A stretch of DNA of 49,037 nt from Bacilli bacterium (GTDB taxonomy: Bacteria; Bacillota_I; Bacilli_A; RFN20; UBA1709), in the NCBI GenBank assembly GCA_028693955.1, contig JAQUUH010000005.1, forward strand, positions 1 to 49,037. The letters are read 5' to 3'. How positions within the stretch are numbered: position 1 is the first letter of the stretch; every line of letters begins with the position of its first letter. The position numbers and the translations under genes were made by a program. Below the pieces are notes generated by a model. It was not told where the DNA came from. It searched no databases and worked only from the letters and a program-made list of their open reading frames with translations. Of the stretch, positions 1 to 49,037 are shown piece by piece.

Positions 1-137
1 ACTTCCGCTCTATCTTCATAAGCATCTTTGGGTCCTTCCGTGTCTCCGTCAAAATTAATTAAACTTAAGGCATAATTGTATGCCCTTGTTTTACGATAGT
101 GCTTTTCATAGCGCAAAATTTTTTCATCTAAAGTCAA
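1..137 (-). CDS. M32-family metallocarboxypeptidase (carboxypeptidase Taq type), N-terminal fragment
   Basis: Partial gene running off the left edge; about 45 codons are visible, read leftward from a TTG start at 137-135. The start sits 6 bases behind a GGAAGGGGTG ribosome-binding site. The fragment contains ALSLINFDGDTEGP followed by an RAE tripeptide, which matches the early helix of M32 carboxypeptidases (typically ALSLLxWDxxTxxPxxAxxxRAE). The family removes C-terminal residues from cytosolic peptides using a metal bound by HEXXH, which would lie outside the window. No TTG alternative was found in better position. The family call rests on this short stretch only. Confidence 0.6.
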   Translation of the reverse strand, partial: MTLDEKILRYEKHYRKTRAYNYALSLINFDGDTEGPKDAYEDRAE

Positions 138-166
138 TTTTTACACCCCTTCCATATAACACTATT

Positions 167-195
167 AGTATATTAATTAAGGAAAGTTATTGCAA
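167..195 (-). promoter_or_regulatory. Sigma-A-type promoter of the M32 carboxypeptidase gene
   Basis: On the minus strand, -35 TTGCAA (190-195) is separated by exactly 17 bases from -10 TATACT (167-172). The predicted transcript starts about 20 bases before the TTG start codon. It diverges from ispF. Confidence 0.5.
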
Positions 196-257
196 ACACT
201 TTTTGGTATTCAAAAGTACTAAAAAAATGATAAAATATATCATATTGAGGTGATGAT

Positions 258-737
258 ATGCTTAAAATAGGTTCTTCAATGGATATCCATCCTTTAGTAA
301 AAGGAAGAAAACTAATTTTGGGTGGTATAATTATTGAAAGTGAATATGGTTGTTATGCACATTCGGATGGTGATGTTTTACTTCACTCTATTACAGAAGC
401 TATAATTGGAGCTTTAGGTAAAGGAGATCTTGGAGAACATTTCCCAGATAGCGATAATAAATATAAGGATATAGACTCAAGCGTTCTTTTAAATAATATT
501 TTAGGAATTATGCAAAAAGAAAAATATGTAATTAATAATTTAGATTGTTCAATTATTCTTGAAAAACCAAAGTTAGGAACAAATAAAGGGAAAATACGTA
601 AAAACATTGCCAAATTATTATCTATCAATGAATCAAATGTAAATATAAAGGCAGGGACAATGGAAGGAATAGGAGAAATAGGCAAAAATAAAGCTGTAAT
701 GGCTTTTTGTAGTATTTTGCTAGAAAGCGAGGACTAA
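258..737 (+). CDS. ispF: 2-C-methyl-D-erythritol 2,4-cyclodiphosphate synthase
   Basis: Single-domain 159-residue protein, the usual IspF length. It cyclises CDP-methylerythritol 2-phosphate to MEcPP with release of CMP in the MEP isoprenoid pathway. Visible hallmarks are the N-terminal DIH pair (D9, H11) that ligates the active-site metal, the LGG turn after it, HSDGDVLLHS around residues 36-45, and GEHFPDSD with a following DS pair. The C-terminal GTMEGIGEIGK segment matches the nucleotide-binding end of the family. A GAGGTGAT ribosome-binding site precedes the ATG. It is followed after 2 bases by the HD-domain gene, so the two are probably co-transcribed. Its usual partner ispD is not in the window. 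Confidence 0.93.
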   Translation: MLKIGSSMDIHPLVKGRKLILGGIIIESEYGCYAHSDGDVLLHSITEAIIGALGKGDLGEHFPDSDNKYKDIDSSVLLNNILGIMQKEKYVINNLDCSIILEKPKLGTNKGKIRKNIAKLLSINESNVNIKAGTMEGIGEIGKNKAVMAFCSILLESED

Positions 738-739
738 AA

Positions 740-1969
740 ATGAACTTTGAGAAAATGAATGAAACAAAAGTTTTTAGAGATCCAATTAATGGTTATGTTA
801 AAGTGGACTATAAAATCATATATGATTTAATATGTAGTAAAGAGTTTCAACGCTTAAAAAGGATTCATCAATTAGGCGGCACATTTCAAGTTTTTCCTAC
901 TGCAGAACACTCGCGTTTTTCTCATTCTATTGGTGCCTACGAAATTGCTAGAAGAATAATTAATGAAGTTCCTACAATAAAAAATTCTTTAAATGAAGAA
1001 GAACAATTAACATTGCTTATTGCTGCTTTATTACATGATGTTGGGCATGGCCCTTTTTCTCATGCATTTGAAATGATAAATCCAATACATCATGAAGAAT
1101 ATACAATTTCAATAATAAAAGATAATAGTGAAATAAATAGTTTGCTTAAAAATATTGATGTAGATTTACCAAGCAAAGTAATTTCTGTAATAAAAAAGGA
1201 GCATCCTCAAAGGTTACTTAATCAGCTTATATCTAGCCAAGTTGATGCCGATAGAATGGATTATTTATTAAGAGACTCATATTTTACAGGAGCCACTTAT
1301 GGGTATTTTGATGTTGAAAGAGTTTTAAGAGTTATTCGTGCACATGAAGGTCAAATAGTTTTTAAAGAGTCTGGAATACCGGCATTAGAAAATTTTATGC
1401 TAGGTAGGTATCATATGTACAAACAAGTATACCATCATTCATCATCTCTTAGTTATGAGGTAATATTGTTAAAGTTATTTGAAAGGTTTTTTGAATTAGT
1501 TGAAAATAATTATGTATTCAAGAATGATTATAAATATATATTACCATTAAAAAATAAATCAAAACTTAGCAATCAAGAGATTTATGATTTGGATGAAAGT
1601 GTCATTAATTTTTATGCTAAACTTCTTGCAGAAGAAGAAGACAAAATTTTAAGAGAGTTTGCAGATCGATTTACCAATAGAAAACTTTTTGCTTTTTATG
1701 AGGTTAAGACAAAAGAAGAAGTAGAATATTATCACCAAAAGGTTAAAAGTTTAGGCTATGATGATAGGTATTATTTTTTTAGCGATAGACCAAAACAAAT
1801 TGTGTATAAAAAGTATGGTAAAAATGATTTATCTAATGTAATGATATTGACAAAAGATAATAAAGTTGTAGAAATTAGTAAAATATCACCAGTAGTAAAA
1901 TCATTAAGTAGTGATAGGGTAGGAGACGATTCTGATTATATTGTTTTAATTCCTAAAGAAATAAAATAG
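740..1969 (+). CDS. HD-domain phosphohydrolase, YwfO/dGTPase-like
   Basis: 409-residue cytosolic HD-superfamily protein. The N-terminal FRDPINGYV and QLGGTFQVFPTAEHSRFSHS segments, then LLHDVGHGPFSH with the metal-binding HD pair at about residues 99-100, are typical of the SAMHD1/dGTPase-like branch. A later QVDADRMDYLLRDS carries the second conserved Asp. By homology with Bacillus YwfO it probably hydrolyses dNTPs (or related nucleotides) to nucleoside plus triphosphate. The ATG lies 2 bases after ispF, with GCGAGGA as a modest ribosome-binding site inside ispF. The substrate is inferred from the family, not visible in the sequence. Confidence 0.82.
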   Translation: MNFEKMNETKVFRDPINGYVKVDYKIIYDLICSKEFQRLKRIHQLGGTFQVFPTAEHSRFSHSIGAYEIARRIINEVPTIKNSLNEEEQLTLLIAALLHDVGHGPFSHAFEMINPIHHEEYTISIIKDNSEINSLLKNIDVDLPSKVISVIKKEHPQRLLNQLISSQVDADRMDYLLRDSYFTGATYGYFDVERVLRVIRAHEGQIVFKESGIPALENFMLGRYHMYKQVYHHSSSLSYEVILLKLFERFFELVENNYVFKNDYKYILPLKNKSKLSNQEIYDLDESVINFYAKLLAEEEDKILREFADRFTNRKLFAFYEVKTKEEVEYYHQKVKSLGYDDRYYFFSDRPKQIVYKKYGKNDLSNVMILTKDNKVVEISKISPVVKSLSSDRVGDDSDYIVLIPKEIK

Positions 1970-2026
1970 TTCAAATATACTTGGTTTATTAAGTATTTCT
2001 ATAAATAATAAGAATGATTATAATTG

Positions 2027-2054
2027 TTTACATTTAAAAAAATCATGCTATAAT
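2027..2054 (+). promoter_or_regulatory. Promoter of the DUF1934-argS operon
   Basis: -35 TTTACA (2027-2032), 16-base spacer, -10 TATAAT (2049-2054). The predicted start near 2061 leaves a very short leader with an AGGTGAT ribosome-binding site before the ATG at 2074. Confidence 0.55.
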
Positions 2055-2073
2055 CTTATGCATAGGTGATTTA

Positions 2074-2478
2074 ATGCGAAAAAAAGTTGCTGTTAAGATG
2101 AATACTATCACTAATAAAAATGGTGGAGAAATAGTTGATTCAATTATTTCTTATGGGTTTTTAGAAGATAAAGATTCATTATTATCAATTTCATTTTCTG
2201 ATAAAAAATCACCCATTTTATTTGAAGTTACAAAAAGTAAAGTTGTTGTTAGCAGAAAAGTAGATTCACTTGAAAACATATATGAATTTAAAAATAACGA
2301 AACCACTATTCTTAATTACAAAACAGAATTTGGAGTTTTTAAATTCAAAATATTTACTAAAGAAATTAACTTTGAAGATAAAATGATAGAAATAAAATAT
2401 GATTTAATTTATGATGGACAAATTAAAGATGAGTTTGTTATCAAATTATTTTACAAGGAGCAAGAGGATGAATATTAG
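2074..2478 (+). CDS. DUF1934 (YwiB-like) beta-barrel protein
   Basis: 134-residue protein of alternating beta-strand character, with no signal peptide or membrane segment. The size, fold pattern and, above all, the position directly in front of argS match Bacillus YwiB (DUF1934, calycin-like barrel). The molecular function is not established for the family. Its last codons overlap the first codons of argS by 11 bases, which implies translational coupling. It has its own good promoter and an AGGTGAT ribosome-binding site. Family assignment comes from gene order plus overall sequence look and is less certain than for its neighbours. Confidence 0.6.
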   Translation: MRKKVAVKMNTITNKNGGEIVDSIISYGFLEDKDSLLSISFSDKKSPILFEVTKSKVVVSRKVDSLENIYEFKNNETTILNYKTEFGVFKFKIFTKEINFEDKMIEIKYDLIYDGQIKDEFVIKLFYKEQEDEY

Positions 2479-4120
2479 TTCGAAGATTAAAAATGTAATT
2501 GTATGTGCATTGAAAGAAATTAATGAGGACATAGATGTTAATGGCCTTAATTTTGTTATTGAAATACCAAAAGATAATAAAAATGGAGATTATGCTAGTA
2601 ATGTAGCTTTGCAACTAACTAAGATAATTAAAAAGAAACCTAGAGAAATTGCAGAAGATATTATAAGTCATATTAATTTACAAGATAATAATATTGAACA
2701 TATTGAAATAGCAGGACCAGGTTTTATTAACTTTTATATTAAAAAGAATAGTTTAGCAGAAATAATTTCTAAAATAATTAGTAAAGGTGATGAGTATGGC
2801 AAAAGTAACCATGGGGCAGGTCTTAGTTACAATGTGGAATTTATAAGTGCTAATCCCACTGGGAGACTTCATTTAGGACATGCTCGTCAAGCAGCTCTTG
2901 GTGATTCTTTATGCAGAATTTTGGAAGCATCTGGGTATAGTGTTACAAGAGAATACTATGTGAATGATGCTGGCAATCAAATTCACAATTTAACTTTATC
3001 TGTTAAAGCAAGATATTTGCAACTTTGTGGCAAAGAAGCGGTTTTACCAGAAGACGGTTATCATGGAGAAGATATTATTGAAATTGCTAAAAAATTATAT
3101 GAAGAATTTGCGGATAAATTTGTGGATGACGATACAGAAGATACTTATTGGTTAATTCGTAATAAGGCTGTTGAATTTGAACTTAATCAAATAAAAAAAG
3201 ATTTACTTGATTTTAGAGTTGAAATGAATACTTTTTCAAGTGAATCAGAAATAAGAAAAAGAGGAATGGTTGAACATACTATAGAAATATTAAAATTTTC
3301 CGGTAATGTTTATACTAAAGATAATGCCTTATGGTTAAAATCTACAGATTATGGTGATGATAAAGACAGAGTTTTAATAAAATCTGATGGAACTTATACA
3401 TACCTTACCCCCGATATTGCATACCATATTGATAAGCTATCTAGAGGCTACAACTATTTAGTCGATCTTTTGGGTGCAGATCATCATGGATATATTAATA
3501 GATTAAAAGCTTCAATAATGGCTTTGGGGCATAATTCAGATAAATTAGAAGTAGATATTGTTCAAATGGTTAGGCTAATTAAAGATGGCGAAGAATTTAA
3601 GATGTCTAAAAGAAGTGGTAATGCTATCACTTTAAAAGAGTTATGTGATGAGGTTGGTGTTGATGCTGTAAGATATTTCTTTATATCTAGAAGTGGGTCA
3701 TCACATTTAGACTTTGATATTGGCCTTGCTAAAAGTTATTCAAGTGATAATCCTGTTTATTATGCTCAATATGCACACGCTAGAATGTGCTCAATTTTAG
3801 AAAGCGCCAAAAAATTAGAGTTGCAACCAGTTGAAGTGTATGATAAGATTTCCACTACCAACGAGACATCACTATTAAAGGTTTTAATGGAATTTGAAGA
3901 TGTAATAATTGATTGTGCTCAAAATAGAGCACCTTATAAGATGGCAAATTACATTCAACATATTGCACAATTGTTTCATTCATTTTATAATGAATGTCGC
4001 GTGATAGATGAAAACAATCTAGAATTGACAGCTCAGAGGTTAAAATTAGTGCAAGCAACAAAAATAGTTTTAGCAAATGCCTTGTCATTAATAGGTGTTA
4101 GTGCTCCTCAAAGCATGTAA
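2468..4120 (+). CDS. argS: Arginyl-tRNA synthetase
   Basis: 550-residue class I synthetase that charges tRNA-Arg. The N-terminal Arg-specific additional domain is followed by NPTGRLHLGHARQ (HIGH motif) and the KMSKRSGN loop (KMSKS). A C-terminal DALR anticodon-binding domain ends LVQATKIVLANALSLIGV. The ATG at 2468 was chosen over an in-frame ATG 19 codons upstream because AAGGAG lies 7 bases before it and the family starts here. The stop is close to rpoE, an arrangement shared with Bacillus (ywiB-argS-rpoE). Confidence 0.97.
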   Translation: MNISSKIKNVIVCALKEINEDIDVNGLNFVIEIPKDNKNGDYASNVALQLTKIIKKKPREIAEDIISHINLQDNNIEHIEIAGPGFINFYIKKNSLAEIISKIISKGDEYGKSNHGAGLSYNVEFISANPTGRLHLGHARQAALGDSLCRILEASGYSVTREYYVNDAGNQIHNLTLSVKARYLQLCGKEAVLPEDGYHGEDIIEIAKKLYEEFADKFVDDDTEDTYWLIRNKAVEFELNQIKKDLLDFRVEMNTFSSESEIRKRGMVEHTIEILKFSGNVYTKDNALWLKSTDYGDDKDRVLIKSDGTYTYLTPDIAYHIDKLSRGYNYLVDLLGADHHGYINRLKASIMALGHNSDKLEVDIVQMVRLIKDGEEFKMSKRSGNAITLKELCDEVGVDAVRYFFISRSGSSHLDFDIGLAKSYSSDNPVYYAQYAHARMCSILESAKKLELQPVEVYDKISTTNETSLLKVLMEFEDVIIDCAQNRAPYKMANYIQHIAQLFHSFYNECRVIDENNLELTAQRLKLVQATKIVLANALSLIGVSAPQSM

Positions 4121-4139
4121 TGAAAGGATGAATAAAACA

Positions 4140-4547
4140 ATGACAACAAAAAAATCAATGGTTACTGTAGCTTATGAAGTTATGAGCAAGAAGAAAAAAG
4201 CAGTTGAATTTTTAAAATTGTATGATGAGATTAGTCAAACCTTGGGTTTTGATGAAGAAGCAAGAGCCAAGAATATTTCAAGTTTTTATACACAATTGAT
4301 TCTTGATGGACGTTTTGTTACATTAGGAGAGAACACTTGGGACCTTAGATCTAGACATACTTTTGATAAGGTACATATAGATATGAATGAAATATATGTT
4401 GAAGAAGATGAAGAAATAATTGATGAGATTGATGAAGAAAGCATTGATGAATTTGATGAAAATAGTAACGAAGAAGATGGAGAAAATGAAAATACTAGAA
4501 GTAATGATTTAGTAGGTATGCATATTGTAAAAGAAGATGATGAATAA
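4140..4547 (+). CDS. rpoE: DNA-directed RNA polymerase delta subunit
   Basis: About 135 residues. The N-terminal HARE-HTH domain (roughly residues 1-80, including SFYTQLILDGRFVTLGENTWDL-type sequence) is followed by a Glu/Asp-rich tail from about residue 88. This is the two-part layout of Gram-positive RNA polymerase delta, which sharpens promoter selectivity and speeds polymerase recycling. An ATG at 4128 is possible, but it sits directly on the AAAGG ribosome-binding site; 4140 gives better spacing. Unusually, the acidic tail ends in a mixed-charge stretch, SNDLVGMHIVKEDDE. The gene is followed by a strong terminator. Confidence 0.88.
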   Translation: MTTKKSMVTVAYEVMSKKKKAVEFLKLYDEISQTLGFDEEARAKNISSFYTQLILDGRFVTLGENTWDLRSRHTFDKVHIDMNEIYVEEDEEIIDEIDEESIDEFDENSNEEDGENENTRSNDLVGMHIVKEDDE

Positions 4548-4553
4548 TTTTTT

Positions 4554-4580
4554 GACACTAGAAATAGTGTCTTTTTATTT
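4554..4580 (+). terminator. Intrinsic terminator after rpoE
   Basis: Perfect 7-bp stem GACACTA / TAGTGTC around a GAAA tetraloop, followed by a T-rich run beginning TTTTTATTTATTT. It lies 7 bases after the rpoE stop and separates it from the small acidic gene. Confidence 0.85.
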
Positions 4581-4614
4581 ATTTCGGTGTAAAATTTTTA
4601 AAAGGAGATACATC

Positions 4615-4800
4615 ATGCAAGATAAAGATATTGAAAATCTAAAAAGATTATTAGTAATTAAAATGACAGCTTTTGAGAATAGTGAAGAAGATGAAAAAGA
4701 AGAAAATAGCGATGAAATTGATGATGAAAACAACTCTGAAGATGAAGAAGAAGATGATAATGAAGAAGAAAATGATGATGAGGAAGATGATGATTACTAA
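4615..4800 (+). CDS. Small, extremely acidic hypothetical protein
   Basis: 61 residues. A 20-residue head (MQDKDIENLKRLLVIKMTAF) is followed by about 40 residues that are almost entirely Asp, Glu and Asn, ending DDDY. A strong AAAAGGAG ribosome-binding site 7-8 bases upstream supports this ATG. It resembles a free-standing copy of a delta-subunit acidic tail but lacks the HARE-HTH domain. It sits just downstream of the rpoE terminator, so it is expressed by readthrough or from a weak promoter of its own. I do not recognise a family. The composition could also arise in a disordered protein unrelated to polymerase. Confidence 0.6.
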   Translation: MQDKDIENLKRLLVIKMTAFENSEEDEKEENSDEIDDENNSEDEEEDDNEEENDDEEDDDY

Positions 4801-4867
4801 ATTTCATTAAAGTTTTTTTGTAAGAGAAATTGTTTTTAAAAGTGATTTAATTTTATTTTTAATATGC

Positions 4868-4873
4868 TATAAT
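4868..4873 (+). promoter_or_regulatory. Likely -10 box of the BMP lipoprotein gene
   Basis: A TATAAT hexamer 74 bases before the start codon, with no convincing -35. The leader of about 65 bases is A/T-rich and shows no recognisable riboswitch. The 4801-4946 gap holds nothing else that I can support. Confidence 0.35.
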
Positions 4874-4946
4874 TTATTTATAATTTTTTTACATCTTTTT
4901 AGTGTGGTCTAAAAAAATTAAATAAATAAAAAAGGGAGAGGGAAAA

Positions 4947-6056
4947 ATGAAAAGAATTCTAAAATTATTAGCTATTGGGTCTTTAGCGGTAGGAATGGTA
5001 GCATGTGGTGGGAAAACCACTTATGAAATTGCTATGATTACTGACATTGGTTCTATTGATGACAAGTCATTTAACCAAGGGACATGGGAAGGCGTAAAAA
5101 AATACGCTGACGAAAAGAAAATAGACGCTAAGTATTACAAGCCAACAGATGGTACGACTTCATCTTATGTTTCTGCAATTAACCTAGCGGTTGAGGGCGG
5201 AGCAAAAATTATTGTTTGCCCAGGATACTTATTTGAAGAAGCAGTTTATATTAGTCAAACAGCTCATCCAGATGTTAAATTCGTTTTGATTGATGGCGAG
5301 CCACATACAGCAGACTATTCTGATTATAAAACTGAAGAAAACACTTTGCCTATTTTGTTTGCTGAAGAGCAATCAGGATTTTTAGCTGGTTATGCTATTG
5401 TAAAAGATGGTTTTGAAAAATTAGGATTCACTGGTGGTCTTCCAGTTCCTGCAGTTAAGAGATTTGGGTTTGGATATGTTGCAGGAGCATTTTATGCAGC
5501 AGAAGAACTTGGAGTACTTGAAGATGTATCTGTAGCAGATACTCACTTTGAATATTTAATGAGTTTTGATCCAAGTGATACTGTAAAATCATTAGCAAGT
5601 GGATGGTTTAATTCGGGTGTTGAAGTTATATTCTCTGCAGCTGGCGGTGCTGGTAATTCAGTAATGAGTGCTGCATCAGAACAAACCAGTAAATGGGTTG
5701 TTGGTGTTGATGTTAATCAAATTCCACAATCTGAATATGTCATTACTTCAGCAATGAAACAAATTGGGACTGCAGCCTACGATGCATTAACAGATTTCTA
5801 TAATGATGCATGGGATGGTGGAGAAACACTTCATTATAGTGTAACAAATGATGGTGTTGGTATTCCTGATGATTTTTCTCGTTTTAATACATTCAGCAAA
5901 GATGCATATGATGCAATGTTTGCTAAACTTGTAAATGGCGCAGTAGTTGCCCCAGATACATATGATGAATTAGAGACTTTCTGTTCTGCTTTAGGCGTTG
6001 ACATAAGCGACGCTAATGTTTTCCCAACAAAAGAAAAAGCAGATATGTCATTATAA
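4947..6056 (+). CDS. BMP-family nucleoside-binding lipoprotein
   Basis: 369-residue substrate-binding lipoprotein (Bmp/Med/TmpC/PnrA family; NupN-like). The signal peptide has a lysine/arginine start, a hydrophobic core and lipid-attachment Cys at residue 20 (GMVACGG). The mature protein opens with ITDIGSIDDKSFNQGTWEG, the typical nucleoside-binding N-terminus, and later shows IFSAAGGAGNSV and VGVDVNQ. It should sit on the outer face of the membrane and deliver purine nucleosides to the permease encoded downstream. The ribosome-binding site is AGGGAGAGGG. A terminator-like hairpin between this gene and the ATPase probably lets the binding protein be made in excess. Confidence 0.9.
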   Translation: MKRILKLLAIGSLAVGMVACGGKTTYEIAMITDIGSIDDKSFNQGTWEGVKKYADEKKIDAKYYKPTDGTTSSYVSAINLAVEGGAKIIVCPGYLFEEAVYISQTAHPDVKFVLIDGEPHTADYSDYKTEENTLPILFAEEQSGFLAGYAIVKDGFEKLGFTGGLPVPAVKRFGFGYVAGAFYAAEELGVLEDVSVADTHFEYLMSFDPSDTVKSLASGWFNSGVEVIFSAAGGAGNSVMSAASEQTSKWVVGVDVNQIPQSEYVITSAMKQIGTAAYDALTDFYNDAWDGGETLHYSVTNDGVGIPDDFSRFNTFSKDAYDAMFAKLVNGAVVAPDTYDELETFCSALGVDISDANVFPTKEKADMSL

Positions 6057-6073
6057 AATAAGACTTTATTTAG

Positions 6074-6102
6074 TGAAGAGGCATTTTCGCCTCTTCATTT
6101 TT
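6074..6102 (+). terminator. Hairpin between binding protein and ABC genes
   Basis: 9-bp stem TGAAGAGGC / GCCTCTTCA with a 6-base loop and a short T run. It probably acts as a leaky intrinsic terminator or mRNA 3'-end stabiliser, giving more binding protein than transporter. Confidence 0.75.
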
Positions 6103-6121
6103 ATAAAATTAGGAGGATTCT

Positions 6122-7669
6122 ATGGAAAAGTATGCAGTTGAAATGCTTAATATAACTAAAAAATTTGGTTCCTTAATTGCAAATGATAATGTAAATCTAA
6201 AAGTAAAAAAAGGAGAAATACATGCTATTCTTGGAGAAAATGGTGCAGGAAAGTCCACATTAATGTCAATTTTGTTTGGTCTTATTCAACCAGATTCAGG
6301 AATTATAAAAATAAATGGTGAAGAAGTAAAAATAGAGAATCCTAATGTTGCAAATAAGTTAAAAATTGGTATGGTTCACCAACACTTTAAGTTGGTTGAA
6401 CGTTTTAATGTTGTAGAAAATATTGTTTTAGGTTATGAAACAATAAACAAAAAAGGATTTGTAGATTATGAAAATCCTAAGAAAAAAATTATTGAATTGA
6501 GTCATAGATATCATTTAAATGTTGATCCAGAAGCACTAATAAGTAATATTACTGTTGGAATGCAACAAAGAGTGGAAATACTAAAAATGTTATATAGAGA
6601 TGCTGATATATTGATATTTGATGAGCCAACAGCGGTCTTAACTCCTCAAGAAATTGAAGAATTAATGGGCATTATTCGTAATTTTGCCAGTGAAGGGAAA
6701 TCAATAATAATTATTACCCATAAATTAAATGAAATTAAGATGCTTGCTAATAAATGTAGTATCTTGCGTAGAGGTAAATATATGGGAACAATAGATGTTA
6801 ATAAAACCTCCGTTGAGCAAATGGCAGAATTAATGGTTGGTAGAAAAGTTGATTTTAATGTTGAGAAAAAAGCTCCTAAAATAGGTGATACCATTTTGGA
6901 AGTTGAAAATATAGTTGTAAAAAAAGATAATAATAAAAACCATGTAAATGGTGTTTCTTTTGATGTAAAAGAAGGAGAAATTGTAGTAATTGCCGGTATT
7001 GAAGGGAATGGGCAAAGTCAACTTATAAAAGCAATTACTGGCTTAATTCCTTTTGATTCGGGTAAAATAAAATTAATAAATGAAGATGTTACTAAGTCCA
7101 CAATTAGACATAAAATAGAACTAGGAATGTCACATATACCAGAAGATAGACAAAAAGATGGTTTAATATTGGACTATAGTTTACAAGAGAATTTTATATC
7201 GTGCGAGTATTATCAAGAAAAATTTCAAACTAAGGGATTTTTGAAGTTTGAAGCGATTAGTAAATATGCGGATAATTTAATTGAGAAATTTGATGTTAGA
7301 TCAAGTAATGGAAAATATAGCATTGTTAGAGGAATGTCTGGGGGGAACCAACAAAAGGCTATTATAGCTAGAGAAGTTTCAAGAAAAGGTAAATTATTAA
7401 TTGCTGTTCAACCAACTCGTGGTCTTGATGTGGGAGCTATTGAATATGTACACAAGAAAATGGTCCAGGTTCGTGATAGTAAAGTAGCTGTTCTTGTTGT
7501 TTCTTTAGAACTTGATGAAGTTATGTCAATAGCCGATAGAATTCTAGTTATGTATGAAGGAAAGATTGTTTTGGAAACTACACCAAAAGAAATAACTATG
7601 GAAGAAATTGGATTGTATATGGCTGGGTCAACAAAAAAGGATTTGGGTGGTAAAGATGGTAAAAAATAA
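6122..7669 (+). CDS. nupO: Nucleoside ABC transporter, duplicated ATP-binding protein
   Basis: 515 residues with two ABC domains in tandem, the RbsA/YufO arrangement. Domain 1 has Walker A GENGAGKST (about residues 38-46), signature VGMQQRVEILK and Walker B ILIFDEPTAVLTP. Domain 2 has a degenerate Walker A (GIEGNGQSQ, about residue 293), signature MSGGNQQKAIIAREV and an altered Walker B ending QPTRGLDVG; this asymmetry is normal for the family. It powers the two permeases that follow. The AGGAGG ribosome-binding site is strong. The last 14 bases overlap nupP. Confidence 0.92.
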   Translation: MEKYAVEMLNITKKFGSLIANDNVNLKVKKGEIHAILGENGAGKSTLMSILFGLIQPDSGIIKINGEEVKIENPNVANKLKIGMVHQHFKLVERFNVVENIVLGYETINKKGFVDYENPKKKIIELSHRYHLNVDPEALISNITVGMQQRVEILKMLYRDADILIFDEPTAVLTPQEIEELMGIIRNFASEGKSIIIITHKLNEIKMLANKCSILRRGKYMGTIDVNKTSVEQMAELMVGRKVDFNVEKKAPKIGDTILEVENIVVKKDNNKNHVNGVSFDVKEGEIVVIAGIEGNGQSQLIKAITGLIPFDSGKIKLINEDVTKSTIRHKIELGMSHIPEDRQKDGLILDYSLQENFISCEYYQEKFQTKGFLKFEAISKYADNLIEKFDVRSSNGKYSIVRGMSGGNQQKAIIAREVSRKGKLLIAVQPTRGLDVGAIEYVHKKMVQVRDSKVAVLVVSLELDEVMSIADRILVMYEGKIVLETTPKEITMEEIGLYMAGSTKKDLGGKDGKK

Positions 7670-8786
7670 AATTAAGAAAATTTTAAAAGCAGCTTCACCA
7701 ACATTAATTTCTATTGGTATAGGGCTAATATTTGGTTTTTTGATTATGCTTGTTACTGCACCTCAAGAAGCCTTCCAAGGACTTATAATGTTACTTACTG
7801 GTGGTTTATCAACAGGACTAAAAGGAATTGGTGATGTTCTTTATTTTGCTGGTCCTTATATACTTGCAGGACTTGCTGTAGGCTTTGCTTTTAAGACAGG
7901 CCTATTTAATATTGGAGCCTCTGGTCAAATAATGATAGGTGGATTTGTGGCATTATATATTGGAATAAACGTTCCAATGCCTAGTGGTATTCATTATTTA
8001 GTCGCGTTAATATGTGGAGTTTTAGCTGGAGCTATAGTGGGAGCTATACCAGGAATATTGAAGGCTCTTTTTAATGTGAATGAAGTTGTTACTTGTATAA
8101 TGTTAAACTATGCAACTTTATATTATGTTATGTTTCAATTAGTTCAATCAAATATGGTTAACCCTTTGACAACATTTAGTAAGAACCCGCTTTCAACAGC
8201 CTATGCACCGAATTTGAATTTTGATCAAATATTTAATGGTTCTTCACTTGATATTTCAATATTTATTGCTTTAATAATTGCCGTAGTTATTCATATAATT
8301 TTGAATAAGACAACATTAGGTTATGAATTGAAAGCTGTTGGTTACAATCCTCAAGGCAGTAAATATGCAGGAATAAATAATAAAAGAAATATGATAATAT
8401 CAATGGCTATTTCAGGAGCATTGGCAGGTTTGGCTGGAGTTTGTTTATATTTGAATCCAACAAGTGGTAAAAGATTAACAATGAGTGCTTCTTTACTTAG
8501 TGAAGGCTTTGATGGAATAACAGTTTCTTTACTTGGGGCCTCTAATCCTATAGGCATATTTTTCTCGGGACTATTTATATCATACATAAGAGTTGGAGGT
8601 TCAAGACTACAATTACTAGATGGGATTTCACCAGAGATAATTTCTATTATAACAGCAACTATTATATATTTAAGTGCCTTAAGTTCAGTTTTACAAAGAC
8701 AATTCTCACGGATTGTTGGTTTTATAAAAAAGAAAATATTAAAACATAAAGTTGTTGAAAAGACTAAAGGAGGCGAAACAGAATGA
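7656..8786 (+). CDS. nupP: Nucleoside ABC transporter permease (NupP/YufP-like)
   Basis: 376-residue polytopic membrane protein of the BPD_transp_2 family, with around 8-10 hydrophobic segments. The family-typical GLFNIGASGQIMIGG loop lies near residue 85, and GYELKAVGYNP in the cytoplasmic coupling region. The ATG at 7656 has GGGTGG 5 bases upstream and overlaps the ATPase gene. A longer reading from an upstream in-frame ATG would add a charged, unlikely N-terminus. It pairs with the next gene, with which it shares an ATGA overlap. Confidence 0.88.
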   Translation: MVKNKIKKILKAASPTLISIGIGLIFGFLIMLVTAPQEAFQGLIMLLTGGLSTGLKGIGDVLYFAGPYILAGLAVGFAFKTGLFNIGASGQIMIGGFVALYIGINVPMPSGIHYLVALICGVLAGAIVGAIPGILKALFNVNEVVTCIMLNYATLYYVMFQLVQSNMVNPLTTFSKNPLSTAYAPNLNFDQIFNGSSLDISIFIALIIAVVIHIILNKTTLGYELKAVGYNPQGSKYAGINNKRNMIISMAISGALAGLAGVCLYLNPTSGKRLTMSASLLSEGFDGITVSLLGASNPIGIFFSGLFISYIRVGGSRLQLLDGISPEIISIITATIIYLSALSSVLQRQFSRIVGFIKKKILKHKVVEKTKGGETE

Positions 8787-9766
8787 GTATATTTTATAAT
8801 ATATTGCAATCAGTTTTAGTTTCAATGGTACCTTTACTTATTGTTGCCTTAGGAGGCATGTTTTCTGAACGTGGAGGAGTAACAAACATCGCTCTTGAAG
8901 GTATTATGATTATGGGAGCCTTTTCTAGTGCAGTAGTCTTAATTTTATTTATTGATAAAATGCCAATGCAACTTTTGTTTATAATTGCTATGCTTGTTGG
9001 AGGACTTTCGGGATTGCTATATAGTTTTTTACATGCATATGCAGCAATATCAATGAAATCTAATCAAGTTATATCAGCAACAGCTTTAAATCTTGCAATA
9101 GCTCCATTAGCAGCTGTTTTGATAAAAGCAGTTCGAAAAGTTGATTCAACTTGGTTAGAATGGGGAGGAAAGACCTTTATAATAAAAGAAGTTCCTCTTT
9201 TGTCAAAAATACCTTTTATTGGAGATATTTTCTTTAAAAATGTTTTTATTAGTTTTTATATTGGAATTGCTATTTTAATAATTTCTTCAATTATTTTATT
9301 TAAGACAAAATTTGGATTAAGATTAAGGGCTTGTGGTGAAAATCCTCACGCTGCTGATTCTTTGGGTGTTAATATTTATAAAGTTAGATATGCTGGAGTA
9401 TTGATAAGTGGATTTTTAGCAGGTCTTGGTGGAGCAATATTTCTTATAACTATAAATGGGACAGCCTTTAGAGCAGAGGCAACAGCAGTATCAGGTTTTG
9501 GATTTTTGGCTTTAGCTGTTTTGATATTTGGTAATTGGAATCCAAAAAGAATAATTTTTGCAGCAGTTTTCTTTTCTTTTTTTAGAACAATTGATGCAAA
9601 CTTTACATTGTTAAATGGTTTAATTAATAATGCTATCCCTGTAAACTTCCGTAATTTATTTAAGATGGTGCCATATATAGCTACTTTGATTTTGCTAATA
9701 TTTACTTCTAAAAATTCTGGTGCACCAGCGGCAGATGGTCAGGTATATGACCCTGGTCAAAGATAG
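8783..9766 (+). CDS. nupQ: Nucleoside ABC transporter permease (NupQ/YufQ-like)
   Basis: 327-residue integral membrane protein, the second BPD_transp_2 permease of the system. GVTNIALEGIMIMGAFSS near residue 36 and LRLRACGENPHAADSLG in the cytoplasmic loop are family hallmarks. The ATG overlaps the nupP stop (ATGA), with AAAGGAGG behind it. This is the last gene of the uptake operon. It is followed by the pyrG leader, so imported nucleosides and CTP synthesis are neighbours here. Confidence 0.88.
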   Translation: MSIFYNILQSVLVSMVPLLIVALGGMFSERGGVTNIALEGIMIMGAFSSAVVLILFIDKMPMQLLFIIAMLVGGLSGLLYSFLHAYAAISMKSNQVISATALNLAIAPLAAVLIKAVRKVDSTWLEWGGKTFIIKEVPLLSKIPFIGDIFFKNVFISFYIGIAILIISSIILFKTKFGLRLRACGENPHAADSLGVNIYKVRYAGVLISGFLAGLGGAIFLITINGTAFRAEATAVSGFGFLALAVLIFGNWNPKRIIFAAVFFSFFRTIDANFTLLNGLINNAIPVNFRNLFKMVPYIATLILLIFTSKNSGAPAADGQVYDPGQR

Positions 9767-9819
9767 ATAATAAAGTTTTTTTGCACCTTTGAAAAGATGC
9801 TAAATATTTTTTAATCATA

Positions 9820-9848
9820 TTGAATTGGCATTAAAAATTTGATAGTAT
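9820..9848 (+). promoter_or_regulatory. pyrG promoter with GGGC initiation site
   Basis: -35 TTGAAT (9820-9825), 17-base spacer, -10 TAGTAT (9843-9848). The expected start falls at 9855, the first G of GGGC (9855-9858). That is the same initially transcribed sequence used by pyrG genes of Bacillus and Lactococcus. Confidence 0.6.
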
Positions 9849-9863
9849 AAAGAAGGGCAATAT

Positions 9864-9891
9864 ATGTCTCCTTGCTAGGAGACATTTTTTT
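9864..9891 (+). terminator. pyrG leader attenuator (CTP-responsive, predicted)
   Basis: Stem ATGTCTCC / GGAGACAT (8 bp, perfect) with a TTGCTA loop and a T7 run, located between the predicted GGGC start and the pyrG coding region. The upstream arm is pyrimidine-rich (TCTCCTT), as required for pairing with a G-extended 5' end. It may also receive readthrough from nupQ. Confidence 0.7.
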
Positions 9892-9902
9892 ATTTTATTT
9901 AA

Positions 9903-11537
<1,635 letters not shown>

Positions 11538-11568
11538 TATATTAAGTTTGTAAAAGGAGGAATTCTAT

Positions 11569-12423
11569 ATGGGTCTTGTTAATATGAAAGAGATGCTAAT
11601 TAAAGCAAAAAATGGAAAGTATGCAGTAGGAGCCTTTAATATAAATAATGTTGAGTGGACACAAGCTATACTTGATGAATGTCAAGCAAATAATGCACCA
11701 GTAATATTAGGGTGTTCAACGGGTGCTGCAAAATATATGGGCGGATGGAATACTGTGGTAGGAATTGTAAAAGGACTTTTAGAAGATCGTAAAATTACCA
11801 TACCTGTGGCCTTGCATCTTGATCATGGAGAAAGTTTTGAAGATTGCAAAAAAGCAATAGATGCTGGCTTTACTTCAGTAATGATTGATGCATCTAAAAA
11901 GCCTTTTGAAAAGAATTTAGAAGAAACTAAAAAAGTTGTTGAATATGCTCATGCAAGAAATGTCAGTGTTGAAGCTGAACTTGGTAAAGTTGGAGGTCAA
12001 GAAGAAAATATTATTGCTGAATTAATGTATGCAGACCCTAAAGAATGCGTAATTATGGCCAAAGAAACAGGCATTGATTGTCTAGCTCCGGCTCTTGGAT
12101 CAGTTCATGGTCCATACAAAGGAGAGCCAAAATTAGGCTTTAAAGAAATGGAAGAAGTTAAAAAATTAACTAATCTACCACTTGTGCTTCATGGAGGATC
12201 AGGAATACCTGACTATCAAATAAAAAAAGCAATAGAGTGTGGGACAGCAAAAATTAATGTTAATACAGAATGTCAACAAGCCTGGACAGCAATTGTACGC
12301 GAAGTTTTATCAAAAGATAGTAAAGTTTATGATCCAAGAAAAATAATTGGTCCAGGAAAAGAAGGAATTCGTTTCGTGGTTAGAACAAAAATTGAAGTGT
12401 TTGGAACAAAAAATAAAGCATAA
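11569..12423 (+). CDS. fba: Class II fructose-1,6-bisphosphate aldolase
   Basis: 284 residues, the standard class II length. It cleaves fructose-1,6-bisphosphate to dihydroxyacetone phosphate and glyceraldehyde-3-phosphate in glycolysis. Zinc and catalytic motifs are visible: LHLDHGES with the His/Asp pair near residue 84, [22 protein letters not shown] and [20 protein letters not shown] supplies the phosphate-binding end. A very strong AAAGGAGG ribosome-binding site precedes the ATG. It follows pyrG by 31 bases, with no terminator seen between them. Confidence 0.96.
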
Positions 12424-12434
12424 ATATAAATTTA

Positions 12435-12463
12435 TTGCTAAATATAAGATGATATGTTAAAAT
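12435..12463 (+). promoter_or_regulatory. rpmE promoter (extended -10)
   Basis: -35 TTGCTA (12435-12440), 17-base spacer, -10 TAAAAT (12458-12463) preceded by TG at the extended -10 position. Confidence 0.55.
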
Positions 12464-12479
12464 CTATGAGCAACTTACT

Positions 12480-12497
12480 TTGAAGGAGTTACTTCAA
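12480..12497 (+). promoter_or_regulatory. Small hairpin in the rpmE leader
   Basis: TTGAAG / CTTCAA, a 6-bp stem with a GAGTTA loop, lies in the 5' leader 18 bases before the L31 start codon and just ahead of its AAGGAG. Leaders of L31 genes in Firmicutes are known candidate autoregulatory RNAs; whether this one belongs to that class is inference. Confidence 0.4.
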
Positions 12498-12515
12498 GGC
12501 GGAAGGAGAATGGTT

Positions 12516-12719
12516 ATGAAAAAAGATATTCATCCAAAATATAATAAAGTAAAAGTTGTTTGTACATCATGTGGTGCAGAGTTTGAATCGGGATCAACAC
12601 TAAAAGAAATTAGAGTAGACTCATGTTCAAATTGTCATCCATTTTATACAGGTAAGCAACGTTTTGGAAATGCTCAAGGTAGAGCAGAGACATTTAAAAA
12701 GAAATACGGAATTAAATAA
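12516..12719 (+). CDS. rpmE: Large-subunit ribosomal protein bL31, zinc-binding form
   Basis: 67 residues starting MKKDIHPKY, the typical L31 N-terminus. Two CxxC pairs (CTSC near residue 16 and CSNC near 36, the latter followed by HPFYTGKQ) mark the zinc-containing type A paralogue. The ATG at 12516 is preferred over 12510 because AAGGAG lies 7 bases upstream. The gene is monocistronic, with its own promoter and a strong terminator, and lies where Bacillus rpmE lies, upstream of tdk. Confidence 0.95.
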
Positions 12720-12720
12720 T

Positions 12721-12759
12721 AAAAAACCTCACGTGCAGTTGCGCGAGAGGTTTTTTTTT
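12721..12759 (+). terminator. Intrinsic terminator after rpmE
   Basis: AACCTC...GAGGTT, extended inward to a 12-bp stem with one A/A mismatch and one G-T pair around an AGTT loop, followed by nine T. Confidence 0.9.
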
Positions 12760-12795
12760 AGTAGAATTAAGTGGAAATAATAAAGGAGAGATTAT

Positions 12796-13755
12796 ATGAG
12801 AAATAATAAATTGGCAAGGTTAACTCTAGTTGTTCCTTGTTATAATGAGCAAGAAGTATTGCCCTCCACCAACACTATTTTACAAAATGCTTTAAAAACG
12901 CTAATAGAAAAAGGTTTAATTTCTGATGATAGTTATATATTGTATGTAAACGATGGAAGTAAGGATGATACATGGAATATCATAACTAAGTTTCATGAAG
13001 AATCAAACTTAGTTAATGGGATAAAATTATCAAGAAATAGAGGTCATCAAAATGCTCTTATGGCAGGATTGATGTATGCCAAAGATAATTGCGATTGTGC
13101 AATCTCAATCGATGCAGATTTACAAGACGATGTAAATGTAATAGAGCAAATGATAAACGAATATTTAGATGGTAGTCAAATCGTTTATGGTGTAAGAAAC
13201 TCTAGAGATAATGATTCATTTTTTAAAAGGAAAACAGCTACTATGTTTTATAAATTAATGGAGAAATTAGGTGCTAAAACCATATATAATCACGCTGATT
13301 TTAGATTAATGAGTTCAAGAGCACTTCAAGAATTAGCATCTTTTAATGAAGTTAATTTGTTTTTAAGAGGAATTGTTACGGAACTTGGCTTTAAAACATC
13401 AATAGTTAAATATGATCGTCTTGAACGTCAAATGGGTGAGTCAAAATACCCTCTTTCAAAAATGCTATCTTTAGCTTTTGAGGGAATAACTAGTTTTTCA
13501 ATTAAACCAGTAATGATTGTTGTATATACGGGAATTGTTTTAGCAATTCTTGGATTTTTGGCTATTCTTACTGTAATTATTTATTCTTTCTTTGCTTTTT
13601 TTAATGTTGCTTGGTTTATTGTAAGTATTTTAAGTTTATTTACTGGTATGAATTTAATAGCAATAGGACTTGTCGGAGTTTATGTTGGTAAAAATTACAT
13701 GGAAACAAAAGCAAGACCACGATATATTATAGAAACAGTTTTGATTCATCGTTAA
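12796..13755 (+). CDS. Family 2 glycosyltransferase acting on polyprenyl phosphate (GtrB/CsbB-like)
   Basis: 319 residues. A GT-A domain (about residues 1-230) has LVVPCYNEQEVL, YVNDGSKDDTW and the metal-binding DADLQDD motif, followed by two C-terminal transmembrane helices (about 233-260 and 268-295). That is the layout of GtrB, YkoT and CsbB, which transfer a sugar from a nucleotide sugar to undecaprenyl phosphate at the inner membrane face. A YfhO-family membrane protein lies 1.8 kb away; in Bacillus, CsbB and YfhO cooperate to glycosylate lipoteichoic acid. The donor sugar cannot be read from sequence. GGAGAG precedes the ATG. Confidence 0.88.
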   Translation: MRNNKLARLTLVVPCYNEQEVLPSTNTILQNALKTLIEKGLISDDSYILYVNDGSKDDTWNIITKFHEESNLVNGIKLSRNRGHQNALMAGLMYAKDNCDCAISIDADLQDDVNVIEQMINEYLDGSQIVYGVRNSRDNDSFFKRKTATMFYKLMEKLGAKTIYNHADFRLMSSRALQELASFNEVNLFLRGIVTELGFKTSIVKYDRLERQMGESKYPLSKMLSLAFEGITSFSIKPVMIVVYTGIVLAILGFLAILTVIIYSFFAFFNVAWFIVSILSLFTGMNLIAIGLVGVYVGKNYMETKARPRYIIETVLIHR

Positions 13756-13758
13756 ATT

Positions 13759-13781
13759 AAAAGGTCCTACAAGGACCTTTT
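13759..13781. terminator. Bidirectional terminator between convergent genes
   Basis: AAAAGGTCC / GGACCTTTT, a perfect 9-bp stem with a TACAA loop. A-rich and T-rich flanks serve the glycosyltransferase on the plus strand and the dehydrogenase on the minus strand. Confidence 0.9.
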
Positions 13782-14945
13782 CTATAATGCTAATTTATAA
13801 ATTTCTAGAACATCTCCATCATATAATTTAACAAATTGCCCAACTGGACCAGTTTTAGTTGCTTTTTTTGCCATAATATCTATTTTATCACTTGGCAAAT
13901 TTGCTTCTTCAAAAGAAGTAGGCATTCCCAATGATTTAAAGAAATTTTTGATATATTCAATTCCTTTTAAAGTAATTTCTTCTTTTGAACCGATATTTTT
14001 GATGTTGCATACTTTATTTGCAAAACGCACAAATTGATCTAAATCATGGCGATATACATATTTCATCCAGGCAGGAATTATTATTGATAAACCTGCTCCA
14101 TGAGTAACATCATAAAAAGCACTTAACTCATGTTCAATCTTGTGACTTGCCCAATCAGCAATTCTTCCTGTTTCTAAAATTCCATTATGAGATATGGTTG
14201 CTATCCACATTATTTCTGCTCTAGAGCCATAATCTTGTGGATTTTTTAAGATATGTGGAGCAACTTCAATAATTGAGCGCATCGTAGCTTCACAAAGTTC
14301 ACTTGTAAAGTTGACATCCTCAGCATTTGTGAAATATCTTTCCATTGTATGAGAGAAGATATCCACTATACCAGCACATGTATTATACATTGGTATTGTA
14401 TATGTAAGAACAGGATTCATCAAAGCAAAAACAGGTCTATTAATCTGATTTCTATAACTTATTTTTTCTATAGTTTTTTCATTTGTTATAACAGTGCTTA
14501 CACTAGTTTCACTACCAGAAGCGGGGATTGTTAAAATTACTCCAACAGGAAGAGCACCATTACTTGGTACATCTTTTCCACTGAAAAAATCCCAAACATC
14601 ATTTTTGTGTTTTGCACCTAAAGCAATAGCTTTTGCAGAATCTATAACGCTTCCTCCTCCAACTGCAAGGATGGCTTCAATTTTATGTTCTTTACAAATT
14701 TTTATTCCTTCATAAACCATAGATAGTGTTGGATTTGGTTTAACTCCACCAAGTTCATATACTTCTATGCCTTCATTTTTTAATGCTTCAATAACAACAT
14801 CATATAAACCGCTTTTCTTTATACTTCCGCCACCATAATGTAGCAGGACCTTTTTACCATGTATTTTTATTTCACGACCGCATTCTTTTTCGGCGTCTAC
14901 TCCAAAAACAATTTTAGTAGGACTATGATAAATAAAATTTTCCAA
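13782..14945 (-). CDS. Iron-containing alcohol dehydrogenase (YugJ/butanol-dehydrogenase-like)
   Basis: 387 residues from the TTG start at 14945, the length of Bacillus YugJ, which also begins with ENF. A GTG three codons upstream is part of the GAGGTGAT ribosome-binding site, so it is less likely as start. The NAD(P)-binding region shows AVGGGSVIDSAKAIALG. The C-terminal metal-binding domain has the Asp/His set, with DIFSHTMERY and THGAGLSIIIPAW visible. It probably interconverts aldehydes and alcohols, disposing of fermentation reductant with NAD(P)H. The gene stands alone between two terminators. Confidence 0.88.
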   Translation of the reverse strand: MENFIYHSPTKIVFGVDAEKECGREIKIHGKKVLLHYGGGSIKKSGLYDVVIEALKNEGIEVYELGGVKPNPTLSMVYEGIKICKEHKIEAILAVGGGSVIDSAKAIALGAKHKNDVWDFFSGKDVPSNGALPVGVILTIPASGSETSVSTVITNEKTIEKISYRNQINRPVFALMNPVLTYTIPMYNTCAGIVDIFSHTMERYFTNAEDVNFTSELCEATMRSIIEVAPHILKNPQDYGSRAEIMWIATISHNGILETGRIADWASHKIEHELSAFYDVTHGAGLSIIIPAWMKYVYRHDLDQFVRFANKVCNIKNIGSKEEITLKGIEYIKNFFKSLGMPTSFEEANLPSDKIDIMAKKATKTGPVGQFVKLYDGDVLEIYKLAL

Positions 14946-15010
14946 AAAAATCACCTCATGGGAATATTATATAGACAAAAGTTTAAATAATAAACCATTT
15001 TAGTAAAATA

Positions 15011-15019
15011 TGTTATAAT
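15011..15019 (+). promoter_or_regulatory. Extended -10 promoter of the phosphodiesterase gene
   Basis: TGTTATAAT, with no clear -35 hexamer. The predicted start is about 20 bases before the AAAGGAGG ribosome-binding site of the gene at 15047. Confidence 0.4.
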
Positions 15020-15046
15020 GGCATAAAATAAAAGGAGGAACTAATT

Positions 15047-15586
15047 ATGAAGTTAATGATAATTTCTGATACTCATGGTTTTTATGAACCAACTAAGAAA
15101 GCATTTGAAATTTTTGAAAAAAATAAAAGTGATTATATGATTATTTTGGGGGATATAGTATACCATGGTCCAAGGAATGATATTAATGAGTATTACGAGC
15201 CAAAGAAAATTGTTGATTTTTTAAACAAATATGCCAATAAAATTATTGCGATAAAAGGTAATTGTGATGCAGAGATTGACTCAATGATTTTAAATTTTCC
15301 TTTGGTTGAAAATTCAATAATTTTTATAGGTAATAGAAAAATTTTTCTAACTCATGGTCATGTATATAATGAACATAATATGCCTTTGTTAAATGAAAGA
15401 GATATTTTAATAAGGGGTCACTTTCATATACCATTATTATTAAGTCAAGATGGAGTTTATGTTGCTTCTCCAGGGTCTATTGGAGTTCCTAAAGCCAATT
15501 CAAAACCAAGTTATATAATAATTGATGATTATGGATTGAAGATTTATACATTAGATGGCGAAAAAATAGAAGAATTAGATTTTTAG
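15047..15586 (+). CDS. yfcE: YfcE/MJ0936-type metallophosphoesterase
   Basis: 179 residues, a compact calcineurin-like phosphoesterase. The metal-binding motifs appear in order: ISDTHG (residues 6-11), LGDIVYHG, KGNCD, THGHVYN and RGHFH, with the closing SPGSIGVPK. YfcE-type enzymes hydrolyse phosphodiesters in vitro with Mn2+; the physiological substrate is unsettled. AAAGGAGG precedes the ATG. The gene converges on the YfhO gene across a shared terminator. Confidence 0.9.
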   Translation: MKLMIISDTHGFYEPTKKAFEIFEKNKSDYMIILGDIVYHGPRNDINEYYEPKKIVDFLNKYANKIIAIKGNCDAEIDSMILNFPLVENSIIFIGNRKIFLTHGHVYNEHNMPLLNERDILIRGHFHIPLLLSQDGVYVASPGSIGVPKANSKPSYIIIDDYGLKIYTLDGEKIEELDF

Positions 15587-15591
15587 ATTTT

Positions 15592-15625
15592 AAAAAAAGA
15601 ATGTTATTTATGAACATTCTTTTTT
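15592..15625. terminator. Bidirectional terminator between convergent genes
   Basis: A-rich/GAATGTT arm (15593-15605) pairs with AACATTC/T-rich arm (15613-15625) over a 7-base loop. It overlaps the last codons of the YfhO gene. Confidence 0.85.
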
Positions 15626-18600
15626 CTGTTTTTCAATTTTATAATAATTTTTTCCCTATTAAACAAAAGTATTAAAATAATAAATAATAGTAAGGAAATT
15701 AATGATAAAATTACACCAGTTTTAATGCCAGGAGTAACATAGTTTAATTCATATGTTGTTTTTCCTTTTAAGGCAATAAATCCAATAAAACCAGAATCAA
15801 CTTTATATATTTTTTGATTTTCACCATTAATTTTTAATGACCACCCAGAGTCATATGGAACAGAAAGAACTATCATCTTTTTATCATCATAATTTGTTTC
15901 AAACTTAATGGTATTGTTTGTAACTACAATGTTTTCAAATTTGTTAGCCATTAGGTTTTCTTGGCGTTGCTTGTATTCATTAAATTCTTCGTAATATACA
16001 TTAAATCCATATTTTGTAAAAGTACTTGAAGCGGCATCACTTAAAAACTCTAATTCTATTCTATTAATTTTGGTTGTAACATAATAACCGCGAGCAAATT
16101 TGTGGTCGCCACTTTTGTCGTAGTTACTAGTGCCATGGGCATCTTCAGTAATTAAAGTGTCATTATAATAAAATTTTACTTTTATATTTGGCCCATAATT
16201 CAATTTAGCAATTATATGACAACCATTTTCACTGCTTCCGTTTGGACAAAGTGTTTGATTTTCATCTAAGTCAATATAAATTCTATCACCAATATTACCG
16301 TTGGTATTATCAGTTCCATAAAAGTTCTTTTCATTATTTGATCCAATTCTTGTTTGTGGCAAATATTCACTTGCGTAATAAACTCCAGGAATCTGCGTTA
16401 TAGTTTCTTCTCCACGTAGTTGGAGATAATATTTTGCATTATATAAACCAACTTCTTTGAAGTATAATTTATTGTTATTTTCAGCAAGCGTTATATCATC
16501 ACCCAAAATATTAGTTATTTCTTCAATATCTTCAGAAGCAATTATTGCATATTTATTATAGTATGGTTCATTTTGATGATAGTCCCAATATTCATTAAAG
16601 TTGTTTTCATTTATAATATCATCAAAAGCATAACCTAACTCAACAAAATAATTGTTAATATAAACTGAATAGTTATCATATTGTTTGTATAAAGAAAAAC
16701 CTAATGGAATATTCGTGTCTTCATTTTTTAAAACATAATATTTAACATTTAAAAATGTGTCTAAATTATATCTTTTTTCATCAACACCCATTGACCAGTT
16801 GTAGTAAGAGTAAGAAACTTTTGATAAATTATTAATGAAATCATCAAGTTCAAAATTATATACTGAATGAAAAGTTGAGAGTCCTTTATATCCTAATGTC
16901 ATTGCGATATTGTTATAATTTCTATCAGCTAACGAGTCAAAAATTCTATAGAAACTATCATCATCATCTTTTAAATCATTAATTATAGTTTGTTGTTCTT
17001 TTAAAATATCTTGACCTCCATAAAGGTCATAGTAATTAGTAACACCTTGACCAAAGGTTGTTATATTTCCCATTACCAGCAATTCTACAGTTACAAGAGT
17101 TAATAGTTTGTCGTAAACTCCAGGACCTTTTAATCTTTCTCTCATATAGTAATATACAAAACAAACATAAAGAATTTGAGCAGCAATTCCATATCCTTTT
17201 CCATATTCAAAAGACACTCTTCCTATTGAAAAAGAATAAGCTACTACACTTATCATTAAAGTTATTGTGATAAGGAAAGAGATATCAATATGAATTTTAG
17301 GGATGTCATCAAATTTTTCTAACATAGAAGAAGTGTAAATTATAGCAATTGCTACTAAAAATATTTGCCATCTTCCATACATCATTGAAAAAGCATTTAA
17401 AGCGTAATATGTTATTGGAATAAAAGGTATTATTAGCATGAATATTAAGCCTATAATGTTCCATATCTTTTTTGTTTTGAAGGTCTTTATCAAAGCAGGC
17501 CAGAAAAGTAAAAATAAGGGTGCGGAAATATAAATGCTAGAAATTGTGTTATCAAAGGCTTTGTTAGTAAATACTAAAGTATCCCAATTGCTAACGGGTG
17601 GGAAGAAAAATGTGGCAATAGGATAAAGAAAGGTTTGTGTAGAAGTAATTGGTTCTGACATATATCTTTCATTAAAAATAAACATATATTTTAATAATGA
17701 TTTTATGTTATCTCCTTGGAAAAACTCTTTAATTCCTTTTAATGCTCCTAATCCCAAAAAGCCAGATTGATCTGTAGTAGAAGCGTTGAAGAAAAAAGCC
17801 AAGAATTCATTAAGCAATGTACTCCCTTCAACTCTTGGAGTAGATGTTATAACTTTTAATGCAGTTACTAAAACGACACTACTTAATCCTATTCCTACAA
17901 CAAAAAATGCAAACCCCATAAGTATTATTTTTAAGTTATATCCTTTGTTTTGCTTGAATAATTGGAAATATCTAAATATTGCATAAAAGAAAGTTGTAAA
18001 AACAAACGCAAATAAGAAATAGTAGTTAGTTATTCCACAAATGAATAAACCTATTGCTAAAAGCCAACCTTGTTTTTTTTGCAAACAATGTTCTACACCA
18101 ATAAGTGTTAGTGGAAATACAGCTAAAACATCAGCAAAATGATTAAACCACAAATAATACATACCCCAGCCAGAAAGTGCATAAGCAACGGCTCCAATTA
18201 AAGCAACTTTGTAACTTAATTTATGATATTTGCGTAATAGTATATAAAATAGCAATCCTCCTGTTGTTAATTTAATAACATACATGAAGTAAATTCCTTG
18301 AGGTATTAATGTTCTAGGGAATAGCATTAGTGGAAGCAAGAAGGGACTTGTTAGATAATAGAAAGTGTTAGCAGCAAAATAATTTACTCCTAAAAAACCT
18401 TCATAACTCCACATTTTGAATTCTCCAGTTCTAATGAAGTTCCAAAAAGAGTCGTATCCTTCTACATAAAAATGAAGTTGTTGTAAAACATAATCCCCAT
18501 TCATTGTCAAAGTAAAACCATTTTTGAATACATGGATACTAAAACAGCAAAAAACAATAACAAATAAAAATAAAGCAACTTTAGTATATTCATGCTGATT

Positions 18601-18645
18601 CAACCAGTTTTCTGCTTTTTTAATAATGTTTTTTGCCTTTGACAT
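15604..18645 (-). CDS. YfhO-family large membrane glycosyltransferase
   Basis: 1013 residues, one of the largest proteins in the window. The N-terminal half (about residues 18-530) holds around a dozen transmembrane segments. A hydrophilic, probably extracytoplasmic domain (about 540-970) follows, then one last helix and a Lys/Arg-rich tail (NRKKNVHK). This matches the bacterial membrane protein YfhO family (GT-C-like). In Bacillus YfhO takes sugar from undecaprenyl phosphate and decorates lipoteichoic acid. GGAGG sits before the ATG. The acceptor in this organism is unknown; a surface polymer or glycolipid is the likely choice, given the GT2 gene nearby. Confidence 0.82.
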   Translation of the reverse strand: MSKAKNIIKKAENWLNQHEYTKVALFLFVIVFCCFSIHVFKNGFTLTMNGDYVLQQLHFYVEGYDSFWNFIRTGEFKMWSYEGFLGVNYFAANTFYYLTSPFLLPLMLFPRTLIPQGIYFMYVIKLTTGGLLFYILLRKYHKLSYKVALIGAVAYALSGWGMYYLWFNHFADVLAVFPLTLIGVEHCLQKKQGWLLAIGLFICGITNYYFLFAFVFTTFFYAIFRYFQLFKQNKGYNLKIILMGFAFFVVGIGLSSVVLVTALKVITSTPRVEGSTLLNEFLAFFFNASTTDQSGFLGLGALKGIKEFFQGDNIKSLLKYMFIFNERYMSEPITSTQTFLYPIATFFFPPVSNWDTLVFTNKAFDNTISSIYISAPLFLLFWPALIKTFKTKKIWNIIGLIFMLIIPFIPITYYALNAFSMMYGRWQIFLVAIAIIYTSSMLEKFDDIPKIHIDISFLITITLMISVVAYSFSIGRVSFEYGKGYGIAAQILYVCFVYYYMRERLKGPGVYDKLLTLVTVELLVMGNITTFGQGVTNYYDLYGGQDILKEQQTIINDLKDDDDSFYRIFDSLADRNYNNIAMTLGYKGLSTFHSVYNFELDDFINNLSKVSYSYYNWSMGVDEKRYNLDTFLNVKYYVLKNEDTNIPLGFSLYKQYDNYSVYINNYFVELGYAFDDIINENNFNEYWDYHQNEPYYNKYAIIASEDIEEITNILGDDITLAENNNKLYFKEVGLYNAKYYLQLRGEETITQIPGVYYASEYLPQTRIGSNNEKNFYGTDNTNGNIGDRIYIDLDENQTLCPNGSSENGCHIIAKLNYGPNIKVKFYYNDTLITEDAHGTSNYDKSGDHKFARGYYVTTKINRIELEFLSDAASSTFTKYGFNVYYEEFNEYKQRQENLMANKFENIVVTNNTIKFETNYDDKKMIVLSVPYDSGWSLKINGENQKIYKVDSGFIGFIALKGKTTYELNYVTPGIKTGVILSLISLLLFIILILLFNREKIIIKLKNRKKNVHK

Positions 18646-18729
18646 TTCTTAATCCTCCATTTTCAAATATTATAACTGATTTTTTTCTTTATTTATACTT
18701 AAAACTTAAATAAAAAAACAATAATCATA

Positions 18730-18758
18730 TTACTTTTTTTAATTTGGTTTGTTATAAT
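18730..18758 (+). promoter_or_regulatory. tdk promoter (extended -10)
   Basis: -10 TATAAT (18753-18758) with an upstream TG at the extended position. A weak -35-like TTACTT lies 17 bases before it. It diverges from the YfhO gene. Confidence 0.45.
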
Positions 18759-18795
18759 CATAATAGTGATTTTTTAAGAAATGGAGATTTTATTT

Positions 18796-19404
18796 ATGAT
18801 GTATCAACAATATCGTTTAGGTTGGATAGAAATAATTGTAGGGTGTATGTTTGCTGGCAAGACAGAAGAACTAATAAGAAGAATAAGAGTTTTACAGTTT
18901 GCTAAGAAAAATATACTAGTTATAAAGCCTAAAATAGATAATAGATACAGTGAAGATGAAATCGCTTCACACTCTGGATATAAAGTTAAGTCTGTTAATG
19001 CTACTTGTGCTTCTGACATTTTACGTCTAGTTAGTAAAGATACTGAGGTAGTAGCTATTGATGAGGCTCAATTTTTTGATAAAGAATTAGTATTAGTTTG
19101 TGAACAATTAGCAGATCAAGGCAAAAGAGTCATGGTTGCTGGTCTTGATCGTGATTTTAGAGGAGAGCCTTTTGGAGTTATACCAGAACTTTTAACAAGA
19201 GCAGAATTTGTAACTAAGCTTAGTGCAGTTTGTGTGAAATGCGGAGCACCAGCAACAAGAACTCAAAGACTTGTAAACGGGAAGCCGGCTTCATATAAAG
19301 ATCCAATAGTTTTAGTTGGAGCAAGCGAAAGTTATGAACCTAGATGTCGTCATTGTCATGAGGTTAAAGATAAACCAATTATAAAAGTAGGATCTGGAGA
19401 ATAG
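18796..19404 (+). CDS. tdk: Thymidine kinase, type II
   Basis: About 202 residues. It phosphorylates thymidine with ATP for dTMP salvage. The P-loop [14 protein letters not shown] is near residue 15, Walker B-like [10 protein letters not shown] near 90, and a structural zinc site is formed by CVKCGAP and [15 protein letters not shown] ends the substrate lasso region. GGAG at 18783-18786 supports ATG 18796 (or 18799). Bacillus also places tdk between rpmE and prfA; here the glycosyltransferase-to-YfhO block has been inserted before it and a MATE gene after it. Confidence 0.95.
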
Positions 19405-19410
19405 CATAAA

Positions 19411-20808
19411 ATGCAATGGATCAAAAAATATATAGGTAATAAGAATTTTTATAAAAAGGTTCTAGTTATTTCTGTACCATTAATTTTGCAGCAATTATTA
19501 TTAAATACTTTTGGTATTGTAGATACAATAATGGTGGGGTCAATCTATAGAGGGGTAGCTGGAGTTGGTATTGCTGCTCAAATATCAATGATAATATTTA
19601 CAGTGGTTTTTGGAATAAATTCTGGAATTGGGATATATATTGCCCAATTTTTTGGTGCAAAAGATGATAAAAATCTAAAAAATAGTTTTGCATTAGGTAT
19701 TGTTTTTGTATGCTTTTTTGTTTTAATTACAACATTAATAGTTTTAATCTTCCCTAAAGAGATATTAATGCTATTTTCTCAAGATATGGAAGTAATAGAT
19801 AAGGCAATGGATTATATTAAGATTGAAGCATTTTCTTATATTTTTAATGCATTATCTTTTTCTTTTTCAATAGCATATAGAAATATTCAAAAAACCAAAG
19901 TGCCTTTATATATAAGTATAGTTTCTTCTTCGATGAATATATTATTTAATTATTTATTAATTTTTGGAATTGGACCTTTTCCAGAGCTAGGTGTAAAAGG
20001 AGCGGCAATTGCAACAGTTATTTCTTGCCTTGTAGGATTTATAATAAATGTAGTATATGCTCAAAAAACAAAACAATTATTTATGCCGAGTTTTATTAAT
20101 TTCAAGGAAGCTTTAAATAAAAAATTTGTTAAAAAATTGATAAAAAGAGTTGGGCCACTTATTGCAAATGAAACATTATTTTCTATAGGGACAGCTCTTT
20201 ATGTTGTATTTATAAATACATTAGGTAGTGATGCTTATGAAGGTTATCGAATTGCTGAAAGTATCGTAAATGTAATGTTTACGATAACATTTGGACTTGC
20301 AACATCTGTTGCTGCTCTTATTGGAGAAGCACTTGGTAAGAAAGACTTGGATCTTGCAAACAATTATGGAAATTGGTTTTTACTTTTGGGTATGGGGGTA
20401 GCAATTTTTATAGGAATATTAAATCTTGTATTAGCTCCGTTATTTGTTGCACTTTTTAATAATCCTATAGATATTGTTGTAGAAAATGCTGTCAGGGTAT
20501 TAAGAGTTTATAGTATAAGGATAATGTTTAGAGTTTTTATTGTCATTTTGTTTTCAACATTTAGAGCCGGTGGAGAATCTAAATATGTTATGTTTTTAGA
20601 TTCTGGAATACTATGGTTAGTTGGTATTCCAATTGCATTTTTAACAACTAAAATATTTCATGTCCAAGATGTTGCATTATTCTATTTAATAGTCCAAACA
20701 GAACAATTAGTTAGAATTATAATTGGTATGAGAAGATATAACAAAAGAACTTGGTTGAAAAACATTACTGATGAATTAGCAATAGGTAGTGGCAGCACTA
20801 GTAAGTGA
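19411..20808 (+). CDS. MATE-family multidrug/sodium antiporter
   Basis: 465 residues with about 12 predicted transmembrane helices in two similar halves. Opening helices read VISVPLILQQLLLNTFGIVDTIMVG, the classic MATE start; the second half restarts near residue 245 with LIKRVGPLIANETLFSIG. Family members export cationic compounds using Na+ or H+ gradients. The start is 6 bases after the tdk stop, with GGAG inside tdk, so the two are probably one transcript. The substrate is unknown. Confidence 0.9.
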   Translation: MQWIKKYIGNKNFYKKVLVISVPLILQQLLLNTFGIVDTIMVGSIYRGVAGVGIAAQISMIIFTVVFGINSGIGIYIAQFFGAKDDKNLKNSFALGIVFVCFFVLITTLIVLIFPKEILMLFSQDMEVIDKAMDYIKIEAFSYIFNALSFSFSIAYRNIQKTKVPLYISIVSSSMNILFNYLLIFGIGPFPELGVKGAAIATVISCLVGFIINVVYAQKTKQLFMPSFINFKEALNKKFVKKLIKRVGPLIANETLFSIGTALYVVFINTLGSDAYEGYRIAESIVNVMFTITFGLATSVAALIGEALGKKDLDLANNYGNWFLLLGMGVAIFIGILNLVLAPLFVALFNNPIDIVVENAVRVLRVYSIRIMFRVFIVILFSTFRAGGESKYVMFLDSGILWLVGIPIAFLTTKIFHVQDVALFYLIVQTEQLVRIIIGMRRYNKRTWLKNITDELAIGSGSTSK

Positions 20809-20884
20809 TATCATATAAATATATAACTTTAAAAAAATTACCATATAATATATAATGTTAAGGCTAGGCAAGGGGGGAGTTAAA

Positions 20885-21964
20885 GTGGAAGAGACATTAA
20901 AAGAAAGATTAGAAACAATTTTACAAAGACATATTTATCTTGAAAAAATGATGCAATTACCCCAAATTGCTGCGGATTTTCAACGCTATAAAATGTATGC
21001 AAAAGAACAAGCGTCATTGCAAGATGTCGCTGATTTATATATTGAATACAAGTCTTTAGAAAAGACAATTGAAGAAGCAATGCATTTAATGCATGATAAA
21101 GATCCAGAAATTGTTGAAATGGGAAAAGTAGAGCACGACACAGCACTTAAAAAGTCTGAAGAAATAATTAAAAAAATAGAATTAGAACTTATACCCAAAG
21201 ATCCCAATGATGGCAAGAATGTTATTATTGAGATTAGAGGAGCTGTTGGTGGAGATGAAGGAAATATTTTTGCTGGAGATTTATTTAGAATGTATACAAG
21301 ATATTGTGAAAGAAAAGATTGGCAAATAGAAATGCTTGATTCTAATGAAGGACCAGCTGGAGGATTTTCTTTTGTATCTTTCATGGTAAAAGGTAAAAGA
21401 GTTTATTCTGAACTTAAGTATGAATCAGGTGCCCATCGGGTTCAAAGAGTGCCAAAAACTGAAGCAAGTGGTAGAATTCATACATCAACTGCAACAGTTC
21501 TTGTAATGCCAGAGGCCGATGAGTTAGATGTACAGATTAATCCTATCGATATTCAAGTTGACACTTATAGAGCAAGTGGAGCAGGTGGTCAACATATCAA
21601 TAAAACTGACTCAGCAGTAAGAATGACCCACCTTCCAACAGGGATTGTTGCTACGTGTCAAGATGGTCGTTCTCAACACGAAAATAAAGAAAAATGTTTA
21701 GCTATATTAAGAACAAGAATATATGATTCAATATCTCAAGAAGCCGAAGCCCAAAGAGGCGCAGAAAGACGTTCAAAAATAGGAACTGGAGAAAGAAGCG
21801 AAAAGATAAGAACCTATAATTATCCACAAAATCGAGTTACTGATCATCGTATAAATTTTACTATTCAGCAATTAGATAGGGTAATGGAAGGAGATTTAGA
21901 ATCTATAATAAATGCTTTAATAAATGAAGATCAAAAGATGAAAATAAAAGGAAGTTCACTATAG
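20885..21964 (+). CDS. prfA: Peptide chain release factor 1
   Basis: 359 residues from a GTG start preceded by GGGGGGAG. RF1 reads UAA and UAG. The anticodon-like P-x-T motif is RVPKTEASGRIHTS, and the catalytic GGQ is in GAGGQHINKTDS (about residue 238). An upstream in-frame ATG at 20855 lacks a ribosome-binding site. It is immediately followed by prmC, which methylates the GGQ glutamine. The PKT version of the tripeptide is a permitted variant of the family. Confidence 0.96.
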   Translation: MEETLKERLETILQRHIYLEKMMQLPQIAADFQRYKMYAKEQASLQDVADLYIEYKSLEKTIEEAMHLMHDKDPEIVEMGKVEHDTALKKSEEIIKKIELELIPKDPNDGKNVIIEIRGAVGGDEGNIFAGDLFRMYTRYCERKDWQIEMLDSNEGPAGGFSFVSFMVKGKRVYSELKYESGAHRVQRVPKTEASGRIHTSTATVLVMPEADELDVQINPIDIQVDTYRASGAGGQHINKTDSAVRMTHLPTGIVATCQDGRSQHENKEKCLAILRTRIYDSISQEAEAQRGAERRSKIGTGERSEKIRTYNYPQNRVTDHRINFTIQQLDRVMEGDLESIINALINEDQKMKIKGSSL

Positions 21965-22837
21965 ATGAAAACTTATTATGATCTTTATCTTTATATTCAA
22001 AAAGAATTGGAAAAAGAAAATATGGATAAAAATATCGCACGAATTATATTAGAAGACTTGTTGTCTTCTAGTGGTGCTGATTTTTATCTTTTTTTGAAAG
22101 AAAAAATAAACGAAAAAATAGAAGGCAAAGCCCTAAGTTATTTAGCAAGAGTATTAAAAAAAGAGCCAATACAATATATACTTGGATATACATATTTTTA
22201 TGGCAATAAAATATTTGTAGATAATAATGTTTTGATACCTAGATTTGATACTGAAAATTTAGTCGAAATAATTAGTAAAGACTTCAACAATAAAAATTAC
22301 AATATAGCAGATTTAGGTACAGGTAGCGGGTGTATTGCAATTTCTTTAAAAAAGCTAAATTCTAATTTTAATTTTTTTGCTAGCGATATTGACAGAAAAA
22401 TAGTAGAAATGGCCAAAAAAAATGCCAAAGCAAATAATGTTTCAATAGAATTTTTTGTAGGTAATATGTTAGATCCATATATAGAAAAAAAAATAAAATT
22501 AGATATTATTGTTTCTAATCCACCATATATTGATTACAATGATCAAGAAATAGATTTAAATGTCAAAAATCATGAGCCTTTTAAGGCATTGTTTGCGAAT
22601 AACAATGGATTAGAATATTATGATGAAATTTTAAGAAATGCTCCAAAGGTTTTCCAAAATCGTGGAGTGATATATTTTGAAATTGGATATAAGCAAAAAA
22701 AAGAAGTTTTAGATTTAGTTAAAAAATATTATAAAAAAAATAGTGAGGTAGAATCTTATAAAGATTTATCGGGATTAGATAGAGTGATAAAAATATATCT
22801 ATATGATTTGGAGAAGAATTATGAAAATCATTGTTGA
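21965..22837 (+). CDS. prmC: Release factor glutamine N5-methyltransferase
   Basis: 290 residues. The N-terminal helical domain (about 1-85) is followed by a Rossmann SAM domain with IADLGTGSGCIAISL and the NPPY motif (SNPPYIDYND, about residue 189) that binds the target glutamine. It modifies RF1 and RF2, both encoded in this window. The ATG directly abuts the prfA stop, so translation is coupled. Its last 17 bases overlap the next gene. Confidence 0.95.
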   Translation: MKTYYDLYLYIQKELEKENMDKNIARIILEDLLSSSGADFYLFLKEKINEKIEGKALSYLARVLKKEPIQYILGYTYFYGNKIFVDNNVLIPRFDTENLVEIISKDFNNKNYNIADLGTGSGCIAISLKKLNSNFNFFASDIDRKIVEMAKKNAKANNVSIEFFVGNMLDPYIEKKIKLDIIVSNPPYIDYNDQEIDLNVKNHEPFKALFANNNGLEYYDEILRNAPKVFQNRGVIYFEIGYKQKKEVLDLVKKYYKKNSEVESYKDLSGLDRVIKIYLYDLEKNYENHC

Positions 22838-23258
22838 TGCAGATGCTTGTCCTACAAAAAGTATAATTGAAAATGCTGCTACTAAAAAAAATATTCAATT
22901 AATTTTTGTTTGTGATAATTCACACGAAATAACATCAAATTATGGAAAGGTAATTTATGTCGATAAAGGAAATGATAATGCAGATTATAAAGTTATAAGT
23001 ATGATTGAAAAAGATGATTTAGTAATAACCCAAGATTATGGTCTTGCTAGTTTAGCTTTAGTAAAGGGTGCTAAGATTCTTTTAAATTCAGGACATATAG
23101 TTGATTCTAATAATATAGAATCATATTTAAACTATCGTTATATAAGTTCCAAGGCAAGACAAGCAAAAATGAGAACAAAAAATATGCCAAAAAGAAATTT
23201 TCAAGATGATGAAAGGTTTGAAAATAGTCTTACTAAACTAATAAATGAATACAAATGA
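22821..23258 (+). CDS. YaiI/YqxD-family (DUF188) protein
   Basis: 145 residues. The N-terminus MKIIVDADACPTKSII is the signature of this PIN-like family. TQDYGLASLAL, RQAKMRTKNMPKR and FENSL near the end also fit. Family members are predicted metal-dependent nucleases of unknown target. The ATG at 22821 has GGAGAAG behind it and lies inside the end of prmC. A longer frame from 22803 has no ribosome-binding site. Confidence 0.87.
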   Translation: MKIIVDADACPTKSIIENAATKKNIQLIFVCDNSHEITSNYGKVIYVDKGNDNADYKVISMIEKDDLVITQDYGLASLALVKGAKILLNSGHIVDSNNIESYLNYRYISSKARQAKMRTKNMPKRNFQDDERFENSLTKLINEYK

Positions 23259-23326
23259 ATTAACCTTCATTGATATTGTTATCTTAAATAAGTTGTGATA
23301 GTATAATTAAGAAAAGAGGTGGTATT

Positions 23327-23938
23327 GTGAAAACTGTTATCTTGGATAAGAAAGAGTTTAAACAAGTTGCCTCATTTTTATTTCAAGGATGCGTTGTTGT
23401 TTTTCCTACAGAAACAGTAATGGGAATAGCTGTTGTTGCTGATAATTATGATAGTTATAAGCAATTGGTTGATGTTAAAAATAGGCCATTAGAAAAGGCG
23501 TTTCCTCTCGTGGTAGGAGATAAAAAACAAATTTTTGATTATGCAATTATTAATAACAGGCAAAAAAGAATAATAGATAAATTAATGCCTGGACCTCTTA
23601 CGATTATTTTAAAGAAAAAAGACAATATTCCTAATTATATTACGTCTAATAAAGATAGTATTGCAATTAGAATGAGTGATGATGAGTTTGTTTTAAAGGT
23701 TTTAAAAGATTTAGGTAAACCAATTTTGCTTACAAGTGCTAATTTATCAGGGAAACCTTCATCTTTAAACGATGAAGAAGCACAGAAAATATTTTATGGA
23801 AAGGTTCGCGCAATAGTTAAAGGAGAATGCCCAATTCAAATTCCTTCAACAATTGTAGATTTAACAACAGATAAGCCTAAAATATTAAGAGAAGGAATAA
23901 TATCTATAGATCAAATAAATGAAATTTGGAGGGATTAA
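23327..23938 (+). CDS. tsaC: Threonylcarbamoyl-AMP synthase (Sua5/YrdC/YciO)
   Basis: 203 residues from a GTG start 5 bases after AGAGGTGG. It makes L-threonylcarbamoyladenylate for the t6A37 modification of ANN-decoding tRNAs. Recognisable features are VVFPTETVMGIAV (residues 25-37), KNRP, the MPGPLTIIL segment, IAIRM and LLTSANLSG. This is the YwlC position in the Bacillus order. It lacks the extra C-terminal Sua5 domain, as expected for TsaC of this size. Confidence 0.93.
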   Translation: MKTVILDKKEFKQVASFLFQGCVVVFPTETVMGIAVVADNYDSYKQLVDVKNRPLEKAFPLVVGDKKQIFDYAIINNRQKRIIDKLMPGPLTIILKKKDNIPNYITSNKDSIAIRMSDDEFVLKVLKDLGKPILLTSANLSGKPSSLNDEEAQKIFYGKVRAIVKGECPIQIPSTIVDLTTDKPKILREGIISIDQINEIWRD

Positions 23939-23939
23939 T

Positions 23940-24383
23940 ATGATAATATCAATAGGTTCAGATCATGCAGGATTTAATACTAAGAAAATAATTAAAGAAA
24001 ATTTAGAAAAAAAAGGATATAAAGTAATTGATTTTGGGACATTTAATGAAGATTCGGTTAATTACCCCCTTTTTGCTTTTAAAGTAGGAGAAAGTGTTGT
24101 TAAAAAAGAAAGTGAATATGGAATAGTAATTTGTGGAACAGGAATAGGAGTATCTATTTCAGCCAATAAAGTAAAGGGCGTTAGATGTGCACTTGTAACT
24201 GATGAAAATACTGCAAAACTTAGTAGAGAGCATAATGATGCAAATGTATTGGCTCTTTCTGGAAGGTTTACTCCAATAGAAACAAATTTGAAAATAGTTG
24301 ATTTGTTTTTAAAAACACCTTTTGCTAATGGACGTCATTGTACAAGAATAGATTTGATAAGTGAATATGAAAGGAATCATTAG
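23940..24383 (+). CDS. rpiB: Ribose-5-phosphate isomerase B
   Basis: 147 residues. It interconverts ribose-5-phosphate and ribulose-5-phosphate in the pentose phosphate pathway. IGSDHAGF (residues 5-12) and the catalytic-cysteine motif VICGTGIGVSISANK (about 67-81) are diagnostic, followed by REHNDANVLALSGR. GGAGGG lies 6 bases before the ATG, just after the tsaC stop. It corresponds to ywlF in Bacillus. Confidence 0.95.
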   Translation: MIISIGSDHAGFNTKKIIKENLEKKGYKVIDFGTFNEDSVNYPLFAFKVGESVVKKESEYGIVICGTGIGVSISANKVKGVRCALVTDENTAKLSREHNDANVLALSGRFTPIETNLKIVDLFLKTPFANGRHCTRIDLISEYERNH

Positions 24384-24386
24384 TTT

Positions 24387-25610
24387 ATGAAAGATATTGA
24401 AATAGGCCAATTAATTGCTAAAGAAAAAGAACGTCAATTAACTCATATAGAATTAATAGCTTCAGAAAATTTTGTTTCAGATGATATTTTAGAAGCAGCA
24501 GGAAGCATATTGACAAATAAATATGCTGAGGGATATCCTTCAAAAAGATATTATGGAGGATGTGAGTATATAGATCAAATTGAGACCATAGCAATAGAAA
24601 GAGCAAAAAAACTTTTTAATGCTGAACATGCCAACGTTCAACCTCACTCTGGTTCACAAGCAAATATGGGAGTTTACCAAGCAATATTGAATCATGGTGA
24701 TGTTGTTTTGGGAATGGATTTATCAGCAGGAGGGCACTTAACTCATGGGCATCCATTAAGTTTTTCAGGAATAAATTATGAGTTTCATAGTTATAAAGTA
24801 GATCCAATAACTGAATGCATTGATTATGATGAAGTTAGAAATGTTGCTTTAAAATATAAACCGAAGTTGATAGTTTGTGGAGCTAGTTCTTATCCAAGAT
24901 TTATTGACTTTAAAAAATTTAAAGAGATTGCAGATGAAGTTGGTGCATATTTGATGGTTGATATGGCTCATATTGCGGGTCTTGTTGCAGTTGGATTGCA
25001 TCCTAGCCCAGTTCCTTATGCAGATTTTGTTACATCTACAACCCATAAAACTTTAAGGGGTCCAAGGGCAGGATTAATATTGTGTAAAGAGAAATATAAA
25101 GATTTACTAGATAAAAGAATCTTCCCGGGTATTCAAGGAGGACCTTTAGAACACATAATAGCAGCAAAAGCAATATGTTTTAAAGAAGCCATGAATGTAG
25201 ATTTTAAAGTGTATCAAAAACAAGTATTAGACAATGTTCAAGCATTAATAAAATCTTTAAAAGAAGAGGGATTTAGAATAGTATCTGGAGGTAGTGACAA
25301 TCATTTACTTCTTGTTGATGTAAAGAAGTCTTGTGGAATTACTGGTAAAAAGGCAGAGACCATTTTAGATACAATAAATATAACTTGCAATAAAAATTCT
25401 ATACCATTTGATCAAGAAAAACCTGCTTATTGTTCAGGAATAAGACTTGGCAGTGCAGCAATGACTACAAGAGGTTTTAATTGTGATGATTTTTATAAGG
25501 TTGGTAAAATTATTGCTAAGTGTTTGAAAAATATTGATGATAAGAAGTTACATGAAGAATTGAAACAAGAAGTTTTAAGTTTAGTTAAGGATAAGCCATT
25601 ACATAAATAA
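24387..25610 (+). CDS. glyA: Serine hydroxymethyltransferase
   Basis: 407 residues, PLP-dependent. It converts serine and tetrahydrofolate to glycine and methylene-THF, feeding thymidylate and purine synthesis. [11 protein letters not shown], the [14 protein letters not shown] segment, VDMAHIAGL and the PLP-lysine motif [14 protein letters not shown] (Lys about residue 226) are all present. It begins 3 bases after rpiB and leads into upp, as in Bacillus. Confidence 0.97.
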
Positions 25611-25622
25611 GGAGGAATAATA

Positions 25623-26243
25623 ATGCTTAAAGTACTAAATCACCCGTTAATTAATCACAAATTGACCACTATGCGTAAAATTGAGACAGGAACTAAAGAT
25701 TTCCGCGAAAATCTTGATGAAATTGCTGGGTTGATGGCCTATGAAATTACTAGGAATTTAGAAACAGAAGATATTGAAATAACAACTCCAATATGTAAAA
25801 CTATTGGAAAACAATTGACCAAAAAAATAGTGCTAGTTCCAATATTGAGGGCAGGACTGGGCATGGTTGATGGAATTAGAGAGTTAATACCAACTGCAAA
25901 AATAGGTCATGTCGGATTATATAGAAATGAAGAAACATTAAGACCTTGTGAGTATTATGCAAAATTCCCATTAGAATTATCGAGTGCTACAGTCTTTATT
26001 TTGGATCCAATGTTAGCAACAGGAGGCAGTGCTTCTGCAGCTATTTCTTTAGTTAAAAATCATGGAGCAACAGATATTAAGCTTATATGTTTAGTTGGTG
26101 TTCAACAAGGAATTGATAAGGTTCAAAAAGATCATCCGGATGTTGATATTTATTTAGCTGCAAAAGATGAAAAATTAAATGATATTGGCTATATTGTTCC
26201 TGGTTTAGGAGATGCTGGAGATCGTCTATTTGGAACCAAATAA
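25623..26243 (+). CDS. upp: Uracil phosphoribosyltransferase
   Basis: 206 residues. It makes UMP from uracil and [18 protein letters not shown], the PRPP loop [16 protein letters not shown] and the uracil-binding end [17 protein letters not shown] match UPRT throughout. AAGGAGG precedes the ATG. It ends the prfA-glyA run and has a terminator about 100 bases downstream. In Bacillus the next operon is the F-type atp cluster; here it is a V/A-type ATPase. Confidence 0.97.
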
Positions 26244-26298
26244 ATAGGCTAAAAATGAATTGTTTTTTTGCATAAATTATTTTTATAAAGAACGTGCT

Positions 26299-26312
26299 TT
26301 AAAACGTTTTCA
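26299..26312. promoter_or_regulatory. cre-like CcpA box 1 (predicted)
   Basis: TTAAAACGTTTTCA matches TGWAARCGYTWNCA at 13 of 14 positions. It lies between upp and the terminator ahead of the ATPase operon. Confidence 0.35.
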
Positions 26313-26339
26313 TTGAATACATGAAAAATACAAAAAAAC

Positions 26340-26368
26340 AAAAACCCTTTGTCTATAAGGGTTTTTAT
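26340..26368 (+). terminator. Intrinsic terminator after upp
   Basis: AAAACCCTT / AAGGGTTTT, a 9-bp stem with a TGTCTAT loop and a T tail, about 100 bases beyond the upp stop. Confidence 0.85.
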
Positions 26369-26418
26369 TATTTAGCAATTATAAGACAAATTAATGTCAA
26401 ATATTAAGTTTCATTATA

Positions 26419-26432
26419 TGAAAGCGTTTTTA
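26419..26432. promoter_or_regulatory. cre-like CcpA box 2 (predicted)
   Basis: TGAAAGCGTTTTTA, one mismatch to the cre consensus, 10 bases upstream of the ATPase -35 region. Confidence 0.4.
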
Positions 26433-26442
26433 TGTTTTGGTG

Positions 26443-26475
26443 TTTAATTATAAAATAGATTATGTTATAATCTAT
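26443..26475 (+). promoter_or_regulatory. ATPase operon promoter with inverted repeat over the -10
   Basis: -35-like TTTAAT (26443-26448), 17-base spacer, extended -10 TGTTATAAT (TATAAT at 26466-26471). A perfect inverted repeat ATAGATTAT-GTT-ATAATCTAT (26455-26475) covers spacer and -10 and is a good operator candidate. The rest of the 26244-26494 gap is A/T-rich, with only the two cre-like boxes and the terminator visible. Confidence 0.5.
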
Positions 26476-26494
26476 GGCGAAAGGTGGTGATTGA

Positions 26495-26803
26495 ATGTCA
26501 ATTTTAGATTCTATTCAAGCTGCTGAAGCTAAAGCAGAACAGGCCAAAATTGATGCAGCAAACAAGGTTGAAGCCTTAATGGAACAGACCAAAAAGAATG
26601 CAGAAATTAAAGGCAATGATTTACTAAAAGAAGCTCAAGTTGTGGAGCAAAAAATTGCTAAAGAAACAGCTATCAAATTAGCTGCTAATGAAAAAGAGTT
26701 GATTGCTCGTTATGAAAAAGAAGATCGCGACATGGCTTCATTAGCGGATAGTAGAATTGATATTGCAATTAGTTACATTATGAAGAAGGTAGTCTCATCA
26801 TGA
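26495..26803 (+). CDS. ntpF: V-type ATPase peripheral-stalk subunit (NtpF; G/H-like)
   Basis: 102 residues, almost wholly a heptad-patterned, Ala/Lys/Glu-rich coiled coil, with a short globular end (RIDIAISYIMKKVVSS). It matches the archaeal subunit H / Enterococcus NtpF stalk component that pairs with subunit E to stop stator rotation. AAAGGTGGTGAT precedes the ATG. It is the first gene of the operon, and its stop overlaps the start of ntpI (ATGA). Confidence 0.82.
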   Translation: MSILDSIQAAEAKAEQAKIDAANKVEALMEQTKKNAEIKGNDLLKEAQVVEQKIAKETAIKLAANEKELIARYEKEDRDMASLADSRIDIAISYIMKKVVSS

Positions 26804-28719
26804 TAGCACCAATGAAAAAAGCAAAAATTGTTTTCTTAAAAGAAGACAAGGATGCTGTACTAAAAGCTTTGCAACGCATCGGAGAGCTTATGGTTATTAA
26901 AACTGAAGAAAGTAGTGAGACACTTGATTCAAGCAAAGATGAAGTCTTCGTTCAGCGAACACAAAGATCATTGCAAGTAATTAAACCCTACACGGGCAAG
27001 AAAAAACCATTTGGTATTGGTGAATATTGTGCGGTTAATTACAAAGACTTTGTGAATCCTGATTATCACGGAAATCAGGAAATTCTTGATGAAATTGAGA
27101 AAGCTGACAGCGAGATTGCAAAATTGAAAGCAGAAAATGATTCTTCCAAAGAATTCATCAATTTCTTGTCACCATGGGATGGCTTAGAAGGAAAATTATC
27201 AAATATTTATACTTCTAAATACACAACAATTCATACAGGTTTTATACCATTAAAACTTGTAGAAGATTTCAAGAAACAGTTTGAAAACTTTGAAAGTGAT
27301 TTGAAACAATTTCAAGTCTCTTCTGACACTGTTGCTTTCATGCTTGTCAACTGGCGAGAAGATGATGCATCAATCATGGACCAAATTAAAGGGTTTGGTT
27401 TTATGGAAGTTTCTCTTCCAAATGAAGAAAAAACTTTAAAAGAATTGGTTGCTGAAAAACAACAACACATCGATGACAATTTGAAAAAGATTGGTGAAAT
27501 TGAGGAAGAGTTGAAGAAGTATGCATCCAAAGAGCAAGAGATTAAGATTTTTAGTGATCAGATGGAAACTCAAAAGATTTTAAAAGAAACTCCTGTTGTT
27601 AACACAGTTGATACAATTTATTTGGAAGGCTGGGTAAAAAAGAACAAGGCAGAAAAAATTAAAAAAGCTGTAGAGTCAGCCACTGATACATATGATTTAG
27701 AAATTGTGGATCCAGAAGAAGGAGAAGTAGTTCCTACTGCTCTAGAAAATCCTAAGTTAATTTCTAATTTTGAGCCAATTACAGATATGTTCTCTCGCCC
27801 AAATAGTAAAGAAATTGATCCAAATCCAGTCATGTCTTTCTGGTATTGGATTATTTTTGGACTAATGATGGCAGATTTCGGCTATGGAGCTGTATTAGCT
27901 ATCGGAACATTTTTGATAATGAAGCTCTTAAAACCAAGAGGGATGATGAAAAAACTTATTAAAGTGTTCTTCTTGGGAAGTATTACCACAATGATATGGG
28001 GTATAATTTTCGGAAGTTATTTCGGAGCTGAATTCCATCCATTATGGTTTGTACCTTCAAATGATCCAATTAGTATGCTGATTCTTTCTTTGGTATTAGG
28101 TGTTGTTCATTTGAGTTGTGGTTTAATTATAAAAGCCGTTTCTCAAATTAGAGATGGGCATATACTTGATGCAATTTTTGATGAAGTAAGTTGGATTCTT
28201 GTTATGGTAGGATTGTCATTATCATTATCACAATTTTGTGCAAATATGTTGCCAACATCACCAGTAATTCCTCCAACAGTAATGACTGCAGGATATATAA
28301 TTGCTGGAGTTGGTGCAGTGATAATTCTATTCACAGCAGGCCGTGGAAAAAAGAATATTTTTGGAAAAGTTGTTGGTGGTTTATTGGGGCTATATGGAGT
28401 TACTGGTTATTTAAGCGATATATTATCGTATGCTAGAATTCTTGCACTATGTATGTCATCTGCTATTGTTGCTTATGTTATGAACTTATTGGCAGGAATG
28501 GTTGGAGCAAATGGTGTAATTGGCTTCATATTCTCATTATTAATTTACTTGGTAGGTCACGTATTCAACCTAGCCATGGGATTGCTATCAACTTATGTTC
28601 ATGATAGTCGTCTACAATACATTGAATTTTTTGGAAAATTCTATGAAGGCGGCGGTGTAGATTTCAAACCGCTTGCACTTGAATACAAATATGTTAATGA
28701 AATTAACGATGTAATATAA
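26800..28719 (+). CDS. ntpI: V-type ATPase subunit I (a subunit)
   Basis: 639 residues. The N-terminal cytoplasmic half (about 1-335) contains two long coiled-coil stretches and forms the stator connection. The C-terminal half (about 340-620) holds some 7-8 transmembrane helices that provide the ion half-channels next to the K ring. Typical segments include FWYWIIFGLMMADFGYG and LSYARILALCMSSAIVA, with the essential Arg in the latter. This is the NtpI position in the ntp order. Confidence 0.93.
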   Translation: MIAPMKKAKIVFLKEDKDAVLKALQRIGELMVIKTEESSETLDSSKDEVFVQRTQRSLQVIKPYTGKKKPFGIGEYCAVNYKDFVNPDYHGNQEILDEIEKADSEIAKLKAENDSSKEFINFLSPWDGLEGKLSNIYTSKYTTIHTGFIPLKLVEDFKKQFENFESDLKQFQVSSDTVAFMLVNWREDDASIMDQIKGFGFMEVSLPNEEKTLKELVAEKQQHIDDNLKKIGEIEEELKKYASKEQEIKIFSDQMETQKILKETPVVNTVDTIYLEGWVKKNKAEKIKKAVESATDTYDLEIVDPEEGEVVPTALENPKLISNFEPITDMFSRPNSKEIDPNPVMSFWYWIIFGLMMADFGYGAVLAIGTFLIMKLLKPRGMMKKLIKVFFLGSITTMIWGIIFGSYFGAEFHPLWFVPSNDPISMLILSLVLGVVHLSCGLIIKAVSQIRDGHILDAIFDEVSWILVMVGLSLSLSQFCANMLPTSPVIPPTVMTAGYIIAGVGAVIILFTAGRGKKNIFGKVVGGLLGLYGVTGYLSDILSYARILALCMSSAIVAYVMNLLAGMVGANGVIGFIFSLLIYLVGHVFNLAMGLLSTYVHDSRLQYIEFFGKFYEGGGVDFKPLALEYKYVNEINDVI

Positions 28720-28730
28720 ATTAAAAGTAA

Positions 28731-29210
<480 letters not shown>

Positions 29211-29226
29211 GAAATAGGTGATTAAA

Positions 29227-29853
29227 TTGGTTAACAGTTCAATCTACAAAAAAATTGAAGATAAAGGAAATTTAGAGGCCGAAGAAATTTACAAAGCTGG
29301 ACAAGAAAAAGCCGCAGCATTAGAAAAAACTATTTTAGATGGTTATGATAAAGAGTATAAAAAAATAGTTGAATCAGCTAACCGTCAAAATGAAGATTAT
29401 CTAAAAACAAAACTTACACAAGTCGATCAAACTGCCAAACAAAAATCCTTGTTTTTGAAGAAAGAGAAAATTAATGAAGTAATGAAAAAAGTTCATCAAC
29501 AACTAAATAAAATTAGTGATAAAGAACTATTTGATTTAGTTGTTAAAACAATTTCTTCAGAGAAAATTCAAGGTAACGAAGTTTTAAAAGTTTCAAAAAG
29601 TGATTATAGTAAATACGTGCGTATATTTGCATCTAATAGTGAATCTAAGCCAGTTGTTCTTGATTTATTGAACAATAAACTTGGTTCAAAATATCATTTG
29701 ACAATTTCAAATGAACCTGCAGATATTGATGGAGGATTTATATTAATGGGGAATACTTATGATATAGATCATTCATTTATAGTTTTACTTGATGAACTTA
29801 GAGAAACATACGAAACTGAAATAGCAAAAACGCTATTTGGTAGTGGAGAATAA
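29227..29853 (+). CDS. ntpE: V-type ATPase subunit E
   Basis: About 208 residues: an N-terminal coiled coil (about 1-110) and a C-terminal globular domain that clamps subunits A/B (ADIDGGFILMGNTYDIDHSF). It is the peripheral-stalk partner of NtpF. The start is not certain: GTG 29218 is part of an AGGTGAT ribosome-binding site, so TTG 29227, 4 bases after it, is preferred. Confidence 0.88.
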   Translation: MVNSSIYKKIEDKGNLEAEEIYKAGQEKAAALEKTILDGYDKEYKKIVESANRQNEDYLKTKLTQVDQTAKQKSLFLKKEKINEVMKKVHQQLNKISDKELFDLVVKTISSEKIQGNEVLKVSKSDYSKYVRIFASNSESKPVVLDLLNNKLGSKYHLTISNEPADIDGGFILMGNTYDIDHSFIVLLDELRETYETEIAKTLFGSGE

Positions 29854-29854
29854 T

Positions 29855-30811
29855 ATGAGTAGTAGCAAATACATTTATGCTAATGGTGCTATAAAAGTTG
29901 CTGAAACTCGTTTGTTAGATAAAAGCAAGCTTGCAAAACTTTTTAATGCAAAAGAAGAAGATTTCAAGCAATATTTGACAGATATGGGTTATGGCAACCA
30001 AGCAAATAATCTAGAAGGAATTATCAATTCAGAGTTAGTTAAAACAAAACAATTTTTGGACGAAGTAAATAATAACAACCCAGTTATAGATTTGTTTTAT
30101 TTGCAAAATGATGCTCAAAATATTAAGGTCATTTATAAATCAAAAATATTTGGTTTAGACCATAAAGATAATTTTGTTGATACTGGCGTAATTGGTAAAG
30201 ATGCATTAATTAATTACATATTTAATGAAAAAAAGGATGCTATTCCACAAGAGTATTTGCCTTTGCTTCAAGATATTGAAAGTAAAGTTAGCAACTTAAA
30301 AAATGCTCGCCTCATCAGCGCCAAAATAGATAGTTGTGTATTTGGTTTTATATTCAAGAAATTAGAAAAATATAAGGATGAAACTTTAGGTTATTATTTC
30401 AAACTATTTATAGATTTTGCAAATATAATGACTTTAATTCGTAGTAGAGCCCTTAACTGGGGTCTTGATAAATTTCTTGAGATGTTTGTAGAACACGGCA
30501 CTATTGAGCAAAATGATTTTATTGAAGCTTACTCTTTGGCTAGTGATGGCTTGGTAAAACAATTTACAAAATACAGTTATGGTGAAAAACTCGCTAAAGG
30601 ATTAAAAGCATATAGCGAAGATGGAAATCTTAGTAAATTTGAGAAATTCCTTGATGAATTAAGACTCAAACTTATGAAAGATTATAGTCTTGAATTCTTT
30701 AGTGTTGGACCATTAATCTATTATTATTTAGAAAAACAAGCAGAAGCAAAAAATATCCGTATGATCTATTCTAATAAAGAGACGGAAATTTCTGATCTTC
30801 TCGAATATTAA
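29855..30811 (+). CDS. ntpC: V-type ATPase subunit C
   Basis: About 318 residues from ATG 29855, just after the ntpE stop, with GTGGAGAA as ribosome-binding site. Helical throughout, it forms the funnel linking the central shaft (D/F) to the K ring. IDLFYLQNDAQNIKVIYKSK and the FGYI-like DSCVFGFIFKKL regions fit the archaeal C/d family (vATP-synt_AC39). The assignment is also fixed by position between E and G. Confidence 0.88.
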   Translation: MSSSKYIYANGAIKVAETRLLDKSKLAKLFNAKEEDFKQYLTDMGYGNQANNLEGIINSELVKTKQFLDEVNNNNPVIDLFYLQNDAQNIKVIYKSKIFGLDHKDNFVDTGVIGKDALINYIFNEKKDAIPQEYLPLLQDIESKVSNLKNARLISAKIDSCVFGFIFKKLEKYKDETLGYYFKLFIDFANIMTLIRSRALNWGLDKFLEMFVEHGTIEQNDFIEAYSLASDGLVKQFTKYSYGEKLAKGLKAYSEDGNLSKFEKFLDELRLKLMKDYSLEFFSVGPLIYYYLEKQAEAKNIRMIYSNKETEISDLLEY

Positions 30812-30826
30812 AAAGGGGGAAAATGA

Positions 30827-31141
30827 ATGGAAAAAGTTGAAGTAGCTGCTATTGGTAGCACAGATGAAATTTATTTATTTAATGCTGTTGGCATTATGAC
30901 TGTTCTTGTTCAAGATCCCCAAGAAGCAGATAAGAAGGTGTTCGAGTTTTCTCAAGCAGGATGCAAGATTATTTACTTATTTGAGGAGTTATATACTATG
31001 ATGGGGGAAACTTTGGAGAAATACAAAGATAAAACTTTCCCAATCATCATTCCAATTCCATCCCAAAAAGGAAGTAAGGGAGTAGGAATGAAAAAAATTA
31101 GAGATAATGTCGAAAAAGCCATAGGCATGGATATTTTATAG
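30827..31141 (+). CDS. ntpG: V-type ATPase subunit F (NtpG)
   Basis: 104 residues with a small alpha/beta fold. VAAIGSTDEIYLFNAVGI at the start and PIIIPIPSQKG near residue 75 are family hallmarks. It caps the central shaft with subunit D. AAAAGGGGG precedes the ATG. Confidence 0.92.
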   Translation: MEKVEVAAIGSTDEIYLFNAVGIMTVLVQDPQEADKKVFEFSQAGCKIIYLFEELYTMMGETLEKYKDKTFPIIIPIPSQKGSKGVGMKKIRDNVEKAIGMDIL

Positions 31142-31156
31142 AAGGGGTGATGATTG

Positions 31157-32935
31157 ATGAATGATAATAAAGTAGGAGTCATATCGAAAGTTGCCGGACC
31201 ATTGATTATTGCAAAAGGCATGACTGGCGTCAAAATGTATGACGTTGTTCGTGTTAGTGATAAACGATTAATTGGAGAAGTTATCGAATTAAGAGGCGAT
31301 AGGGCTTCAATTCAAGTTTATGAAGAGACTGCAGGTCTTGGACCAGGCGAACCAGTATACCAAACTGGTGAAGCTTTGTCTGTTGAATTAGGCCCTGGAT
31401 TAATCGAAAGTATTTTTGATGGTATCCAACGTCCTTTGAGCGTTATTTATGATCAAGAGGGTGACAAAATACCACTTGGTATAGATGTTCCTAAATTAAA
31501 CAGAGATAAAGTTTGGAATTTTAAGAAGGTCGCAAAAGTTGGCGATGAAGTCGTCGGCGGAGACATTCTTGGTGAAGTTGTAGAAACAAAAGCTGTTTTA
31601 CATAAAATTATGGTTCCACCAACATTAAAAGGTAAAGTTACCTGGATTTATGAGGGTGAAGCAAAAGTTGAAGATACAATAGCTAAAATAGTTGATGAAA
31701 AAGGAAAAGAAATTTCTTTAAATATGATTCAACGTTGGCCAGTTCGTATCAGAAGACCATATACAAAAAAATTAGCTCCAACTCAACCAATGGTTACAGG
31801 ACAAAGAGTTATTGATACACTTTTCCCAATTGCTATTGGTGGTATTGCAGCAATTCCAGGACCATTTGGTAGTGGTAAGACAGTTGTTCAACATCAATTA
31901 GCAAAATGGGCAGATGCCGATATTGTTATATTTGTTGGATGTGGTGAACGTGGTAATGAAATGACTGATGTTTTGATGGAATTTCCAGAATTAGTTGATG
32001 CTAAAACTGGTGATACAATTATGAAACGTACAGTTCTTATTGCTAATACTTCAAATATGCCTGTTGCTGCTCGTGAAGCATCAATATATACAGGTATTAC
32101 AATTGCTGAATACTATCGTGATATGGGCTATAAAGTCGCTGTTATGGCTGACTCAACATCACGTTGGGCAGAAGCTCTACGTGAAATGTCCAGCCGTCTA
32201 GAAGAGATGCCTGGTGAAGAAGGATATCCAGCATATTTGTCTTCCCGTCTAGCAGAATTCTATGAAAGAGCTGGTATTGTCCAATGTCTAGGTAGTGAAG
32301 GTCGTCAAGGAGCCGTTAGTGCTATTGGTGCTGTTTCCCCTCCAGGTGGAGATACTTCAGAACCTGTTTCTCAAGCTACACTTAGAATTGTTAAGGTTTT
32401 CTGGGGATTAAGTGCAACATTAGCTTATAGAAGACACTTCCCAGCCATTGACTGGTTGAAGAGTTATTCATTATATGATGATGTATTACAAGAATATTTT
32501 GATAAGAATGTTAAGAAGGATTGGTCAAAGCAAGTTGCGATGGCTCATAACATTTTGCAACAAGAAGCAAAACTTAATGAAATTGTTCGTCTAGTTGGTG
32601 CTGATTCTCTTGAATTCCAAGATAGATTAACTCTTGAAGTTGCTAGAAGTATTCGTGAAGACTATTTGCACCAAATTGCTTTCCATGATGTTGATACATT
32701 TACATCATTAAATAAACAATATGGTATGTTAAATTTAATTCTTACTTGGTATAAACTTGGTCAAGATGCTTTAAATAATAATGTCGGATTCCAACAAATA
32801 ACTAAAATGAAAGTTATTGAAAATATTGGTAGAATGAAGTATGTTGCTGAAAAAGATTTTGACAATCAATTAAAGGTAGTCCAAGAAGAATTAGCAAAAG
32901 AATATCAAGAATTAGCAAAAGGAGGACAACAATAA
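31157..32935 (+). CDS. ntpA: V-type ATPase catalytic subunit A
   Basis: 592 residues. The Walker A loop [14 protein letters not shown] (about residue 234) and the A-subunit-specific non-homologous insertion between residues 110 and 190 mark the catalytic V/A type rather than F1-beta. [24 protein letters not shown] and the [14 protein letters not shown] region are typical. TTG 31154 is an alternative start; ATG 31157 with AGGGGTGATG is preferred. The stop overlaps ntpB by one base. Confidence 0.97.
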
Positions 32936-34317
32936 TGCCAAAAGAATATAAAACTATAAAAGAAGTTGTTGGTCCACTAATGCTTGTTGAGGGAGTCGAA
33001 AATGTAAAGTACGATGAACTCGTTAAAATTAAACAAGCCAATGGTGAGGAACGTGTTGGTAAAGTCCTTGAAATCAATGAGGACAAGGCACTAGTACAAT
33101 TATTCACCAGTTCACAAGGTTTAAAAATTGATGATTCAAAAGCAATGTTCTTAGGACATGGTATTGAATTAAAACTTGCTCCAGATATTTTAGGTAGAGT
33201 TTTCGATGGTATGGGACGTCCAATTGATGGTGGTGGAGAATTAATACCAACAAAAGTTGAAGATATTAATGGTGCTCCATTAAATCCTGTTGCTCGTGAC
33301 TATCCATCAGAATTTATTCAAACTGGTGTTAGTGCTATTGATGGACTAAACACTCTAGTTAGAGGACAAAAGTTACCTATTTTCTCTGGATCAGGATTAC
33401 CTCACGCAAAACTTGCTGCTCAAATAGCAAGGCAAGCAAAAGTTAGAGGTACAGGCGAAGATTTCGCTGTTGTCTTTGCTGCTGTTGGTATTACATTTGA
33501 AGAATCAGATTTCTTTATCAAAGATTTCCAAAAATCAGGAGCTATTGAAAGATCTGTTCTATTTATCAACTTAGCAAATGACCCTGCAATTGAAAGAATT
33601 GCTACTCCTCGTATGGCTATCACTTGTGCTGAGTACTTGGCATATGAATTAGGAATGCATGTTTTGATTATCATTACTGATATTACTAACTATGCTGAAG
33701 CACTACGTGAAGTTTCTGCAGCTCGTAAAGAGGTTCCAGGACGTCGTGGCTATCCAGGATATATGTATACAGACTTAGCTTCACTATATGAAAGAGCTGG
33801 TAGAGTTAAAGGAAAAACAGGTTCAGTTACCCAAATTCCTATTCTAACTATGCCAGAAGATGATAAGACCCACCCAATTCCTGATTTAACAGGATATATT
33901 ACTGAAGGTCAAATTATTTTATCACGTGAACTATATCATAAAGGTCTAGTACCTCCAATTGATGTTTTACCATCACTTTCTCGTTTGAAAGATAAAGGTA
34001 TTGGAAAAGGTAAGACTCGTGAAGACCATTCTTCAACGATGAACCAATTATTTGCAGCCTATGCAAGAGGAAAAGAAGCTAAGGAGTTAGCTGTTATCCT
34101 TGGAGATGCTGCTCTATCTGATGTTGATAAATTATATTCAAAGTTTGCAACTGAGTTTGAAAACCAATATGTCTCTCAAGGGTATTACACTAATAGAGAT
34201 ATTGAAGAAACATTAAACTTAGGTTGGAAACTTCTAACCATCCTACCAAAGAGCGAATTAAAGAGAATTGATTTACAATTAATTGATAAGTATTACCCAA
34301 CAAAAGCTGGTGAGTAA
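32935..34317 (+). CDS. ntpB: V-type ATPase regulatory subunit B
   Basis: 460 residues. The A-homologous fold is retained but there is no functional Walker A ([17 protein letters not shown] stands in its place), as in all B subunits. [24 protein letters not shown] and the [12 protein letters not shown] segment identify it. It alternates with A in the hexamer. The start codon overlaps the ntpA stop (TAATG), ensuring coupled A:B synthesis. Confidence 0.97.
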
Positions 34318-34319
34318 TT

Positions 34320-34997
34320 ATGGCATTAATGAATGTAAATCCTACCAGAATGGAGTTAACAAAACTTAAAAATGGACTTGCGACCGCTTCTAGAGGTCAT
34401 AAGCTTTTGAAAGACAAACAAGATGAAATGATTCGTCAGTTCATGCTTATTATTCGTCACAATCAAGCTTTACGTAAAGAAATTGAAAGTGAATTAGCTC
34501 GTATTATGAAAAAATTCTCCGCAGCTCAATTAACTATGAGTTATGCAGGTTTGATGGAAGCTTTAATGGTGCCTTCAAAAAGTGCTGAACTTAGTGTTAA
34601 AACTAAGACAATAATGTCCATTAAAGTACCAACGGTAGAGTTTGCTGCTGATGATAAAGAAATAGACTTAACTTATGGTTTTGTCTTTACTCCAAGCGAA
34701 CTAGATGGTGCAATTTTGTCATTATCAAATTTATTGCCAAAAATGATAGAGTTAGCTCAAGTTGAGAAAACTTGTGATATGTTGGCAAATGAAATTGAAA
34801 AGACAAGAAGAAGAGTAAATGCTATAGAGTATATTATGATTCCAGATTATATTGATACTATCCACTATGTAACAATGAAACTCGATGATAACGAAAGAAG
34901 TAATATTATTCGTTTGATGAAGAGTAAGCAAATTATATTGGAAAAAGATCAACGTTCTAAACAGCAAAATAGTAATTTGGCAGCGCAATCTCAATAA
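34320..34997 (+). CDS. ntpD: V-type ATPase subunit D (central shaft)
   Basis: 225 residues, long N- and C-terminal helices forming the rotating coiled-coil shaft. NVNPTRMELTKLKNGLATASRGHKLLKDK is the family's start (given here only as the signature region 4-32), and RRRVNAIEYIMIP lies at about 160-172. Last gene of the operon. ntpH and ntpJ, which follow in E. hirae, are absent; a terminator comes instead. Confidence 0.95.
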   Translation: MALMNVNPTRMELTKLKNGLATASRGHKLLKDKQDEMIRQFMLIIRHNQALRKEIESELARIMKKFSAAQLTMSYAGLMEALMVPSKSAELSVKTKTIMSIKVPTVEFAADDKEIDLTYGFVFTPSELDGAILSLSNLLPKMIELAQVEKTCDMLANEIEKTRRRVNAIEYIMIPDYIDTIHYVTMKLDDNERSNIIRLMKSKQIILEKDQRSKQQNSNLAAQSQ

Positions 34998-35014
34998 CGT
35001 TACAATAATTAAAT

Positions 35015-35042
35015 AAGACCGGGGTATTCTCCGGTCTTTTTA
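35015..35042. terminator. Terminator after the ATPase operon, shared with yvyE
   Basis: AAGACCGG / CCGGTCTT, 8-bp G+C-rich stem with an 8-base loop and T run. It sits between the convergent ntpD and yvyE and overlaps the yvyE stop. Confidence 0.9.
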
Positions 35043-35642
35043 TATTTCAATTTCTTTTTCAAATAAATAAGTTACATTAATTTTATTGTTAGTAATATCA
35101 ATTAATTTTTTGCTAATTTCAGGATCTTTTGTATAAATTGTGAAAGAAATTTTCGTATCATAATCTTTGGTTATTATTTTTATATTATTTTTATTTAAAA
35201 AATATTCAATTACATTATTAAGATTGTAATCAAATACTAACTTATAATGTGGAAAACAATCTATAAGGACAGTTTTAGCTTTTTCAATAACAGCAAGACT
35301 AGCTTTTTGGTATGCTCTAAATAAACCTCCAGTACCTAATTTAATACCTCCAAAATAGCGAGTTACAACAATAAGACATCTTGATAATCCACTACTTTTT
35401 ATTGTTCCAAGAATTGGCATACCTGCAGTCCCTGAAGGTTCGCCGTCATCACTTACTTTTAAATTATTATCATCAATATAGTATGCATAGCAATTATGTG
35501 TAGCTTTATAATTTTCTTTTTTTATTTTTTTAATAATATCTTTAGCTTCATCGTTGTTTTTAATATTAAATATATTTGCAATGAAAACTGATTTATCTAT
35601 TTCAATTTTTGCACTTTCGCTAGTTTTTATGGTTTTAATCAT
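35040..35642 (-). CDS. yvyE: YigZ/IMPACT-family protein (YvyE-like)
   Basis: 200 residues. The N-terminal IMPACT/UPF0029 domain has NCYAYYID, SDDGEPSGTAGMPIL and TRYFGGIKLGTGGLFRAY, all diagnostic. A C-terminal DUF1949 domain (about 130-200) follows. The role is unsettled; relatives in eukaryotes affect the GCN2/translation response. GAGGTAG precedes the ATG. Its neighbours comFA and comFC match the yvyE-comF neighbourhood of Bacillus, although degS/degU and comFB are not here. Confidence 0.92.
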   Translation of the reverse strand: MIKTIKTSESAKIEIDKSVFIANIFNIKNNDEAKDIIKKIKKENYKATHNCYAYYIDDNNLKVSDDGEPSGTAGMPILGTIKSSGLSRCLIVVTRYFGGIKLGTGGLFRAYQKASLAVIEKAKTVLIDCFPHYKLVFDYNLNNVIEYFLNKNNIKIITKDYDTKISFTIYTKDPEISKKLIDITNNKINVTYLFEKEIEI

Positions 35643-35732
35643 TTTTTCTACCTCAAAACAATTATAACAAAATGAAAATCATTTAGGAATTTTCTTTTTT
35701 ATTATAATGATAAATTTAAAGGAGGTGCTAAA

Positions 35733-36845
35733 GTAAAGTGCAAAAAATGTGGTAATAGTGATAATTCTTTGTTTTCATATGATAATAGTGGGCGTTGTTA
35801 TTGTCGTAAATGTCTTGAATTTGGAGGGGAAGTTGTTAATATAAGTAAATATATTGATCCACCTAACTTCAAATTTAAGCTTAATTATGATTTAAGTAAA
35901 GAACAAGAAGGTATTAGTAATGATTTACTCAATTGTAATGGGGATGCTTATGTTAATGCGGTATGTGGTGCAGGGAAAACTGAAATAGTTTTTAAATCTA
36001 TAAATCAATTTTTGAAAAAAGGACAAAGAGTAGGGTTTATTATACCAAGAAAAGAAGTTGTAAAAGAAATATTCACAAGATTAAATAGTGTCTATAAAAA
36101 CATTAAAATAACTTATGTTTGTGGTGGACATACTAAAGATGTAGAAGGAGATATAATAGTTTTAACAACTCATCAAAGTTATAAATATAAGAATAAATTT
36201 GGCTTGATAATAGTTGATGAATATGATGCTTTCCCCTTTAAAAATAATGAAGTTTTGCATAAATTTGTTCAAGATAGTTGTTATGGTAAAAAAATATTTC
36301 TTAGTGCCACTTTTGATAAAGAATTACAAAATAGAAATTATTTTTCTTTAAATAAAAGGTATCATCAGCAAAAACTACCAGTACCTGTTTTTAAAAAAGT
36401 TCCTGATAATTTACAAGGTATTTTCCTGTTTTTTCTAATTAGAAAATTATTGAAAAATAGTAATAAAGTTATTTTAGTTTTTTTCCCGACTATAGCATTA
36501 TCAAAAAAATATTTTTTGATTTTAAAAGTTTTTTTCAAAGGTGAAATTATTATTTTTAATAGTAAAATTTCTGACAAAGATAAAGAATTTAAAAAAATAA
36601 AAAATAGAAAATATAAAATTATAATTACAACAACAATATTAGAAAGGGGAATAACAATAGAAAATGTGGATCTAGTTGTTGTTCATGCCAATAGTCGTAT
36701 ATTTGATAAGTCATCTTTAATTCAAATTGCGGGAAGAGTTGGGAGAGTTTACCCATATACAAAAGGTAGTATAACTTTTATTGCAAACGATAAAAATTTA
36801 GCAATAGAAGAAAGTATAATAGAGATAAAAAATAAAAATGAATAG
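35733..36845 (+). CDS. comFA: ComFA-like DNA helicase/translocase; start codon abnormal
   Basis: DEAD-like ATPase that helps bring transforming DNA into the cytoplasm. It has Walker A CGAGKTEI (about residue 78), VDEYDAF (DEAD position), LSATFD and QIAGRVGR. An N-terminal zinc finger is formed by CKKC and CYCRKC. The frame runs open upstream of the TTG at 35769 through the first CxxC, yet has no ATG, GTG or TTG there. The codon 6 bases after a consensus AAAGGAGGT is GTA at 35733, where GTG would be expected. Either GTA initiates, or the sequence has an error, or translation starts at TTG 35769 and loses half the finger. About 370 residues by the long reading, shorter than Bacillus ComFA (about 460). 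Confidence 0.8.
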   Translation, partial: VKCKKCGNSDNSLFSYDNSGRCYCRKCLEFGGEVVNISKYIDPPNFKFKLNYDLSKEQEGISNDLLNCNGDAYVNAVCGAGKTEIVFKSINQFLKKGQRVGFIIPRKEVVKEIFTRLNSVYKNIKITYVCGGHTKDVEGDIIVLTTHQSYKYKNKFGLIIVDEYDAFPFKNNEVLHKFVQDSCYGKKIFLSATFDKELQNRNYFSLNKRYHQQKLPVPVFKKVPDNLQGIFLFFLIRKLLKNSNKVILVFFPTIALSKKYFLILKVFFKGEIIIFNSKISDKDKEFKKIKNRKYKIIITTTILERGITIENVDLVVVHANSRIFDKSSLIQIAGRVGRVYPYTKGSITFIANDKNLAIEESIIEIKNKNE

Positions 36846-37494
36846 GTGCTTGATATGTCAAAAACAAATAAAAGATTTTTCATTAAATAAATTTTTAAAT
36901 CCCAATGAATTGATTTGTGACAATTGCTATTGTCAGATGAATAGTATTGATAAAAAATTTAAGATTAATGGAATAAAGGCTATTGCTTTGTATAAGTATA
37001 ATGATTTCATGAAAAAAGTTATTTTGCAAATAAAAATGCATAAAGATTATGAACTTGCTCAAAATATTTTAAATAATAAAATAAATAGTTTAAAAAGGAA
37101 ATTTAAAAACTATTATCTTGTTTATGTTCCTTCGACAAAAGATTCAGATCAACAAAGGGGCTTCAATCATGTTGAAACAATATTCAATGGTATCGGAATA
37201 AAAAAAGATAATATATTTTTTAAAAAGGAAAATTATAAACAAAGCAATATAAAATTTAAAGATAGAAATAAAATTTCTAAAATAATAGATTTGAAAAAAA
37301 GACCCCAAATTAATCAAAAATATCTTATTGTAGATGATATTATTACTTCACAAAACTCTTTAAAAACTTGTATTAATCTTCTTAAAAAAAATAATGTTTC
37401 AAAAATAAAAGTATTGGTTTTAGCGTATAATTGTCGAAATAATAAGAAGTTTTATTCTTTAAAATTATTAAAAAGAATAATATTTAAAATATAA
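36838..37494 (+). CDS. comFC: ComFC-like phosphoribosyltransferase-fold competence protein
   Basis: 218 residues. The N-terminal zinc finger (CLICQKQ and CDNCYC) is followed by a PRTase-like fold with [16 protein letters not shown] and a PRPP-type loop [14 protein letters not shown]. The family (ComF/GntX) works with ComFA in DNA uptake; enzymatic activity is unproven. The ATG overlaps the comFA end by 8 bases, so the pair is co-translated. Lysine-rich and A/T-biased relative to its neighbours. Confidence 0.9.
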
Positions 37495-37526
37495 TATTGT
37501 TAATTAAATTAATAGGAGAAATTTAT

Positions 37527-37727
37527 ATGGAAAAAGGTAAAGTAAAGTGGTTTAATTCAGAAAAAGGATTTGGGTTTATAAACAGAGGAGATGATAAAGA
37601 TATTTTTGTTCATTATTCCCAAATTTTAGACAATGGTTATAGAACCTTAGAAGAAGGCCAAGATGTGGAATTTGATTTATGTGAAACTGAAAAAGGTTTG
37701 CAGGCAAAAAATGTTCTTAAATATTAA
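37527..37727 (+). CDS. csp: Cold-shock-domain protein
   Basis: 66 residues, a single CSD beta-barrel. RNP1 is KGFGFI and RNP2 is DIFVHY, both intact, with the usual [11 protein letters not shown] start. It binds single-stranded RNA/DNA as a chaperone. AGGAGAA lies before the ATG. It is 32 bases after comFC and may be read through from it, although csp genes usually have their own promoter; I could not define one here. Confidence 0.95.
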
Positions 37728-37748
37728 AAAGGCTTGTTAAGCCTTTTT
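37726..37748. terminator. Bidirectional terminator after csp
   Basis: AAAAAGGCTT / AAGCCTTTTT, 10-bp stem, GTT loop. It overlaps the csp stop and ends the convergent S66 gene as well. Confidence 0.9.
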
Positions 37749-38771
37749 TTATTTATATAACATTTCTATTATTAACTTATTATCATTGCTTGTAATATTT
37801 GCAAAAGAGCCATTTACTATAGTTATTGTTGGAGGTAAATGGCCAATATCTGCTCCATATATTATAGGAATATTTAGATCTTCTAAAACTTCTTTAATTG
37901 CTTCTTTATGAGAAACTTCCATAAAATCATTGTAATTTGCTGGTCTGCCAAAAATAAAGGCATTAGCATTATCAAACCAATGACATTGTTTTAGTTGCCA
38001 TAAACTTCTTAAAACTCCCATTGGGTTTAGTTCTGCTGCTTCAAAAAACCAAATGATTCCATCATTTTTATATTTTTCGTTAAAATCTTTAATTTTGTCA
38101 TATTTTGTTCCACAAAAAAGTGTTAAAACATCAAGACATCCTCCAATAATTCGACCAGAAACATTAATCTCGTTTTCATTTTTCAAATTTTCAATTAATA
38201 CTTTTTCGGTTTTATTATAACTACAAAGTTTATTGTTTTTATTATGTTTTAAGTCTTCTATTTCATATTTGTCATAACTTGTTTGAATATTATTTTTGTT
38301 TGATATTGTATTATAACAATCAATTACAGATTCATCCCAATTTTCCATTCCAAAGTCTTGAAAATTTTGAGCATATATAGAAGCTATATCACATAAAGTG
38401 GTAAGCAAAAAAGTTAAGGTAGTATTATCGGAAAAACCCATAAAAAATTTAGGTTTGCTTTGCTTAATTTTTTCAAAATCAATAAGCGGTAGTATTTCCA
38501 CCATTCTTTCACCACCAGCTACAGACATAATGAAATCAACATCTTTATCAAAATAGAAATTTTCAAATTCTTTTGCTCTTTCAAATTTATTTGCACTTTG
38601 TGCTTTTTCTAAGTTAAAAACATCTTTTGATATTTTAAAACTATAGCCCATTTTCATGAATTTTTTTTGAGCATTTAAAACTCTTGAAAGGTATGGGTCA
38701 TCTTGGGATCCAAAAGAAGGGGCAATAATACCTATTGTTGCTTTACTAGTTAAAAAATGTGGATATTTCAT
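37749..38771 (-). CDS. S66-family LD-carboxypeptidase / MccF-like serine peptidase
   Basis: 340 residues. TIGIIAPSFGSQ at the start, the nucleophile region FMGFSDNTTLTF (Ser about residue 115), SGRIIGGCLDVL, WFFEAAELNP (catalytic Glu) and YGADIGHLPPT (catalytic His) identify the S66 family. The length and the insertion before the Glu fit the MccF branch, whose members cleave microcin-C-type aminoacyl nucleotides, rather than classical LdcA, which trims tetrapeptides in wall recycling. The function is therefore open between toxin immunity and peptide recycling. AGGAGTG precedes the ATG. A likely -10 (TATAAT on the minus strand) lies at 38830-38835. Confidence 0.85.
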   Translation of the reverse strand: MKYPHFLTSKATIGIIAPSFGSQDDPYLSRVLNAQKKFMKMGYSFKISKDVFNLEKAQSANKFERAKEFENFYFDKDVDFIMSVAGGERMVEILPLIDFEKIKQSKPKFFMGFSDNTTLTFLLTTLCDIASIYAQNFQDFGMENWDESVIDCYNTISNKNNIQTSYDKYEIEDLKHNKNNKLCSYNKTEKVLIENLKNENEINVSGRIIGGCLDVLTLFCGTKYDKIKDFNEKYKNDGIIWFFEAAELNPMGVLRSLWQLKQCHWFDNANAFIFGRPANYNDFMEVSHKEAIKEVLEDLNIPIIYGADIGHLPPTITIVNGSFANITSNDNKLIIEMLYK

Positions 38772-38928
38772 ATAATTACACTCCTAAAAATTTAAAATAA
38801 AATAACAAAGCAATTGTTATACATTACTTATTATACAATACAATTACATTTATTGAGTAAATAGTTTTATTTCTCAGGAAATAATGATAAAATAATAATA
38901 CTGTAAAATAAAGGAGGCGCATGTCTAT

Positions 38929-41319
38929 ATGGCAAACTCATTTTTAGATAGATTATTTAATGTTGAGAGAAAAAATTTAAGAAAAATAGAGCAAAAAGCT
39001 AAAGAAGTTGAAAATTATAAGGAAGAAATATCCAAATTAACAGACGATCAATTAAAATTAAAAACACAAGATTTCAAAAAAAGAATTCAAGATGGAGAAA
39101 CCTTGGATAGTCTTTTGCCAGAGGCTTACGCTGTTGTTTGTGAGGCAGCGTTTAGAGTTTTAAAACAAAAGCCATATTTTGTACAAATAATGGGAGCTAT
39201 AGCTTTACACGAAGGCGATGTAGCAGAAATGAAAACTGGTGAAGGTAAAACGTTAGCATCTACTATGCCTACATATTTGAATGCTTTAGGTGGTAAGGGT
39301 GTTCATGTCATTACTGTAAATGATTATTTAGCACAGCGTGATGCTGATTGGATGGGGGCAATTTATAAATTTCTTGGTCTTACAGTAGGGGTAAATCATC
39401 GTGAATTAACACCCGCTCAAAAAAAGACAGCTTTTGCTTGCGATATAACATACACTACGAACTCTGAAATAGGTTTTGATTATCTACGTGATAACATGAC
39501 CGTAAATCCTAATGATAGAGTTTTAAGAGATTTAAATATGGCAATAATAGATGAGGCAGATTCAATTCTTATTGATGAGTCTAGAACACCTTTAATTATT
39601 TCTGGTGGGCAACGTCAAACTGCTAATTTATATATTGTTTCTGATAGATTAGTTAAGAGTCTTAAAAAAGATGTTCATTATACAATTGATATTGAATCTA
39701 AAACAGTTCAATTGACAGATGAAGGAAATAGTTATGCTGAAAAGGTATTGAAAATAGATAATTTATATAGAATAGAATATACGTCTTTGGTTCATCATTT
39801 ACATCAAGCATTAAAAGCAAATTATATTATGCAAAAAGATGTTGATTATGTAGTTCAAAATGGAGAGGTTGTTATTGTTGATTCTTTTACTGGACGTTTA
39901 TTAAAAGGAAGAACATATTCTGATGGACTACATCAAGCAATTGAAGCAAAAGAGGGAGTTCAAATAAAATCTGAAACTTCTGTCCTTGCAACAATAACTT
40001 ATCAAAACTTTTTTAGATTATATGAAAAACTTGGTGGTATGACCGGAACTGCCAAAACTGAAGAAGAGGAATTTTTGGCAACTTATAATATGAGAGTTGT
40101 AGAAATACCTACTAATAAAAAAATTATCAGAGAAGATGCTCCGGATTTGGTATATGCTAAAAAAGAATATAAATATAAAGCTTTAATAAGTGAAATTAAA
40201 GAAAGACACTCTAAAGGGCAACCTTTATTGGTTGGTACAATAGCCGTAGAGACTTCTGAGTTAATTTCTGATATGTTAAAAAAAGAAGGAATAAAACATG
40301 AAGTTTTAAATGCAAAAAACCACTTACGTGAAGCAGAAATAATCGCTAATGCTGGTGAAAAAGGTTCAGTTACTATAGCAACTAATATGGCAGGTAGAGG
40401 AACAGATATTAAGCTAGGTGAAGGAGTTGCTGCTCTTGGAGGACTTGCAGTTTTGGGTAGTGAAAGACACGAATCAAGAAGAATAGATAACCAATTAAGA
40501 GGGCGTTCTGGACGACAAGGAGATCCAGGATTTTCCCGCTTTTATGTCTCTCTTGAAGATGATTTGATGTTGAGATTTGGTAACGATGCTATGCGTAATA
40601 TGTTCAAATCCTTAGGAGAAGAAGCAATAGAATCTAATCTTGTAACTAGAGTTATTACTTCTGCTCAAACAAGAGTTGAAGGCTATAATTTTGATGTTCG
40701 CAAAAATTTATTAGGATATGATGATGTTTTACGTCAACAAAGAGAGATAATGTACAAGCAAAGAGATGATGTAATTTTCACAGATAACGCTCATCCAAGC
40801 GTCATTGATCTTTTTAGTAAAGTTGCTCAAGATATTGTTGATAAATCAATATATTATGAAGCAAAAGAACCACTTGTTGATATTGCTAAAATAAAGAAAC
40901 AATTAATTCCTCAGTTTATTCGTGAAGAAGCCTTAGATTTGGAAGTAATAAATGGATTATCTCCTAATAAGACTGTTGAAGCAATTAAAGATTTATTGAT
41001 TTCCTTTTTTGAAAGGAATAAAGCTTTATGGGGAGAAAAGGTTTTCCTATCTGTTGAAAAGCAAATTTTAATTAGAATAATTGATTTGAATTGGACTCAA
41101 CATATTGATAGAATGTCAAAGTTAAGAGATGGCATTCATTTAAGAGCATATGCTCAAACAAATCCTTTACAAAGTTATATCAATGAAGGATATCAAATGT
41201 TCCAAGACATGGTCTTGAGAATAGCTTATGAAACTTGTGTTTATTGTTTGCATGCTGTTGTTAAATTTGAAAAAAAACCAGCACAATCTGATAATAAAGA
41301 AGCTAACAAAAATAATTAG
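38929..41319 (+). CDS. secA: Protein translocase ATPase SecA
   Basis: 796 residues. Motor of the Sec pathway, acting at the inner membrane with SecYEG. Walker A MKTGEGKT lies at about residues 102-109, DEAD box IIDEADSILIDESRTPL follows, and MAGRGTDIKLG and RGRSGRQGDPG are in motor domain 2. The helical scaffold runs to LHAVVKFEKKP. It ends without the C-terminal zinc-binding (CxCx8CH) tail used for SecB/ribosome contact. AAGGAGG precedes the ATG. prfB follows after 10 bases, the same order as in Bacillus. Confidence 0.97.
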   Translation: MANSFLDRLFNVERKNLRKIEQKAKEVENYKEEISKLTDDQLKLKTQDFKKRIQDGETLDSLLPEAYAVVCEAAFRVLKQKPYFVQIMGAIALHEGDVAEMKTGEGKTLASTMPTYLNALGGKGVHVITVNDYLAQRDADWMGAIYKFLGLTVGVNHRELTPAQKKTAFACDITYTTNSEIGFDYLRDNMTVNPNDRVLRDLNMAIIDEADSILIDESRTPLIISGGQRQTANLYIVSDRLVKSLKKDVHYTIDIESKTVQLTDEGNSYAEKVLKIDNLYRIEYTSLVHHLHQALKANYIMQKDVDYVVQNGEVVIVDSFTGRLLKGRTYSDGLHQAIEAKEGVQIKSETSVLATITYQNFFRLYEKLGGMTGTAKTEEEEFLATYNMRVVEIPTNKKIIREDAPDLVYAKKEYKYKALISEIKERHSKGQPLLVGTIAVETSELISDMLKKEGIKHEVLNAKNHLREAEIIANAGEKGSVTIATNMAGRGTDIKLGEGVAALGGLAVLGSERHESRRIDNQLRGRSGRQGDPGFSRFYVSLEDDLMLRFGNDAMRNMFKSLGEEAIESNLVTRVITSAQTRVEGYNFDVRKNLLGYDDVLRQQREIMYKQRDDVIFTDNAHPSVIDLFSKVAQDIVDKSIYYEAKEPLVDIAKIKKQLIPQFIREEALDLEVINGLSPNKTVEAIKDLLISFFERNKALWGEKVFLSVEKQILIRIIDLNWTQHIDRMSKLRDGIHLRAYAQTNPLQSYINEGYQMFQDMVLRIAYETCVYCLHAVVKFEKKPAQSDNKEANKNN

Positions 41320-41329
41320 GAGAATAATG

Positions 41330-42437
41330 ATGGCAATTGAATTATTTGAAATGAGTCAAAGTATTAATAAGTCTTATAATCACCTCAAGGAATTAGGTGA
41401 TTCACTTTGACTTGCAAGGGAAAAAAAGTGAAATTGAAAAAATAAATAATTTAATGGTTAGCTCTTCTTTTTGGGATAACCAAAAAAAAGCTCAATTAAT
41501 TATAAGGAATTTAAATGAGTTAAAAGAAATTGTGGAAACTTATAATACACTTTTTGCTCAAGTTACCTATTTTATAGATGAATTAAATATTCTTAGGGAA
41601 AAATATGATGCTGAATTGCATGAAATACTAGAAGATGAGTATTTGGAATTAAAAAAGAAAATAGATGATTTTGAAATGCTTATTTTGTTAAACGAAAAGT
41701 TTGATCACTTAAATGCAATTATAGAAATACACCCAGGAGCGGGAGGAACAGAATCTCAAGATTGGGCTGAAATGTTGTATAGAATGTATGTAAGATATGC
41801 CGAAAGACAAGGATATAAAATTGAAACACTTGATTATCAAGTAGGAGAAGAAGCTGGAATAAAAAGTGTTTCTTTTGTCGTAAGCGGACATAATGCTTAT
41901 GGATATTTAAAATCAGAAAAAGGTGTGCATCGACTTGTTAGAATTTCTCCTTTTGATTCTTCAGGAAGAAGACATACATCTTTTGCTTCTGTTGATGTAA
42001 TTCCAGAGTTTAGTGAAAGCGAAGATATTATAATAAATGAAATGGACTTAAAAATAGATACATATCATTCTAGTGGTGCGGGTGGACAACATGTAAATAA
42101 AACTGAATCTGCGGTTAGAATTACACATATTCCATCAGGTATTGTTGTAAGTTGTCAATCACAACGTTCTCAACTTCAAAATAAAGAACATGCTATGGCA
42201 GCACTTAAGGCAAAATTGTATCAAAAATCTTTGCTTGAAAGAGAAAACGAATTAAATAAAATAAGGGGAGAGCAAAAACTGATTGGATGGGGTTCACAAA
42301 TACGATCATATATATTCATGCCTTATTTAATGGTAAAAGATCATCGTAGTAATTTTGAAACGAGTGATGTTAATGGAGTTATGGATGGCAAAATAGATAG
42401 TTTAATATATGCATATTTAAAAATGGGGGTGAAATAA
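41330..42437 (+). CDS. prfB: Peptide chain release factor 2, expressed by +1 programmed frameshift
   Basis: The first 26 codons (41330-41407) end in CTT followed by in-frame TGA. Reading shifts +1 at CTT-TGA-C and continues from GAC at 41409 for 342 more residues, giving 368 in total, the normal RF2 length. RF2 recognises UAA and UGA. SPF (RISPFDSSGRRHTS) is its codon-reading tripeptide and GAGGQHVNKTES holds the catalytic GGQ. It is preceded by secA. The frameshift lets RF2 limit its own synthesis: when it is scarce, the ribosome pauses at UGA and slips. Confidence 0.97.
41395..41411 (+). promoter_or_regulatory. prfB programmed frameshift signal
   Basis: AGGTGAT (41395-41401), complementary to the 16S 3' end, lies 3 bases upstream of CTT-TGA-C (41405-41411). 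This is the geometry that promotes +1 slippage in other bacterial prfB genes. Confidence 0.95.
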
Positions 42438-43313
42438 ATGGTTCGAACAAAACAAAAAAAGTTCAATTTATTTCATGTAGCCTTTAGTATAGTTTTAGGA
42501 AATGTTTTAATGGGAGCCGCTTATTCAATATTTGTTCTTCCTGCTAATATAGTCGCTGGAGGTTCTGGAGGTATTGGTGTAGTCTTAAGACATCTTTTCA
42601 ATGTTGATCCTACGATATTTATTACTATATTTATGTGGGCAATGTTTGTTCTTGGCTTTTTTGTATTGGGAAAATCTTTTGCTTTAAAAACTTTACCTAG
42701 TACTTTTATATATCCACTTGTTATATATATACTAAATTCTATTGAACCAATTCAAAAAGCGGCGTTATCAATTAATAATCCTTTGATTTCAGCAGTATTT
42801 GGTGGTGCACTTTTTGGAATTGGTGGAGCTTTAATATTTAGGGTTGGCGGTAGTAGTGGGGGAACAGACATTCCAGCATTAATACTTGCAAAATACACTA
42901 ACATTCGTTTTGAAAAATTGATTTTTATTCAAGATTTGGTGATAATACTTTTAGGATTATTTACAGTTGGCCTAGAATCTGCTTTAATTGGTATAGTTTT
43001 ATCATTTATTTCTATGGAGGCAATAGATAGAATAATGTTTGGTGGTAGCGAGACCATGATGATGTTTATTGTATCTACAAAAAGTAAAGAAATTAACGAT
43101 TATATAAATAATACTTTAAATAAAGGGACAACTATAATACCAAGTATTGGAGGATATACTAAAAAAGCTAAAAACATGTTGCAAGTTGTTATTGGAAGAG
43201 GAGATTATTATTTATTAGAAAAATTTGTTAGTGAATGTGATCCAAATGCTTTTATAACAGTTTTAAATGCTAAAGATGTATTTGGAGAAGGATTTAAGAA
43301 AATTAAGGAATAG
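42438..43313 (+). CDS. YitT-family membrane protein (DUF161/DUF2179)
   Basis: 291 residues. Five or six transmembrane helices in the first 200 residues (glycine-rich NIVAGGSGGIGVVLRH and RVGGSSGGTDIPALIL repeats typical of the family), then a cytoplasmic DUF2179 domain of about 85 residues. The function is unknown; it may be a transporter. The ATG directly follows the prfB stop, with GGGGGTG as ribosome-binding site. Confidence 0.9.
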   Translation: MVRTKQKKFNLFHVAFSIVLGNVLMGAAYSIFVLPANIVAGGSGGIGVVLRHLFNVDPTIFITIFMWAMFVLGFFVLGKSFALKTLPSTFIYPLVIYILNSIEPIQKAALSINNPLISAVFGGALFGIGGALIFRVGGSSGGTDIPALILAKYTNIRFEKLIFIQDLVIILLGLFTVGLESALIGIVLSFISMEAIDRIMFGGSETMMMFIVSTKSKEINDYINNTLNKGTTIIPSIGGYTKKAKNMLQVVIGRGDYYLLEKFVSECDPNAFITVLNAKDVFGEGFKKIKE

Positions 43314-43338
43314 TTTTGTTAAGCGGAGGTGTTGGTTT

Positions 43339-44781
43339 GTGGATAACAATCAAAAAAATTATTATATAAATGATGACTTAAAAATTAAGTTAAGCAAAGA
43401 TAGAACAAAAACTTTTGTGTTTGTTGGCTTATCATCTTTGGTTAGTTTAATTTTGGGTGTTTTTATTACAATAAATTTAATGAAAGATTTTACAGTAGAT
43501 ACACAAGATGATCCGAATATGGCAAAATTTTTACAAATATACGAAACAATAAAAGATGAATGGTATTTTGGAGATGAAGTAACAAATGAAGAATCATATA
43601 TTGATCGTGCTCTAGCTTCAATGGTAAATGAACAAAATGTTGATAACTATCTTCATTATTACTCAATACCAGAACCAGTAGATCCAGTTACAAATCCTAT
43701 AAAATACGGAATTGGTGTTAGTATTGCTCAATACGATGGGTATTTAATGATTGATGAAGTATATAGTAATTCTCCTGCTGAAAAAGCTGGTCTAATTATA
43801 GGGGATTTAATTACAGCAGTAGATGGTATTTCTATACGTTATAAAACCACAAGTGATATTAGTGAGCTGATACAAGGTGATTATAAAACTGATGTGACAA
43901 TCACAGTTTTAAGAGAATCAGTGCAAAGAGAATTTATAGTTACAAGAGATGTTTGGAAGCAAGATAGCGTTTTTGGATATGATTATGGCAATTACGCCGT
44001 ATTAAAAATCACAGGATTTGATGATAATACTTCTATTACAGCAGATGCAATACTTTCTAGTTTAACAAGTTCAAGTAGAACGACTAAAGTAGAGGATCTA
44101 GTAATAGATTTAAGAGATAATCCAGGGGGCTATGTTATGGTGTTTACTAAACTAGCGGATTTATTTACACCCAAAGACACAGTTTTTGGGACATATAAAT
44201 TTAAAAATGAAGAAGATTCTTATACAGTTAGAGCTTCTTCTGCTCAAAAATATTCTTTTTCTAAAATAATAATTCTAGTAAATGGAAATAGTGCTAGTGC
44301 TTCAGAATCGTTTACTGCATCTTTAAAAGATTCTCTTGAAAATGTTAGTGTAGTTGGAGAAACAACATATGGAAAAGGTATTGCTCAAAAGACAGTAAGT
44401 TTTGAAGATGGGAGTTCATTCAAATATACATATGCTGAATTTATAAGATCCAATGGTCAAAAATTACATCAAATTGGAGTTACACCGGATGTTGTTATTA
44501 AAGAAGAAGGTGCATATACCATTTGGGATAAAGAATATAGTACTGGAGAGACATTTGAAAACAGGGTTTTAGAATATTTAAAAGAACTTGGATATATTGG
44601 AGATACTTATGTAGATATTTTGAAAGATTATCAAAGTAAACAAGGAATAAGTATTACAGGTGGATATGACTTAGCAACTCAAGGGAAAATTAATAAAGAT
44701 TTATATATTCAAAGAAAAGATGGTAAGGAAAATCAACTTCTAAAAGCTATTTCTCTTTTAGGGAGTGATATTAGTGAATAA
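43339..44781 (+). CDS. ctpA: S41 carboxyl-terminal processing protease (CtpA/CtpB-like)
   Basis: 480 residues from a GTG start 7 bases after GGAGGTG. A single membrane anchor (about 24-46) places the rest outside the cell. A PDZ domain (about 120-210) with the AGLIIGDLI loop is followed by the S41 catalytic domain: NGNSASASESF supplies the nucleophile Ser and TYGKGIAQ the catalytic Lys. A C-terminal PG_binding-like repeat (about 425-465, KDYQSKQGISITGGYD) ends the protein. It degrades or processes exported proteins. The longer open frame starting in the YitT gene lacks a signal. Confidence 0.92.
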   Translation: MDNNQKNYYINDDLKIKLSKDRTKTFVFVGLSSLVSLILGVFITINLMKDFTVDTQDDPNMAKFLQIYETIKDEWYFGDEVTNEESYIDRALASMVNEQNVDNYLHYYSIPEPVDPVTNPIKYGIGVSIAQYDGYLMIDEVYSNSPAEKAGLIIGDLITAVDGISIRYKTTSDISELIQGDYKTDVTITVLRESVQREFIVTRDVWKQDSVFGYDYGNYAVLKITGFDDNTSITADAILSSLTSSSRTTKVEDLVIDLRDNPGGYVMVFTKLADLFTPKDTVFGTYKFKNEEDSYTVRASSAQKYSFSKIIILVNGNSASASESFTASLKDSLENVSVVGETTYGKGIAQKTVSFEDGSSFKYTYAEFIRSNGQKLHQIGVTPDVVIKEEGAYTIWDKEYSTGETFENRVLEYLKELGYIGDTYVDILKDYQSKQGISITGGYDLATQGKINKDLYIQRKDGKENQLLKAISLLGSDISE

Positions 44782-46750
44782 ATTTGAACTTGTATCAAAA
44801 TACACTCCTAAAGGTGATCAACCTAAGGCTATTGAAGAATTAATCCTTGGAATAAAAAGTGGCAAAAAATCGCAAGTATTACTTGGAGCAACAGGAACAG
44901 GCAAAACATTCACAATATCAAATGTAATTAAAGAATTTAATAAACCAACAATTGTTTTAGCTCATAATAAAACACTAGCAGGGCAACTTTATGCAGAATT
45001 TAAAGAGTTTTTTCCCCATAATAGAGTAGAGTATTTTGTTTCAAACTTTGATTTTTATCAACCAGAAGCTTATTTACCAAAAACAGATACTTATATTGAT
45101 AAAGAAGCGGTAATGAATATGGAAATTGAAATGTTAAGAAGTTCAGCAATAAATTCAGCGTTAGAAAGAAACGATACAATAATTGTTGCTTCTGTAGCGG
45201 CAATATATGCTTTGAATGATCCGGAAGAATATTCAAGCTTATTGTTTTATTTGCGAGTTGGAGAATCAATTGATAGAAAAGATATTGTAAATAAACTTGT
45301 AGATGCACAATTTAAAAGAAATAATATGGAATTATTGCCTGGTAATTTTAGGGTTAGAGGTGATGTTTTAGAAATCGCTCCAGCATGGACTGATGAATTT
45401 TATTTGCGTGTTGAACTTTTTGGTGATGAAGTTGAAAAAATTTCAGAGGTTGATCCCCTAACAGGGAAGACTATTAAAAATTATCAACATTATCCAATAT
45501 ATCCAGCAGCAGGACATGCTTCTAGTAGACAAAGAGTGCTTGAGGCTTGTGAGACAATAAAAATAGAACTAGAAGATAGATTAAATTACTTTAGAAAAGA
45601 AAATCTTTTATTAGAAGAACAAAGACTTGAGCAAAGAACTCTTCATGATATTGAAAGTTTGCAAGAGTTTGGCATGTGTCCTGGAATTGAAAATTATTCA
45701 AGGCATATAGACAAAAGAAAAGAAGGAGAACCGCCATATACATTATTTGATTATTTTAAAGACAAAGATTATTTAGTTGTCATTGATGAATCGCATGCAA
45801 CAATACCTCAAGTAAGAGGAATGTATAATGGGGATAGATCAAGAAAAGAAAACTTAGTTAATTATGGATTTCGTCTTCCAAGTGCTTTGGATAATAGACC
45901 ACTTAGATTTGAAGAATTTGAAAGCAGATTACATCAAGTAATATTTGTTTCGGCGACTCCAGGAGATTATGAAGTTCAAAGATCGGGGAATAAGGTTGTT
46001 GAACAAATTATTCGTCCAACGGGGTTATTAGACCCTTTAGTAGAAGTAAGGACATCAAAAAATCAAATAGATGATATAGTTAATGAAATAAATAAGACTA
46101 TAGAAAATAAAGAAAGAGTATTAATAACTACATTAACTATAAGAATGGCGGAAGATCTAACTGCTTATTTAAAACAAAGAGATTTTAAAGTAGCTTACCT
46201 TCATAATGAAACAAAGACATTGCAAAGAACACAAATAATTTATGAATTAAGAAAAGGAAAATATGATGTTCTTGTTGGTATTAACCTTTTAAGAGAAGGA
46301 TTAGATATACCAGAGGTTGCTAAAATATTAATTTTGGATGCTGATAAAGAGGGTTTTTTAAGATCATATCGCTCTTTAATCCAAACTATTGGTAGAGCAG
46401 CAAGAAATGTTGATGGGAAAGTTATCTTATATGGAGATAACATGACAGATTCTATGATAAAAGCCATAGATGAAACCAATCGTCGTCGCCAAATACAAAA
46501 TGAACATAATATCAAAAACAATATTATTCCTAAAACAATTATTAAAGAAATTCACGAACCAATTCATGTTAGTGAAGAAGTAACAGGTATTGACAAATAT
46601 ATTTCTAAAAACAAAAAACTTTCTTCAAAATCCAAGACACAATTATTAGCTTCTTTAACAAAGCAAATGAACGAAGCTGCTAAAAAGCTAGACTTTGAAA
46701 GTGCAGCTGAATTAAGGGACATAATCTTAGAACTAAAAAGTGAAGACTAA
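44774..46750 (+). CDS. uvrB: Excinuclease ABC subunit B
   Basis: 658 residues. It verifies DNA damage and loads UvrC in nucleotide excision repair. P-loop GATGTGKTFT (about 38-47), the YQPEAYLP beta-hairpin region, VVIDESHATIPQ, VSATPGDYE and QTIGRAARN helicase motifs are present. A C-terminal UVR domain (about 620-655) binds UvrC. GTG 44774 (GGGAG 8 bases before) is preferred to GTG 44765. It overlaps the protease gene by 8 bases. uvrA and uvrC are not in the window. Confidence 0.97.
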   Translation: MNKFELVSKYTPKGDQPKAIEELILGIKSGKKSQVLLGATGTGKTFTISNVIKEFNKPTIVLAHNKTLAGQLYAEFKEFFPHNRVEYFVSNFDFYQPEAYLPKTDTYIDKEAVMNMEIEMLRSSAINSALERNDTIIVASVAAIYALNDPEEYSSLLFYLRVGESIDRKDIVNKLVDAQFKRNNMELLPGNFRVRGDVLEIAPAWTDEFYLRVELFGDEVEKISEVDPLTGKTIKNYQHYPIYPAAGHASSRQRVLEACETIKIELEDRLNYFRKENLLLEEQRLEQRTLHDIESLQEFGMCPGIENYSRHIDKRKEGEPPYTLFDYFKDKDYLVVIDESHATIPQVRGMYNGDRSRKENLVNYGFRLPSALDNRPLRFEEFESRLHQVIFVSATPGDYEVQRSGNKVVEQIIRPTGLLDPLVEVRTSKNQIDDIVNEINKTIENKERVLITTLTIRMAEDLTAYLKQRDFKVAYLHNETKTLQRTQIIYELRKGKYDVLVGINLLREGLDIPEVAKILILDADKEGFLRSYRSLIQTIGRAARNVDGKVILYGDNMTDSMIKAIDETNRRRQIQNEHNIKNNIIPKTIIKEIHEPIHVSEEVTGIDKYISKNKKLSSKSKTQLLASLTKQMNEAAKKLDFESAAELRDIILELKSED

Positions 46751-46860
46751 GATTTATAAAGTTAAATTAAATTCTTGCCAGGTTACCTATAAAATGTGGT
46801 AATATAATAAATGAATGATTTTTTTCATTTATCTTATAAATATTGATTGGAGGAAATAAA

Positions 46861-47097
46861 ATGGTAGCACTAGATATAATATTTATTGTAGTTGCGGTGT
46901 TAATAGTAATCTTGAGTTTATTACAAGGGGGAAAATCTGATGGAGCCTCTTCATCCATTATGGGAGGAATTGGATCTCACTCTTTTGCTAATATTAAAGA
47001 ACGAGGGCCAGAAAAGATATTGTCCTATGTTACATTTGGATTAGCGGGAGCATTCTTTTTTCTAGCAATAATTGTTAGATTGTTAGAAAATGTTTAA
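46861..47097 (+). CDS. secG: Preprotein translocase subunit SecG
   Basis: 78 residues: two transmembrane helices (about 4-22 and 52-73) joined by LLQGGKSDGASSSIMGG, the characteristic SecG loop. It stimulates SecA-driven export. TTGGAGG lies before the ATG. An upstream TATAAT at 46803-46808 is a possible -10. The secG-rnr order is conserved in Firmicutes; the esterase gene often between them is absent. Confidence 0.93.
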   Translation: MVALDIIFIVVAVLIVILSLLQGGKSDGASSSIMGGIGSHSFANIKERGPEKILSYVTFGLAGAFFFLAIIVRLLENV

Positions 47098-47114
47098 TAT
47101 TTAATAACATCTTT

Positions 47115-47138
47115 GAGAGGCTTATGCCTCTTTTGCTT
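47115..47138 (+). terminator. Hairpin between secG and rnr
   Basis: GAGAGGC-TTAT-GCCTCTT, a 6-7 bp G+C-rich stem with a tight loop, followed by TTTTG and more T. A probable intrinsic terminator, possibly partial, because no separate rnr promoter is obvious. Confidence 0.7.
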
Positions 47139-47156
47139 TTAAAAGGGGGAATATGA

Positions 47157-49037
47157 ATGGAAAATTTACAAAAGAAATTACTAGAGTATTTGGAGCAAAG
47201 AAATTATAATGGTCGCGATATTTTTGCTATTTCAAAAGATCTTAATATCAATCGTGATGATTTATTTCCAATTATTGAAGCTCTTGAAAAAGAAGGAATT
47301 ATTTTTTCTTCTAAAAAGAAGGAATATTTTCTTGCTACAAGATTTGGACTTGTTAAAGCTAAAGTAGTTAAAGTTTTTAAAAAATTTGGAATAGTAAGAT
47401 ACTATGATGAAAAAAGTAGTGAAGAAAAAGACCTTAGGGTAGAAGATGCTGATATGAAAGATGCTTTTTGTTATGACAGTGTTTTGATAAAACCTCTTGA
47501 TGAAAGGTATGCAAGTATTTTTAAAGTTCTAGAAAGAGGAAATGAGTTTGTTGTTGGAGAATTCCATTCTAGTAAAAGAGATTATGTTGTACCAGATGAT
47601 GAATATTTGCCATTTAGAATATATATAGCTAAAGGTGATAATTTAAAAGCAGTAGAAGGTCATAAAGTTGTTGTTAATATAGTAGATTTTGACAAAGAAA
47701 TTAGAGGTAAAATTCAAAAGATATTGGGACATAAAAATGACCCAAGAGTGGACATAATGTCTATAATTTATAAGCATCAAGTTCCGGTAGAATTTGAAGA
47801 TGATGTTTTAAAAGAAGCATCTGAAAAATCTAAAGAAATTTCTTTAGAAGACTTAAAGCATAGATTAGATTTACGTAGTCATTTAATATTTACAATTGAT
47901 GGTGAAGATGCAAAAGACTTAGATGATGCTATAGAAATGAAAATACTTGATAATGGTAATTATGAACTTGGTGTACATATTGCAGATGTTTCAAATTATG
48001 TTACTAAAGGGTCATTAATTGATAAAGATGCTTTTCAAAGAGGAACATCAATTTATATGGCAGATTATGTTATTCCGATGCTTCCACATATTTTATCAAA
48101 TGGAATTTGTTCTTTAAATCCTAATGAGGATAGATTAACTATGAGTTGCATAATGGAAATAAATAAAGCAGGTAAAGTAGTAAACTATAAAATAACTCCA
48201 AGTGTAATTCGTTCTAAATATCGTCTAAATTATACATTAACAAATAAATTTTTTGCCAATGAGCATGAATATGACCCTGAACTTGCTTTGATGCTAACAA
48301 ATATGTTGGAACTATCAAAAATACTCCAAAACGTTCGCAAAGAAAGAGGAGCAATAGAATTAAATGCTCCAGAAGCAAAGGTTATTTTAAATGAGGAAGG
48401 AAAATGTGTTGATGTTGTATTAAGAACTCAAGGTATTGCTGAAAAATTAATAGAAGATTTCATGGTTGTAGCAAATGAAACAACAGCAACTCATGTTTTT
48501 TGGCAACAGTTACCATATATATATAGAGTTCATGATAAACCAAAACAAAAAAGTATGTCTATTTTTAATATGCAGATATCTCCACTTGGTTATAAAGTGG
48601 TTGGTGATAAAAATGGAGTTCATCCTAAGACATTACAAGCACTATTAGAAAGAATCCAAGGCAAACCAGAAGAATTAGTAATAACAACTTTGATGCTAAG
48701 AAGTTTTGCAAAAGCAAAATATGACAGCGTTAATATTGGCCATTTTGGATTGGGTAGTAAATGTTATAGTCATTTTACTTCGCCAATAAGACGTTATCCA
48801 GATTTATTAGCGCATCGTTTGTTGAAAATGTATGCAAAGCCTCAAAAAATAAATTATGAAGAACTATTAGAAGAAGTAACATATATTGCTATGCAAAATT
48901 CAATTTCCGAAAGAAAAGCAGATCAAATTGAAAGAGATGTTGAAGATATGAAAAAAGCTGAGTATATGGAAGATAAAATTGGATTTGTTTATGATGGTAT
49001 AGTAAGTGGAATAATTATGTCAGGATTTTTTGTTGAA
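47157..49037 (+). CDS. rnr: Ribonuclease R, N-terminal 627 codons
   Basis: Cut by the right edge. It starts MENLQKKLLEYLEQ with AAAAGGGGGA 7 or more bases upstream. An N-terminal winged-helix (about 1-65) and cold-shock domains (to about 230) precede the RNB exonuclease domain, with catalytic Asp cluster in FTIDGEDAKDLDDAIE (about 247-262). SHFTSPIRRYPDLLAHR is at about 540-556. The S1 domain has just begun where the window stops (GFVYDGIVSGI). It digests structured RNA 3' to 5' and works with tmRNA, whose smpB partner would be expected downstream. Confidence 0.96.
   Translation, partial: MENLQKKLLEYLEQRNYNGRDIFAISKDLNINRDDLFPIIEALEKEGIIFSSKKKEYFLATRFGLVKAKVVKVFKKFGIVRYYDEKSSEEKDLRVEDADMKDAFCYDSVLIKPLDERYASIFKVLERGNEFVVGEFHSSKRDYVVPDDEYLPFRIYIAKGDNLKAVEGHKVVVNIVDFDKEIRGKIQKILGHKNDPRVDIMSIIYKHQVPVEFEDDVLKEASEKSKEISLEDLKHRLDLRSHLIFTIDGEDAKDLDDAIEMKILDNGNYELGVHIADVSNYVTKGSLIDKDAFQRGTSIYMADYVIPMLPHILSNGICSLNPNEDRLTMSCIMEINKAGKVVNYKITPSVIRSKYRLNYTLTNKFFANEHEYDPELALMLTNMLELSKILQNVRKERGAIELNAPEAKVILNEEGKCVDVVLRTQGIAEKLIEDFMVVANETTATHVFWQQLPYIYRVHDKPKQKSMSIFNMQISPLGYKVVGDKNGVHPKTLQALLERIQGKPEELVITTLMLRSFAKAKYDSVNIGHFGLGSKCYSHFTSPIRRYPDLLAHRLLKMYAKPQKINYEELLEEVTYIAMQNSISERKADQIERDVEDMKKAEYMEDKIGFVYDGIVSGIIMSGFFVE

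Follow-up and report, generated by a model that had tools for sequence, protein, structure and literature searches.

The question raised by this locus is whether the short leader of pyrG, the gene for CTP synthase, in a 49,037-nucleotide stretch of contig JAQUUH010000005.1 (the whole stretch analyzed, referred to here as the window) can sense CTP without the help of a protein. A CTP-sensitive reiterative-transcription attenuator was reportedly described for Bacillus subtilis pyrG by Meng, Turnbough and Switzer in 2004. The Bacillus scheme, in which low CTP leads to a stall before a C residue, addition of G residues and antitermination, is summarised in PMC4448216 and PMC4403831. Streptococcus agalactiae and S. 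pyogenes also show reiteration of G at pyrG, and a terminator downstream of the pyrG start has been reported for S. agalactiae (PMC4448216; PMC6431027).

Organization of the pyrG leader

The pyrG gene is located at positions 9918–11537 of the forward strand, on which all features below also lie, with the start codon at 9918 or 9924 (Pfam CTP_synth_N, 7e-128; GATase, 9e-42). A Bmp/ABC transporter operon ends upstream at 9766 and a class-II fructose-bisphosphate aldolase gene follows downstream. The promoter consists of a -35 hexamer TTGAAT (9820–9825), a 17-nt spacer and an extended -10 element TGA-TAGTAT (9840–9848; TG at 9840–9841, hexamer at 9843–9848). Each hexamer matches four of the six consensus bases, and with just 8 of 12 consensus bases in total the promoter was missed by a simple promoter scan. 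After a 6-nt gap the -10 hexamer is followed by GGGC (9855–9858), such that the first G is 7 nt past the -10 and the tetramer occupies +7 to +10; this is the likely start region, with GGG as the putative slippage tract and C9858 as the CTP-demanding residue. The register of promoter and GGGC was settled by comparison with the leaders of a sister genus (L002) and of another family of the order (L003), where TTGAA(A/T)-17-TGATAGTAT-6-GGGC is nearly letter-identical, including TTGAAA with an identical 17-nt spacer and the extended -10 sequence TTTGATAGTAT. An alternative promoter, TTGGCA-15-TATAAA, with +1 near C9858, was rejected as these relatives keep the TTGAA-17-TGATAGTAT-6-GGGC arrangement.

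Only 9 nt precede a hairpin at 9864–9885 (ATGTCTCCT-TGCT-AGGAGACAT), which has a 9-bp stem, a 4-nt loop, the 5′ arm UGUCUCCUU and a T tract behind it (9885–9891, the first T doubling as the stem end). The leader folds at -13.0 kcal/mol with a z score of -4.2, none of 200 shuffled sequences was equally stable, and this hairpin with its T-run was the only terminator found by a scan of 9000–12500. The motif TCTCCTT (9867–9873) lies in the 5′ arm, running on into the loop, and, based on folding energies and arm composition, is the proposed site of pairing with poly(G). A likely Shine-Dalgarno sequence, GAGGAAAG (9905–9912), lies 3′ of the T-run. The switch is thus compressed into a leader of approximately 37 nt, which is unusually compact. 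A candidate leader peptide inside the hairpin (ATG TCT CCT TGC TAG) was dropped, as a ribosome-binding site would not fit in front of it and the version in Thomasclavelia (L083) has no stop codon.

The transporter operon adjoining pyrG upstream (4947–9766) encodes a Bmp/PnrA-like binding protein, an ATPase and two permeases, an ABC operon of the nucleoside-uptake type, which may be functionally connected with the supply of nucleotides. The gene upstream of pyrG in L002 differs.

Proposed mechanism and folding with extra 5′ residues

With pyrG downstream, GGGC at the normal distance from the -10, an intrinsic terminator, a pyrimidine-rich 5′ arm and conservation in relatives, the window element is very probably the known CTP-sensitive reiterative-transcription attenuator of pyrG. 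This reading is supported by the order and register of the elements, by their conservation, by the pyrimidine-rich composition of the arm and by folding energies that make it plausible, while the start nucleotide, the slippage, the CTP dependence and the antitermination are inferred by homology with the studied Bacillus and streptococcal cases. In this scheme RNA polymerase would initiate at GGG (9855). When CTP is ample, the templated C at 9858 would be added, the 9864–9885 hairpin would form and most transcription would end before pyrG. When CTP is scarce, the polymerase would pause past GGG and the transcript would slip back, allowing extra G residues to join; once a G-extended transcript resumed, its 5′ poly(G) would pair with UGUCUCCUU as the arm emerged, blocking the terminator so that pyrG would be transcribed. 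The sensor would be free of protein, and pyrG would be controlled by attenuation.

Folding of the window leader with added 5′ residues indicated that competition between poly(G) and the terminator is energetically plausible. With no extra G the terminator was the best fold (-13.0), and the 5′ end plus the arm, with the 3′ arm still unmade, folded at only -2.4. Before the 3′ arm exists, the hairpin between poly(G) and UGUCUCCUU was predicted at -10.4 with four extra G residues and at -13.2 with seven, and with seven the poly(G) hairpin replaced the terminator as the full-length minimum. A or U in place of the extra G residues gave values of approximately -3. Even 10 extra G residues left the terminator as the most stable equilibrium fold of L002, L003 and an Anoxybacillus leader, and a kinetic, co-transcriptional competition would therefore be required there if the mechanism applies.

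A search of the 910-kb genome with the pattern TANNAT-N6-GGGC-N18-48-TTTTT returned a single match, at the window pyrG leader. The reversed-pattern control returned five, so the bare pattern is just moderately specific and it is conservation that bears the weight.

Conservation and distribution of GGGC leaders

Comparison with related leaders, as proposed in the earlier note, returned the same layout and order of elements in L002, L003 and L083. The promoter with its start on GGGC and the terminator with a TCTCCTT arm ahead of the ribosome-binding site, both claimed in that note, were found as described, the start itself being predicted from the conserved register, and the elements line up as in the Bacillus-type mechanism, in relatives as well and in spite of a different upstream gene.

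Starts were then surveyed by recording the tetramer at +7 to +10 after each strong -10 (5/6) in 230 pyrG upstream regions, with no start presupposed and expected counts taken from dinucleotide shuffles. GGGC was found 54 times (0.7 expected) and GAGC 33 times (1.2 expected), the next most frequent tetramer reaching 19. Among pentamers with C at +10, AGGGC (37), AGAGC (33), TGGGC (10) and CGGGC (7) stood out, all others occurring three times or fewer. A total of 76 leaders in the class were classified as GGGC leaders. At least six of the seven innermost bases of the 5′ arm were pyrimidines in 82% of 57 GGGC leaders; among 417 other terminators at the same loci, which served as controls, the proportion was 9.6%. 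By the same measure 88% of GAGC leaders with a called terminator were pyrimidine-rich. Together with the fold energies, this agrees with the claim that a poly(G) end can pair with the stem. A loose class-wide pattern of GGGC followed by TNTCYCY was too noisy to be used alone.

Approximately one third of the sampled upstream regions, many of them from the window's own order, contained no such leader by the classifier used. In some of these pyrG lies close behind another gene, and several genomes of the same order had no such leader or remnants only. The earlier suggestion that the mechanism is extended to this lineage is a fair one, but the extension is modest, as the GGGC leader is widespread in the window's class and in Bacillales and G reiteration is already documented in two streptococci. 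What the window adds to this protein-free metabolite sensor is a lineage of uncultured, reduced-genome bacteria, and the wider survey matters more than the window element.

In common with the B. subtilis pyrG attenuator, the window element has GGGC after a sigma-A type promoter and a C/U-rich 5′ terminator arm, is apparently protein-free and lies upstream of pyrG. Bacillales leaders, among them L031, L033 and L037, have the same layout, although the gap from the -10 to GGGC is 6 nt in the window and was scored as 7 nt for most Bacillales. Unlike B. subtilis, the window has a very short leader, with 9 nt from the C-adjacent start to the stem, an extended -10 and a transporter operon as the upstream gene. 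For S. agalactiae and S. pyogenes pyrG, G addition was seen by RNA-seq, whereas the window element is known from its sequence.

A candidate AGAGC variant in related leaders

GAGC took the position of GGGC in families f28, f17, f18 and f10, in two genera of f23 and in one of f16, giving 37 GAGC-type leaders (one with GAGT), 16 of which were from f28. Examples upstream of pyrG include L228, L229, L120, L188, L195, L164, L159, L215 and L148, among others. The start was preceded by A in 37/37 GAGC-type leaders, to give AGAG, versus 58/76 GGGC leaders (p 6e-4). The motif [CU]UCUC was found in 36/37 and 23/76, respectively (p 1e-12), and YYCC in 18/37 versus 71/76 (p 2e-7), these p values ignoring relatedness. 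The difference in duplex energy between G and GA extensions (G minus GA) had a median of -3.4 in GGGC leaders and -1.4 in GAGC leaders (p 0.004 at family level). On a tree of pyrG proteins the type of start changed at least three times on well-supported branches and six times on the best tree. When independent pairs from this tree were compared, the arm shifted on average with the start and not against it, the pairs being too few for significance. The pattern TATAAT-N6-GAGC-N18-48-TTTTT, searched for in 25 AGAGC genomes, was located mostly at pyrG and was rare elsewhere, and matches to the GGGC pattern were few, none of them at pyrG places.

The AGAGC leaders share with the window the promoter register, the C at +10, a terminator or hairpin sequestering the Shine-Dalgarno sequence, and pyrG downstream. 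They differ in having AGAG for GGG and [CU]UCUC for the arm, and slippage by a dinucleotide would be needed. S. agalactiae is reported to reiterate dinucleotides, mostly AU, at transcription starts (PMC4448216). Two-base (AG) slippage is the simplest reading of these leaders and the sequences suggest it as a candidate variant. We lean slightly towards a scheme for about six families in which AGAGC is the start, the polymerase stalls before C when CTP is low, and added (AG)n pairs with [CU]UCUC in a terminator or in a hairpin hiding the Shine-Dalgarno sequence. GGGC and AGAGC would have replaced one another several times, along with a matching change in the arm; the window GGGC would then be one state of a two-state family.

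Some observations speak against AG slippage. Poly(G) would still outpair poly(GA) on the arms of f28, which keep UUCUCC, and f28 contributes 16 of the 37 leaders. In whole-strand folding 8 G residues stabilized most arms, those of AGAGC leaders included, more than (GA)4, because G-U pairs help. As whole-strand energies fail to separate poly(G) from poly(GA), the case for AGAGC rests on the motifs, the register and the relative shift in duplex energy. A few f17 leaders also pair the start into the base of the hairpin, which provides another reason for its conservation. In some f17-type leaders (L076, L130, L200, L205) the Shine-Dalgarno sequence GAGG makes up the 3′ side of the hairpin, with U7 and ATG behind it, and such a hairpin could therefore both terminate transcription and hide the ribosome site. 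In L130 (GAGT) and L212 (GAGGGT, with a CTCTCTC arm) T replaces the limiting C at +10; these leaders might reflect UTP sensing or decay.

No description of the AGAGC variant was found in the open-access literature searched, and the variant may be new. If AG slippage does occur, regulated reiterative transcription would extend beyond runs of a single base. A start and a terminator arm that change together would in that case provide natural evidence of compensation, for a mechanism whose case has so far been built on a few model species. The variant is a more interesting by-product than the window element, which itself joins a known attenuator type.

Alternative explanations for the window leader

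The hairpin could be a plain constitutive attenuator or a leftover terminator which just lowers pyrG expression or ends transcription of the transporter operon, with GGGC a coincidence. Intergenic intrinsic terminators are indeed common and the ABC transporter operon ends upstream at 9766. However, the hairpin sits 3′ of a conserved promoter, and GGGC in a fixed register and the pyrimidine-rich 5′ arm are kept in genomes with other upstream genes, so that we regard this explanation as improbable. Sensing of nucleotide supply at the start site is slightly less probable again: here low CTP would alter start choice or promoter escape at GGGC with no involvement of the hairpin, in the manner of the reiterative transcription that gives unproductive transcripts at E. 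coli pyrimidine genes such as carAB (PMC6245113). Neither the conserved pyrimidine richness of the arm (82% versus 10%) nor the way in which start and arm change together in the AGAGC leaders would be explained by such a process.

The leader might also serve control by another route, in which GGGC is just a preferred start and the regulator is an RNA-binding protein acting in trans or a riboswitch for a small molecule; PyrR-type protein control of pyr operons is a precedent (PMC4403831). We consider it the least probable of these explanations, given that only 9 nt precede the hairpin, that no Rfam 15 family matched anywhere in the window at the gathering score, and that the alternative pairing requires no ligand pocket. 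CTP-sensitive attenuation by reiterative transcription remains the preferred reading of the window leader.

Other compact leader designs

Leaders shorter in design were also found in the survey. A leader reading GGGCACCCCC occurs in f5 and in part of f4, both of them families of the window's own order, and f20 terminators can begin inside the start itself (L197: GGGCACCCACAAATGTGGTGC). The leaders L015, L022 and L224 (all GGGCACCCCC), as well as L197, L129 and L126, are very compact, with the C run for pairing with poly(G) beginning 2 nt past GGGC, or with a stem that includes the start. In L015 and L022 the Shine-Dalgarno sequence, as GGAGG-U7, appears to form the 3′ arm of the terminator.
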